Shown here one piece after another: positions 1 to 47,325 of a DNA stretch of 47,325 nucleotides. The stretch comes from Anaerosomatales bacterium (GTDB lineage: Bacteria > Actinomycetota > Coriobacteriia > Anaerosomatales > Anaerosomataceae). The stretch covers positions 1 through 47,325 of the forward strand of contig JASEEU010000010.1 in assembly GCA_030019445.1 (NCBI GenBank), in the 5' to 3' direction. The translations under genes and the position numbers were made by a program. Numbering within the stretch: the first letter of the stretch is position 1; every line of letters starts with the position of its first letter. A model generated the notes under the pieces. The model was not told where the DNA came from, ran no database searches, and saw nothing but the letters and a program-made list of their open reading frames with translations.

Positions 1-477
1 CAGTACTGCGGCGGGGACCCGGTGGGGAAGCTCGATCCGAGCGGGGAGTGGTACGTCTCCACGCGAAGCTCATCGACATCCGGGCTGTTGAGAGTCAACA
101 CCGGAGTGGTGGACTACCGACTGAGCATCACCTGGTCGTGGGATGGGCGTAGAACCCTGACTGCCTGCTGGACAGTCATCTGGCGGTTGATGAACGGCCA
201 CCCCTGGGTGGCTCCAACCGCTACGTACACTGACCAGGCAGGAATCGGCAGAGGTGTGGGCTTGCACAGCGTCAGAGGCGGAATCAAGCGACCGGGGTCG
301 CAGATCTGGAGCGGATCCGTGGCGAAGACCTCCGGATGGATCGCCTCAGGCAGACTATCCATGCTCGTCTACGGCAGCAACACCAGCAGGGGGATGGGGC
401 TTGGGCGGTCGGCTGCCTTGTCGCGCAGGAACCCGTTCGGCTCGGGCAGGAGAGGTGCAGTGAGATGGTGTCACTGA
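1..477 (+). CDS. RHS-repeat protein, C-terminal end with variable tip (5' truncated)
   Basis: The frame is open from base 1 to the TGA at 475-477, so the gene begins left of the window. The first residues read QYCGGDPVGKLDPSGEW, which matches the end of the RHS-repeat-associated core domain (consensus Y-x-x-N-D-P-V-N-x-x-D-P-S-G). In RHS and other polymorphic toxin proteins the DPSG motif marks the junction between the conserved shell and a variable C-terminal toxin. Here about 140 residues follow, rich in Trp, Gly and beta-branched residues. I recognise no catalytic motif (no HNH, EndoU, deaminase or ADP-ribosyltransferase signature). Third-position GC is lower than in neighbouring genes, which fits a frequently exchanged tip. 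The stop overlaps the next gene by 13 bases. RHS identity is well supported; toxic activity of the tip is inference. Confidence 0.75.
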   Translation, partial: QYCGGDPVGKLDPSGEWYVSTRSSSTSGLLRVNTGVVDYRLSITWSWDGRRTLTACWTVIWRLMNGHPWVAPTATYTDQAGIGRGVGLHSVRGGIKRPGSQIWSGSVAKTSGWIASGRLSMLVYGSNTSRGMGLGRSAALSRRNPFGSGRRGAVRWCH

Positions 478-938
478 CGGATGGACGGCCGTGGCGGCGC
501 GGAGGTCTCACACTCTTGAGTGCCTGCCTGACGCTGGTGTTGGTTGTCGGAAGCGCTTGCGCCGGAGGCGAGCGCTTCGAGGGCGCGGGTGCGCCAGAGG
601 AGGCGGCCGCAGGGTTCGTGCGTGGCGTTCTCGAGGGAGACGTGGATCTTGTATCCCGGATGGTGGGGTACCAAGTGACTGCCAAGCAGGTAGAAGAGTG
701 GCGCCGCGAAGGCTTCCTGGTTGACGAAGTCCTGCAAGATGTGCAGCCCGACTTGGTGATGTCCTATCGCGACGATGCAGGCGCATCGCTGGTGCTCGAG
801 GGGGTGGCCGCAGCTGGCGACTACCTGCCTGCCGACGGCGTGAGGCTCGCCAGCGTAGCGGTATTCGTCGCTCGCGATCGCGGCTGGCGGGTGCTGGACT
901 TCATCCCCGTGCAGGAGGCGAGCGACTCCGGGCTGTGA
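465..938 (+). CDS. Small exported NTF2-like protein, candidate immunity protein for the RHS tip
   Basis: A protein of 157 residues. The ATG at 465 is chosen because AGGAGAGG lies about ten bases upstream and because it begins a clean signal sequence: basic residues (RPWRRGG), a hydrophobic stretch, then VVGSAC at about residues 27-32. The Cys could be lipidated, although the -3 position is Gly rather than the usual Leu. The mature part starts with PEEAAAGFVRGVLEGDVD and ends with a GWRVLDFIPV strand. This resembles the DUF4878/NTF2-like fold (helix-helix-sheet, closing on a Trp-containing strand). The start lies inside the RHS reading frame, so the two are translationally coupled. NTF2-like immunity proteins are known in polymorphic toxin loci. 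An exported immunity protein would imply a toxin acting outside the cytoplasm. The function is inferred from position and fold only. Confidence 0.7.
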   Translation: MVSLTDGRPWRRGGLTLLSACLTLVLVVGSACAGGERFEGAGAPEEAAAGFVRGVLEGDVDLVSRMVGYQVTAKQVEEWRREGFLVDEVLQDVQPDLVMSYRDDAGASLVLEGVAAAGDYLPADGVRLASVAVFVARDRGWRVLDFIPVQEASDSGL

Positions 939-976
939 CGGCGTCGCGCATCGCCACGCATCGGCTACCGATCCAC

Positions 977-1002
977 CGAGGCGGCCCGGGAGGGCCGCCT
1001 CG
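977..1002 (+). terminator. Rho-independent-like hairpin after the RHS/immunity pair
   Basis: An 11-bp GC-rich perfect stem (CGAGGCGGCCC paired with GGGCCGCCTCG) with a GGGA loop, followed by TCTCGTCTCG. The T-run is weak. It lies between the small exported protein and murA and would separate the two transcription units. Confidence 0.6.
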
Positions 1003-1043
1003 TCTCGTCTCGGGAAACATCAGGGTGACGGCTTGCCCGCTCA

Positions 1044-1073
1044 TTGCCCCTCCGCGCGGCGCTCCGGTACCCT
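1044..1073 (+). promoter_or_regulatory. Candidate sigma-70-type promoter for murA
   Basis: TTGCCC at 1044-1049 and TACCCT at 1068-1073 with an 18-base spacer, about 38 bases before the murA ATG. Both boxes match the consensus only in part. Confidence 0.35.
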
Positions 1074-1111
1074 GGATAGGTTACGAACCCGTACGGGAGG
1101 ACGTCGCACGC

Positions 1112-2368
<1,257 letters not shown>

Positions 2369-2395
2369 GCGTGCGACCAGAGGGGGAGAGCGACG

Positions 2396-2818
2396 ATGCT
2401 CGATAGAGACGCCATCATGGAGGTCATACCGCACCGCGACCCGTTCCTGCTCGTGGACCGCGTGGAGGACATGGTGCCCGGCGAGCGGGCGACGGGCTAT
2501 CTGACCGTGACGGCGGACGCCTTCTGGGTCCCTGGCCACTTCCCTGACTATCCCGTCATGCCCGGTGTGCTCATCGTGGAGGCGATGGCGCAGGTGGGAG
2601 CTGTGTCGCTTCTCTCGGTGGCCGAGAACCGCGGCAAGCTGGCGCTGTTCGCCGGCATCGACAAGGTGCGCTTCAAGCGGCAGGTCCGGCCCGGCGATGA
2701 ACTGCGTATGGTGGTCGTCATCACCAAGACGCGGGGGCCGCTCGGGTTCGGTCATGCCGAGGCCACCGTCGACGGCGAGCTCGCCTGTTCGGGCGAGCTC
2801 ATGTTTGCGATAAAATAG
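2396..2818 (+). CDS. fabZ: 3-hydroxyacyl-[acyl-carrier-protein] dehydratase
   Basis: A 140-residue hot-dog fold dehydratase of type II fatty acid synthesis, converting 3-hydroxyacyl-ACP to trans-2-enoyl-ACP. The catalytic His48 in [12 protein letters not shown] and Glu62 in VEAMAQ are both present, as is the N-terminal [12 protein letters not shown] signature. It uses ATG with AGGGGGAGAG upstream, 27 bases after murA. Pairing of fabZ with cell-wall precursor genes is common. The 3' end carries an AT-rich TAAAAT that may serve as the -10 box for the next operon. Confidence 0.97.
2788..2816 (+). promoter_or_regulatory. Candidate promoter for the wbp operon inside the fabZ 3' end
   Basis: TAAAAT at 2811-2816 with TTCGGG 17 bases upstream at 2788-2793. 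The -10 box stands out in this GC-rich setting; the -35 match is weak. It lies about 70 bases before the wbpA ATG. Confidence 0.35.
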
Positions 2819-2883
2819 CAGGGTTATGGTCACGTTCGGGTCCGCACTGCGGCGCCCCACGGTGAAAGGCAGACGCGAATACA

Positions 2884-4179
2884 ATGGGACTTCAGGAGCG
2901 CATCGCTGACGGGAGTGCGGTGCTCGGCGTCGTCGGGCTCGGCTACGTCGGGCTTCCCCTCGCTGTCGAGATGGGCAAGGCCGGTCACCATGTTGTCGGC
3001 TTCGACGTCTCGGCGGACAAGGTCGAGCGCGTCAACGCCGGCGAGAGCTACATCCCCGACGTCCCCACCGACGAGCTCGCGCCGCTGGTCTCGGCGGGCA
3101 CGCTCGTGGCGACAACGGACTTCGCGCGCGCCGGCGAGTGCGACGCCATCGCGATCTGCGTGCCCACGCCGCTGGACGAGATGAAGGAGCCCGATACCTC
3201 GTACATGGAGTCGGCCGCGGCGGCGATCGCACCGCACCTGAGGCCCGACGTACTTGTGACGCTGGAGTCCACGACGTATCCGGGGACCACCGAGGAGGTC
3301 ATCAGGCCGATACTCGAGGCGCACGGCCGTGTGGTTGGCACCGACCTGTTCCTGGCGTTCTCGCCCGAGCGCGTCGACCCGGGCAACCCCGTCTACCAGA
3401 CCAAGAACACGCCCAAGGTCGTCGGCGGCGTGACCCCGGCGTGCACGAGCCACGCGGTCGCGCTCTACGAGCGCTTCATCGACACGGTGGTCCCGGTCTC
3501 GTCCACCCGTGCCGCCGAGATGACCAAGCTTCTTGAGAACATCTTCCGGAGCGTGAACATCGCGCTCATGAACGAGCTTCTGATGCTCTGCGAACGCATG
3601 CGTATCAACCTCTGGGAGGTCGTCGACGCCGCCAAGACCAAGCCGTTCGGCTACATGCCCTTCTACCCCGGACCGGGCCTGGGCGGCCACTGCATCCCCA
3701 TCGACCCGTTCTACCTCTCGTGGAAGGCGCGCGAGTACGACTTCCACACCGAGTTCATCGAGCTCTCGGGCAGGATCAACGAGAACATGCCGTACTACGT
3801 CGTGACGCGTCTGATGGATGCCCTCAACACGCACCGCAAGTCGCTCGGCGGTTCGCGCGTCCTCGTCCTCGGCGTGGCGTACAAGGCCGATATCGATGAC
3901 ATGCGGGAGTCGCCCGCCATACGGATCGCCGAGCTGCTGTTGGAGAAGGACGCCGAGGTCGTCTATCACGACCCGTATGTCCCGTCGTTCTCGGTGTCGG
4001 GTGTCGATATCACGCACGTGGCGCTGTCCGCCGAGGAGATCGCCGCCGCTGACGCCGTGCTCGTGGTCACCGACCACCGAAGCGTCGACTACGGCACGGT
4101 CGTCCAGCACGCGAAGCTCATCCTCGATACCCGCAACGCGCTCAAGGCGTTCGCGGACGACAAGGTGGTGCGCCTGTGA
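2884..4179 (+). CDS. wbpA: UDP-N-acetyl-D-glucosamine 6-dehydrogenase (WbpA type)
   Basis: A 431-residue NAD-dependent nucleotide-sugar dehydrogenase. It is predicted to oxidise UDP-GlcNAc to UDP-GlcNAcA, the first step towards UDP-ManNAc3NAcA. The N-terminal Rossmann motif is GVVGLGYVGLPLA. The thiohemiacetal-forming cysteine is Cys270 in GLGGHCIPIDPFYL, a form typical of the WbpA/WecC group rather than of UDP-glucose dehydrogenase (GGSCFPKD). The C-terminal UDP-binding domain starts near VLVLGVAYKADIDDMRESP. Its GTGA overlap with the next gene and the gene order wbpA-B-D-E-I support the specific pathway. Sequence alone could also fit a UDP-ManNAc dehydrogenase; the neighbours decide it. Confidence 0.9.
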   Translation: MGLQERIADGSAVLGVVGLGYVGLPLAVEMGKAGHHVVGFDVSADKVERVNAGESYIPDVPTDELAPLVSAGTLVATTDFARAGECDAIAICVPTPLDEMKEPDTSYMESAAAAIAPHLRPDVLVTLESTTYPGTTEEVIRPILEAHGRVVGTDLFLAFSPERVDPGNPVYQTKNTPKVVGGVTPACTSHAVALYERFIDTVVPVSSTRAAEMTKLLENIFRSVNIALMNELLMLCERMRINLWEVVDAAKTKPFGYMPFYPGPGLGGHCIPIDPFYLSWKAREYDFHTEFIELSGRINENMPYYVVTRLMDALNTHRKSLGGSRVLVLGVAYKADIDDMRESPAIRIAELLLEKDAEVVYHDPYVPSFSVSGVDITHVALSAEEIAAADAVLVVTDHRSVDYGTVVQHAKLILDTRNALKAFADDKVVRL

Positions 4180-5201
4180 GCGAGCGCGCCGTCCGCGTCG
4201 GTGCCGTCGGATTCGGCTACTGGGGCCCCAACCTCGTCCGCAATCTCGACCGCCTCGGCGACGCCGACCTCGTGGCCGCGTGCGACGCCTCGGAGGGCAA
4301 TCGCGCCAAGCTCGCTGCCGCCTACCCGGACGTCGCCGTGCACGGCGACCTCGCCGACATGCTGGCCGCGCACGAGCTCGACGCGGTGGTCATCGCCACG
4401 TCGGCGCCCACGCACTATGCGCTCGCCCGGCAGGTCCTCGAGGCGGGGCTGCACTGTTTCGTGGAGAAGCCGCTCACGCTGACCTCCGCCGACGCGCTCG
4501 AGCTCGTCAAGCTGGCCGAGGAGCGCGGCGTGGTCCTGATGGTCGGGCACCTGATGGTCTACCACTCGGCGGTCGAGTTCATAAAGCGGACCATCGACTC
4601 GGGCGAGCTCGGCGACGTGCTCTACCTGTACGCGCAGCGTCTGAACCTCGGCAAGGTGCGTACCGAGGAGAACGCGTTCTGGTCGCTGGCGCCGCACGAC
4701 GTCTCCGTGGCGCTCTATCTGCTCGGCGAGACGCCCGATAGCGTCTCGGCATCCGGCGCCGCGTACCTGAACGAGGGCGTGGACGACACCGTCTTCGCCA
4801 ACCTGCACTTCCCGAGCGGCAAGATGGTGAACATCCACGTGAGCTGGCTCGACCCGCACAAGGTCCGCAAGTTCACGATCGTCGGCACCAAGAAGATGCT
4901 CGTCTTCGACGACATGCAGGCCACCGAGAAGGTCTGGATCTACGACAAGGGCGTCGTGCCAAAGCAGGCGCTGTCCTACGGCGAGGACCTCACGCTGCGG
5001 TTCGGCGACATCAACGTGCCGTTCCTGAAGATGGGCGAGCCGCTCGCCGCGGAGGTGCAGCACTTCCTCGACTGCTGCCGCACCGGTGCCACGCCCCGCT
5101 CCAGCGGGCGCGACGGCCTGGCGGTCGTCCGCATCCTCGAAGCGGTCGACGAGTCGATCCGCGCCAACGGCGCGCCGTCGCCGATCTCCCTGGAGGGCTG
5201 A
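4176..5201 (+). CDS. wbpB: Gfo/Idh/MocA-family UDP-GlcNAcA 3-dehydrogenase (WbpB type)
   Basis: A 341-residue oxidoreductase, predicted to oxidise C3 of UDP-GlcNAcA to the 3-keto sugar used by the following aminotransferase. Rossmann motif VGFGYWGPNLVRN; the family EKP motif is in FVEKPLTLTSADALELVKLA, with the catalytic lysine. A later APHDVSVALYLLG segment carries the conserved His/Asp region of the C-terminal substrate domain. The GTG start at 4176 overlaps the wbpA stop by four bases, and wbpD follows after three bases, so the genes are tightly coupled. The function rests on the family plus the conserved wbp order. Confidence 0.87.
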   Translation: MSERAVRVGAVGFGYWGPNLVRNLDRLGDADLVAACDASEGNRAKLAAAYPDVAVHGDLADMLAAHELDAVVIATSAPTHYALARQVLEAGLHCFVEKPLTLTSADALELVKLAEERGVVLMVGHLMVYHSAVEFIKRTIDSGELGDVLYLYAQRLNLGKVRTEENAFWSLAPHDVSVALYLLGETPDSVSASGAAYLNEGVDDTVFANLHFPSGKMVNIHVSWLDPHKVRKFTIVGTKKMLVFDDMQATEKVWIYDKGVVPKQALSYGEDLTLRFGDINVPFLKMGEPLAAEVQHFLDCCRTGATPRSSGRDGLAVVRILEAVDESIRANGAPSPISLEG

Positions 5202-5204
5202 GCG

Positions 5205-5945
5205 ATGGAGTCCCGCATCAGCGCGGGAGCGCACGTCGGACGTGACTTCGCTTGCGGCGCCGGGTGCGTCGTCCACGACGACGTCTCCATCGGCGATGGC
5301 GTCACGCTCGGCAACCATGTGATCGTCTACGAGGGCACCGAGCTCGGCGACGGCGTCAACGTCGCCGACTTCGCTGTTCTCGGCAAACAGCCGCGCCTCG
5401 GCGCGCGATCCACCGCCAAGAGCGGATCGCTCGGCCCGCTGCGCGTCGGCGCCGGCACGAGCGTCGGCTCGCACACCGTGCTGATGGCGGGTACGACGAT
5501 CGGCGAGCGCTGCATCGTGGGCGACAACGCGGGCGTCCGTGAGCGGTGCCGGATCGGCGACGACGTGATCGTCGGTCGGGCCGTGACCGTCGAGAACGCG
5601 ACGACGATCGGCGACCGTACGCGCATCCAGACGGGCGCGTACATCACGGCGTACGTGACGCTCGAGGAAGACGTCTTCATCGCGCCTATGGTCGTCACGA
5701 CCAACGACAACTACATGGGGCGCACGGAGAAGCGCCTTGCCGAGATGAAGGGCTGCACCGTTCGACGTCGCGCGCGTGTCGGCGGCGGCGTGCACATCCT
5801 CCCCGGGGTCGAGATCGGGGAGGAGGCCTTCATCGCCACGGGCGCCATCGTGACCAGAGACATCCCGCCGCGCGTCGTTGCGATGGGCGTTCCCGCACGT
5901 CCGGTCCGTGACGTGCCCGCCGAGGAGCTTCTGGAGAACCAGTAA
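5205..5945 (+). CDS. wbpD: Left-handed beta-helix N-acetyltransferase (WbpD type)
   Basis: A 246-residue protein made largely of hexapeptide repeats ([LIV]-G-x4), for example [30 protein letters not shown] and [13 protein letters not shown]. It ends in the [10 protein letters not shown] cap common in sugar acetyltransferases. In this context it should acetylate the 3-amino group of UDP-GlcNAc3NA with acetyl-CoA. It is longer than the roughly 190-residue WbpD of Pseudomonas because extra beta-helix coils sit at the N-terminus. The [11 protein letters not shown] segment lies in the usual catalytic loop region. The wbp order supports the assignment; the exact acyl donor is not visible in the sequence. 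Confidence 0.85.
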
Positions 5946-6029
5946 CGGGCGAGTGACGAGGCCCGGGGCCGGCCTGACGCCGTGCCATCATGTGGAGACC
6001 GTCCGTAGCGCGAGAGGAGCGCATGTAGC

Positions 6030-7136
6030 ATGGGTATCCCGTTGCTCGACCTGAAAGCGCAGTACCGCGAGCTTCAGACCGAGCTCGACGCGGCCATCGG
6101 CGACGTCATGGCCAACGCCGCCTTCATCGGCGGCCCGCGGGTCGCAGAGCTGGAAGCCGCCATCGCCGAGTACTGCGGTACCAGGCACGCGGTCGCGTGC
6201 GGCAACGGCACCGACGCGCTCTTCCTCATCCTCGCCGCGCTCGGCATCGGGAAGGGCGATGAGGTCATCACGACGCCCTTCACGTTCTTCGCCACGGCCG
6301 AGGCGATCGCGCATGTGGGCGCCACGCCCGTGTTCGTGGACATCGAGCACGGCACGTACAACATGGACGTCGCCCTGCTGGAGGCGGCTGTCACGCCGGC
6401 TACCAAGGCGATCATGCCGGTGCACATCTTCGGCCAGTGCGTGGATATGGATCCCGTGCTCGAGCTTGCCGAGCGCCATGGCCTGTACGTCATCGAGGAT
6501 GCGTGCCAGGCGATCGGCGCGACGTACAAGGGCAAGCGCGCGGGCTCCATCGGGCACGCTGCCGCGTTCAGCTTCTTCCCGAGCAAGAACCTCGGTTGCG
6601 CCGGCGACGGCGGCATCATCACGACCGACGACGATGATCTCGCCGCCCGCGCGCGCAAGATCGCCTCGCACGGGACGACGAAGAAGTACTTCCACGACAC
6701 GCTCGGCGTGAACTCGCGGCTTGACGCGCTGCAGGCAGCCATCCTGCTCGTGAAGCTCCCGCACCTGGACCGGTGGAACGCCGAGCGGCGGGCGGCGGCG
6801 GCGGTCTACGACGAGCTGCTGGCGGGCACGCCCGACCTTGAGCTGCCTGTCACGCGGGAGTTCGGCGAAGCCGTCTACCACCTCTACATCGTGAAGTCGT
6901 CGCGCGCTGCCGAGATCATGGATGCGCTCAAGGCCGCCGAGATCGGCACCGCGCTCTACTATCCGCTGGCGCTGCACGAGCAGGAGGTATTCACCGCCGA
7001 GGCGGGCTACACCCAGCCGTCGCTGCCGGTGGCCGAGTCGTGCGACGCCGCGACGTTCGCGCTGCCGTGCTTCCCGGGGATCACGCGGGAGCAGCAGGAG
7101 CGCGTCGTCGAGGTCGTCCGAGAGGTCGTGGGGTAG
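6030..7136 (+). CDS. wbpE: DegT/DnrJ/EryC1/StrS aminotransferase (WbpE type)
   Basis: A 368-residue PLP-dependent sugar aminotransferase, predicted to convert the 3-keto sugar nucleotide made by WbpB into UDP-GlcNAc3NA using glutamate. The PLP lysine is Lys186 in FFPSKNLGCAGDGG. The cofactor phosphate-binding GNGTDALFL and the VIEDACQAIGATYKG aspartate region are intact. The N-terminus IPLLDLKAQYRELQ is typical of the WbpE/DegT group. It starts at an ATG 84 bases after wbpD, the only sizeable gap in this operon, and wbpI follows four bases after its stop. Confidence 0.92.
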   Translation: MGIPLLDLKAQYRELQTELDAAIGDVMANAAFIGGPRVAELEAAIAEYCGTRHAVACGNGTDALFLILAALGIGKGDEVITTPFTFFATAEAIAHVGATPVFVDIEHGTYNMDVALLEAAVTPATKAIMPVHIFGQCVDMDPVLELAERHGLYVIEDACQAIGATYKGKRAGSIGHAAAFSFFPSKNLGCAGDGGIITTDDDDLAARARKIASHGTTKKYFHDTLGVNSRLDALQAAILLVKLPHLDRWNAERRAAAAVYDELLAGTPDLELPVTREFGEAVYHLYIVKSSRAAEIMDALKAAEIGTALYYPLALHEQEVFTAEAGYTQPSLPVAESCDAATFALPCFPGITREQQERVVEVVREVVG

Positions 7137-7140
7137 CGTC

Positions 7141-8226
7141 ATGAAGGTGGTATCCGTCGTCGGCGCCCGTCCGCAGTTCGTGAAGGCCGCTCCGGTCTGT
7201 CGCGCGCTGCGCGAACACCACGACGAGGTGCTCGTCCACTCGGGGCAGCACTACGACTACGACATGTCCGAGGTGTTCTTCGAGCAGCTCGGCATCCCGC
7301 GTCCGGACTACAACCTCGCCGTCGGGTCGGGCGGCCACGGCCGGCAGACCGGCGAGATGCTCGGCATGCTCGAGGAGCTGTTCAGCGAGCTCGATCCCGA
7401 CGTCGTGCTCGTCTACGGCGACACCAACACCACGCTTGCCGGCGGGCTCGCAGCCGCCAAGCTGCACATCCCGGTCGCGCACGTGGAAGCGGGCCTGCGC
7501 TCGTACAATCGCTCGATGCCCGAGGAGATCAACCGGGTGGTCGTCGATCACGTGTCCGACCTGCTGCTCTGCCCCACGCGGACCGCGGTCGCGAACCTCC
7601 AGGCGGAGGGCGTCGTCGACGGCGTGGAGCTGGTGGGCGATGTCATGCTCGACACCGCGCGCTTCTTCGCCGAGCACGTGGACGCGGGCGCTACGCTCGC
7701 GCAGCACGGGCTCGAGGCCGGCGGCTACTACCTCGCGACGGTGCACCGCGCCGCCACGAGCGACGACGCCGGGCGTCTCTCGGCGGTCATCCGCGCGTTC
7801 GACCGACTGGCTGAGCCGGTGCTCTGGGCGGTGCACCCGCGCACGAAGAAGAACCTGGCCGAGATGGGCCTGCTCGACGCGGTCGAGGGATCCGACAACA
7901 TCCGGGCGGTGCCCCCGCTGGCGTATATGGACACCGTGGCGTTGCTGCGCTCGGCACGGGGTCTGCTGACCGATTCGGGTGGGATGCAGAAAGAGGCGTA
8001 CTTCTTCGGCATCCCGTGCGTGACGCTGCGCGAGGAGACCGAGTGGACCGAGACGGTCGAGCTCGGCTGGAACCGGCTCGTCGGCACGGACGAAGAAGCG
8101 ATCGTCGCAGCGGCGACGTCGCTCGAGCGTCCGCCGATGCGCCCGGATGTCTACGGCGACGGGCATGCCGCCGAGGCGATCGTCCGCGCGCTCGACAAGC
8201 GATACGGCGACAGGGTGGCCCCGTAG
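7141..8226 (+). CDS. wbpI: UDP-GlcNAc3NAcA C2-epimerase (WbpI type; UDP-GlcNAc 2-epimerase family)
   Basis: A 361-residue non-hydrolysing 2-epimerase. The frame is open upstream, but the ATG at 7141 gives the family N-terminus KVVSVVGARPQFVKAAPV and sits four bases after wbpE. Family signatures include VHSGQHYDYDMSEVFFEQL, YGDTNTTLAGG, HVEAGLRSYNRSMPEEINR and LLTDSGGMQKEAYF. After wbpA-B-D-E it should invert C2 to give UDP-ManNAc3NAcA, completing the route. UDP-GlcNAc/UDP-ManNAc epimerase (WecB/MnaA) is the alternative by homology alone. Confidence 0.9.
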   Translation: MKVVSVVGARPQFVKAAPVCRALREHHDEVLVHSGQHYDYDMSEVFFEQLGIPRPDYNLAVGSGGHGRQTGEMLGMLEELFSELDPDVVLVYGDTNTTLAGGLAAAKLHIPVAHVEAGLRSYNRSMPEEINRVVVDHVSDLLLCPTRTAVANLQAEGVVDGVELVGDVMLDTARFFAEHVDAGATLAQHGLEAGGYYLATVHRAATSDDAGRLSAVIRAFDRLAEPVLWAVHPRTKKNLAEMGLLDAVEGSDNIRAVPPLAYMDTVALLRSARGLLTDSGGMQKEAYFFGIPCVTLREETEWTETVELGWNRLVGTDEEAIVAAATSLERPPMRPDVYGDGHAAEAIVRALDKRYGDRVAP

Positions 8227-8242
8227 GGCCGCCGGAGGGACC

Positions 8243-9688
8243 ATGGGGAAGCATTCGGCACCACGCGGCGCGCGCGGGCGCGCCGCAGGCACGAGAGGAC
8301 GCCGGTCGGCAGCCAGCCGACGCGGTCGTCTCGATACGCCCCGTGCCGCCCGCTCCCGCCGGCCGTCCACCGGCCCGCTGCAACCCGCGCCCCGCATGCG
8401 CGTGCATCGGGACCGACGCGTCAAGACGCTGAAGCGCGTCGCGCTCATCGCAGCGGTGGTGCTCGCGGTCGCCGTCGTCGGCGGCGTGACGTGGGCGTTC
8501 TTCTTCATCAGGGCCGTCGAGGGCGACATGAACACCTCGGCCATGCTCAATGCCAAGACGCAGGGGCTGCTCTCGGAACCCGAACCGCAGGAGCCGTTCA
8601 ACGTGCTGCTGCTCGGCAGCGATGTGCGTCCCAACGAGGAGGTCGCGCGCGCCGACACGATCATCGTGGCGCGCATCGATCCGGAGGCGAAGAAGGTCTG
8701 GCTGCTCTCCATCCCGCGAGACACGCGCGCGGAGATACCCGGACACGGCACCGCCAAGATCAACTCGGCCACGTTCTACGGCGGTAAGGAGGACGGTCCG
8801 GCGCTCATGGTGCAGACCGTCGAGGAGTTCCTCGATATCGAGATCCACCACTACGTCGAGGTGAACTTCGAGGGCTTCCAGGCCGCCGTGGACGCGCTCG
8901 GAGGCGTCTGGATCGATGTGGACACCGAGATCGATGACTGGAAGGCCGCAAGCCACAGCCCGGGTCACAAGGCCAAGTACATCGCGAAGGGCTATCAGCT
9001 GCTTGACGGCGAGCACGCGCTCACCTACGTGCGGAGCCGTGACTTCCCCGACGCCGACTTCACCCGCATGCGCCACCAGCAGGAGTTCTTCAAGGCGCTC
9101 GCCAAGCAGGCAGCCAAGGCGGACAACCTGCTGAAGCTGCCCGTGGTGGTGCGGGAGGTCGCGCGCTACACGATCACCGACATGAGCGTCGCCAAGATGC
9201 TCGACCTCGCCAAGGCGCTCGGCGGCATACCGGCGGAGAGCATCCAGACCGCCACCCTCACCGGGGAGTGGCGCTCCCCGTACGTGTGGCCGGATGAGGA
9301 GCGCATGGATTTCCTCGTATCGGCGATGATGGACGGCCGTTCGTTCGACGAGACGGCGACAGCCGCCGACGGGGGCATCCAGCCGGCCGACATCACCGTC
9401 ACCGTGCGCAACGGCGCCGGCCGGGGCGGGATCGCCGGCGAGGCGTCCGGGCTGCTCAAGTCGAAGGGGTTCGTGATCGGCGAGGTGGGCAACGCCAACC
9501 AGTTCGTCTATGACCGCACGCTCGTCATCTACAACGGTGATGACACGGAGGCGGCGCAGGCCGTCGCCGCCGCGCTGCCCAAGGCCGACCTCGTGCCGAG
9601 CCGGGGCATGTACCTGTTCGACACGCGCATCCTGGTGGTCGTGGGCGAAGACTGGGAGCTTCCGGTCGGCCCGACCGCCACCCAGTAG
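8243..9688 (+). CDS. LytR-CpsA-Psr family wall-glycopolymer ligase with LytR_C domain
   Basis: A 481-residue membrane-anchored enzyme that transfers lipid-linked glycopolymers to peptidoglycan outside the membrane. The ATG at 8243 is preferred because GGAGGGA lies just upstream. It gives an Arg/Ala/Pro-rich cytoplasmic tail of about 65 residues, one TM segment (ALIAAVVLAVAVVGGVTWAF) and then the LCP domain. LCP signatures are NVLLLGSDVR, the RADTIIVARID aspartate, SIPRDTRAEIP with Arg159, and VRSRDFPDADFTRMRHQQEF. A C-terminal LytR_C domain begins near ITVTVRNGAGRGGIAG. It closes the wbp operon, 16 bases after wbpI, which suggests that the ManNAc3NAcA-containing polymer is wall-linked. Confidence 0.92.
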   Translation: MGKHSAPRGARGRAAGTRGRRSAASRRGRLDTPRAARSRRPSTGPLQPAPRMRVHRDRRVKTLKRVALIAAVVLAVAVVGGVTWAFFFIRAVEGDMNTSAMLNAKTQGLLSEPEPQEPFNVLLLGSDVRPNEEVARADTIIVARIDPEAKKVWLLSIPRDTRAEIPGHGTAKINSATFYGGKEDGPALMVQTVEEFLDIEIHHYVEVNFEGFQAAVDALGGVWIDVDTEIDDWKAASHSPGHKAKYIAKGYQLLDGEHALTYVRSRDFPDADFTRMRHQQEFFKALAKQAAKADNLLKLPVVVREVARYTITDMSVAKMLDLAKALGGIPAESIQTATLTGEWRSPYVWPDEERMDFLVSAMMDGRSFDETATAADGGIQPADITVTVRNGAGRGGIAGEASGLLKSKGFVIGEVGNANQFVYDRTLVIYNGDDTEAAQAVAAALPKADLVPSRGMYLFDTRILVVVGEDWELPVGPTATQ

Positions 9689-9730
9689 AGCGGCGCAGCC
9701 GGACCGGGGTGATCGGCCTCGCCGGTGACG

Positions 9731-10948
9731 CTACCCGGCGACGGCGCGCTGCAGGACCTCGATGAGCTGGTGGGCGAGGTCGTCGCGCGCGAAGCGCTCC
9801 TCGGCCAGCTTCCGTGCGTTGGTGCCCATGCGCGCCGCCAGGTCGCGATCGTCGGCCACGCGCGTGATCGCGTCCGCGGTCGCTGCTCCGTCGCCGAACG
9901 GCACGTAGACGCCGCACTCGTTGTCCTCCACCAGGTCCTTGGTCCACCCCGCCGAGTTCACGAGCACCGGGCGTCCTGAGGCGAGCGCGTCGAAGAACTT
10001 GTTGGGGGAGTTCGTCGCGAGGATGGGTCGGTCGGCGAACAGCGTCATGAGCATGTCGGCGGTGCGCGTGAAGCGCGGCACGTCGCGCTTGGCCATCGAG
10101 CCCACGAGACGGACGTTGGGAAGGCCGGCTGTGCGCTCGGCGAGCGTGGGGACGCTCTTCCCGTCACCGGCGATGAGGAAGACGATGTCGTCGCGGCCTC
10201 GCTCCGCGAGCAGGCGCGCCGCTTCGGGCACCTGGTCCTCGACCGCGTTGGAGGGGCCGATCGCGCCCGCGTAGCCGACGACGAATCGGTCGCCGAGCTC
10301 GAACGCCGAGACCATCTCGGCGTCCTTAGGGCCGGGCGTGAACAGGTCGAGATCGGCGCTGTTGGGGATCATGTGCACGCGCTCGGCGGGTATGCCTTCG
10401 GCCAGCACGCCCTCGGCCATGCCGGGGGAGAGCGCCACCACGTGCCGCGCACGTCGGTACAGGAAGCGCTCGAGCGCCTTGGCCGTGCGACCCATGAGCC
10501 CGGTGCGCTTGAGCGCGCCCATCTGGAACGGGGCCTCGGGCCACAGGTCGCGCACCTCGAAGACGAACGGCGTGCGCCGGAGCGCGGCGGCGAGCCAGCC
10601 CGGGATGCCCACGGTGAGCGGCGTCGAGGTGGCGAACACGACATCGTGGCGGCCTGCCGTGAGCGCGAGCCAGGTGGCGCCCAACGTGAACTGCAGGAAC
10701 GACAGGATGCGGCGCACGTAGCCCATATAGTTGGAGTACGGCACGCGGATGCAGCGAACGTCGATGCCGTCGACGGTCTCGGTGGTGAGCAGGCGTGCCG
10801 AGAAGCGCTCGGGTAGCCCGGTGCTCCCCGTGATCATCGTGACCTCGTGGCCCTCTTCCACCATGCGCCGGGCGAACTCATAGCTGCGGATCGGGCCGAG
10901 CGCCGTGTCGCGGGTCGCGAAGAACTGATGGATGTAGAGGATGCGCAT
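9731..10948 (-). CDS. GT4-family glycosyltransferase (WbuB-like)
   Basis: A 405-residue GT-B fold enzyme of CAZy family GT4. The N-terminal acceptor domain begins RILYIHQFFATRDTALGP and carries VFEVRDLWPEAPFQMGALKR, a stretch typical of WbuB-like amino-sugar transferases. The donor domain starts at RFVVGYAGAIGPSNAVEDQV and contains SPNKFFDALASGRPVLV, where the nucleotide-sugar-binding region lies. It is the last gene of a two-gene minus-strand unit, 12 bases after the UDP-sugar dehydrogenase, and converges with the LCP gene. Donor and acceptor sugars cannot be read from the sequence. Confidence 0.88.
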   Translation of the reverse strand: MRILYIHQFFATRDTALGPIRSYEFARRMVEEGHEVTMITGSTGLPERFSARLLTTETVDGIDVRCIRVPYSNYMGYVRRILSFLQFTLGATWLALTAGRHDVVFATSTPLTVGIPGWLAAALRRTPFVFEVRDLWPEAPFQMGALKRTGLMGRTAKALERFLYRRARHVVALSPGMAEGVLAEGIPAERVHMIPNSADLDLFTPGPKDAEMVSAFELGDRFVVGYAGAIGPSNAVEDQVPEAARLLAERGRDDIVFLIAGDGKSVPTLAERTAGLPNVRLVGSMAKRDVPRFTRTADMLMTLFADRPILATNSPNKFFDALASGRPVLVNSAGWTKDLVEDNECGVYVPFGDGAATADAITRVADDRDLAARMGTNARKLAEERFARDDLAHQLIEVLQRAVAG

Positions 10949-10960
10949 GCTCGTAGCCCG

Positions 10961-12265
10961 CTAGCGTCGGTGCGCGCCGTCGCGGCCCACCGCCATGTAG
11001 CGCAGGCCGGCGCCGCGCACGGCGGCGGGGTCGAGGCAGTTGCGGCCGTCGAACACGACGGCGTCGGCGGCCATGACGGATGCCGCACGGCTCCAGTCCA
11101 GCTCGATGAACTCCCGCCACTCGGTCGCGACGATGGCCGCCGAGGCGCCCTCGAGCGCGTCCCAGACGGCATCGGCGCGCTCCACCTCGGCCAGCTCCAC
11201 CTCGGCCGCGATCGGGTCGTAGACGACCACCTCGGCGCCCTCTTCGATGAGCAGCGGCACGATGTCGAGCGCGGGCGACTCACGCACGTCGTCGGTGTCG
11301 GGCTTGAACGAGAGGCCGAGCACGGCGATGCGGCGTGCGTGCAGGTCCGGCAGCGCGCGGGCGAGGTGCACCATCGGCAGGAGGCGCTGGCGGTTGTTCA
11401 CGTCGATGACGGCCTTGAGCAGCGTGAACTGGTAGCCGTTGATGGTGGAGATGAAGTCGAGCGCGCGCGTGTCCTTGGGGAAGCACGAGCCGCCGTAGCC
11501 GATGCCCGCGCGCAGGAAATCGGGCCCGATGCGCTTGTCCATGCCGATGCCGCGCGCCACCGAGTCGATGTCGGCGCCCACGGCGTCGCAGATGTTGGCC
11601 ATCTCGTTGATGAATGAGATCTTGGTGGAGAGGAAGGCGTTGGAAGCGTACTTGATGGTCTCGGCGCTCGCCACGTCGGTCTCGAGCACCGGCGCCTCGA
11701 TGTCCGCGTAGAGCGCGCGCATGCGGGCGAGGTCGGCCGAGGAGGACGAGCCGAGCACGATGCGGTCGGTGGCGTACCAGTCCTCGATGGCCTTGCCCTC
11801 GCGCAGGAACTCGGGGTTGGAGACGTAGCCGATCGTGGCCTTGGCCGAGGCGAGATACCGCTCCTGGAGCGCCTCGCCCGTGCCCGGAGGGACCGTCGAC
11901 TTCATGACGAGCGTGAAGGGGCGGTCGGCGGCAGCGGCGAGCTGCTCGGTCACGGTGCGGACGGCGGTGAGGTCGGCGGCGCCGTTGGCGGCCATAGGCG
12001 TGCCGACGGCTACGAAGGTGATGTCGCTGATGAGCGAGGCCCAGCCGGCTTCCGGGGTGCGGAAGCGGAGGTTGCCGCGCTCGAGACCCTCGGCAAGCAG
12101 CTCCTCGATCCCGGGCTCGTAGATGGTGCTCGTCCCGCCGGAGAGGCGCTCGACCTTGGCCGGGTCGATATCGACGCACGTGACGTCGTGTCCCGAGTGC
12201 GCCAAGCAGACGCCGGTGACGAGGCCGACGTAGCCGGTTCCGATGACGGTGACGGTGCTGCCCAT
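10961..12265 (-). CDS. ugd: UDP-glucose 6-dehydrogenase
   Basis: A 434-residue enzyme making UDP-glucuronate from UDP-glucose with two NAD+. Rossmann motif VIGTGYVGLVTGVCLAHSGH; catalytic Cys261 in GYGGSCFPKDTRALDF, the classical UDP-glucose dehydrogenase form and different from the WbpA motif in this window. FLREGKAIEDW and the C-terminal VLGLSFKPDTDDVRESPALD are also canonical. It is transcribed divergently from the GT4 gene at 12448 from a clear promoter. It adds uronic acid to the sugar supply for the surface glycan. Confidence 0.93.
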   Translation of the reverse strand: MGSTVTVIGTGYVGLVTGVCLAHSGHDVTCVDIDPAKVERLSGGTSTIYEPGIEELLAEGLERGNLRFRTPEAGWASLISDITFVAVGTPMAANGAADLTAVRTVTEQLAAAADRPFTLVMKSTVPPGTGEALQERYLASAKATIGYVSNPEFLREGKAIEDWYATDRIVLGSSSSADLARMRALYADIEAPVLETDVASAETIKYASNAFLSTKISFINEMANICDAVGADIDSVARGIGMDKRIGPDFLRAGIGYGGSCFPKDTRALDFISTINGYQFTLLKAVIDVNNRQRLLPMVHLARALPDLHARRIAVLGLSFKPDTDDVRESPALDIVPLLIEEGAEVVVYDPIAAEVELAEVERADAVWDALEGASAAIVATEWREFIELDWSRAASVMAADAVVFDGRNCLDPAAVRGAGLRYMAVGRDGAHRR

Positions 12266-12309
12266 GGGCTCTTCCCTCCAGATCGCGCCGCGGGTGTGCG
12301 GCCCGCGCT

Positions 12310-12338
12310 ACCTTACCACAGCGTACAGGGGGTGTCAG
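12310..12338 (-). promoter_or_regulatory. Promoter for ugd and the GT4 gene at 9731
   Basis: On the minus strand, CTGACA (12338-12333) and TAAGGT (12315-12310) are separated by exactly 17 bases, about 45 bases upstream of the ugd ATG. Confidence 0.6.
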
Positions 12339-12380
12339 GCCGCCGTCACCTGTCCGTCAGGCGTCCCGCCGCGGGCGTCC

Positions 12381-12410
12381 TTGACCCTCTCGGAAGCCTC
12401 CGCCTATAGT
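12381..12410 (+). promoter_or_regulatory. Promoter for the plus-strand GT4 gene
   Basis: TTGACC at 12381-12386 and TATAGT at 12405-12410 with an 18-base spacer, about 37 bases upstream of the ATG at 12448. It is one of the best consensus matches in the window. Confidence 0.7.
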
Positions 12411-12447
12411 GGGGCGTTCCGCGAGGCTTGAGGAAGCGAGAGGCCGC

Positions 12448-13644
12448 ATGCGCATCGGGATGCTGCTCATGGGAGGCGCCTATCCGCCCGACGTCCGGGT
12501 GGACAAGGAGGCGCGCGTGCTGGCCGAGGCGGGCCACGAGATCTTCCTGCTCACCTCCGACAAGAACGGCCGTCCCCGTGCCGAGAGCATGCCCCCGCTC
12601 GAGGTGCGGCGCTACCCGGCGCGCGGCGGATGGCTCGAGTCCAAGCTCACGGCGATCGTCAACTTCCTCACGTGGCGCATGCCGCTCTGGGAGCGGCACA
12701 TCGACGCGTTCGTGGCCGAGAACGGCATCGAGGCCCTGCACGTGCACGACCTGCCGGCGGTCGCTTCGGCGGTCGCGGTGGGTCGCCGGCGGCGGATCCC
12801 CGTCGTCTTCGACATGCACGAGTACTATCCCGGCGCTGTGAAGGTCTGGCCGCGTCCGCGGCTTGCCAGGCTGCTCCAGACGCCGGGTCGCTACGAGCGC
12901 TATCACACGTGGGCGACACGCGCCGTGGACGCGGTGGTCCCCGCGGTGGAGGAGACGCAGGAGATGGCGCTCGCGGCGGGCGTGCCGCCGGAGCGCGTCT
13001 GGCTCTTCCGCAACGTGGAGGACGCCGAGGAGATCGTGCGCTGGGAGGGCCCGCGAGAGGACGAGTTCGTCGTCACGTTCGCGGGAGGCTTCGGGCCGCA
13101 CCGCGGGATCGACACGCTCATCGCGGCGATGCCGCACCTGCTCGAGCTCGTCCCCGACGCCCGCCTGCTGCTCATCGGCAGCGGCTCGAACGACGCGGAG
13201 CTGCTCGCGCTCGCCGGCGAGCTCGGCGTGAGCGAGCAGGTGGAGTTCACCGGGTGGATCGGCATCGACGAGATGCGCGAGCGCCTCGCGCGCTCCTCGG
13301 TGGGGACGGCGCCGTTCACGCGCTCGGCGCACACCGACACGATGCTGCCGCACAAGCTGTTCCAGTACATGGGCATGGGCCTGCCGGTCGTGGTCACCGA
13401 CTGCAAGCCGGTCGCGCGCATCGTGCACGAGACGGGTGCGGGCGAGGTGGCACGCTCCGGGGACGCCGTGTCCGTGGCCCGTGCGCTCGCGCGGCTCGCG
13501 GACCCCGAACGGGCTCGCGCGGCGAGCGAGGCGGGGAAGCGTGCGGTCGCGGAACGCTACAACCTCGCCATCGAGGGCATGCGCCTTCGCGAGCTCTACG
13601 AGTCGCTCGCGCGCCGGGCATCGCGGCCGGCGAGCTCGGCGTAG
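12448..13644 (+). CDS. GT4-family glycosyltransferase on the plus strand
   Basis: A 398-residue GT-B enzyme. The open frame begins at a GTG at 12409 that overlaps the -10 box, so the ATG at 12448, with a GAGG/AGAGG stretch upstream, is the better start; it gives RIGMLLMGGAYPPDVRVDKEA. The middle contains VVFDMHEYYPGAV, as in other GT4 enzymes here. The donor domain runs from VVTFAGGFGPHRGIDTLIAA to LPHKLFQYMGMGLPVVVTDC. It is the only glycan gene between 9731 and 30545 on the plus strand, has its own promoter, and its last 49 bases overlap the convergent gene at 13596. Sugar specificity is unknown. Confidence 0.88.
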   Translation: MRIGMLLMGGAYPPDVRVDKEARVLAEAGHEIFLLTSDKNGRPRAESMPPLEVRRYPARGGWLESKLTAIVNFLTWRMPLWERHIDAFVAENGIEALHVHDLPAVASAVAVGRRRRIPVVFDMHEYYPGAVKVWPRPRLARLLQTPGRYERYHTWATRAVDAVVPAVEETQEMALAAGVPPERVWLFRNVEDAEEIVRWEGPREDEFVVTFAGGFGPHRGIDTLIAAMPHLLELVPDARLLLIGSGSNDAELLALAGELGVSEQVEFTGWIGIDEMRERLARSSVGTAPFTRSAHTDTMLPHKLFQYMGMGLPVVVTDCKPVARIVHETGAGEVARSGDAVSVARALARLADPERARAASEAGKRAVAERYNLAIEGMRLRELYESLARRASRPASSA

Positions 13645-14843
13645 AGCCCGGCGTATCCGCGAGCGGTCTCGCGCCACGAGTAGGCGCGTGCTGTCCGGGG
13701 CCCCGCGGCGGCCATGATGGCGGCCTCGGCGGGGTGTTCGAGCGCCCACGCGAGCGCGTCGGCGAGCGCGTCGGGCGCCTCGGCGGGCACGAACCGAGCG
13801 GTCTCGGCGGGCACGACCTCGGCAAGCCCGCCCACCTCGGTCACCACGAGCGGGCGCGCGCACGCGAGCGCCTCGAGCGCCACGAGGCCGAAGCCCTCGT
13901 AGCGGCTCGGCACGGCCACCACATCCGCGGCGCCGAGCCACAGCGGCAGCTCCTCGCGCGGCGCGCCGTCGCGCAGGACGATCGGCGCCGATGGGTCTGC
14001 GGCGTGCTCGGCGGCGTGGACGGGGCGATCCACACCGAGGCTGCCCACGAGGGCGAGCTGCGCGCCGGGCACGCGTGCGCGCACGGCCTCGAACGCTTCC
14101 AGGAGCTCCGGCGCCCCCTTCATGGGGATCGCCCTGCCGAGGAAGACCACAAGCCGGCGCGCCGGGTCGAGCCCGAGGGCTTCTCGGCAGGCATCGCGAT
14201 CGCGCGGTGAGAAGAGCTCGTGGTCGACCGCGTTGGGGACGACGTGCATCCGGTCGGGATGAGCGCCGAGAGCGATAGCGGCGTCGGCGAGGAAGCGCGA
14301 CGGCGCGGTCGTGAGGTCGGCGGCCGCGAGGTTGGCGGCGACGAGGCGCGCGACGGGACCGTTCGGCTCGCCGGCGGCCACGCCGAGGCCGTGCACGGCG
14401 AGCAGCGTGGGGACGCGCACGCCCGACCAGCGCGCGTACAGTGGCCGGAAGTCCGGTTGCTGCACGTGGAGGACGTCCGCGCGCGATCGTTCGCACGCGA
14501 CCCGCAGCAGCGCGGCGCGCGACCACGCGCGGGCGAGCGGGATGTCGTGCGCCACGCGGTCCGCGTCGGCCCGCACGCGCACGAGCGCGGCGAGCGAGTC
14601 GGGCAGCGTGGTGAGCGCGGTGCGCAGCGCCTCGCGTCTGCCGAAGGCGCCCTGGACGCCCGTGACAGCGCCGAACGGCGTCTCCCGGACGCTCGTGTCG
14701 GTCACGTTGTCCGCGGCGACGTTGACAGCCACCCCGAACGCGGGCAGCGCCGCCGCGAGCTCGGCGGTGTGCGTGGAGACACCGCCGACGCCCGAACCGC
14801 CGTGCGCGCCCGTCACGGGCCCGAAGATCGTCACCCGCGTCAT
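13596..14843 (-). CDS. GT4-family glycosyltransferase
   Basis: A 415-residue GT-B enzyme. The Gly-rich N-terminal loop GPVTGAHGGSGVGGVSTHT is the acceptor-side signature of GT4. The donor side has RLVVFLGRAIPMKGAPELLE and the E-x7-E motif in SRYEGFGLVALEALACARPL. The start overlaps the flippase stop by four bases (ATGA), so it is the distal gene of the long minus-strand operon. Its 3' end overlaps the convergent plus-strand GT4 gene by 49 bases, so the two transcripts would be antisense at their ends. Confidence 0.88.
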   Translation of the reverse strand: MTRVTIFGPVTGAHGGSGVGGVSTHTAELAAALPAFGVAVNVAADNVTDTSVRETPFGAVTGVQGAFGRREALRTALTTLPDSLAALVRVRADADRVAHDIPLARAWSRAALLRVACERSRADVLHVQQPDFRPLYARWSGVRVPTLLAVHGLGVAAGEPNGPVARLVAANLAAADLTTAPSRFLADAAIALGAHPDRMHVVPNAVDHELFSPRDRDACREALGLDPARRLVVFLGRAIPMKGAPELLEAFEAVRARVPGAQLALVGSLGVDRPVHAAEHAADPSAPIVLRDGAPREELPLWLGAADVVAVPSRYEGFGLVALEALACARPLVVTEVGGLAEVVPAETARFVPAEAPDALADALAWALEHPAEAAIMAAAGPRTARAYSWRETARGYAGLYAELAGRDARRASDS

Positions 14844-16336
14844 GAGCGCAGCCTCAGCTTCCGGGCGATTGCGCCCACCAGCTCACCAACGAACGCGCGC
14901 TCGTCCTCCCGGACGGCACGGAACAGGAGCAGGCCGAGGACGTAGACGAGAAGGCCGAGGGCCACCTCGGCCAGGAACCAGAGCGCTGAGATCTCCACGA
15001 ACGAGAAGACGACGCGCAGTGTCGCGTACATGAGGCCCGACGCGGCGGCGATCCGCGCCAGCTCGAGCCATGGGATGTCCCAGGACATGTACGGGCGGCT
15101 CCGCAGCCACGTGAGCGTGAGGAAGAGCAGGTAGGAGGCGAAGGTCGTGTACGCTGCCGCGATGTAGCCGAATCGCGGCACGAGGAGCACGTTCGTCGCG
15201 ATGTTGAAGAGCGCGGCGGTGAGCGCGTTGCGCATCATGATCGTGGACTTCTTGTGCAGCGCCAGACCGTTGCCCGCGATCTGCGTGAGGCCGTTCATGA
15301 GCACGCTCGCCGCCACGATCGCGAGGATGGGGTACGCCGCGCGGTAGGCCTCGCCGGTGAACACGGTCATGAAGTCCTTGCCCGCGGCGGCCATGCCGAA
15401 GAGCAGCGGGAAGGTCGCCATGGCGAAGTAGCGCGTGAACTGTGTCTGGACCTTCTGCGCCATCGCCTGGCCCTGCTGTTCGAACGTCTGCACCATGACC
15501 GGCGCGATGGCGATGGTGAGCGGCAGGATGATGAGGTTCATGATCTTGTCGCCGAGGCCGTACGCGGTGGAGTAGAGGCCCACCTCGGCGGTCGTGCGGA
15601 AGATGCCGATGATGTAGCGGTCGGCCATCACGAGCAGCCAGGTGGAGATCGCCGCCGGCACGAGCGGGAAACCGTAGCTCGTGAACTCGCCGAGGACCGA
15701 GCGGTCGAAGTCCCGCGGTGAGAGGCTTCCCTCGGCACGCACGGCTTTCAGGCCGAAGGGCAGCAGGAGCATGTTGCCAAGCGCGACGCCGGCGAGGATG
15801 CCGAAGGCACCGAGGCGCGGCCCGGCGACGAAGTAGACCGAGAGCGCGGTGGCGAGGATGGAGCTCGCGACCGCGAGGACGGCGTACTGCGTCGACCGGT
15901 TGGAGGCGCGCAGCACCTGCAGCAGCACGTTGATGGTGTAGTTGAACGCGAGCGACGCGCAGGCGATGGGCGCGAGGGCGGCGAGGCCGTCGGGCAGCCG
16001 GTCGGCGAGCACGAGGATGCCGAGACCGACGAGCGCCGCCGCGGTCAGCAGCGACGCGATGGCCGACCACACGGTGGTGGCGACGTACCGGTCGAGCTTG
16101 CCCTCCTTGCGGTGCGGCCAGTAGAAGCGCACGACCGAGCCGGTGATCCACGCCGTCGCGAACGTCGCGGTAAGCGCGGTGGCCGAGGTGATGAGGTAGA
16201 AGTTGCCGTAGTCGGCCGGCTCGATGAGGCGCGTGAAGAGCGGGACCGTGACAAGCGAGGTCAGCGCCGGCACGAGGCGCACGGGGAAGTACTTGATCGC
16301 GTCGGTTCCCGCGCCGCGCAGGATCTGTCTCAGCAT
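14840..16336 (-). CDS. wzx: Wzx-type polysaccharide flippase (MOP superfamily), copy 1
   Basis: A 498-residue polytopic membrane protein with about 14 predicted TM segments. It begins LRQILRGAGTDAIKYFPVRL, then VTVPLFTRLIEPADYGNFYL, the N-terminal signature of the polysaccharide synthesis/flippase family. It should translocate undecaprenyl-PP-linked repeat units across the cytoplasmic membrane. It overlaps the upstream GT4 gene by seven bases and the downstream one by four, so all three are co-translated. The window encodes a second flippase at 23198. Confidence 0.9.
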   Translation of the reverse strand: MLRQILRGAGTDAIKYFPVRLVPALTSLVTVPLFTRLIEPADYGNFYLITSATALTATFATAWITGSVVRFYWPHRKEGKLDRYVATTVWSAIASLLTAAALVGLGILVLADRLPDGLAALAPIACASLAFNYTINVLLQVLRASNRSTQYAVLAVASSILATALSVYFVAGPRLGAFGILAGVALGNMLLLPFGLKAVRAEGSLSPRDFDRSVLGEFTSYGFPLVPAAISTWLLVMADRYIIGIFRTTAEVGLYSTAYGLGDKIMNLIILPLTIAIAPVMVQTFEQQGQAMAQKVQTQFTRYFAMATFPLLFGMAAAGKDFMTVFTGEAYRAAYPILAIVAASVLMNGLTQIAGNGLALHKKSTIMMRNALTAALFNIATNVLLVPRFGYIAAAYTTFASYLLFLTLTWLRSRPYMSWDIPWLELARIAAASGLMYATLRVVFSFVEISALWFLAEVALGLLVYVLGLLLFRAVREDERAFVGELVGAIARKLRLRS

Positions 16337-17550
16337 GCGACGTCACCGCCCGCCAGACGCTCGAGCTCGGCGATCTCGGCGGCCATCCGCTCCTCCCACG
16401 TCCAGAGGTGCTCTCGCGCCCACCGCGCTGCCTGCTGGCCGAGCGCGCGGGAGTGGTCATGTTCGCCGAGAAGCCCGGCCGCGGCCTGCGCGATGGCGGC
16501 GGGGTCGGTCTCGGCCACGAGCCGACCGTTCACGCCGTCGTGGACGAGGTTGGAGGTCCCGCCCACGTCGAGCGCGAGGAGCGGGGTGCCGAGCAGCATC
16601 GCCTCGATCACGGGATTGGCGAGGTTGGAGTAGTCGTAGAGGGAGAGCAGCAGGTTCGCGGCGCGGTAGTAGCCGGCGAGCAGGTCGCGCGGCACGCCGC
16701 CGATGAAGCGGACGTGCCCGGCGGCTGCGGAGCGCTCGGCGCGCTGCCGGAGCGCCGACTCCTCCGGGCCGGTGCCCACCACGACGAGCTCGACCGGCAG
16801 GCCGCGCTCGCGCAGCAGCGCCGCGGTGTCGATCGCCCGGTCGACCCGCTTCCAGTGCGAGAGGCGCGAGACCGTGAGCAGCAGCAGGTCCCCGGGGGCG
16901 ACGCCGAGCTCCACCCGCGCATCCGCACCGGTGATGCGGCTCGCGGCGATGGCGGGGTCGACGCCGTTCATCCAGAAGCGGATACGCTCGGGCGGATGGC
17001 CGAGATCGCGGAGCAGCTCGTCGCCGAGCGTGCCGTCGTCGGTCATGATGACGAGGTCCGCGGGCGTGGCGAGCGCGGCGAGGTGTTTGCGGTAGCGCAG
17101 CCCGGCGAGACGCTCGTGGCGACGGCTCGACATGAGGCTGCCCTGGAAGCGCGCGACCATCGGAACGCCGAATCGGTCGGCGGCACGGCGCGCGACGGGC
17201 ACGCCGTAGATCTCGTAGCCGTAGACGAGCGCGGGCGGCCGCTCGGCGCACAGCCGTCGGACGATCGGCCAGGCGGACGCCCGGAACGTGTACCAGCCGA
17301 GCGTATCGGTGACCCACCCGATCTTGGGCACGGACCGCGCCACGCCGTGGAAGTGGTGCGCGAACGTGTGCAGCGTGACGCCATCGGGCAGCGTCGAAGG
17401 GTCGACGTAGTCGAGCGCCGGCGTCACGAGCGACACGTCGAAACGCCTGCCGAGGTGGGTGAGCGTCTCACGGAAGGCCGGACCGCCGGTCGCCGCCCCC
17501 ATCGACCACAGCGGGATCTGCGAGACGACGACGACGTGCTCGCGCGTCAT
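16330..17550 (-). CDS. GT4-family glycosyltransferase
   Basis: A 406-residue GT-B enzyme. It opens with REHVVVVSQIPLWSMGAATG and carries a GT4 donor domain with LLLTVSRLSHWKRVDRAIDT and NPVIEAMLLGTPLLALDVGG, where Glu is the ribose-binding acidic residue of the motif. Start and stop overlap both neighbours by a few bases (pglF upstream, wzx downstream). Lying directly after the bacillosamine genes, it could add a sugar to lipid-linked diNAcBac; that is inference. Confidence 0.88.
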   Translation of the reverse strand: MTREHVVVVSQIPLWSMGAATGGPAFRETLTHLGRRFDVSLVTPALDYVDPSTLPDGVTLHTFAHHFHGVARSVPKIGWVTDTLGWYTFRASAWPIVRRLCAERPPALVYGYEIYGVPVARRAADRFGVPMVARFQGSLMSSRRHERLAGLRYRKHLAALATPADLVIMTDDGTLGDELLRDLGHPPERIRFWMNGVDPAIAASRITGADARVELGVAPGDLLLLTVSRLSHWKRVDRAIDTAALLRERGLPVELVVVGTGPEESALRQRAERSAAAGHVRFIGGVPRDLLAGYYRAANLLLSLYDYSNLANPVIEAMLLGTPLLALDVGGTSNLVHDGVNGRLVAETDPAAIAQAAAGLLGEHDHSRALGQQAARWAREHLWTWEERMAAEIAELERLAGGDVAC

Positions 17551-19427
17551 GAGCTGCTTCCCGCGTCCGGCGAGGGTCCGCCGTAGGGCGTGAAGTCGGG
17601 CATCAGCTCGGCCACCTGCGCGAGGATCGCGGCCTCGTCCCCCTCGAACGCGGCTTCGACGAGCGCGTCGATGCGGGCCTCGAAGTCAGCGGGCGGGACC
17701 GGCAGCGCGTTGACGCGCAGGATCTTCTCCCGGCCGGTGTCGAGCAGGTCCTCCTCGGCGTGGACGAGCACCTCGTGGAGCTTCTCGGCAGGCCGGAGCC
17801 CCGTGAACTCGACGTGCGTGTCCACGCCCGAGAGCGTGATCATCTTGCGCGCGAGGTCGACGATGCGGACCGGCTCGCCCATCTCGAGGACGAAGAGCTC
17901 GCCGCCGTCGCTGATGGCCTGGGCCTGCAGCACGAGGCGCGCGGCCTCGGGGATGGTCATGAAGTAGCGCGTGACATCGGGATGGGTGACGAGCAGCGGG
18001 CCGCCGCGGCGGAGCTGCTCCTCGAACAGCGGCACCACGCTGCCGCGCGAGCCGAGCACGTTGCCGAAACGCACGGCCGACGCGGTGAGCCCGCGTCGGG
18101 AGGCGGCGAGCGTCTGGCGCTCGGCTATCGCCTTCGTGAGCCCCATGAAGCTCGACGGCGCCACGGCCTTGTCGGTCGAGATCAGGATGAAGTGCTCCAC
18201 ACCGGTCTTCTCGGCAGCGAGGAGCACGTTGCGCGTGCCGAGGACGTTGGCCTTCACCGCCTCGTCTCGCGCGAGCTCCATGAGCGGCACGTGCTTGTAC
18301 GCCGCAGCATGCAGCACCACGCGCGGCTGCTCCTGTTCGAACAACCGCATGAGCTTCTCGGCGTCACGCACGTCGCAGATGTGCATCTGCGGGACCTCCG
18401 CGTCGGTCCGCGAGAGCTCGAGGAACGTCTCGTACAGGCGGCTCTCGTCGATGTCGATCAGCAACAGGCGCGCGGGACGCATCTTGATGATCTGGCGGCA
18501 CAGCTCCGAGCCGATCGACCCCGCGGCGCCGGTGACGGCCACGACCTTGCCCGTCAGCGTGGAGGCGATCTGCTCGACGTCGATGCGCACCGGCTCTCTG
18601 CCGAGAAGGTCCTCGACGCTCACCTTGCTGAGGTCCTGGACGCCGATCGTGCCGGCTTCCATCGCGAGCGGACGCATGATGCGCGTGCGGACGCCGGCTG
18701 CGGCGCACCGGTCGAGGATGCGGCGACGTACGTCTGAGGTGGCCGAGGGGATGGCGACGAGCACTTCGTCGACGCGCTCCTCGGCGGCGATCGCCTCGAG
18801 CCTGTCGATGTCGCCCAGCACGCGCACGCCGCGTATGAAGCGGCGGCGCTTGGCCGGGTCGTCGTCGAGGAAGCCGACGGCGCGCATGCCGAGGCCGGGC
18901 TGGTTCTCGATGTCGCGCAGCAGCAGGACGCCCGCGTCACCGGCGCCGACGATGAGCACGCGCCGGCTGCCCGTGGTGCCCTGGCTCTGGACGTAGGCGA
19001 TGAAGCGGCCGAAGGCGCGCAGGGCCGCCGCCCCGACGAACACGAACGTGCCCATGATGAGCAGCGTCCCGATGGGGGCGAAGCGCTGCTCGCCTGGCTG
19101 GCTGATGACGAAGTTGGCGCCGATGAGCAGCGTGGTGCCGATACCCACCGCCGCGGCAAGGCGGACGATGACGTCGACCCCCACGTGCCGCCACACCTGG
19201 TGGTAGAGGCGGAAGAGCCAGAACAGCGCCACGAACACCACGGAGCTCGCGATCGCGACCGGCGGCACGTTGACGAGGAAGTCCGGTTTCACCTGGCCCG
19301 CGAAGCGCGCCCAGTACGCCAGCAGCGTCGACACCCAGACGATGGCGAGATCGGCGAGCAGGAAAGCGCCCATCTGGAGCGGACGGAGCCAGCCCGTGCG
19401 GTGGGCTGTCGGCTTATCGGGCGACAT
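17547..19427 (-). CDS. pglF: UDP-GlcNAc 4,6-dehydratase, membrane-bound (PglF/WbpM/CapD family)
   Basis: A 626-residue protein. A longer open frame exists, but its extra 67 N-terminal residues are a shadow of the aminotransferase gene; the ATG at 19427 forms a TGATG junction with that gene and begins directly before the first membrane segment. Four TM segments occupy about residues 15-140. A first Rossmann domain starts at RVLIVGAGDAGVLLLRD (156-172) and the catalytic dehydratase domain at VVAVTGAAGSIGSELC. The family signature AAAYKHVPLME (about 373-383) and SSFMGLTK (425-432) are present; the Met in place of Tyr is characteristic of the long WbpM/PglF group. It is predicted to make UDP-2-acetamido-2,6-dideoxy-4-keto-hexose for PglE. 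Confidence 0.92.
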   Translation of the reverse strand: MSPDKPTAHRTGWLRPLQMGAFLLADLAIVWVSTLLAYWARFAGQVKPDFLVNVPPVAIASSVVFVALFWLFRLYHQVWRHVGVDVIVRLAAAVGIGTTLLIGANFVISQPGEQRFAPIGTLLIMGTFVFVGAAALRAFGRFIAYVQSQGTTGSRRVLIVGAGDAGVLLLRDIENQPGLGMRAVGFLDDDPAKRRRFIRGVRVLGDIDRLEAIAAEERVDEVLVAIPSATSDVRRRILDRCAAAGVRTRIMRPLAMEAGTIGVQDLSKVSVEDLLGREPVRIDVEQIASTLTGKVVAVTGAAGSIGSELCRQIIKMRPARLLLIDIDESRLYETFLELSRTDAEVPQMHICDVRDAEKLMRLFEQEQPRVVLHAAAYKHVPLMELARDEAVKANVLGTRNVLLAAEKTGVEHFILISTDKAVAPSSFMGLTKAIAERQTLAASRRGLTASAVRFGNVLGSRGSVVPLFEEQLRRGGPLLVTHPDVTRYFMTIPEAARLVLQAQAISDGGELFVLEMGEPVRIVDLARKMITLSGVDTHVEFTGLRPAEKLHEVLVHAEEDLLDTGREKILRVNALPVPPADFEARIDALVEAAFEGDEAAILAQVAELMPDFTPYGGPSPDAGSSS

Positions 19428-20647
19428 CAGCGGCTCGCCGCCTTCATCACCTTGCTGACGGCGGCGGTCACGTCGGCCATCTCGGCGGGACCGGCCGTGT
19501 GATGCACGAGGAAGGCGAGCGACCTCTCGCCGAGCTCGCGCGCGACCGGCAGTCGCTTGGCCGGGGCGAATCCGGCGTCGGTGAACGCCTTCTCCAGGTA
19601 GATCTCGGAGCACGAGCCGCTCATGCACGGCACACCCTCGGCCATCACGGCCTCGGCGACACGATCGCGCGTCCAGCCCTCGGCCAGCGCCTCAGGCCGC
19701 ACGAACGCGTAGAAGCGGTAGTACGCGTGGTAGACATCGTGTGCGGGGGGCGGCACGCGCAGCGCGGGGATGTCCGTGAAGGCGTCGGCAAGCGCGGCGG
19801 CGTTCTCGCGGCGGCGCTCCACCCACGCGGGGACCTTGGCCAGCGCGACGCGGCCGAGCGCGGACTGCATCTCGGTCATGCGCCAGTTGGTGCCGATCGA
19901 CTCGTGCAGCCAGCGGAAGGCGACGCCGACGCGCGGCCTCTCGTCGTAGACGAGCGACCGGCGCTTGCCGTGGTCCTTGTACGACCACGCGCGCTCGTAC
20001 GCGTCATCATCGCGGATCAGCAGCGCCCCGCCTTCACCGCCGGTCGTCATGATCTTGTCCTGGCAGAACGACAGCGTGCCGGCATGGCCGATGGTGCCCA
20101 CATGACGACCCTTGTAGCGCGTGCCGAGCGCCTGCGCGCAGTCCTCGATGACGTGCAGGTCGGCGCGGTCCGCGAGCGCCATGATCGGCCCCATGTCGCA
20201 CGGCATGCCGCCGAGATGGACGACGATGACCGCGCGCGTACGGTCGGTGAGGACGGGCGCGATCGTCTCGGCTGACAGCCCCTGCGTATCGGGGTCGATG
20301 TCGGCGAAGACCGGCGTCGCGCCCACGACCGCGACCGCCGTGGCGGTCGCGACGAACGTCCGCGGGGCGACGACGACCTCGTCGCCGGGGCCGATACCGA
20401 ACGCCCGGAGCGCGAGCTCGAGCGCCACCGTGCCGTTGGCGAGCGCGATGGCATGCCGCGCGCCGGTGAAGGCCGCGAGCTCGACCTCGAACGTGCGCCC
20501 CTCCCGGCCGGTGTGGTAGTTCACGCGTCCCGAGCGCAAGACTGCGTCGACCGCGGCGATCTCGTCGTCCTCGAAGACGGGCCAGGCGGGGTATGGGGCC
20601 GTGCGCACGGGCGTCCCGCCGTCTATGGCGAGGGTGGCATCACTCAT
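19427..20647 (-). CDS. pglE: UDP-4-keto-sugar aminotransferase (PglE type, DegT/DnrJ family)
   Basis: A 406-residue PLP enzyme predicted to aminate C4 of the PglF product. The ATG at 20647 is preferred to the TTG one codon upstream. The PLP lysine is Lys198 in SFCQDKIMTTGGEGG. The Gly-rich GEGGAL tail of this motif and IEDCAQALGTRYKG are typical of the family. Eight bases overlap the upstream pglD and one base overlaps pglF. Together the three make UDP-2,4-diacetamido-2,4,6-trideoxy-glucose. It is distinct from the wbpE-type enzyme in this window, as expected for amination at a different carbon. Confidence 0.9.
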   Translation of the reverse strand: MSDATLAIDGGTPVRTAPYPAWPVFEDDEIAAVDAVLRSGRVNYHTGREGRTFEVELAAFTGARHAIALANGTVALELALRAFGIGPGDEVVVAPRTFVATATAVAVVGATPVFADIDPDTQGLSAETIAPVLTDRTRAVIVVHLGGMPCDMGPIMALADRADLHVIEDCAQALGTRYKGRHVGTIGHAGTLSFCQDKIMTTGGEGGALLIRDDDAYERAWSYKDHGKRRSLVYDERPRVGVAFRWLHESIGTNWRMTEMQSALGRVALAKVPAWVERRRENAAALADAFTDIPALRVPPPAHDVYHAYYRFYAFVRPEALAEGWTRDRVAEAVMAEGVPCMSGSCSEIYLEKAFTDAGFAPAKRLPVARELGERSLAFLVHHTAGPAEMADVTAAVSKVMKAASR

Positions 20648-21269
20648 CAACGGCGGTCTCCCTGTCTGTGCCGTCGATCGGCGCGGCGGGCACGCCGACC
20701 ACGGTGGCGCCGTCCGGCACCCCGGCGATCACGACCGCGCCCGCGCCGAGCGTGGCGTCGTCGCCCACGCTCACGGACGGCAGCACGACGCTCCCGGTGC
20801 CGCAGAGCACGCGGTCGCCGACCGACGCGAAGCCGCCGAGCTGCACGCCCCCGGCGAGGTGCGTGAAATCGCCCACCCGGCAGTCGTGCGCGACGTAGCA
20901 GCCGACGTTCACGATCGCGCACCGGCCGACCGACGCGCGCGCGGTGACGGTCGCCTGCTGCATGACGAGCGCGCCGTCGCCGAGCGCGGCCGAGGGTGAG
21001 ACCCACGCCGTCGGATGCACGAGCGAGGGGAGCGCGAACCGCTCGGCCACCGCGTCGAAGAGCCGCTCGCGCACCGCGCCGTCGCCGATGGCGATGACCG
21101 CCGCGTCGGCGTCAGCGTCGTCGAGCGAGCGTACGATCGGCAGCTCACGGTAGCCCGTCTCGGCCCCGTCGTGCTCGTCGAAGTACGCGGCCGCGGTGTG
21201 GCCGAGGTCGGCCAGCATGTCGGCGACCTCGGCGGCGTATCCGCCTGCTCCTATGATGAGAAACCGCAT
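20640..21269 (-). CDS. pglD: UDP-4-amino-sugar N-acetyltransferase (PglD/NeuD family)
   Basis: A 209-residue acetyltransferase with the two-part PglD architecture. An N-terminal Rossmann-like sugar-binding domain (RFLIIGAGGYAAEVADML) is followed by a left-handed beta-helix. His128 in NVGCYVAHDCRVGDF is in the place of the general base of PglD. It ends in the GVPAAPIDG cap. It should acetylate the 4-amino group with acetyl-CoA to give UDP-di-N-acetylbacillosamine, the donor for the PglC-type domain in the next gene upstream. AAGGAT lies before the ATG. Confidence 0.9.
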   Translation of the reverse strand: MRFLIIGAGGYAAEVADMLADLGHTAAAYFDEHDGAETGYRELPIVRSLDDADADAAVIAIGDGAVRERLFDAVAERFALPSLVHPTAWVSPSAALGDGALVMQQATVTARASVGRCAIVNVGCYVAHDCRVGDFTHLAGGVQLGGFASVGDRVLCGTGSVVLPSVSVGDDATLGAGAVVIAGVPDGATVVGVPAAPIDGTDRETAVDE

Positions 21270-21309
21270 CGTGTATCCTTAGCCCCAGAGCGCCGGTCTG
21301 CGGGGTACG

Positions 21310-23205
21310 TCAGGCGTCGTGCCCGCCCGTGAACTCCGGCATCGTCGCGTGGCCTTCGGCGGTCACGCCCGTACGCGCGAACACTCGCGCGACGGTCATC
21401 CAGAGCACCTTCATGTCGAGCGCGAACGAGCGGTTGTCGACGTACCACACATCCAGCGCCAGCCTGTCGCTCCATTCTAGAGCATTTCGGCCGTTGACCT
21501 GCGCCCATCCGGTGATGCCGGGGCGCACCTCGTGTCGGCGCGCCTGCGTGGCCGAGTAGAGCGGCAGGTACTTGGTGAGCAACGGGCGCGGGCCTACGAG
21601 GCTCATCTCCCCCTTGAGCACGTTCACGAGCTCGGGGAGCTCGTCCGCGGAGGTCGAGCGCAGCAGTCTGCCGAAGCGCGTGAGCCGCTGCTCGTCAGGG
21701 AGGAGTCTCCCGTCGGCGTCGCGCTCATCGGCCATCGTCCGGAACTTGTACATCCTGAACAGGCGGCCGTTCATGCCCGGTCGTTCCTGCACGAAGAGGG
21801 CGGGCGAGCCGAGCTTCGCGCGCACCACGAGCGCGATCGCGGCGAGCACGGGCGCGAGCACGATGAGCCCAGCCGCCGAGGCGACCGCATCGAAGACCCG
21901 CTTCGCCCTGTCACGTGCGGCGGCCGAAGCGCCCGCTTCGCGCCGCTGCCAGCCGACGAGCGCCAGCGTGCCGAACGCGAAGAGCATCTGGTTGTCGTTC
22001 ACGTCGCCCGAGATCATCGAGTTCAGCATCGCGAACAGCGCGACGGCGGCGATGAAGACCGCCTCGGGCGTCCAGTCCACGTACGCCCACGCGAGCGCGG
22101 CAAGCGCGGCCGCGATCATGAAGCCGAGCATGCAGGCAGCGGCCACGATGCCGTTCTCGGCCAGCAGCTCGATCACGAGGTTGTGGGGATAGAGCAGCTG
22201 ATCGAAGGCCGCGAAGCTGCCGGTGCCGACGCCGAGCAGCGGCGCGGCCCGCCACAGTCCGAGCGCGGTCGTGATCGCGTCGATGCGCCCGAGCAGGCTG
22301 AGGTCGAGCTGGCCCGAGAAGAGCAGCTCCATGCGCCCGGTGAGGGTGACGGGCAGGTACGGCCAGGCGACGGCGGTCACCGCCCCCGCGCCGAGGAGCC
22401 CGGCGATCACGCCGGGCAGCGGCAGGTGCGCCCGGACGATGACGAGCACGACCATCACGGCCGCCACCGCGAGGAAGGCGACGAAGGGGCCGCGCGAGCC
22501 GGCGCCGAACAGCGCGTACAGGCACGCGCCCGCCGCGGGCAGCGTCCACCACCAGGAGCGTCTCTCGAAGGCGAAGGAGACGAGCGCGCCCGCGAGCCCG
22601 ATGCCCGCGGCACGGGCGAGGGTTATCGGACCGCCGCCGAACGACTGGAAGCGGCCGCTCACGTGGGTGACGCCGAGGACGAGGGCGAGCATCACGCCGC
22701 TCGCGGCAAGCGCCGCCGCGATCGCCGTCACCGCGGTGTGGAAGCGCCGCATCTGTTCAGGCGTGCGCACGAGCGCGTACGTGCCGACCGCGGCGAGCGT
22801 GCCGAGGGTGACGAAGCGGAGCGCCTTGGGGACGCCGTACTCCGGACGGAGCGTGAACGCCGCGCCGAGCAGCACGAGCACGGCGATAGGGGCCACGAGC
22901 CACAGCGCGCGCGGCGCGGGCCGCTCCCGGCCGGAGACGAGCCCGGCGATCACCACCACCCAGAGCACCGCTCCGAGCAGCAACCCGACATCCACCGCCA
23001 CGGCGGTTCCCAGGGTGAACGCGCCCGCGAAGAGGAAGACCGCGAGCGCGACCTGCGGTTGCGCGAACGCCCCCCACAGCAGCAGCGGGAGCAGCGCGAC
23101 CACGGCGATGGAGAGCTCACCGCTGCCGACCCCGGGTGAGTTCAGGTAGGCGAGCGCTGCGCTGAGCGCCACGCCGGCGATGACGATCGGCAGACGCTTA
23201 CGCAC
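21310..23205 (-). CDS. Fusion of O-antigen polymerase/ligase with PglC-type phosphoglycosyl transferase
   Basis: A single frame of about 631 residues joins two normally separate proteins. Residues 1-425 form a polytopic Wzy/WaaL-like domain with the O-antigen-ligase signature PLLGVGTGSFAAF and LYPHNLVIELLAENGIVAA. Residues about 431-631 (bases 21915-21313) match a complete small monotopic phosphoglycosyl transferase of the PglC type: re-entrant helix KRVFDAVASAAGLIVLAPVL, then FRMYKFRTMADERDADG, the catalytic Asp-Glu pair (residues 521-522) in STSADELPEL, RPGITGWAQVNGRNA and the PglC-like tail GVTAEGHATMPEFTGG. The start is a GTG at 23205 (or 23214); the open frame further upstream is a shadow of the flippase gene. 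With pglFED adjacent, the PGT domain probably moves diNAcBac-1-P to undecaprenyl phosphate. Confidence 0.88.
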   Translation of the reverse strand: MRKRLPIVIAGVALSAALAYLNSPGVGSGELSIAVVALLPLLLWGAFAQPQVALAVFLFAGAFTLGTAVAVDVGLLLGAVLWVVVIAGLVSGRERPAPRALWLVAPIAVLVLLGAAFTLRPEYGVPKALRFVTLGTLAAVGTYALVRTPEQMRRFHTAVTAIAAALAASGVMLALVLGVTHVSGRFQSFGGGPITLARAAGIGLAGALVSFAFERRSWWWTLPAAGACLYALFGAGSRGPFVAFLAVAAVMVVLVIVRAHLPLPGVIAGLLGAGAVTAVAWPYLPVTLTGRMELLFSGQLDLSLLGRIDAITTALGLWRAAPLLGVGTGSFAAFDQLLYPHNLVIELLAENGIVAAACMLGFMIAAALAALAWAYVDWTPEAVFIAAVALFAMLNSMISGDVNDNQMLFAFGTLALVGWQRREAGASAAARDRAKRVFDAVASAAGLIVLAPVLAAIALVVRAKLGSPALFVQERPGMNGRLFRMYKFRTMADERDADGRLLPDEQRLTRFGRLLRSTSADELPELVNVLKGEMSLVGPRPLLTKYLPLYSATQARRHEVRPGITGWAQVNGRNALEWSDRLALDVWYVDNRSFALDMKVLWMTVARVFARTGVTAEGHATMPEFTGGHDA

Positions 23206-24685
23206 GGCGGTCACCGCCCCGCCGCAAAGCGCGCTCAAGTATCGGGCGCAGCCCGAGGTGCCCGGGGGCGTACCAGAGCGCCGCGAAGAGCCCGCCCGCG
23301 CCGACGACGGCCGTCGCGAGGATGCGCGCAAGGGCGGCGATCGTGCCCGCCCCGTCGGCGCCCACGTACTGGATGCCGAAGCCGGCGGCGAGCGCGAGCG
23401 CCGTCGCGACGAGCACGTGGAGCAGCGAGAACGCCGGCCGGATGCGCGCCGAGATGACCGTCACCACGAGCGCGGTCGCGATCCAGCGGCCGATCACGTA
23501 GGCGGCGGCGAGCATGAGGCCGCTCTCCGGTCCGAGCACGTACGACAGCGCCACGCACATGCCGATCCCCAGGATGGACGCGTACGAGTTGAGCGGCCGC
23601 TTCATGGTCCCGTCCACGATGCTGCGCAGCGGGCTGTAGGTCACGACTGCGGGGATCGAGAGGATGATGATGCGCACGATCGGGTTGGCCGGGGCGAATC
23701 CCTCGCCGAGCCACACGGCGACCAGGTCGTCGGTGGCGGCGTACAGCAACGGGACCGAGATGGCCGAGGTCACCCCCACGATGTAGAACAGCCGGGACGT
23801 GATGTCCTTGATCGCATCGGTGCGACCGGTCGCATGCATCTCGGAGATGCGCGGCAGCAAGACGACGTTGAGCGCCTGCAGGGCTGCCGAGACGATCGTC
23901 GCGAACGACATGCCAGCCAGCAGGAAGCTCGCCGTCGACGCCTGCGCGGCCTGGTTCGCGATGAGCGGCGGGACGGCGGTCACGAGCTCGTCGGACACGA
24001 GCGCGGGTATGCGCGGGAGCGAGAATGCGAGCAGCGGCGCGGAAGCTTCGCGCATGCGCTGCCCGACCGGGCCCGTCTTCAGGGAGCGGATGAGGCGCCC
24101 GAGCACCTGAGAGCCGTTCCAGACCACCACGATGACCGTCACCGCGGTGAGCAGGGCCTGAGCGCTCCAGCCCCGGGGCGCGAAGCCCACGACGAGCACC
24201 GGGATGCCGGTCATCGCCCAGAGGTTGTTCCAGTTGGCCTTCGACTGCTTGAGCTCGCCCCGGTAGAAGCTGTAGATGAGCGCGTTGAGCGCGAGCGCCA
24301 CCGTGTATCCCCACATAGAGAGCAGCAGGCCGGCGTCGGCGTAGCCGAGCACGAGCCGGGAGAGCGGCTCGGCTCCCCAGACCACGAGCGCGGTGCAGGC
24401 GCCCAGCACGCCGAGCGTCGCCGCGATGGCGGTCCACTGGTACTCCTTGCGGCGCTCGGCCGAGGTGGTGGCCGCGATGAAGCGCACGACGCCGATGGTC
24501 ATGCCGAGCGTGAGTGCGGGGACGAGTCCCGCCGCGAGGCGCTTCGCGAGGTTGTACGGGCCGAACACGTCCACGGCGCCACGGCGCGCGAGGAAGTAGT
24601 TCAAGACGACGTTGCCGACGATGAGCCCGACGCTCGTCATCGCCGTCCAGGCCAGGTCGTGCGTTATGCTTCTGCGCTTCTGCAT
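23198..24685 (-). CDS. Wzx-type polysaccharide flippase, copy 2
   Basis: A 495-residue polytopic protein of the MOP superfamily with about 14 TM segments. It opens with HDLAWTAMTSVGLIVGNVVL and then LAKRLAAGLVPALTLGMTIG, an arrangement seen in lipid-linked oligosaccharide flippases. Its stop overlaps the start of the Wzy-PglC fusion by eight bases, tying export to initiation and polymerisation. It diverges strongly from copy 1 at 14840, so it is not a recent duplicate. The two may serve different glycans or different steps. Confidence 0.87.
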   Translation of the reverse strand: MQKRRSITHDLAWTAMTSVGLIVGNVVLNYFLARRGAVDVFGPYNLAKRLAAGLVPALTLGMTIGVVRFIAATTSAERRKEYQWTAIAATLGVLGACTALVVWGAEPLSRLVLGYADAGLLLSMWGYTVALALNALIYSFYRGELKQSKANWNNLWAMTGIPVLVVGFAPRGWSAQALLTAVTVIVVVWNGSQVLGRLIRSLKTGPVGQRMREASAPLLAFSLPRIPALVSDELVTAVPPLIANQAAQASTASFLLAGMSFATIVSAALQALNVVLLPRISEMHATGRTDAIKDITSRLFYIVGVTSAISVPLLYAATDDLVAVWLGEGFAPANPIVRIIILSIPAVVTYSPLRSIVDGTMKRPLNSYASILGIGMCVALSYVLGPESGLMLAAAYVIGRWIATALVVTVISARIRPAFSLLHVLVATALALAAGFGIQYVGADGAGTIAALARILATAVVGAGGLFAALWYAPGHLGLRPILERALRRGGDRRA

Positions 24686-24704
24686 GCCGTCCCCGGCCGC
24701 GTCG

Positions 24705-25943
24705 TCACGCGCGCTCGGTCAGCGCGACCCCGTGCAGGTCGATACCGGCCGTGCCGAGCGTCGTGGCGGAGCGACGAAGGTCGGCCGCCGAGGTCTCGTA
24801 GCGGCGAGCGACGAGGAAGGCTCCCGTCAGCGGCGTCGCGAGCGCCGAGGGTGACGCCACGGGATTGGCGCCGTTCACGAGCACGACGTCGGCAGCGGTC
24901 GGGATGTCCGCCCCCGAGTCGATGACGGCTGCCGAGACGCCTGCCTCGGCAAGCGCGGCGGCGAGCTTCTCGGCGGCATCGCCGGCCGGATGCAGGCCGC
25001 CCGGCAGGACGCCGAGGACGGGCTTCTCGCCGGCGCGCACCGAGCGGACCGCGTCGGCGGCGAGGCCCGCGAAAGCGGCGGGACCGCCGATCCCGGTCGT
25101 CGCGTCACCAAGGACGGGGGCGCCGGCGATGCGCTCGGCGTGGCCGGCGTCGAGCACCACGCCCGCGATCGCCTGCCACACGACGGCGAGGCCGAGCCCC
25201 ACGATCAGTCCGATGACGGGCGCGAGCAGCATGCCGCGCGAGAGGCCGCCACCCGCGACGCTCACCGCGGAGGTGCTCCGCGCGATCACGGTGACGGAAG
25301 CCTCGGGGTCGGCGGCCGCCGCCACGAGCAGCTCGCGGGAGCGGACGACGTCGGTGAGCGCACCCGAGAGCGCATCGAGCCGTGCGGAGAGAAGGGCATC
25401 GCCCGGATCGGACGCAAGGTCGGCTGCCGTTTCGGCCATGCGGCTCTCAAGCGCCGCGGCGGTCGCGGTCAGGTTCCCGACGGCGGCCTCGAGGCTCGCG
25501 GCGTAGTCGCTGCGCATGCGCTCGACGAGGGTCTCGGCCAGCGCGTTGGCGTAGTGGCGTGCCTCTTCCTCGGTCGCGGCCCGCGCGTCGATGGTGGCGG
25601 TCTGCGTGTCGACGAAGACCTCCACCTCGGTAGCCGCGTCGAGCTCCTCGGCGGTGAGGCCATCACCGGCCCGCCCGGCCGCGTCGGCGAGCAGCGTCTC
25701 GTCGGCGATGAGCCGCGGCAGCGCCTGGAGACGCAGCGTGTCGGGCACGACGATGCCGAGGACGCCGGTGCCGCGGATCGCCTCCGCGTTTGCGGTGTTG
25801 AGCCGGGCGAGCGTGACCTGGGCTTGATACTGGGCGGGCGTGCCGTCGGAGGGCAGGAACGCCAGCGCGAGCGAGAGGCTTGTCGTCAGTGCGAGGAGCC
25901 ACCATCGGTGGCGTGCGATGAGCAGCAACTCACGAGGACTCAC
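24705..25943 (-). CDS. Wzz-type chain-length protein fused to a degenerate BY-kinase-like domain
   Basis: A 412-residue protein starting at GTG with GAGGGAGGAA upstream. TM1 spans about residues 13-30 and TM2 about 237-260 (GMLLAPVIGLIVGLGLAVVW), with an Ala/Glu-rich extracytoplasmic helical region between them, the Wzz/co-polymerase plan. The cytoplasmic tail (about 305-412) follows the BY-kinase/ParA-like order: a first strand VLGVLPGG, then EKLAAALAEAGVSAAVIDSG, AADVVLVNGANPV, LTGAFLVARRYETSAADL and GIDLHGVALTE. The Walker A loop, however, reads LHPAGDAAEK rather than GxGK[ST], the Walker A' DxD is lost, and no Tyr cluster follows. It is probably a pseudokinase that cannot bind ATP in the usual way. 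Confidence 0.82.
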   Translation of the reverse strand: MSPRELLLIARHRWWLLALTTSLSLALAFLPSDGTPAQYQAQVTLARLNTANAEAIRGTGVLGIVVPDTLRLQALPRLIADETLLADAAGRAGDGLTAEELDAATEVEVFVDTQTATIDARAATEEEARHYANALAETLVERMRSDYAASLEAAVGNLTATAAALESRMAETAADLASDPGDALLSARLDALSGALTDVVRSRELLVAAAADPEASVTVIARSTSAVSVAGGGLSRGMLLAPVIGLIVGLGLAVVWQAIAGVVLDAGHAERIAGAPVLGDATTGIGGPAAFAGLAADAVRSVRAGEKPVLGVLPGGLHPAGDAAEKLAAALAEAGVSAAVIDSGADIPTAADVVLVNGANPVASPSALATPLTGAFLVARRYETSAADLRRSATTLGTAGIDLHGVALTERA

Positions 25944-26035
25944 GGTGTTCCTCCCTCAGCAGCGTGCGATATGCCGAACACCGCGATGATAGCAGGTGAC
26001 GGCGGTGCCAAGCCCGTGCGGGACTCGCTGTGACG

Positions 26036-27172
26036 TCACCGTTGCGCGAGCAGCCGTCCGTACTGGCCGAGGAGCGCCCCGGCCTCGCGCTCCCAGGTGA
26101 GCCGCTCCTCGACCGCGCGGCGTCCCTCCCGTGAGCGCGCTGCCGCGTCTTCGCGGTCGCCGAGCAGTCCGAGCACCGCCTCGGCGGCGGCGACCGCGTC
26201 GCCGGCGGGGACGAGGACGCCTCCCGCGCCGCCGGTCAGCGCGCCGAGGGGGCCGATGTCGCTCGCGACGTAGGGGAGGCCGGCCGCCATGTAGTCGAAG
26301 ACCTTCGACGGCACGTTCTTCTCGTACTTGGGGTGCGGGCGCAGCAGCGAAAGGCCGATGTCTGCCGAGGCGAGCAGCGCACCGAGCTCGCCGTAGGGGA
26401 CCGGCCCGATGTGCTCGACGCCGGAATCCGGGTCGGCATGTAAGCGCGCGAGCGGCTCCCGGCCGTCCTCGGTGGGGCTGCCTGCGAGCACGAGGCGCGC
26501 GAGCGGGTAGCGCTCGCGCACGCGGCGGATCGTCTCGGCCATCTCGGCAAGACCGCGGACGAGCGAGATGGACCCCGCGTACACGAGCACGGGCGGCGCG
26601 TCGGCGGGGCGTACGCGCTCGGCGTCGAAGAGGTCGAGCGGCGGGTAGTTGCGCACGGTGACCGTCTCGGCGTTGAGGGGCTCGAACCGCCGTTGAAGGG
26701 CGTCATCGGCCACGACGAGGCCCGCGAAGCGCGGGGCGCTGCGCCGCTCGCGGATGTCGGCGATGCGCGCGAGGAGCGGCCGGGCGGGGCGCGGGATCCA
26801 CGGGCGCTGCGTCACCGCGTCGGGGTAGTGCTCGTGCACGTCGTAGACGACCGGTGCGCGCGTCTGCGCCTGCAGGCGCAGCATCGTGCCGATGAGCTCG
26901 GGATCATGGAAGTGGTAGAGGTCCGCGCCGAGGCCGGCGGCCACGGTCGCGAGGCGGTCGCGCGCGCTCCACCGCCGCAGGCGCGAGGTCGGGCGCGGGC
27001 CTGCCGAGACGACCGAGATCCCGTCGACGGCTCGCGCCGCGGCCGCGGTGTCACCGAAGCAGACGAGCGAGACGCGGTAGCGCCGGGCGACCGAGCGGCA
27101 CTCGCGGTACAGGATGCGGCCGTCGGTGGGGACGTGCACCGACGTGACGTGGCAGATGTGCTGCTCAGGCAT
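26036..27172 (-). CDS. GT4-family glycosyltransferase
   Basis: A 378-residue GT-B enzyme. The N-terminus HICHVTSVHVPTDGRILYRE and the YHFHDPELIG and VVYDVHEHYPDAV segments place it close to the other two DxHExYP-bearing GT4 enzymes of this locus. The donor domain contains PVLVYAGSISLVRGLAEMA and PSKVFDYMAAGLPYVASDIG. The start overlaps the Wzz-like gene by eight bases. It is the last gene of the unit starting at 30545, before a 92-base gap that holds a TATCAT box on the minus strand but no properly spaced -35 box. The sugar is unknown. Confidence 0.87.
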   Translation of the reverse strand: MPEQHICHVTSVHVPTDGRILYRECRSVARRYRVSLVCFGDTAAAARAVDGISVVSAGPRPTSRLRRWSARDRLATVAAGLGADLYHFHDPELIGTMLRLQAQTRAPVVYDVHEHYPDAVTQRPWIPRPARPLLARIADIRERRSAPRFAGLVVADDALQRRFEPLNAETVTVRNYPPLDLFDAERVRPADAPPVLVYAGSISLVRGLAEMAETIRRVRERYPLARLVLAGSPTEDGREPLARLHADPDSGVEHIGPVPYGELGALLASADIGLSLLRPHPKYEKNVPSKVFDYMAAGLPYVASDIGPLGALTGGAGGVLVPAGDAVAAAEAVLGLLGDREDAAARSREGRRAVEERLTWEREAGALLGQYGRLLAQR

Positions 27173-27968
27173 CGCCGCGCGCGGGCGTCGCGTCGGCGCG
27201 GCGGCCGAGGTAGCCGGCGAGGAGCGCGCCGAAGAACAGCCCGATCACCGAACCCCGCAGCACACCTGTGGCCGCGTAGGTGATTCCCGCGGACTCGGTG
27301 ACCAGCGTGTCCCCGAACACCGCGGTGGCCTCAGCGTAGTTGGCGGCCTGGTAGAGGTCGCCTGCGAGGGTCTGCTCGGCGGCGAGCAGGTTGCGCCGCT
27401 CCGCGGCGAGCAGCTGCTCGTGCTCCAGGCGCGTGGCAACATCGAGGTCATCGCGCTCGAGCACGGCCTCGATCCGGGCGACGTTCTGCTCGAGTACGGC
27501 GACGATCTCGCGGTCGGCCTCGGCACGCGCCTCCCAGTAGGCGACATCGATCTGGTAGGGCTCCATCGCTTCGTCGGCGGCGGCGCGTGCCAGCGCCTCG
27601 GCCTTCTTCACGATGAGATCCTCGTCGTTTCCAGGCACGCGGATCTCGATGAGCGTCCGGTCGCGCGCGCTCACGGCCGCCTGTGCGCCGGCGAGCGCGT
27701 CGCTCTCGAGCCCGAGGGTCTCGGCGGCGGACGCTTGCACCGACGGCGCGAGGGCCATCGCGACGATCGTGTCGGCGGTGGGGACGCCCGGCGCGTTCGT
27801 GGGCGCTACATAGCGCACGGTCGTCGTGGCGACGAGCTGGTCGGTGGGGCGGGTCGCCCAGCCGAATCCGCCGCCAACCACGGCGCCGAGGACCGCGACG
27901 AGCGCGACGACGGGCCAGAATCGGACGATGTCGCCGAGCGTTCCGGTCAGGCTCTTGGCTGTGCTCAT
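27165..27968 (-). CDS. Wzz-like chain-length/co-polymerase protein, without kinase domain
   Basis: A 267-residue membrane protein. The ATG at 27968 is chosen because it has GGAG nine bases upstream and starts just before TM1 (WPVVALVAVLGAVVGGGFGW); the longer frame only reads into the ligase gene. A second TM near the C-terminus (GVLRGSVIGLFFGALLAGYL) leaves a helical, Glu/Ala-rich extracytoplasmic domain of about 190 residues. This is the Wzz topology, with only a short basic cytoplasmic tail. It pairs with the ligase/polymerase at 28000 in the same way the gene at 24705 pairs with the fusion at 21310. Confidence 0.78.
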   Translation of the reverse strand: MSTAKSLTGTLGDIVRFWPVVALVAVLGAVVGGGFGWATRPTDQLVATTTVRYVAPTNAPGVPTADTIVAMALAPSVQASAAETLGLESDALAGAQAAVSARDRTLIEIRVPGNDEDLIVKKAEALARAAADEAMEPYQIDVAYWEARAEADREIVAVLEQNVARIEAVLERDDLDVATRLEHEQLLAAERRNLLAAEQTLAGDLYQAANYAEATAVFGDTLVTESAGITYAATGVLRGSVIGLFFGALLAGYLGRRADATPARGDA

Positions 27969-27999
27969 GCGGTCATGCTCCATTCCACGCGTTCGGGCG

Positions 28000-29385
28000 T
28001 CAGGCAGGCGTGGCGACTTCGTCGCGTGCGCGGCGACGGACCGCCCATGTGGCGATCCCGATGCCGATGGCCAGCCACCAGAACTTGCTTGTCTCAAGAC
28101 TATACGTGAAGGCCTGCGCGGCCATACCCACGACTGCGGCGATCGAGCCGAGCGCGAGCGCGTGCAACTCGTCGCTTACCGCGCGGTCGCGGAGAACGGT
28201 GAGCGTGCCGACGGCGTAGCGCCACAGGATCACGAGGAACGCGACGAGACCCGCGACGCCCATCTCGACGAGGATCGTCAGGTAGGCGGTATGCGACTCG
28301 ACCAGCGTCGAGCGCACCGCGACGTTGCGGAAGAAGGGGTACACGAGCGGATAGTTGCCCGCGCCTACGCCGAGGGGGTTCTCGGCGGCCATCTGCAGCG
28401 ACGACGCACCCATGTAGACCCGCGTGAGCGCCGAGTTGTCGAGGATCTCGCTCTCGAGCCAGCTCACATCGAAGAAGAGCGCCGCACCGATGACGAGGAG
28501 CGTCGCCCCGCCGAGAAGGACCGCGCCCTTGAGCGGCCGGGGGAGGCGCGAGAGCGCGAGCACCACGACGATGGCGATGAGCGCCGCGCCCATGCCGCCG
28601 CGCGAGCCGGTGGCGAAGAGTCCTGCGGCGGCGAGCCCGATGAGGCCGGTCAGCGCGAGCCGTTCGGGCCAGCGCCGCGCGACCAGTACGAGCGGCGCGG
28701 CGAGGGCGATGGCGGTCGCCTCGAACGAAGCCATGATGTTGGGATCGCCGAACGTCACCTTGGCGCGTATGGCCTGCCCCCAGATCTGCAGGTAGCTCCC
28801 GACCGTGAAGATGTGCAGGTGCTCGAGCACGCCGAGCACGCCCACCCCGGCGGCGATCGCCGCGGTGCCGATGACCACCCAGCGGAGCTTGCGGATGTCG
28901 GTCGCCACGTACACGATCACGTACGCGAGCAGGGCCGAGGAGATGAAGCTCGCTGTCTGCACGGCGGCGACGGCGCGGTCGCGCGCGACGAGCAACGAGA
29001 CGAGCATGAGCGCCACGAACGCGAGCAGCGGCACATCGATGGGCGTGGCATGCAATCGCAGGCGGCCGGCGGCAGCGCGGCTCACGAGCAGGAGCGCTAC
29101 GAGGGCGAAGAGCCCCTGGTAGAGCGTGATCCTCGCGGGGCCGATCGTCGCGATGCGCCCGGTGACGTCCAACGCGGCCGCGCCAACGAGCAGCACGATC
29201 ATGAGCTCGTGGTGCTCGATCCCCGCGATGAGCGCGAGCGCCACCACGAGCGCTGCGACGTACGCCACCAGCATGAGCGGCTCGCCGTGCGTGCCGAAGA
29301 CCGCGAGCGCGGTCAACACGGCGGTCGCGATGACCGCGATCCCGGTGCGGTCGGCGGGCGCGGCTATACCGGCGGGCGCGTTCAC
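28000..29385 (-). CDS. O-antigen polymerase/ligase family membrane protein
   Basis: A 461-residue protein with about 12 TM segments. The Wzy_C/O-antigen-ligase signature is NPLGVGAGNYPLVYPFFRNV followed by ESHTAYLTILVEMGVAGLVA, which includes the His/Glu positions of the large extracytoplasmic loop. It should polymerise or transfer lipid-linked glycans on the outer face of the cytoplasmic membrane. The start overlaps the preceding GT4 stop by four bases. It is a stand-alone version of the domain found fused to PglC at 21310; polymerase and ligase cannot be told apart by sequence. Confidence 0.87.
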   Translation of the reverse strand: MNAPAGIAAPADRTGIAVIATAVLTALAVFGTHGEPLMLVAYVAALVVALALIAGIEHHELMIVLLVGAAALDVTGRIATIGPARITLYQGLFALVALLLVSRAAAGRLRLHATPIDVPLLAFVALMLVSLLVARDRAVAAVQTASFISSALLAYVIVYVATDIRKLRWVVIGTAAIAAGVGVLGVLEHLHIFTVGSYLQIWGQAIRAKVTFGDPNIMASFEATAIALAAPLVLVARRWPERLALTGLIGLAAAGLFATGSRGGMGAALIAIVVVLALSRLPRPLKGAVLLGGATLLVIGAALFFDVSWLESEILDNSALTRVYMGASSLQMAAENPLGVGAGNYPLVYPFFRNVAVRSTLVESHTAYLTILVEMGVAGLVAFLVILWRYAVGTLTVLRDRAVSDELHALALGSIAAVVGMAAQAFTYSLETSKFWWLAIGIGIATWAVRRRARDEVATPA

Positions 29386-30545
29386 GACTCGGTCATGCTC
29401 CTGTACGTCTCGAGCAGCTTGGTCTTCTCAAAGGCCCAATTGTAGCGACGGAGCGCCGCGGCCCGGGCGCGCGCCCCGACGTCCGTCAGCGACTCGTTGC
29501 CCTCGATGAGCCGGCGAACGGCATCCGCGATGCTCTCCGGCGACGTCGGATCGGCGATGAGCGTGCCGATGCGCTCCTCCGTGACCACCTTCGCCATGTC
29601 CGGAAGGTCCGAGACGACCACCGAGAGACCGGCCATCATGTACTCGAAGAGCTTGTTGGGCGCCGCGTAGACATAGGAGAGCACCGCGGGGATGAGCGGG
29701 ATCATGCCGATGTCGGCGGCCGCGGTGTAGCGCATCAGACGCTCGAACGGTACGGCGTCGAAGAAGACGACGCCGTCGGTGAGGCCTTCGTCGCGCGCGA
29801 TCGCCCGGTACTCGGCCTCCCTGTGCCCGTAGCCCACGAGCGCGAGGCGGCACTCGGGCAGCAGCGGCATGGCGCGCATCATCTCGGGGATGCCGCGGTT
29901 CTCGATGAGCACGCCCTGGTAGATGAGCAGGTAGCGACGATCGCCGAGAGCCCGCTTCCTGAAGTCGAGGTCGGGCTCGAGCTCGTCAAAGACGTCCGGG
30001 ACGTTGAGGACGACCACCGGGCGCGGGATGCCGTAGCGCTCGACGAGCACATCGGCGCGTCCGTGGTCGGTCGTGATGACCGCGTCCGCGCGCCGGGCGT
30101 AGAAGCCCTCGAAGCGCCGCATCAGGAAGCGCCACCAGCGCTTGCGGCAGAAAGGCTTGTTCCGGTCGAGGTTGAGCTCGTCCGAGTCGTACACGAGCTT
30201 CGCGCGCCGCAGGCGTGCGGCGAGGTGCGCCACGAACAGCGGCTCGGCGTCGCGGGCGTCGTAGATGTCGGCCCGCTCGCGATAGGCCGCGCGGAACGTC
30301 TTCCATACGGCCTCGATGAAGCGCAGCACGCGCAGGCCGAACCGCGCGGGGAGCCTGCGGGACGCGAGCGTCACGCGCTTGACGACGTAGTCGCCGCGGT
30401 CCTCGTACTCGTCCGTCTCGGCGTCCTTGATGGCGATGAGCACGACCTCGTAGCCCGCCTCGGCAAGCGTGCGCGCCGAGCGGTCCACGCGCGTGAGGAA
30501 GCGCGAGCTGTTGTATTGGATGATGCAGATCTTCGGTCGGCTCAT
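29382..30545 (-). CDS. GT4-family glycosyltransferase, first gene of the minus-strand unit
   Basis: A 387-residue GT-B enzyme. It begins SRPKICIIQYNSSRFLTRVD; the acceptor side has IYDARDAEPLFVAHLAARLR and KLVYDSDELNLDRNKPF. The donor side has RYLLIYQGVLIENRGIPEMM and APNKLFEYMMAGLSVVVSDL, the acidic GT4 motif. GAAGGAAG lies upstream of the ATG, and a TAGAAT box stands about 45 bases before the start, so transcription of this unit probably begins here, divergent from the CWB2 gene at 30686. Confidence 0.88.
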   Translation of the reverse strand: MSRPKICIIQYNSSRFLTRVDRSARTLAEAGYEVVLIAIKDAETDEYEDRGDYVVKRVTLASRRLPARFGLRVLRFIEAVWKTFRAAYRERADIYDARDAEPLFVAHLAARLRRAKLVYDSDELNLDRNKPFCRKRWWRFLMRRFEGFYARRADAVITTDHGRADVLVERYGIPRPVVVLNVPDVFDELEPDLDFRKRALGDRRYLLIYQGVLIENRGIPEMMRAMPLLPECRLALVGYGHREAEYRAIARDEGLTDGVVFFDAVPFERLMRYTAAADIGMIPLIPAVLSYVYAAPNKLFEYMMAGLSVVVSDLPDMAKVVTEERIGTLIADPTSPESIADAVRRLIEGNESLTDVGARARAAALRRYNWAFEKTKLLETYRSMTES

Positions 30546-30588
30546 GACCTTCCTTCTGGCCGAGGCAACCTACCTGCGAGGATACGCG

Positions 30589-30594
30589 ATTCTA
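30589..30594 (-). promoter_or_regulatory. -10 box for the minus-strand unit starting at 30545
   Basis: TAGAAT on the minus strand, about 45 bases before the ATG of the first glycosyltransferase. No good -35 box is visible at the right distance. Confidence 0.4.
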
Positions 30595-30628
30595 CCACCG
30601 AGCGGTCGCGCCGGGGCACCGGGGCGCG

Positions 30629-30634
30629 TATAAT
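30629..30634 (+). promoter_or_regulatory. -10 box for the CWB2 protein at 30686
   Basis: A perfect TATAAT in a GC-rich region, about 52 bases before the ATG. The -35 region is weak (TCGCGC at 17 bases), which may mean activator dependence. It is back-to-back with the minus-strand box at 30589. Confidence 0.5.
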
Positions 30635-30685
30635 GCGCGAGCGATGCCCCCACATCGCTCAGCTCATCGGACACGGGAGCACCGC

Positions 30686-33202
30686 ATGAAGACCTCACGC
30701 CGACGCCCCCTCACCTTCCAGCCGCGGATCGCCCTTGCCGCATGCGTCCTCGTCGCGCTCCTTGCAGGCGCGGCGGTCGCAGCGGCTTACCCCATGGCCG
30801 AGAAGGACTTCCTCGCCCACGACACGGGCGGCCAGGCGGTCTACGAGGACATGGCGATCCGCCCCCAGGCCAGCTACGACGAGACGAGCACCACGACGTT
30901 CGTGACCTACCAGGGTCCCGGCCTCGACCCGTACGTGGTGGCGTTCGACCACACCGCGGGGTCATGGAAGGGGCCTGTGAAAGTCGCCGAGAACAGCCTC
31001 GACCTGTCTCGAGACATGCACGGCGCGCCCGCGATGGCGATCGACAACGCCGGCTACATCCACATCTTCTACGGGGCGCACAACAGCACGGTGCGACACC
31101 TGCGCTCCAAGCAGCCCCGCAGCATCGAGTCGGGGTGGTACTACGACGCTTCGGGCGCCCCTAATCTGGTCGGCAAGTACTCGTACCCGCAGCCGTCGCT
31201 CGATGCGGACACCGGCGCGACCCATCTCTTCGTGCGCAAGGACGACTTCAAGGAAGACTACGAATGGCTGAGCGGGTGGCGGATCCACACGCTCGCATCA
31301 GGCGCGTCGAGCTGGGAGACGACGCCGACCCCCGTGCTGCGGGACTCGACCACCAAGCGCTGGTACGCGAACGCTTACCGGAGCGCCGAGGGCACCACGC
31401 ACGTGGCGGCTGTCGGGTTCAACCATTGGGAGACGTGGATGAAGCCGCCCGGCTCCAACTCCCCGTTCTACTCCCGGCAAGGGCTCTACTACCTCGAGGT
31501 CTCGCCGGACGGCGAGCTCTACACCGTGGACGGCGTCCGGATCGTCGACGCCATCGTGGCTGCTGACACTGATCCCAATCCCGGGAGCGCCGAAGCGACG
31601 ATGACCCTCGACTACGGGGCCGACCAGGCGGCGCTCGAGACGTCGACGATCGTGGACGCGACGATGATCGAAGATGGTTACTGGCCCGTTGTCGAGTACC
31701 AGAACCAGGTGGTCGTCCGCGTGGACCCCGATACGGGAGAACCCGGCGTCCTGTTCCTGTCCGGACCGCACACCGACACGACGACGTTCATCGCCACGGA
31801 GGACCAGTACGCCTGGAAGTTCGCGCGCTGGCGCAGCGAGGAAGCGACGTGGAGCGTCACGGAGATCTGCCGGACCGATCAGTTCTTCGACGCCGGAACC
31901 TTCGAGTTCAGCGAGGACGGCACGATAACCGCGTACCTCACCGCCGAGGGCTACGAGCCGCCGGTCTTCCACACGACGAACCGCGGCGGCAGCATCGTGC
32001 GCTACGACTCGGATGATGGTGGGAGTACCTGGCAGAAGACCCGCGTCCTGCGCACCGCTTCGCCGGTGAACGGCACGCGCTACAACGACCCGCAGCTCGT
32101 CGTGAACGGGACCGATGAGGCACGCCTGCTCTTCTGCGAGTGGGACAACGCCGGCGTCAACTTCGTGCGCAAGGTCTTCCTCGGCGATACGGAGAACGGC
32201 GCGACGCTCACCAAGCAGGTCGCGCCCCGGTTCGACCGAATCGCCGGCAACGACCGTGTGCAGACGTCGATCGAGATCGCCAAGGAAGGCTACCCGCTCG
32301 GTTCCAACTGGGTCGTGCTCGCCTCGGCATCCTCGTTCCCCGACGCGCTCGCGGGCGTACCGCTGGCGTTCGCGCATGATGCGCCGGTGCTCCTCGTGCC
32401 GGAGGAGGGCCTGACGCAGCCGCTCGTAGAGGAGATACAGCGGCTGAAGCTCTCTCGCGGCAGCACCGACTACGGCGTGATCGTCCTGGGTGGCTCCGCC
32501 GCGGTGACCTCCACCGTGGAAGCCCAGGTGAAGAAGGCGCTGGGGTGGGCCTCGAGCACGACGCGCGTCAAGCGCATCGACGGGGTGAACCGTTACGACA
32601 CCGCCAAGAATATCGCCGTGGAGCTGCAGAAGCGGCGCGGCGGCATGAAGCCGACGGCCGCGGTCATCGCCAGTGGGGAGACGTTCCCCGACGCGCTCGC
32701 CGTCTCACCGCTCGCCGCGGTGCGCGGCTGGCCGATCCTGCTGACGCCAAGCGACTCGCTCAGCGGCTACGCCACCGGCTACATCGCGGGCCAGGGCATC
32801 ACCACCGTGCATCCGGTCGGCGGCACCGCCGTGGTGCCGGCCGCCGCTGATGCCCTGCCGGGCGCCGTGCGCTGGTGGGGCTCGAACCGCTACACCACCG
32901 CCAAGCGCATCGCCGATGAGGCGTACGGCAAGGGCCTCTATCGCGAACGGCTCGTGATCGCGAGCGGGGAGACGTATCCCGACGCGCTCGCGGGCGGCAT
33001 GCTCGCCGCTCGCCAGCGTGCGACGCTCGGCCTGGTCGCGCCGTCGCTCGTGGACGGCGGCATCAACCCGGGTCTCGCCTTGCTGGCAACGGACAGCGCG
33101 ATCAACGGCGCCTTGCGCTGGTACATCCTCGGCGGAGAGCGTGCGGTGGGACCCGATGTGGCGACGTATCTATCCGGTTACCTGGAAGGCGCCGCTCCCT
33201 AG
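30686..33202 (+). CDS. Exported protein with Asp-box region and three CWB2 wall-binding repeats
   Basis: An 838-residue protein. The ATG at 30686 has GGGAGC upstream and begins a signal peptide (KTSRRRPLTFQPRIALAACV, then a hydrophobic core to about residue 35). Residues 36-510 are beta-rich and include a canonical Asp-box, SDDGGSTW, near residue 441, suggesting a beta-propeller such as sialidase/BNR proteins have. I see no complete sialidase active site. The C-terminal third contains three CWB2 (PF04122) repeats beginning RIAGNDRVQTSIEIA (about 515), RIDGVNRYDTAKNIA (about 629) and GSNRYTTAKRIADE (about 730), each with an FPDALA- or YPDALA-type motif. CWB2 triplets bind anionic wall polymers non-covalently in Clostridioides difficile, so this should sit on the cell wall. 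The ligand or substrate of the N-terminal part is unknown. Confidence 0.85.
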   Translation: MKTSRRRPLTFQPRIALAACVLVALLAGAAVAAAYPMAEKDFLAHDTGGQAVYEDMAIRPQASYDETSTTTFVTYQGPGLDPYVVAFDHTAGSWKGPVKVAENSLDLSRDMHGAPAMAIDNAGYIHIFYGAHNSTVRHLRSKQPRSIESGWYYDASGAPNLVGKYSYPQPSLDADTGATHLFVRKDDFKEDYEWLSGWRIHTLASGASSWETTPTPVLRDSTTKRWYANAYRSAEGTTHVAAVGFNHWETWMKPPGSNSPFYSRQGLYYLEVSPDGELYTVDGVRIVDAIVAADTDPNPGSAEATMTLDYGADQAALETSTIVDATMIEDGYWPVVEYQNQVVVRVDPDTGEPGVLFLSGPHTDTTTFIATEDQYAWKFARWRSEEATWSVTEICRTDQFFDAGTFEFSEDGTITAYLTAEGYEPPVFHTTNRGGSIVRYDSDDGGSTWQKTRVLRTASPVNGTRYNDPQLVVNGTDEARLLFCEWDNAGVNFVRKVFLGDTENGATLTKQVAPRFDRIAGNDRVQTSIEIAKEGYPLGSNWVVLASASSFPDALAGVPLAFAHDAPVLLVPEEGLTQPLVEEIQRLKLSRGSTDYGVIVLGGSAAVTSTVEAQVKKALGWASSTTRVKRIDGVNRYDTAKNIAVELQKRRGGMKPTAAVIASGETFPDALAVSPLAAVRGWPILLTPSDSLSGYATGYIAGQGITTVHPVGGTAVVPAAADALPGAVRWWGSNRYTTAKRIADEAYGKGLYRERLVIASGETYPDALAGGMLAARQRATLGLVAPSLVDGGINPGLALLATDSAINGALRWYILGGERAVGPDVATYLSGYLEGAAP

Positions 33203-33240
33203 GTCCGTTCGGCACGGTTCATGCAGCGCCGTTGTGATGG

Positions 33241-33260
33241 TCGCCCTCAAGGATGGGCGA
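33241..33260 (+). terminator. Weak hairpin after the CWB2 gene
   Basis: TCGCCC and GGGCGA form a 6-bp stem around an 8-base loop, 38 bases after the stop. There is no T-run; only a possible terminator. Confidence 0.3.
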
Positions 33261-33309
33261 GGGTCTGCCGAAGGCTCTAACCGTAACGAACGCCGCACCG
33301 TACGCGTGC

Positions 33310-33315
33310 TATAGT
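33310..33315 (+). promoter_or_regulatory. -10 box for the SpoIID/CWB2 gene
   Basis: TATAGT, 46 bases upstream of the ATG at 33362. No recognisable -35 box at 16-18 bases. Confidence 0.4.
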
Positions 33316-33361
33316 AGGGGCTTGGATGAGCACATTCCCAGCCCGTGGAGGACCAGCTCCC

Positions 33362-35590
33362 ATGAGTCGTAGCCCCCTCATCCGGACCGTTGCCGCGCTC
33401 GCGGCGCTCTCCGTCATCCTTACGTTCACACCAGTTGCGCCCGCCGCGGCGCAAGACGTCTCGGTGGCCGCGATCCCCGACTTCATCTTCAACGGCTCCG
33501 GCTGGGGCCACGGCATCGGCATGAGCCAGTACGGCGCCCAGGGGTACGCCATCAAGGGGTGGAGCGCCGGGCAGATCATCCAGCACTACTTCAAAGGCTC
33601 GTACGTGGGCACGCGCGACCCCAAGCGCATCCGGGTGTACCTCGACCCGGCCGCCGGTTGGGGCGATGCGGGCTACACACGGCAGTACTGGACCATCCGG
33701 CCGGGTTACGCCGGCGGCAAGCTCAAGATCAACGGCACCGAGTACCCGGACGGAGCGTACAAGTTCACCGCGTCCGGCAGCTCGGTCGTCGTGACCGGCG
33801 GATCGCTCGCCTCGCCGCTCACGCTCACCGGTGAGGTCGTCGTCTACCCGGTCGGCGGCAGTCCACCGCTCCTGCAAGTGGTCGAGGGCACCGGTGTCTA
33901 CGGCTCAGGGTACGTCCGCCACCGTGGCTTCATCCGCCTCACGGCGAGCGGCGGCAAGATGCGCATCATCGGCGACCTCTCCATGGAGGACTACGTCAAG
34001 GGCGTCATCCCAAGGGAGAGCCCTGCGAGCTGGCGACCGGCCGCCCTCCAGGCGCAGGCGATCGCGGCGCGCTCGTACGCGTATGCTTCGACGACGGTGC
34101 TCTGCACGCCCGCCTCCCAGGCGTACGGTGGGCACTCCAAGGGCTCGGACCGGACGAGCCCCGACTACACCACCGGCGAGCAGTCGAGCACCAACGCGGC
34201 GGCCGACGCCACCGCCAACCGTTATGCGATGTACGGCGGCAACGTGATAAAGACGTACTTCTCGTCCTCGATGGGCGGGAATACCGCCAACATCGAAGAC
34301 TCGTGGAGCTACTCCACCCCCCAGCCGTACTACACTGGCGTGCCGTCGCCGTACGAAGGTCTGGCGGGCTGCCCGAACCAGTCGTGGACGGTCCAGTTTG
34401 ATGGCCTCACGCTGGCGGCGCGGCTCAAGAGCTCATCGACGGTGCGCAACGAGCTCGCCGATCACGGTCTGGCGCCCGTCCCCGCAGGTGCCGGCAGCAC
34501 GGTGTGGGTGTCGAGCATCAGCGTGGACTACGGCGTCTCCGGCTATCCCCGGTGGGTGTACTTCAAGTTCCTCACCGGCGACACCGTGAAGCTCTCGGCG
34601 TACACGGTCAAGGTCGCGCTCGGACTCAAGTCGCCCAACTTCCATCCCACGACGTTCCCCATCGCGCGCGTGAAGGGGAACGACCGCTTCGCTACCTCGG
34701 TGGCGGTCTCCAACGCCGCGTTCCCCGGCGGGACCGCGCCCGCGGTCGTGATCGCCAGCGGTGAGGACTACGCCGACGCCCTCACGGGCTCGGCCGTCGC
34801 GGGCGCCGCGGGCGGACCGCTCCTGCTCACCATGAAGGGCAGCTTGCCCGGCTCGGTGGCATCGGAGATCAAGAGCCTTGCCCCCTCGAAGGTCTACATC
34901 ATGGGCGGCGAGGCCGCGGTCTCCAAGTCGGTCGAGACCAACGTGCGCGCCATCCTTCCGGCGGCCACGATCGTGCGCGTCGCCGGCTCCAACCGGTTCC
35001 AGACATCGGTCCGCGCCGCCGAGACGGTCAAGGGGCTTACGGGCATCACCAAGACCATCGTCGTAAGCGGCTCGTCGTGGGCCGACGCGGCGGCCATCTC
35101 CGGCCTGGCGTACGCCAAGGCCTACCCGATCCTGCTCACCGACACCAACGCGCTTCCCGGCTCGGTGAGCGCGTTCCTCTCGGCCAACAAGCCTGCGGGA
35201 ACGCTCATCGCGGGCGGGACGGCCGTTGTCACGACCGGCGTGGAGAACACGGTCCGCAACCTCACCGGCGGCGACGTGAAGCGGCTGGCCGGCTCCAATC
35301 GCTACTACACGTCTTCGGCTATCGCCGAGCACAGCTTCCAGGCGGAGGGCTTCGGCGCCGCCGAGGTCTTCCTGGCGACCGGCAACGCGTACCCCGACGC
35401 GCTCTCCGGTGGCGTGCTCGCGGGCGTCACGTCGCAGCCGATCCTGCTGACCGACACGGACACGTGTCCCGGCGGCACGCAGTGGTTCCTGCGCGAGCAC
35501 AAGGCGGCCATCGAGAAGCTCACCATCTTCGGCGGGACGAGCGCGGTCTCCATGGACGGCCTGCTCTCGCTCGACGCCGTGATGCGCTAG
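33362..35590 (+). CDS. SpoIID/LytB-domain protein with three CWB2 repeats
   Basis: A 742-residue exported protein. The ATG at 33362 is preferred over the ATG at 33326 because GGAGGA lies ten bases before it and the signal peptide then starts properly (SRSPLIRTVAALAALSVIL, cleavage near PAAAQ). The mature N-terminus carries GSGWGHGIGMSQYGAQGYA. A SpoIID core follows, with the likely catalytic Glu219 in VKGVIPRESPASWRP and LQAQAIAARSYAYAS. SpoIID enzymes are lytic transglycosylases acting on denuded glycan strands. Three CWB2 repeats follow at about 436, 539 and 640 (RVKGNDRFATSVAVS, RVAGSNRFQTSVRAA, RLAGSNRYYTSSAIA). The domains suggest a wall-remodelling enzyme held by the same polymer as its neighbour. 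No other sporulation genes are in the window. Confidence 0.9.
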   Translation: MSRSPLIRTVAALAALSVILTFTPVAPAAAQDVSVAAIPDFIFNGSGWGHGIGMSQYGAQGYAIKGWSAGQIIQHYFKGSYVGTRDPKRIRVYLDPAAGWGDAGYTRQYWTIRPGYAGGKLKINGTEYPDGAYKFTASGSSVVVTGGSLASPLTLTGEVVVYPVGGSPPLLQVVEGTGVYGSGYVRHRGFIRLTASGGKMRIIGDLSMEDYVKGVIPRESPASWRPAALQAQAIAARSYAYASTTVLCTPASQAYGGHSKGSDRTSPDYTTGEQSSTNAAADATANRYAMYGGNVIKTYFSSSMGGNTANIEDSWSYSTPQPYYTGVPSPYEGLAGCPNQSWTVQFDGLTLAARLKSSSTVRNELADHGLAPVPAGAGSTVWVSSISVDYGVSGYPRWVYFKFLTGDTVKLSAYTVKVALGLKSPNFHPTTFPIARVKGNDRFATSVAVSNAAFPGGTAPAVVIASGEDYADALTGSAVAGAAGGPLLLTMKGSLPGSVASEIKSLAPSKVYIMGGEAAVSKSVETNVRAILPAATIVRVAGSNRFQTSVRAAETVKGLTGITKTIVVSGSSWADAAAISGLAYAKAYPILLTDTNALPGSVSAFLSANKPAGTLIAGGTAVVTTGVENTVRNLTGGDVKRLAGSNRYYTSSAIAEHSFQAEGFGAAEVFLATGNAYPDALSGGVLAGVTSQPILLTDTDTCPGGTQWFLREHKAAIEKLTIFGGTSAVSMDGLLSLDAVMR

Positions 35591-35597
35591 CGAGACG

Positions 35598-35617
35598 CTG
35601 TCGCCCGGTGGCGACGG
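35598..35617 (+). terminator. Hairpin after the SpoIID gene
   Basis: An 8-bp stem including one G-T pair (CTGTCGCC with GGCGACGG) and a CGGT loop, beginning eight bases after the stop codon. The T-run is absent. Confidence 0.4.
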
Positions 35618-35659
35618 GTAGTACTCTCATGAGGTCCGCCGCTACGCCGGGAGGCGCTC

Positions 35660-36478
35660 ATGCCTGACGTCACGCTCACCGTGCCCGAGTCCGACATCGC
35701 GCGCGTCACCGCGCTCGCGCCTGAGAAGCCGCGCGTCGCGATGGTGCTCGGCTCCGGGCTCTCGGGTCTTGCCGATGCTGCCGAGGGCGCCCGCTCCCTG
35801 CCCTACGCCGAGCTCGAGGGCTTCCCGCGCGTGGATTCGGTCGCCGGCCACTCGGGCCGGCTCGTCGCCGGCGCGGTCGGCGGCATGCCGGTCCTGCTCT
35901 TCCAGGGCCGCGCGCACCTCTATCAGGGCGTGACGGCGCTCGACGCCGCGTATCCCGCGCGGCTCGCCGCGGCGGCCGGTTGCACGGTGTTCATCGTCAC
36001 CAACGCAGCGGGCGGCGTGAATGAGAGCCTGCGCACCGGCGACATCACGCTCATCCGCGACCACATCAACCTCATGGGCCGAAACCCGCTCGTCGGCTGG
36101 CCCGGCCCCGCGGGCGGGACGCCGTTCGTCTCGATGAGCGAGGCGTACAACGCCGGGCTCCGCGAGCTCGCGCTCGAGGCCGCCGCCGAGACCGGCATCG
36201 CGCTGAAGGAGGGCGTGTACGCGGGGCTTCTCGGCCCCACGTATGAGACGCCTGCCGAGGTGCGGATGCTCCGGTCGCTTGGCGCTGACATGGTGGGCAT
36301 GTCGACCGTCCCGGAGGTCATCGCGGCGCGCGCGCTCGGAATGCGCGTGCTCGGCATGTCGCTCATCACCAACGCCGCGGCGGGGGAGTGCCTCTCGCAC
36401 GACGAGGTGCTCGAGGCGGGGCATCGCGCGGCGGCCGAGATGACCACGCTTGCCACTGCTATACTACGGAAGCTGTGA
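35660..36478 (+). CDS. punA: Purine-nucleoside phosphorylase (trimeric type)
   Basis: A 272-residue phosphorylase that splits purine nucleosides with phosphate into base and ribose-1-phosphate. GGGAGG precedes the ATG. Signatures include [11 protein letters not shown] (phosphate loop), [54 protein letters not shown] and [16 protein letters not shown]. The Asn in [12 protein letters not shown] is the residue that favours 6-oxopurines (inosine, guanosine) in trimeric PNP; MTA phosphorylases carry Asp there. This argues against a classical MTA phosphorylase despite mtnA nearby. Next downstream is ahcY, with a structured leader between them. Confidence 0.9.
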
Positions 36479-36560
36479 CCCTGAGCGGGTCAGGACGACG
36501 ACCCGTCACCCCTGGACACCGACGGGGGCGACCGTGCCCTCAGACCAGAAAGGAACCCCG
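36479..36560 (+). promoter_or_regulatory. Structured leader of ahcY, possible riboswitch-like element
   Basis: The 82 bases between the punA stop and the ahcY ATG can fold into a compact junction. A closing stem pairs CTGAG (36481-36485) with CTCAG (36539-36543). A 6-bp hairpin pairs CGGGTC (36486-36491) with GACCCG (36500-36505). A further C-rich/G-rich pairing is possible (36509-36512 with 36524-36528). AAAGGAA follows as ribosome-binding site. I could not match it to SAH, SAM-I, SAM-II or SAM-IV consensus sequences from memory. Confidence 0.4.
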
Positions 36561-37820
36561 ATGGAGCATCACGTCAAGGACCTCGGCCTGGCCGCTGCCG
36601 GTAAGGCGCGCATCGAATGGGCCGATCAGGACATGCCCGTGCTCGCGTCCATCCGCGAGCGGTTCGAGCGCGAGAAGCCGCTTGACGGCGTGCGCGTCTC
36701 GGCGTGCCTGCACGTGACCACCGAGACCGCCAACCTCATGCGCACGCTCAAGGCCGGCGGCGCCGACATCGTGCTCTGCGCGAGCAACCCGCTCTCCACG
36801 CAAGACGACGTCGCCGCGGCGCTCGTGGCCGAGTACGGCATCCGCACGTACGCCATCAAGGGCGAGGACACCGAGACGTACTACGCGCACATCGACGCCG
36901 CCATCGACCACAAGCCGCAGATCACGATGGACGACGGCGCCGACGTCGTCGGACGCATCCACGCCGAGAAGCCCGAGGCGCTCGAGCACATCATCGGCGG
37001 CACCGAAGAGACCACCACCGGCGTCATCCGGCTCAAGGCCATGGCCGCCGACGGCGCGCTGCGCTACCCGATCATCTCGGTCAACGACGCGGACACCAAG
37101 CACCTGTTCGACAACCGCTACGGCACCGGCCAGTCGACCATCGACGGCATCGTCCGCGCCACCAACCGGCTCATCGCCGGCCGTACCGTCGTCGTCACCG
37201 GCTACGGTTGGTGCGGTCGCGGCATCGCGATGCGCGCCGAGGGCCTGGGCGCCAACGTCATCGTCTGCGAGGTCGACGCCCTGCGCGCGCTCGAGGCCGT
37301 CATGGACGGCTATCGCGTGATGCCTGCTGTCGAGGCGGCCGCCGTGGCCGACGTGTGGGTCACCGTGACCGGCGACATCAACGTCATCGACTCGCCGATG
37401 TTCGAGGCCATGAAAGACGGCGCCATCATCGCCAACTCGGGCCACTTCAACGTCGAGATCAACATCCCGCACCTGCGCGAGAAGGCGGTGTCGGTGCGCG
37501 AGGTGCGTCCGCTTGTCGAGGAGTTCACGCTGGATGACGGTCGTCGCATCTACCTGCTCGCCGACGGCCGCCTCGTGAACCTCGCCTGTGCCGAGGGGCA
37601 CCCCGCGTCGGTCATGGACATGTCCTTCGCCAACCAGGCGCTCTCCGCCGAGCACATGGTGAAGAACGCCGCGTCGCTCACGCCGGGCGTCTACCCGGTG
37701 CCCAAGGAGATCGACCAGGGCATCGCGGCGCTCAAGCTCGCCACGATGGGCGTGCGCATCGATGAGCTCACCGCCGAGCAGGCGAAGTACCTGGCGTCCT
37801 GGCAAGAGGGCACCGTCTAG
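36561..37820 (+). CDS. ahcY: S-adenosylhomocysteine/S-inosylhomocysteine hydrolase, archaeal/Thermotoga type
   Basis: A 419-residue NAD-dependent hydrolase. AAAGGAA precedes the ATG at 36561; the longer frame would start inside punA. Signatures are [86 protein letters not shown] and the NAD loop [20 protein letters not shown]. It is the short form: the roughly 40-residue insert of bacterial/eukaryotic AhcY is missing, and so is the C-terminal KPDHYRY tail (it ends in [11 protein letters not shown]). Short-form enzymes such as that of Methanocaldococcus act on S-inosylhomocysteine, so substrate preference here is open. mtnA follows 34 bases downstream. Confidence 0.93.
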
Positions 37821-37854
37821 TACGTTCCGCACGCGATCCGCGCCGAGGAGCCAC

Positions 37855-39081
37855 ATGAGCATCTCCGACATCCCGCGCACGATCTGGTGGGAGGAGGGCA
37901 CGGTCCGCATGGTGGACCAGTCCCGCCTCCCGCTCGTGGGCGACCTGCTCGTCTGCAACACCTACGAGGGCGTCTGTCACGCCATCAGGGGCATGGCCGT
38001 GCGCGGCGCGCCCGCGCTCGGCGTGGCCGCGGCGCTCGGCATCGCGCTCTGGGCGGTGACCGAGGGCGCGGAGATCGAGTCGCGTGAAGACTTCCTCGAC
38101 GCGCTCGATGTGGTGGCCGCGCAGATCACCGAGACCCGCCCGACAGCGGTGAACCTGTTCTGGGGCGCGGAGCGCATGAAGCGTTTCGCGCGCGAGAACG
38201 CCGACGTGTCCGTCGACGAGCTGCGCGAGCTCATCCTGGCCGAGGCGCTCAACGTGATGGCCGAGGACGAGGAGCGCAACCGCGCGCTCGGGGCGCACGG
38301 TGCGGAGCTGCTGGCCGAGGGCTCGCGTGTGCTCACGCACTGCAACGCTGGTTCGCTCGCGACCGCGTACTTCGGCACGGCGCTCGGCGTGATCTTCTCG
38401 GCGCACGAACAGGGCAAGGTCGCGGGCGTCTGGGTCGACGAGACCCGCCCGGTGCTGCAGGGCGCGCGTCTCACGGCCTGGGAGCTCAAGATGGCGGGTA
38501 TCCCGCATACGCTCATCACCGACAACATGGCGGCGAGCGTCATGCGGCGCGGCCTGGTGGACGCGGTGATCGTGGGTGCGGACCGCATCGCCGCCAACGG
38601 GGACGTCGCCAACAAGATCGGTACCTACGGCCTCGCTGTGCTGGCGCAGGCGCACGGCATCCCGTTCTACGTGGCGGCCCCCACGTCGACCGTGGACCTC
38701 ACCCTCGCGAGCGGCGACGAGATCGTCATCGAGGAGCGCGACGAGCGCGAAGTGACGGGCGTGACCGCCTCGGGCGTCATCGAACCGCACTCCCCGCAGG
38801 AGTTCCGCGCGCTCGACCTGCTCACCGCCGAAGGGCCGTACGCTCTCGGTATGACCAAGGGCCACCAGATGGAGATCTCGCGCAAGGGGGGCGGCTACCA
38901 GTTCGACGCCTGGCTGCGCATCGCACCGCCCGGCGTGCCAGTGTACAACCCGGCGTTCGACGTCACGCCTGCCGAGCACGTGACGGCGATCATCACCGAG
39001 CGCGGCGTGGCGCGACCGCCCTACGCCGAGTCCCTCGCGGGCTGCTGCACGGGTTCGGGCGCCATCCACGAGATCGGCTAG
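37855..39081 (+). CDS. mtnA: Methylthioribose-1-phosphate isomerase with a ~50-residue insert
   Basis: A 408-residue isomerase (usual length about 345-360) converting 5-methylthioribose-1-P to the ribulose-1-P form; relatives can also use 5-deoxyribose-1-P. CGAGGAG precedes the ATG at 37855. Motifs: AIRGMAVRGAPALGVAAALG, the catalytic Cys163 in LTHCNAGSLAT and Asp243 in VGADRIAANGDVANKIGTY. Between EREVTGV (about 303) and IAPPGVPVYNPAFDVTPAE (about 354) lie some 50 extra residues where most MtnA proteins have a few. The insert includes EPHSPQEFRALDLL and KGHQMEISRKGGGYQFDAW. The C-terminus also carries an extra GCCTGSGAIHEIG. Catalytic residues are intact, so the enzyme should be active. Confidence 0.92.
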   Translation: MSISDIPRTIWWEEGTVRMVDQSRLPLVGDLLVCNTYEGVCHAIRGMAVRGAPALGVAAALGIALWAVTEGAEIESREDFLDALDVVAAQITETRPTAVNLFWGAERMKRFARENADVSVDELRELILAEALNVMAEDEERNRALGAHGAELLAEGSRVLTHCNAGSLATAYFGTALGVIFSAHEQGKVAGVWVDETRPVLQGARLTAWELKMAGIPHTLITDNMAASVMRRGLVDAVIVGADRIAANGDVANKIGTYGLAVLAQAHGIPFYVAAPTSTVDLTLASGDEIVIEERDEREVTGVTASGVIEPHSPQEFRALDLLTAEGPYALGMTKGHQMEISRKGGGYQFDAWLRIAPPGVPVYNPAFDVTPAEHVTAIITERGVARPPYAESLAGCCTGSGAIHEIG

Positions 39082-39090
39082 CTGATCGCG

Positions 39091-40002
39091 ATGGAGGTCG
39101 GGCAGCTGCTGGGCGTCATCGGCGGGGTGCTCGGGTACTTCGCGCTCGGGATGGTGCTCAGGGTGACCGGCCTCATGAAGGCCGAGCATGCCCACCCGCT
39201 CAACACCCTGCTGATCTACGTCGCGCTGCCGGCGCTCATCTTCACGACCGTGCAGCAGGCGGCGCTCGATCCCTCACTGGGGCTCCTGCCGCTCGTCGGC
39301 TGGGGCGTCGTGCTCGTCGGGCTGGCCGTGGGATGGGCGCTCGCACGCCTGCTCGGCCTGGAGGGACCGGCGGCCGGAGCGTTCATGCTGGCTGCCGCCT
39401 TCGGCAACACCGGCTATATCGGCTACCCGCTCGCCTCGGCGCTGCTCGGCGACGCGGGCCTGGTGCGCGCGATCTTCTACGACGTGTTCGGGAATACCGC
39501 CGCCGTCATCACCATCGGCACCTTCATCGCGAGCCGGTATGGCGAGCACGACGAGCAGGTCAACCCCGTTCGTGAGGTCGTGACGTTCCCGCCCTTCATC
39601 GCCCTCGCGGCCGCGCTCGCGCTTCGGTCGGTTGCTGTTCCGACCGTGGTCGGTGACTGGTTGGATGCGCTCGGTAAGCTCGTGGTCCCGATGATCATGA
39701 TCTCGGTGGGACTGTCGCTGAGACCGAGCAAGCTCAAGGGGCACCTGAGGGACGTCGCGGCTGTCGCGGGGATCAAGCTCCTCGTGCTGCCGGCTATCGC
39801 CCTGGCCGCAGGTTCGCTCGTGTTCTCCTCGGCGGAGTCCTTGCGCGTCGCGGTCATCGAGGCGGGCGTTCCCACGATGATGCTCACGATGGTCATCGGG
39901 ATGCGTTTCAAGCTGGACACGGACCTGATCGCCTCGGCGATCCTGGTGACGATGACGGGGGCGATCGTCACCATCCCGGTCTTCCAGCTGCTCATCGGCT
40001 GA
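39091..40002 (+). CDS. AEC-family transporter (auxin efflux carrier type)
   Basis: A 303-residue polytopic membrane protein with about 10 TM segments in two halves. Conserved family stretches are LNTLLIYVALPALIFTTVQQ, AAFGNTGYIGYPLASALLG and VIEAGVPTMMLTMVIGMRF. The N-x-G-[YF]-[IM]-G-x-P motif is typical of bacterial AEC transporters. Substrates of bacterial members are mostly small organic acids such as malate or malonate, but none can be deduced here. It starts nine bases after mtnA with no strong ribosome-binding site, so translation may depend on coupling. A hairpin follows its stop. Confidence 0.88.
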   Translation: MEVGQLLGVIGGVLGYFALGMVLRVTGLMKAEHAHPLNTLLIYVALPALIFTTVQQAALDPSLGLLPLVGWGVVLVGLAVGWALARLLGLEGPAAGAFMLAAAFGNTGYIGYPLASALLGDAGLVRAIFYDVFGNTAAVITIGTFIASRYGEHDEQVNPVREVVTFPPFIALAAALALRSVAVPTVVGDWLDALGKLVVPMIMISVGLSLRPSKLKGHLRDVAAVAGIKLLVLPAIALAAGSLVFSSAESLRVAVIEAGVPTMMLTMVIGMRFKLDTDLIASAILVTMTGAIVTIPVFQLLIG

Positions 40003-40005
40003 CGG

Positions 40006-40023
40006 ACGCCCCTGAGGGGGCGT
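40006..40023 (+). promoter_or_regulatory. Hairpin containing the comF ribosome-binding site
   Basis: ACGCCCC pairs with GGGGCGT (7 bp, loop TGAG), ending three bases before the comF GTG. The best ribosome-binding sequence for comF, GAGGGGG, lies in its loop and 3' arm. It could act as a terminator of the upstream gene or keep comF translation low unless ribosomes arrive from upstream. Confidence 0.45.
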
Positions 40024-40026
40024 GCC

Positions 40027-40713
40027 GTGGGCGCAGTGCTCGATCTGCTCTTCCCGCCGCGGTGCTGCGCGTGCGGCGTGCCGGACACGCTGCTCTGCGA
40101 CGCGTGCCGTGCGGGGCTTCGGCCGATCGACCCTGCGCGGGCCTGTCCCCGGTGCGGCGCTCCGATCGTCCGGAGGGCCTGCCCGGAGTGTCGGGGGCGC
40201 GCCTACGCGTTCGAGGCGACCCGCGCGGTCGGCCTCTTCGCACCGCCGCTCTCGAACCTCGTCGTCACGTTCAAGGACGGGCCGGAGCGCAGACTGGCGT
40301 CCGAGCTTGGCGGGTTGCTCGCGGCGACCGCCATCGGGCTCACCGACGTGGCGATCGTTCCCGTGCCCGCCACCGCCGCAGCCGTGCGACGTCGGGGCTT
40401 CGACCACATGCGCGTCCTCGCGGGTGCGCTCGGCCGCAGGATCGGCACGCCGGTGGCGCCGTGCCTCGCCGCCGGTCGCTCGGCCGACCAGCGTGAGCTG
40501 TCACGCGATGAGCGCGCCCGGAACGTGTCGGGGGTGTTCGGACTTCAGGCGCCGCCGCCGCGCGAGGTCCTGCTGCTCGATGATGTCTTCACGACCGGCG
40601 CGACGCTCGACGCCGCGGCGCAGGTGCTGCTGCAGGGTGGGGCAGAGCACGTGACGACGCTCGTCGTGGCGCGTGTCGTCAATCCCATGACGCCCGTCCC
40701 TGCCGATGCCTAG
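40027..40713 (+). CDS. comF: ComF-family amidophosphoribosyltransferase-like protein
   Basis: A 228-residue protein starting at GTG. Two zinc-binding Cys pairs at the N-terminus (CCAC with CDAC; CPRC with CPEC) form the double zinc ribbon of ComFC. A type I phosphoribosyltransferase fold follows, with the PRPP motif LLLDDVFTTGATL (about residues 182-194). ComF/ComFC proteins act with ComFA in handling imported single-stranded DNA during natural transformation; no comFA is in this window. In many Gram-positive genomes comF lies next to hpf/raiA. Here the hpf gene is about 4.4 kb downstream, separated by a structured RNA and an ABC operon. Confidence 0.9.
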   Translation: MGAVLDLLFPPRCCACGVPDTLLCDACRAGLRPIDPARACPRCGAPIVRRACPECRGRAYAFEATRAVGLFAPPLSNLVVTFKDGPERRLASELGGLLAATAIGLTDVAIVPVPATAAAVRRRGFDHMRVLAGALGRRIGTPVAPCLAAGRSADQRELSRDERARNVSGVFGLQAPPPREVLLLDDVFTTGATLDAAAQVLLQGGAEHVTTLVVARVVNPMTPVPADA

Positions 40714-40730
40714 CATGCTGCCGAGGGTGC

Positions 40731-40736
40731 TATACT
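40731..40736 (+). promoter_or_regulatory. -10 box placing a transcript start at the 5' end of the structured RNA
   Basis: TATACT, with predicted start near 40743, one base before the 5' strand of the closing helix of the RNA (40744). That coincidence supports both calls. No clear -35 box. Confidence 0.55.
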
Positions 40737-40742
40737 TCTGGT

Positions 40743-40981
40743 TCGCTTCCACCCGGGTCTGTGGTTGCGGGTGCCTCGGCACCCAAGTCCAGGGCAGGTG
40801 CGGCCGAAAGGACCCACGTAAGCCGGAGGGCCTTGTGCCTCCGTGTGAGCATGGCGCACCTTAGGGGTAAGTCGTACCGTCCGCCGCGAGGCGGGCGAGA
40901 GGGCCACTAGTGAGATAGCATCAAGCGACAGTCCCGGTACGCGAGTGTGGGGCCAAAGACCAGGTCAGCCGGGTGGGAGCG
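40743..40981 (+). ncRNA. Structured RNA of about 240 nt between comF and the ABC operon; possible raiA RNA
   Basis: The 5' and 3' ends close with a 12-bp helix (40744-40755 with 40970-40981, one G-U), stacked on GGTCTGTGG (40756-40764) paired with CCAAAGACC (40953-40961) with one mismatch. Inside are AGGTGCG/CGCACCT (40796-40802 with 40855-40861) enclosing CGGAGG/CCTCCG (40824-40829 with 40838-40843). There is also a CTCG-loop hairpin at 40769-40784, and CGTACCG/CGGTACG (40873-40879 with 40935-40941) enclosing CCGCC-GCGA-GGCGG (40881-40894). No protein-coding frame fits. Position next to comF, with hpf further down, recalls the raiA RNA motif described in Actinobacteria and Firmicutes. A riboswitch-like leader of the ABC operon is the main alternative, since the next start codon is only 23 bases past the closing helix. 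Confidence 0.7.
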
Positions 40982-41003
40982 TCGAGCGACGAAGGGAGAT
41001 CGC

Positions 41004-41846
41004 GTGCGAGCGCTACGCATCATCGCCGCCATGCTCGTGGCGGCCGTGCTCATCGCAGGTGCAGGCTGCAAGAAGGAGGCCGAGGAGCCGGCGCTCGAGC
41101 CTAAGATCGCGCCGCCCGCGATCGCCGAGGCCGGCGTCCTGAGGGCCGGCGTCGACCTCGACTACCCGCCGTTCGCGGGCACGGTCGACGGCGAGACGGT
41201 GGGCATCGACGTCGACGTCGCGGCAGCGATAGCCGAGCGGCTCGGGCTCGAACTCGAGCTTGTCGACGTGAAGCCGGAGGGTCTTGGCGCGGCGCTCGCC
41301 GAGGGCGACGTGGATATCGCGCTCGCAGCGGTTCCGATCGCCGACGCGGTCGTCTCTGACGTCGCTGTGGCAGGCTCCTATCTCGTCGACGGCCCGGCGA
41401 TCTTCTCGATGGTCACGACCGCGAGCGCCGAGCCGACGCCGACCGCCGCATCGCTCGGCGGTCGCCGCGTTGGCGTGCAGACCGGGACGCTCGGCTACTG
41501 GCGCCTGCAGGACGACTACGGCTCCGGCTTCGCCACCGAGTTCGAGACGCTCGAGCAGGCGTTCGCGGCGCTCGCTGCGGGGGAGATCGACGTCGTCGTG
41601 TGCGACGCTGTCGTCGGCGGCTACCTCGGCCGCGACTTCCCCGACGTGCGGCTGCGCGGGCAGTACGGGACGGCCGCGCCCCTCGGCGTGACCGTTGCCC
41701 CGGAAGCCACCGAGCTCGAGCAGGCCGTCCGGGAGACCCTCGATGCGCTGGCCGCCGAAGGCGTTCTGGACACCATCCGCCGGAAGTGGGTCGGCGAGCT
41801 TCCGCGGCTCGAGGTGCCGTCGAGCGAGGTCACAGCCACGCCCTGA
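41004..41846 (+). CDS. Amino-acid ABC transporter substrate-binding lipoprotein, normal domain order
   Basis: A 280-residue solute-binding protein of family 3 (PF00497). The GTG at 41004 follows GAAGGGAG and begins a lipoprotein signal (RALRIIAAMLVAAVLIAGAG before Cys); the longer frame would read through the structured RNA. Lobe I starts VLRAGVDLDYPPFAGTVDGE, and lobe II follows with GGRRVGVQTGTLGYW and IDVVVCDAVVGGYLG. It ends in the usual VLDTIRRKWVGELP. The set suggests uptake of a polar amino acid or cystine-like ligand; specificity cannot be read. A 12-bp hairpin separates it from the second binding protein. Confidence 0.88.
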   Translation: MRALRIIAAMLVAAVLIAGAGCKKEAEEPALEPKIAPPAIAEAGVLRAGVDLDYPPFAGTVDGETVGIDVDVAAAIAERLGLELELVDVKPEGLGAALAEGDVDIALAAVPIADAVVSDVAVAGSYLVDGPAIFSMVTTASAEPTPTAASLGGRRVGVQTGTLGYWRLQDDYGSGFATEFETLEQAFAALAAGEIDVVVCDAVVGGYLGRDFPDVRLRGQYGTAAPLGVTVAPEATELEQAVRETLDALAAEGVLDTIRRKWVGELPRLEVPSSEVTATP

Positions 41847-41871
41847 CCGACGTCCTCATCTGCATACGTGT

Positions 41872-41902
41872 CGCAGGGTCCGGGCGGTGTCCGGACCCTG
41901 CG
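41872..41902 (+). terminator. Strong hairpin after the first binding-protein gene
   Basis: A perfect 12-bp stem (CGCAGGGTCCGG with CCGGACCCTGCG) and 7-base loop, 26 bases after the stop. There is no T-run afterwards. Together with the -10 box at 41967 it suggests the second binding protein has its own transcript. Confidence 0.6.
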
Positions 41903-41966
41903 TGCATCCTGGCCGGTCATTTGTGCATACAGCACATCGGCTGGCGCAATCTATGCGCTCTTGCGA

Positions 41967-41972
41967 TATAGT
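41967..41972 (+). promoter_or_regulatory. -10 box for the permuted binding protein and ABC genes
   Basis: TATAGT in the only AT-rich patch between the two binding-protein genes, about 70 bases before the ATG at 42042. The -35 region is not convincing. Confidence 0.45.
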
Positions 41973-42041
41973 TATGCAGCGTGATGTGACGGAATGGCGC
42001 GCGACGCGCGCCGGTAGGCTGTGGATGGAGGAGGACAGCTC

Positions 42042-42920
42042 ATGGGCAAGAGCAAGAAGTTGCTCGCACTTCTGCTGACGCTCGCGCTCGTCTTCAGCGC
42101 CTTCGCACTCGTCGGCTGCAACGGCGATGACGGCGAAGACGGCGGTGAGGACGGCGGCGGGACCGAGGCCGAGGCCACGATCCAGGGCGTCGACGATCTG
42201 GGCGAGGGCGACAAGGTCGGTGTGCAGTCCGGTACCACGGGTGAGGCGTGGGCACGCGAGAACCTCGAGCCGAACGGCGTCGAGGTCGTGCCGTACGATG
42301 ACATCCTCCTGGCGTTCTCGGCCCTGCAGGCCGGCGACGTCGATGGCGTCATCAACGACCTCCCGATCTCTCAGGACGTCGTGAAGGACGAGACGCGCGG
42401 ACTGGTCATCGTCGAAGAGATCCAGACGGACGAGACCTACGGCTTCGCGTTCAACAAGAGCAACAACTCGCTGCGCGACGCCGTGAACTGGGCGCTGGCC
42501 GAGGTCATCGCCGACGGCACGTACGACGAGGTCTACGAGAAGTGGTTCGGTGCCCCCCCGATGTCGATGCCTGAGCCTGAGGTGACGGTGGCCGAGAAGC
42601 CCGCCGACATCCAGACGCTGCAGGACGGCAAGATCATCGTCGGCTCGGACACCGCGTTCCCGCCCTTCGAGAACGTCGAGGGTGGCGAGGTCGTGGGCTT
42701 CGACGTCGACCTGATGAACGCGATCGGCGAGAAGCTCGGCCTCGACGTCGAGTTCAAGAGCTACAAGTTCGACGCGCTCATCACGGGCGTGCAGGCGGGT
42801 ACCGAGTTCGACATGGTCGCTTCGGCCATGACGATCACCGAGGAGCGCAAGCAGTCGGTCGACTTCTCGAACCCGTACATCAACTCGAACCAGTCGCTCG
42901 CGGTCAAGGCTGCCGAGTAG
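42042..42920 (+). CDS. Circularly permuted amino-acid ABC substrate-binding lipoprotein
   Basis: A 292-residue lipoprotein (GGAGGAGG before the ATG; signal peptide with ALVGC lipobox at about 27-31, then an acidic Gly/Asp/Glu linker). The family 3 binding-protein halves are in reverse order. Residues 47-170 are the second lobe and C-terminal closing segment (DKVGVQSGTTGEAW, VVPYDDILLAFSALQAGDVD, DGTYDEVYEKWFG). After a linker, residues 197-292 are the first lobe (KIIVGSDTAFPPFENVEGGE, EFDMVASAMTITEERKQSVD, FSNPYINSNQSLAV), where a normal protein begins. Each half is well conserved and occurs once, so it looks like a true permutation, perhaps from a tandem duplicate that lost its outer halves. 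It is next to the permease and ATPase of the same system. Confidence 0.85.
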   Translation: MGKSKKLLALLLTLALVFSAFALVGCNGDDGEDGGEDGGGTEAEATIQGVDDLGEGDKVGVQSGTTGEAWARENLEPNGVEVVPYDDILLAFSALQAGDVDGVINDLPISQDVVKDETRGLVIVEEIQTDETYGFAFNKSNNSLRDAVNWALAEVIADGTYDEVYEKWFGAPPMSMPEPEVTVAEKPADIQTLQDGKIIVGSDTAFPPFENVEGGEVVGFDVDLMNAIGEKLGLDVEFKSYKFDALITGVQAGTEFDMVASAMTITEERKQSVDFSNPYINSNQSLAVKAAE

Positions 42921-42945
42921 CAGACAGACTGACTGACAAGCCAAA

Positions 42946-42971
42946 GGGCCGGCGGGACAACCCGCCGGCCC
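42946..42971 (+). terminator. Hairpin between the binding-protein and permease genes
   Basis: An 11-bp perfect stem (GGGCCGGCGGG with CCCGCCGGCCC) and ACAA loop, 26 bases after the stop and followed by TGCGG rather than a T-run. Such hairpins inside ABC operons usually protect the upstream message or attenuate the downstream one, giving more binding protein than permease. Confidence 0.6.
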
Positions 42972-43005
42972 TGCGGTATGACCCCCTGTCGAGGAGGCGG
43001 GCCGA

Positions 43006-44292
43006 GTGAATCCCAAGCTCCGAAGGACCATCTGGTACGCGGCCAACGTGACGGTATTCCTCGTGCTTGCCGTCCTGGTGCTGACGATGGTCGGTCCCGC
43101 TCGCCTGCAGTTCGAGCGGCCCGCGGACCGGGGAGAGACAGGTCTCGTCGCTGACACGTACATCGCTCCACCCGCTCGCGACACCATCACCATCGGGAAG
43201 CGGGGCAACGTCCGGATCGCGCAGGCCGAGATGGACGTCGAGGTCGGTGCGACGCTCGAGCGCGATCCCGCCGGTGGTGGGATGGACGACTCGGCGTGGC
43301 TGCTGTCCGCCGCCGAGACGAGCCCGACCCCGGTGCTGCTCAACGGGGAGCCGGTCGAAGGCACGCCCGCGGTCGAGGCGGGAGACGTCATCACCGTGGG
43401 CGGCGTGGATGTGACGTTCGACGGCAGCCGCCGTGGCGTCCTCGGCTTCCTGGACTGGTGGGAAGCGGGTCGCATCTCGCACCTGTTCGCGTCGCCTGAG
43501 GTATTCGCCGAGGCGTTCCCGATCCTGCTCGCTGCTTTCCCGGTCTCGCTCCTGGCGGTCCTCGTGTCGTTCAGCCTCGCCATTCCCGGAGGTCTGGCGC
43601 TCGCATTCATGAAGATGGCGCGTACGCGCTGGCTGCGATGGCCGGCGACCATGTACATCGACGTCATCCGCGGCACTCCGATCTTCTTGCAGATCCTGCT
43701 CGTCTTCTTCGGGTTGCCGCTGATGCCGCCGTGGCAAGCGCTCATCTCGGCGCTGCCCCAGCTCAACGACGCCGGACCTTTCGGCGTCACGTGGTCGCTC
43801 TACCTGCGCGCATTCGTCGTGCTGAGCTTCAACTCCTCGGCATACATGGCCGAGATATTCCGTGCCGGCATCGAGTCCATCTCCAAGGGACAGATGGAGG
43901 CGGCGCGCTCGCTCGGTATGAGCGCCCCGCAGGCGATGGCGTACGTCATCATCCCGCAGACGGTACGACGCGTCCTGCCGACGATGATGTCCGAGTTCAT
44001 CCTGTTGTTCAAAGACACGTCGCTGTTCGCTGCGGTGGGCATGGCCGAGATCATCCTGCGGGCGCGAGAGGTCGCGTCCTCTACGCTCAACGTCTCGCCC
44101 TACCTGCTTGCTGCAGGCTTCTACCTGATCATCACCATCCCGCTCGGCCGCTTCGTCCAGAACCTTGAGAACCGCCTTGCGCGGGCCGAGGGAGGAGGCG
44201 CCGTGCGCGATGAGCCGAAGGAGACCGACGTGCAGGTGCCCGGCCATGATGCCGGCGACGGGACAGAACCCGCCGTGCTGGAGAGGGGGTGA
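43006..44292 (+). CDS. Amino-acid ABC transporter permease with FHA-like extracytoplasmic insert
   Basis: A 428-residue permease of the HisM/GlnP family, much longer than the usual 220-250. GAGGAGG precedes the GTG at 43006. TM1 spans about residues 8-30 ([20 protein letters not shown]). Residues about 58-141 then form a beta-rich domain with FHA-like strand order: [15 protein letters not shown], a middle strand [27 protein letters not shown] and [11 protein letters not shown]. The transporter core starts near residue 160 with [19 protein letters not shown] and includes the ATPase-contacting EAA loop [20 protein letters not shown]. The C-terminal tail of about 35 residues is charged. The phosphothreonine-binding Arg and Ser-x-x-His of signalling FHA domains are not evident. 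It overlaps the ATPase gene by four bases. Confidence 0.9.
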
Positions 44293-45044
44293 GCGACGTG
44301 ACCACCAACGAGAACGGCCCCGTTGTCAGGTTGTGCAACCTGCAGAAGCGCTTCGGCGATCTGGAGGTCCTCAAGGGCGTCGACATGGATGTGCAGAAGG
44401 GCGAGGTCGTCGTCATCCTCGGCCCGTCAGGCTCGGGAAAGTCGACGCTGCTCCGATGCGTGAACCGCCTTGAGATGCCGACGGGTGGTGAGGTGTGGCT
44501 CGAGGACATCCAGGTCAATCACCCCAAGACCGATATCAACAAGGTGCGCGAGCGCATCGGTATGGTGTTCCAGTCGTTCAACCTCTTCCCGCATCTCACT
44601 GCCAAGGGCAACGTCATGCTTGCGCAGCGCAAGGTGCTGAAGCGTTCCAAGGACGAGGCCGAGAGGATCGCCATCGAGCAGCTTGAGCGCGTCGACCTCG
44701 GCGACCGCGTCGACTACTACCCATCGCAGCTGTCGGGTGGACAGCAGCAGCGCGTGGCGATCGCCCGTGCGCTCGCGATGGACCCGCACGTGATGCTCTT
44801 CGACGAAGTGACCTCGGCGCTCGATCCCGAGCTCGTTCGCGGCGTCCTCGACGTCATGAAAGAGCTCGCACGCGGCGGCATGACCATGCTCGTGGTCACC
44901 CACGAGATGGGCTTCGCGCGCGACGTGGCGAGCCGCGCCGTCTTCATGGATGGCGGCGTTATCGTGGAGGAGGGTACGCCGAGCGCAGTGTTCGACAACC
45001 CGCAGAACGAGCGGACCAAGGACTTCCTCGGCCACATCGTCTGA
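44289..45044 (+). CDS. Amino-acid ABC transporter ATP-binding protein (GlnQ/HisP family)
   Basis: A 251-residue cytoplasmic ATPase. Walker [14 protein letters not shown] (from residue 45), Q-loop [10 protein letters not shown], signature [16 protein letters not shown], Walker [15 protein letters not shown] and H-loop VVTHEMGFA are all intact. The GTG at 44289 overlaps the permease stop; a GTG at 44298 has better spacing from GAGAGGGGG and may be the true start. It energises uptake through the permease at 43006. A long hairpin follows the gene. Confidence 0.95.
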
Positions 45045-45061
45045 TCGGATTCAGCACGAAC

Positions 45062-45106
45062 GATACCCGCGACTGCTCGCAACGGGCAGCGGCGGGTATC
45101 TTCATC
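45062..45106 (+). terminator. Bipartite hairpin between the ABC operon and hpf
   Basis: GATACCCGC (45062-45070) pairs perfectly with GCGGGTATC (45092-45100), with an inner CTGC/GCAG stem (45073-45076 with 45086-45089) and TTCATC after it. Most likely the terminator of the ABC operon; it ends 36 bases before the hpf start, so it could also act on hpf. Confidence 0.7.
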
Positions 45107-45135
45107 GTAAGGACCGCGAACAAGGAGGTCTTGCC

Positions 45136-45687
45136 ATGAAGATGATCGTGAAGGGGCGTCGCACCGACGTCACGCCGGCGATCCGGGAGTACGCTGAGGA
45201 GAAGATCGGCCGAGTAGCCAAGATCCTCGACAGCATGATCATGAGCGCGGACGTCGAGTTGACCACCGAGTCCAACCCGTCCATCCCAGAGAACCAGATC
45301 GCCGAAGTCACGGTCTACACCAAGGGTCACGTCATCCGTGCCAAGGAATCGGCATCAGACATGTTCGCCGCGATCGACCTCGTCAGCGAGAAGCTCGAGC
45401 GTCAGGTGCGCAAGTTCAAGACGAAGATCGTCGACCGGCACACCAAGGCTCCGTCGCTGCCGGAAGCGATCAGCATGGCCGCCGCCGAGGAGCAGCAGGC
45501 CGAGCGCGAGCCCGCCATCGTCAAGACCAAGCGTCTCGACGTGAAGCCCATGACCCCCGACGAGGCGATTCTGCAGATGGAGCTGCTGGGACACGATTTC
45601 TTCGTGTTCTCTTCGGCTGAGACCGAGGAGATCAACGTCCTCTATCGCCGGAACGATGGCGATTACGGCCTGATCGAGCCGTCGTAG
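45136..45687 (+). CDS. hpf: Ribosome hibernation promoting factor, long form
   Basis: A 183-residue protein. AAGGAGG seven bases before the ATG at 45136 fixes the start; the open frame further upstream overlaps the ATPase gene. The N-terminal S30AE/RaiA domain (about 1-100; MKMIVKGRRTDVTPAIREYA) binds the decoding centre of the small subunit. The C-terminal domain (about 125-183; IVKTKRLDVKPMTPDEAILQ, then LLGHDFFVFSSAETEEINVL and YRRNDGDYGLI) dimerises to give 100S ribosomes. This two-domain form is normal for Actinobacteria and Firmicutes. A strong terminator follows. Confidence 0.95.
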   Translation: MKMIVKGRRTDVTPAIREYAEEKIGRVAKILDSMIMSADVELTTESNPSIPENQIAEVTVYTKGHVIRAKESASDMFAAIDLVSEKLERQVRKFKTKIVDRHTKAPSLPEAISMAAAEEQQAEREPAIVKTKRLDVKPMTPDEAILQMELLGHDFFVFSSAETEEINVLYRRNDGDYGLIEPS

Positions 45688-45716
45688 GTCAGCGATCAGT
45701 CTTCCTGAGTGACCCT

Positions 45717-45745
45717 GAGGGCGCCGTTAGGCGCCCTCGTTTCGT
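45717..45745 (+). terminator. Rho-independent terminator after hpf
   Basis: GAGGGCGCC pairs with GGCGCCCTC (9 bp, GTTA loop), followed by GTTTCGT. Confidence 0.8.
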
Positions 45746-45802
45746 CTCGGCTGCACCGGCGTTTCCCACCGATTGCGCTGCTAGAGGCACTTGCCCGTCA
45801 TG

Positions 45803-45832
45803 TTGACACCCGCAAACGGACAGCCGTAGAGT
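45803..45832 (+). promoter_or_regulatory. Promoter for the conserved protein at 45905
   Basis: A consensus TTGACA at 45803-45808 and TAGAGT at 45827-45832, spacer 18 bases, about 73 bases before the start codon. Confidence 0.65.
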
Positions 45833-45904
45833 GTCAGGAAGGTAGTGAGCTGCAAACACAGATCGTGGTCATGACGTAGCACAAGTCGAACCAAGGAGCG
45901 CTCG

Positions 45905-46564
45905 ATGGACAGAGGGCTGTCCTCTGCGACCATCGCCGAGATCGAAGAGGCGCTGTCGCAGGTATCCGAGATCAAGGCCGTCCGTATCGTCGCCTCGCCT
46001 GACGGCGCGATTCAGGAGATTCACGTCCTCGCGCTCCCGAACAAGTCCCCCAAGCAGCTCGTTCGCGACATCGAGTCCACCATCATGGCTGCGTTCGGGA
46101 TTCCCGTCGACCACAAGAAGATCTCGATCGCGCAGCTCGGCCAGGCCACCATTCCGACCGACTCGCCGGCGTCGCCGGCTCGAGCGAAGATCAAGTCGAT
46201 CAACTCGGAAGTGAGCGGGATCAACGCCGCGATAAGCGTGGCACTCGAACTCGAGGGCGACATCTACATCGGGCAGGCCACCGGTCCGGCGAGCCAGACC
46301 GGGCGGCAGCGCCTGGTCGCGCAGGCCACGCTGAACGCCGTTGAGGAGTACCTGGAGCAGTCGCTCGGCTTCGCGCTCGAAGACGTCGGGATCATCCAGC
46401 TCGGACGCGAGCGGGTCGCTGTCGCCTGTGTCGCGCTGGTCACCGCGCTCGGAGAGCAGACGTTCTCCGGCTCAGCCCTGGTCCGACAGAACGAGAAGGA
46501 TTCAATCGTCAGGGCCACCCTTGACGCGATCAATAGACGCATCGGGTTCTTGACAACGACATAG
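45905..46564 (+). CDS. Conserved two-domain protein of unknown function
   Basis: A 219-residue soluble protein with AAGGAG before the ATG. Two alpha/beta halves are visible. The first (about 1-80) has a helix (TIAEIEEALSQVSE) then strands KAVRIVASPDGAIQEIHVLA and a helix PKQLVRDIESTIMAAFGIPV ending DHKKISIAQ. The second (about 95-215) has INAAISVALELEGDIYIGQA, a helix RQRLVAQATLNAVEEYLEQ, then VGIIQLGRERVAVACVALVT and a last helix IVRATLDAINRRIGFL. No signal peptide, TM segment or catalytic motif is seen. I believe similar proteins occur in Clostridia and Actinobacteria, but I cannot name a function. It precedes a peptide gene and a membrane sensor-like gene. Confidence 0.85.
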   Translation: MDRGLSSATIAEIEEALSQVSEIKAVRIVASPDGAIQEIHVLALPNKSPKQLVRDIESTIMAAFGIPVDHKKISIAQLGQATIPTDSPASPARAKIKSINSEVSGINAAISVALELEGDIYIGQATGPASQTGRQRLVAQATLNAVEEYLEQSLGFALEDVGIIQLGRERVAVACVALVTALGEQTFSGSALVRQNEKDSIVRATLDAINRRIGFLTTT

Positions 46565-46661
46565 ACCCCAAGTTTGGACCAACGCCGTGGAACTTGGTTT
46601 GAACCCTGTCAGCATTCGATCGAGCGGAGCGGACAGAGTTCTTCCATTGCTAGCGGTATGG

Positions 46662-46692
46662 GAGAAGACCACATCGAAAAGGGGGTCTTCTC
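46662..46692 (+). promoter_or_regulatory. Leader hairpin holding the peptide gene's ribosome-binding site
   Basis: GAGAAGACC (46662-46670) pairs perfectly with GGTCTTCTC (46684-46692). The purine-rich AAAAGGGGG (46677-46685) lies in the 13-base loop and the first bases of the 3' arm; the ATG follows three bases after the stem. This arrangement can control ribosome access. Confidence 0.6.
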
Positions 46693-46695
46693 ACT

Positions 46696-46770
46696 ATGAA
46701 GCGTATCGTTTTCCTGCTCAGCTCGCTTGCCGCGCTCGTTCTCAGCGGTGGCGCCGCCATCAAGTGGTAG
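46696..46770 (+). CDS. 24-residue hydrophobic peptide, possible secreted signal or sensor partner
   Basis: The ORF is too short for usual gene finders: two basic residues (MKRIVF), a hydrophobic core (LLSSLAALVLSGGAA) and a short IKW tail before TAG. That is the layout of a minimal signal peptide or single-pass membrane peptide. AAAAGGGGG lies about ten bases upstream. The ORF sits between a conserved cytoplasmic protein and a membrane sensor-like protein and inside a 17-bp inverted repeat. It could be a peptide pheromone precursor, a small membrane regulator or a leader peptide. There is no Cys, so it is not an AgrD-type thiolactone precursor. Translation is not proven. Confidence 0.5.
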   Translation: MKRIVFLLSSLAALVLSGGAAIKW

Positions 46771-46822
46771 TAGGTTTGCCCACGGCGTTGGTCCAACATG
46801 AACCCCCAAGGATGCACGGGCA

Positions 46823-47325
46823 GTGAAGACCAGAATCTACGTTGCAGCACTGGTGACAATTGCGGTGGCCCTACTGATCTTCGGTCCGTGGCCGCCCGTG
46901 CCCGACCGTGCGTGGCCAGGTGTCGTCTTGCTGGCCGCACTCACTATACTCGCCGAGTCCACGGCAATCAGGCTGCCGGTCACCGGTTCTGTTTCGCTGG
47001 CTCTTGCGTTCGACCTTGCTGCACTGATGTACGCCGGACCATACGGCGGCGTCGTTGTCGCACTTGCAGGCGCTGTCTCTCCGGATGAGTTCCGCGCTCA
47101 CAAGGAGCCCATCCGTATGGTGTTCAATGCCGCCCAGCTGAGCATCATCGTTCTTGTGGGGTCTGCCGCTTATGATTCTTTCGGCGGTACGTCTCTAGCG
47201 GTGGGCGGTTCAGAGGTGGCCGCCGCAAGCATTCTCCCCGCGATTCTGGCAGCAGTCGCGATGCAGGCGACGGCCACGTCCCGTCAAGTGGTGTATGAAG
47301 CCCTCTGCTCCGACCTCGAGCTCCT
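46823..47325 (+). CDS. Membrane sensor-like protein, N-terminal part (cut by window end)
   Basis: The frame is open from the GTG at 46823 (AAGGA 11 bases upstream) to the window end, at least 167 residues. The sequence shows successive hydrophobic segments: IYVAALVTIAVALLIFG, WPGVVLLAALTILAE, SVSLALAFDLAALMYAGPYG with VVVALAGAV, and AAQLSIIVLVGSAAY, then LPAILAAVAMQ. This five- to six-TM region resembles the N-terminal membrane module found before HD-GYP, GGDEF or histidine-kinase output domains in Firmicutes and Actinobacteria. The output domain is beyond the window, so the type is open. GC content is lower than in the glycan region. Confidence 0.7.
   Translation, partial: MKTRIYVAALVTIAVALLIFGPWPPVPDRAWPGVVLLAALTILAESTAIRLPVTGSVSLALAFDLAALMYAGPYGGVVVALAGAVSPDEFRAHKEPIRMVFNAAQLSIIVLVGSAAYDSFGGTSLAVGGSEVAAASILPAILAAVAMQATATSRQVVYEALCSDLEL

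Follow-up and report, generated by a model that had tools for sequence, protein, structure and literature searches.

The window, i.e. the whole stretch of DNA analysed here (47,325 nt), contains a structured RNA between comF and a four-gene ABC set (41004–45044), which stands between the RNA and hpf. Both flanking genes had been named as the context of the RNA in the original prediction: comF is directly upstream, and hpf is downstream but 4.1 kb off, behind the ABC set. The features of the locus are listed below with the evidence for each; all are on the + strand.

40027–40713 (+): comF, upstream neighbour (DZR_2 and PRTase domains)
40728–40736 (+): extended −10 box, TGC-TATACT (sequence; TANNNT in 81/81 and TGNTANNNT in 73/81 class loci)
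40744–40981 (+): raiA (ModT) RNA, including a 4-bp outer extension of P1 (RF03072, structure, covariation)
40744–40761 (+): 5' strand of P1, pairing with 40966–40981 (two-sided changes in 7/16 pairs; 98.4% of cells paired)
40769–40784 (+): P2, optional hairpin at junction J1c-3a, loop CUCG (two-sided changes in 4/6 pairs)
40796–40802 (+): pseudoknot pk-1, P3-loop half, pairing with 40855–40861 (100% paired; two-sided changes in 2/7 pairs)
40855–40861 (+): pseudoknot pk-1, pk-loop half (cryo-EM position, covariation)
40873–40941 (+): P6-P7-P8 domain, 'variant 2' of the raiA family (two-sided changes: P6 2/5, P7 2/5, P8 2/4)
40982–41003 (+): 22-nt spacer with a Shine-Dalgarno sequence (GGGAG) and no intrinsic terminator (sequence, terminator search)
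41004–41846 (+): SBP1, solute-binding-family lipoprotein, first gene after the RNA (PF00497, 5.8e-21)
42042–45044 (+): SBP2, permease and ATPase of an ABC transporter (Pfam)
45133–45687 (+): hpf, the raiA protein gene, 4.1 kb downstream (PF16321 and PF02482)

Identity and fold of the RNA

The RNA of the window is a member of the known raiA family (ModT in C. difficile) and not a new riboswitch class. The Rfam covariance model RF03072 matches positions 40748–40977 (+) with 157.1 bits (gathering cut-off 101.3; E = 1.8e-39) and over its full length (model positions 1–209 of 209). It is the only Rfam family above cut-off within the window, and a single raiA copy was detected in the source genome. 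The raiA identity had been a guess in the original prediction; it is borne out by this match, by covariation that includes pk-1 and by the presence of the RNA in 284 of the 296 Coriobacteriia genomes. The RNA is also found in 137 of the 396 genomes of a phylum sample, class members included.

Based on the folding energy, the stretch has a z-score of −1.75, and 10 of 200 shuffles fold equally well; thermodynamic folding was insufficient as the sole proof of structure. Since the energy alone is weak, the claim is carried by the covariance match and the comparative data. The modest z-score would agree with chance folding of GC-rich DNA, but the Rfam E value and the covariation refute that explanation, to which we give practically no weight. 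The published cryo-EM helices of the C. acetobutylicum RNA (accessible portion of PMC11751092) were transferred to the window with the help of the Rfam alignment. The alignment used for counting contains 41 sequences (the window, 20 of the same family and 20 of the same order), of which 40 are distinct; 61 pairs were counted, and 98.8% of the 2440 cells are paired. Two-sided changes are present in 26 of the 61 pairs, against a shuffle mean of 14.5 with none of the 500 shuffles reaching 26, and only 3–8 pairs show them once the partners are slid. The structured RNA that had been placed at 40731–40990 is therefore real, judged by the E value and these changes.

Concerning the individual helices, P1 pairs 40744–40756 with 40969–40981 (13 bp, one U.G), continues with 40759–40761 paired to 40966–40968 and then with 40762–40766 paired to 40958–40962; it exceeds the Rfam model by four pairs, reaching 40744 with 40981. 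Its inner part (40762–40766) is invariant in the alignment, P3b has one-sided changes only, and the bases of a candidate pk-2 are invariant and hence carry no covariation signal. The P2 hairpin has loops that interchange among relatives (CUCG, UUCG, GCAA and others). All seven pairs of pk-1 are present in the window, they are paired in all 40 distinct sequences and two of them covary; the location agrees with the cryo-EM model (accessible portion of PMC11751092). By our own identification, the nested stem in the Rfam model (model positions 33–39 with 86–92) corresponds to pk-1. In the I3a-3b region, position 43 is G, 44–46 are AAA and 28 is A. The GAAA at 40806–40809 is not a hairpin loop, as by position (43–46) it is the internal loop I3a-3b; the GCGA at 40886–40889, also of GNRA type, may cap P7. 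Either of the two could be the GNRA loop named in the original prediction.

Transcription of the RNA and the gap to SBP1

The TATACT of the extended −10 box occupies 40731–40736, and P1 starts 8 bases after it, in agreement with the earlier expectation of an end-closing stem beginning at the transcript start set by this box. A TANNNT motif is found 6–14 nt upstream of the RNA match in all 81 class loci (80 fetched loci and the window, picked from high-scoring matches and not at random). The extended form TGNTANNNT is found within the same interval in 73 of them; in the 80 loci whose upstream DNA is long enough, it occurs there 72 times, against 0.35 per equal-sized interval elsewhere. No sigma-70 promoter was found at the 9-of-12 threshold, the box being an extended −10 element without a −35 match. 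Based on the sequence, the raiA RNA is predicted to have its own extended −10 promoter, with transcription starting near 40743.

The next start codon had been described as lying close behind the closing helix, and it does: a GTG at 41004, 22 bases after P1. No intrinsic terminator was found on the + strand of the window. A terminator-like pattern is found within 110 nt of the RNA in eight of the 81 class loci, the window not among them, which means that transcription may end ahead of SBP1 in some lineages. An SBP-family lipoprotein is the next gene in 77 of the 81 loci, with its start 24–103 nt past the RNA match (24–37 nt in 56 of the 77; median 33). Looking at the interval from 45 nt before the RNA end to 12 nt before the start codon, an extended −10 element is found in none of the 77 loci and a bare TANNNT in nine. 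The RNA probably heads the SBP1 message, because it has its own promoter, no stop signal is visible and the two are directly adjacent. A plain neighbourhood would instead mean that the RNA ends by itself, through Rho or processing, and that SBP1 is read from its own unrecognised promoter or from comF, their adjacency being ancestral. High-GC genomes often lack U-run terminators, and this point, the nine bare TANNNT motifs and the fact that synteny is inherited would all fit; however, the spacer of the window is just 22 nt long and the gaps contain no extended −10 element, and we find this alternative improbable.

The original prediction had also allowed for a riboswitch-like leader. Its position directly before a start codon is confirmed, in 77 of the 81 class loci, but it is not a new RNA class. 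The pairing of the Shine-Dalgarno region with its own RNA is unspecific (native −24.85 kcal/mol, swapped −24.17 to −24.82 kcal/mol), and no riboswitch expression platform was found, neither a terminator nor specific pairing between the RNA and the Shine-Dalgarno region. A rigid structure of 238 nt near the ribosome site may hinder translation.

Association of the RNA with SBP1 in Coriobacteriia

A profile of SBP1 was built from 39 sequences and searched over the 296 class genomes, and 109 of the 150 matches listed were used. Among these, the best hits are located 25–142 nt downstream of a raiA RNA and on the same strand in 108 of the 108 that could be checked; in the 109th (G145) SBP1 is directly preceded by a truncated 3' end of the RNA, where the contig ends. 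G145 is one of the genomes with SBP1 but no raiA match that were checked; in another, G097, it is SBP1 itself that is cut by a contig edge. No SBP1 without the RNA was found among the matches listed from the 296 genomes, where contigs permit checking. The converse arrangement exists: in ten loci (L080, L084, L096, L329–L335) the RNA is present without SBP1, and hpf is the next gene. An RNA that has its own promoter and is read through into SBP1 is supported by this asymmetry, i.e. the RNA occurs without SBP1 and SBP1, where checkable, never without the RNA.

The permease match is absent from the fetched stretch in 37 of the 81 class loci, and hpf is not seen downstream in 19, some contigs simply ending. 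Seven loci have an inverted comF and no visible hpf, and the pair of RNA and SBP1 is still intact; that the pair outlasts the inversion of comF argues against a plain neighbourhood. Common descent alone could keep the two as neighbours. Across bacteria, the commonest neighbours of raiA RNA are comFC (74%) and raiA (66%), as quoted from a synteny study in the accessible portion of PMC11706538. Outside the class, no SBP match was found in the fetched flank of 60 Actinomycetota loci, and 48 of them have a same-strand hpf downstream (median gap 152 nt, range 20–923). In a few lineages of the class, the first SBP gene after the RNA is of the ordinary type (L075, at 86 nt, included in the 77; L078, at 639 nt, not counted).

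Some single cases were also noted. In a Veillonella locus (L175), a raiA RNA at 4737–4939 (191.6 bits) is followed by an ordinary SBP_bac_3-like gene (5191–6003) and a permease; as the protein has the ordinary T-x-x-R stretch and the gap of about 250 nt contains a terminator-like site, this locus was not counted. One genome (G117) contains two raiA RNAs on separate contigs (C201 and C208) with SBP1 behind each, and may be a mixed bin given its 5% contamination. A full-length raiA RNA (L133:3211–3451, 151.2 bits) is present on a contig titled as an Acidobacteria MAG, a group that is not among the two phyla mostly given for the family; contamination is possible. Three loci (L125, L152 and L156) match an exact 20-base raiA pattern and have no Rfam raiA match above cut-off; these matches are probably due to chance and call for caution with counts based on patterns only.

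SBP1 shares its Pfam domain (PF00497) with the SBP_bac_3 amino-acid binding proteins, and the solved sequence nearest to its profile is AncQR (E = 1.1e-53). The arginine of the T-x-x-R stretch binds carboxylate in these proteins. In contrast, only three of the 78 proteins aligned have arginine in that column, including those of the ordinary SBP2-type genes of L075 and L078; two further proteins have an arginine two columns off. Because this conserved residue is mostly missing, SBP1 may bind something unusual, or it may signal rather than transport. Concerning the other ABC genes, SBP2 (42042–42920) is circularly permuted: its N-terminal part corresponds to positions 51–131 of the SBP_bac_3 profile and its C-terminal part to positions 1–92. 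Among relatives at the same locus the order is permuted in some (e.g. L032–L035) and normal in others (e.g. L036 and L039), both within one family. The N-terminal 150–185 or so residues of the permease, encoded at 43006–43560, have no Pfam match and look FHA-like by eye, and many relatives align to the permease of the window only from about residue 145–161.

The class-wide association could also mean that the raiA RNA senses a ligand and controls the translation or transcription of SBP1, as a riboswitch does. The conserved leader position and the restriction of SBP1 to loci with the RNA, where checkable, speak for such a cis-acting regulator, and Rfam files RF03072 under 'Cis-reg; riboswitch'. 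However, the RNA is retained after loss of SBP1 in the ten loci above, the gap is variable in length (24–103 nt) and the Shine-Dalgarno region does not pair better with the native RNA than with swapped RNAs. Also, the RNA complements in trans in C. difficile and C. acetobutylicum, which speaks against a cis mechanism in those species (accessible portion of PMC11706538). On balance, we think it unlikely that the RNA regulates SBP1 in this way.

Proposed reading and comparison with known systems

The reading that we regard as probable from sequence comparison is that transcription of the raiA/ModT RNA starts at its own promoter and continues into SBP1, so that the RNA leads this message and is perhaps cut free. 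The extended −10 element at 40728–40736 would start transcription near 40743, and RNA polymerase would read through the raiA RNA into SBP1, and the SBP1 mRNA would carry the folded RNA of 238 nt as its 5' leader. The functional RNA would be cut free from the lipoprotein message, or terminated short of it, and would act in trans, as ModT does in Clostridia. SBP1 expression would then depend on the raiA locus, and the RNA would be independent of SBP1. Sporulation is not known from Coriobacteriia, and it is thus unlikely to be the general purpose of the RNA.

For the raiA/ModT family, a structure has been solved and knockout phenotypes are described, but its molecular function is not known. An RNA that is near-universal in one class, together with one dedicated gene, provides a concrete partner to test, and Coriobacteriia offer a second, non-clostridial system for asking whether the RNA acts in cis, in trans or both. 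A bolder reading, which we hold to be rather doubtful, is that the RNA of Coriobacteriia is wired in cis to a sensor-like extracellular lipoprotein, the state of the RNA (ligand- or growth-phase-dependent) setting SBP1 output within one signalling unit. SBP1 would be a binding protein with an altered pocket that stays next to the RNA even in loci that have lost the transporter, and such a unit would reveal the input, or the class of ligand, that has long been sought for raiA/ModT. The RNA itself is of a known kind; what is new is that, across the class, the raiA RNA is tied to one dedicated lipoprotein gene. We found this arrangement mentioned nowhere in the literature searched, which did not cover the main synteny study, and no mention of raiA in the accessible portion of PMC11109978.

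Compared with raiA/ModT (RF03072; ModT of C. difficile and the raiA motif of C. acetobutylicum), the window RNA gives the same full-length covariance match and likewise has P1, P3a, P3b, P5–P8, a 7-bp pk-1, comF upstream and its own promoter. It differs in the extra covarying P2 at J1c-3a, which the C. acetobutylicum RNA, as inferred from the helix numbering, does not have, and in its next gene, a solute-binding lipoprotein rather than hpf. According to the accessible portion of PMC11706538, ModT of C. difficile is abundant and stable, is made from a housekeeping promoter and has two 3' ends; its deletion results in a delayed stationary phase and in altered c-di-GMP and sporulation, and it complements in trans. 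Whereas ModT has two termination sites (same source), no terminator was found in the window. Like the metabolite riboswitches found before ABC transporter genes, the window RNA is structured and would lie in the 5' leader of a gene for a binding protein. It differs from them in that no expression platform was detected, in that raiA RNA persists without the downstream gene and in that its family acts in trans in Clostridia (accessible portion of PMC11706538).

Follow-up and report, generated by a model that had tools for sequence, protein, structure and literature searches.

A circularly permuted family 3 solute-binding protein encoded beside an amino-acid ABC permease in the Anaerosomatales

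Introduction

The defining feature of type II solute-binding proteins (SBPs) is a hinge of two strands between their two lobes. In the glutamine-binding protein GlnBP, the large lobe is assembled from residues 5–84 and 186–224 and the small lobe from residues 90–180, with the last helices of type II SBPs forming part of the large lobe (PMC13229503); the small domain of AncCDT spans residues 99–194 (PMC7683729). A natural rearrangement of an importer's binding lipoprotein has been described for TpMglB-2 (Tp0684) from Treponema pallidum, a circularly permuted glucose-binding lipoprotein assigned to “Type Ic / Cluster Bc”, for which tethering was raised as a possible reason for the permutation (PMC4990184). 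The open-licence full-text literature yielded this single precedent and no natural permutation of a family 3 SBP, and a PDB search returned no solved structure of a colinear permuted family 3 SBP, only the tandem substrate-binding domains (SBDs) of GlnPQ (PDB 6h30) spanning the equivalent junction.

Here we describe such a family 3 protein, encoded at positions 42042–42920 of a 47,325-nucleotide window of Anaerosomatales DNA. It resembles TpMglB-2 in being a naturally permuted binding lipoprotein of an ABC importer, and TpMglB-2 has kept both ligand binding and closure. The two differ in that TpMglB-2 has the type I (cluster B) sugar-binding fold, with only its N lobe reordered, its termini in the same lobe and a fourth crossing added, whereas the present protein has the type II fold of family 3, is cut in the small lobe just past the first hinge strand and has lost one covalent crossing. 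The “Type Ic” class (type I fold, permuted N lobe, fourth crossing) does not describe it. With the canonical proteins GlnBP, LAO, ArtJ and AncQR it shares the family, both lobes, the pocket residues and an operon with permease and ATPase genes; they differ from it in lobe order, in carrying the anchor on the large lobe and in having two covalent hinge crossings. The GlnPQ tandem, like the tandem protein L051 discussed below, has the same junction from a small lobe to the next large lobe but consists of two complete SBPs rather than one permuted SBP. Our reading, to which we assign a probability of roughly 85%, is that the protein is a functional, lipid-anchored amino-acid SBP serving an ABC importer that has a single permease gene, and that its chain underwent one circular permutation in the common ancestor of its clade.

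Chain order of the permuted protein

The open reading frame is exact and intact, running on the forward (+) strand, as do all features given below, from an ATG at 42042 to a stop codon at 42918–42920 and encoding 292 amino acids. The Pfam profile SBP_bac_3 (PF00497) matches it over both lobes (E = 1.4e-40; 138.5 bits against a cut-off of 26.4), in two stretches that break the canonical order of the family: profile positions 1–92, the start of the profile, fall at residues 198–290. Because each half matches the same Pfam family, annotation pipelines hide the permutation. NCBIfam and PDB matches identify residues 43–171 as the C-half of family 3 SBPs, and residues 193–290 correspond to the N-half of solved SBPs. 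Each half matches solved family 3 SBPs, AncQR being the closest among single SBPs (E = 5.7e-23 and 6.4e-22), and such highly significant values for both halves exclude a chance match. The profile and PDB alignments thus bear out the claim of a sequence-only reading of this DNA that the gene is a true circular permutation with each half present once.

Lobe boundaries were mapped through alignments from the limits published for GlnBP (PMC13229503) and AncCDT (PMC7683729). The chain begins with a lipoprotein signal peptide (42042–42119), read from the translation, whose lipobox LVGC (Cys26) is normal, as had been noted, with its Cys conserved across the permuted clade. A disordered spacer between the lipid anchor and the small lobe follows (residues 27–45, 42120–42176; pLDDT about 32–75). 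Next comes the small lobe (residues ~46–130, 42177–42431), which canonically lies mid-protein and is placed by the AncQR match from residue 108 on and by the AncCDT and GlnBP domain limits, and then the second hinge strand with the large lobe's C-terminal helices (residues ~131–170, 42432–42551), canonically the end of the protein, as placed by alignment and by model helices at 142–157 and 160–169. A new 22-residue linker (residues ~171–192, 42552–42617) connects what were the C- and N-termini of the canonical chain, as sequence comparison indicates. It leads into the first part of the large lobe (residues ~193–283, 42618–42890), which is canonically N-terminal and matches AncQR residues 10–104 and domain 1 of TmArgBP. 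The chain ends with the first hinge strand (residues 284–292, QSLAVKAAE, 42891–42917), which in canonical orthologs runs on into the small lobe and is here a free C-terminus.

The earlier description of second lobe first and first lobe last is therefore right in outline only: since the last helices of type II SBPs belong to the large lobe, the N-terminal half comprises the small lobe plus those helices, and the C-terminal half the remaining large lobe together with the first hinge strand. Canonical proteins build the large lobe from two separate segments; in the permuted protein these are contiguous.

Predicted fold, hinge and pocket

An AlphaFold2 model built with 21 orthologs as related sequences is a single two-lobed structure (mean pLDDT 86.5, pTM 0.78) in which only the signal peptide and spacer are poorly predicted and the linker is ordered (pLDDT about 88–91). 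The structure prediction proposed as a check in the sequence-only reading thus came out, in one confident model, in favor of halves that pack as one two-lobed protein. Model residues 43–173 fit the C-half of GlnP SBD1 (128 residues, 1.8 Å, Z 12.5), and residues 189–283 fit TmArgBP domain 1 (93 residues, 1.4 Å, Z 10.4). As expected for a permutation, sequential structure aligners gave no simultaneous superposition of both lobes on any family 3 SBP. In-sequence alignments over both lobes were obtained only with other SBP-fold families (4ntl: 178 residues, 3.2 Å, Z 10.5), in which the two lobes are pseudo-symmetric, and these are consistent with a packed clamshell.

The two covalent inter-lobe crossings of a type II hinge are not both present. 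The chain is cut about 9 residues past the first crossing, at a point that maps to GlnBP residue 96 by the published domain limits (PMC13229503), and the first hinge strand is still predicted (E284-289). The permutation moves the N-terminus and the lipid site from the large lobe to the small one and leaves one hinge strand as a free C-terminus; the folded surfaces of permuted and canonical proteins should be nearly alike. The new anchor point might, as the sequence-only reading proposed, change how the closed form presents itself to the permease. In the mechanism we propose, the permuted chain would fold into the same clamshell as a canonical SBP, its lobes joined by a single covalent crossing (about residues 128–131), with the C-terminal strand serving as the other hinge strand and the lipid anchor holding the small lobe. 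The open clamshell would close on a polar amino acid, of the arginine or glutamine type by its nearest relatives, and the closed protein would then dock on the dimer formed by its own permease.

Across the permuted clade there is no variation at the pocket residues D203, S63, G64, T65, T66, D106, S261, M263, T264 and R269. Two of them, R269 and D106, which grip the α-carboxylate and amino group, are the same in all 22 permuted and all 34 canonical orthologs compared, and we take them to be the equivalents of GlnBP R75 and D157. Four positions are unique to the permuted clade: W150 (42489–42491), found in 22/22 permuted and 0/34 canonical orthologs; I/V156 (42507–42509), found in 22/22 permuted orthologs where 31/34 canonical ones have K or R; S272; and M174. 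Residues W150 and I156 sit on the helix directly before the linker, and the linker probably packs over them.

Conservation and origin within the order

Relatives with the same chain order, a search for which had been proposed, do exist: colinear full-length permuted orthologs are present in 23 of the 69 genomes of the order, across 7 families and at 61–82% identity, and in most of the remaining genomes the locus is occupied by a canonical ortholog. Named records such as Coriobacteriaceae bacterium EMTCatB1 (BDLO01000001.1, L043) show the permuted form as well. Values of dN/dS between 0.07 and 0.20 across nine pairs indicate purifying selection on the permuted gene. One assembly (G025) shows both a canonical and a permuted allele (L150 and L173), on separate small contigs; it is 7% contaminated and probably a mixture.

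For a tree of the orthologs of this gene (SBPb, to distinguish it from the ordinary SBPa upstream), the lobes were put back into canonical order and realigned. A single branch separates the 22 permuted rows from all others (bootstrap 89, aLRT 84; found in 86% of bootstrap trees), within a larger grouping that includes the canonical proteins of G032, G042, G045, G056, G038 and G051. This gives moderate support to a single origin of the permutation within the order. At high stringency, no permuted SBP was found in 396 genomes of the same phylum outside the order, nor in 298 of the class. The 249 Pseudomonadota genomes searched at E 1e-34 contained no permuted SBP and the 201 Chloroflexota genomes searched at E 1e-40 only a tandem SBP, although, the profile being clade-specific, all of these results are lower bounds on spread.

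The linker points to how the permutation may have arisen. Canonical sisters have the C-end ...WFGA.PLSIP and the mature N-terminus ...EEPADLGTL.PGKIIVGSD, and the permuted linkers read ...WFGAPPMSMP...EKPADIQTL..GKIIVGSD, without the signal peptide and Cys. The linker thus starts as the canonical tail WFGA.PLSIP and ends as the canonical mature N-terminus PADLGTL.PGKI; the stretch from lobe 2 to GSDT is nearly fixed at 25–27 residues in permuted orthologs, and the PLSIP tail is absent from more distant canonical orthologs. These ends fit an origin by tandem duplication, fusion and trimming. An ancestral tandem duplicate of the SBP would have been fused in frame, copy 1 would have lost its first part and copy 2 its signal peptide and second part, and trimming would have left signal, small lobe, large-lobe helices, linker and large lobe.

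A single lipoprotein of 534 amino acids comprising two complete tandem SBPs (L1-L2-L1-L2) occurs in an Anaerolineae genome (L051/L177/L190, G656:C26), and L052 is likely similar, but truncated. A tandem of this kind is a plausible example of the intermediate that a permutation needs.

Independent permutations in other phyla

Searching Bacillota and Spirochaetota genomes with the permuted-SBP profile revealed further SBPs of L2-L1 order in 6 of 249 and 4 of 130 genomes, respectively. The earlier remark that natural permutation is unusual in this family holds as to rarity, but the event is recurrent, extending to these two phyla. The Bacillota proteins (L180, L181, L182/L183/L188 and L189) and those of the Spirochaetota (L193–L196) have the same swapped order and operon type, each adjoining a permease gene and also an ATPase gene where the contig is long enough to show it; they differ from the Anaerosomatales protein in having other origins and, between them, two further cut sites. 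The cut in L180, L181 and the Spirochaetota group is close to that in the 42042–42920 protein, that in L182/L183/L188 lies about 12 residues later (C-end ...STITGPENLK), and that in L189 is deeper in the small lobe (C-end ...GTTGDIAITKLIEGK). All three sites lie within the small lobe, so that in every case the N-terminus is transferred there from the large lobe. Such tolerated cut sites should be useful for building biosensors from family 3 SBPs.

On a 104-row tree that includes long branches, the permuted label must change 6 times, with 5 of these changes forced by starred branches; without the long rows and fusions it must change 4 times. A single origin for all permuted family 3 SBPs was rejected by the AU test (p 2e-75, the group having been named with the first tree already seen). 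At least three bacterial lineages have, by these sequence comparisons, rearranged family 3 SBPs independently, and L181 and L189, close on the tree with different cut sites, may represent two events.

Most permuted SBPs are lipoproteins. The Spirochaetota protein L195 apparently has no lipobox at the expected place, its signal ending VSA-KKK, so the lipid anchor would not be required for the permuted order. In Bacillota genome G1113, L219 (543 aa), L223 (522 aa) and the partial L225 are amino-acid permeases whose membrane domain is preceded by a fused permuted SBD.

The locus and exchange of its alleles

The order mtnA, AEC transporter, comF, raiA RNA, SBPa, SBPb, permease and ATPase is common to permuted and canonical genomes. 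In the window, the raiA RNA (RF03072, 157 bits; 40748–40977) occupies the gap between comF and SBPa, an ordinary-order family 3 lipoprotein with an unpermuted profile match (41004–41846). Directly downstream of the permuted gene lie an amino-acid ABC permease with an N-terminal extension (PF00528; 43006–44292) and an ABC ATPase (PF00005; 44289–45044), and this operon, as expected for a component of an ABC amino-acid importer, is kept in relatives. The raiA RNA was at the same position in 14/14 relatives tested. Beyond the ATPase gene lies a hibernation-factor-like one (about 45137–45687), so that the importer is bracketed by it and the RNA. A scan for sigma-70 promoters gave no match.

Both the ordinary binding protein and the unusual permease that had been noted beside the gene are present, but the permease extension does not track the permutation. 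Structure prediction places in it an FHA-fold domain (43087–43428), outside the membrane, with an added TM helix on one side of it and the core of the permease on the other; its Foldseek matches are all FHA-type (E about 2e-4), and the usual phospho-threonine Arg and Ser are seemingly not conserved. A link between permutation and this FHA-like extension was rejected: permuted G060 and G039 are without the extension and canonical alleles carry others, such as the one in L144, which matches DUF2808.

The permuted/canonical label changes 11 times (at least 8 forced) on the MtnA+AEC+ComF tree and 11 times (at least 5 forced) on the SBPa tree, compared with 2 changes for the permease membrane domain and 5 for the ATPase. 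The same pattern is seen within genera. Permuted G013 and canonical G018 are 94% identical in MtnA, 78% in SBPa and 88% in ATPase, versus 55% in SBPb and 56% in permease; for G008 and G016 the values are 87, 71 and 87% versus 56 and 52%. The permease tree places five canonical rows among permuted ones, with modest support and in mild conflict with the SBP tree. On the simplest reading, SBPb and permease would have been swapped as an allelic cassette between conserved neighbours, which suggests that the permuted SBP may need its own permease. Canonical and permuted orthologs at one locus in close relatives offer a natural matched comparison for studying hinge dynamics, anchoring and the pairing of SBP with permease. 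Elsewhere, a protein kinase-like protein of 593 aa (L164, G049:C23) carries a family 3 SBP sensor domain of canonical order, close in sequence to SBPb.

Alternative explanations

Nature has cut one crossing of the type II hinge several times and kept the protein in use, and what the cut contributes can be read in two ways. The permutation may be a harmless accident, with binding, docking and anchoring as in canonical proteins and nothing selected, a view to which we give slightly less than even odds. The pocket residues are identical to those of canonical orthologs, and the two allele types replace each other at one locus, as though roughly interchangeable at the organism level. Against neutrality stand the at least 4 label changes on the wide tree, with every cut in the small lobe, and the fact that exchange of the permuted SBP takes its permease along, though sequence divergence alone could explain the latter. 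More tentatively, and on balance doubtfully, selection could have favored permutation of type II SBPs on several occasions, as a change that shifts the anchor or permease fusion point off the large lobe, frees a hinge strand and alters closure or docking so that the permuted SBP suits its own permease; the permuted proteins would then form a type II subclass of several origins. The effect of hinge composition on closure has been named as an open comparison in recent work on GlnBP (PMC13229503).

The mixture of alleles across the order could also reflect loss rather than exchange, if an ancestor with both SBP–permease pairs gave rise to lineages that each kept just one of them. Both forms are indeed spread over several families, and G025 shows the two together on separate small contigs, but that assembly is the contaminated one and no other searched genome was seen to have both forms at the locus. 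Use of the same syntenic slot and the many label changes (11, at least 8 forced) likewise make loss unlikely relative to cassette exchange.

Domain swapping is known for Thermotoga maritima ArgBP, a member of the same family. With its lobes joined by a single covalent crossing, the permuted protein might do likewise, the shortened hinge making lobes of two chains pair so that the working unit would be a dimer. We consider this improbable: the model of one chain has high confidence (pTM 0.78) and its linker is ordered, and W150 and I/V156 suggest that the linker packs within its own chain.

Finally, our reading of a functional permuted SBP leaves practically no room for an assembly artefact or pseudogene or for a chimera of two damaged copies absent from relatives, the outcome that would have spoken against the sequence-only reading, since, although lobe order alone would suit a broken tandem pair, the gene is intact and colinear in 23 genomes of 7 families, is under purifying selection, groups on one branch and shows a conserved start, C-terminus and linker length (25–27 residues between lobe 2 and GSDT).
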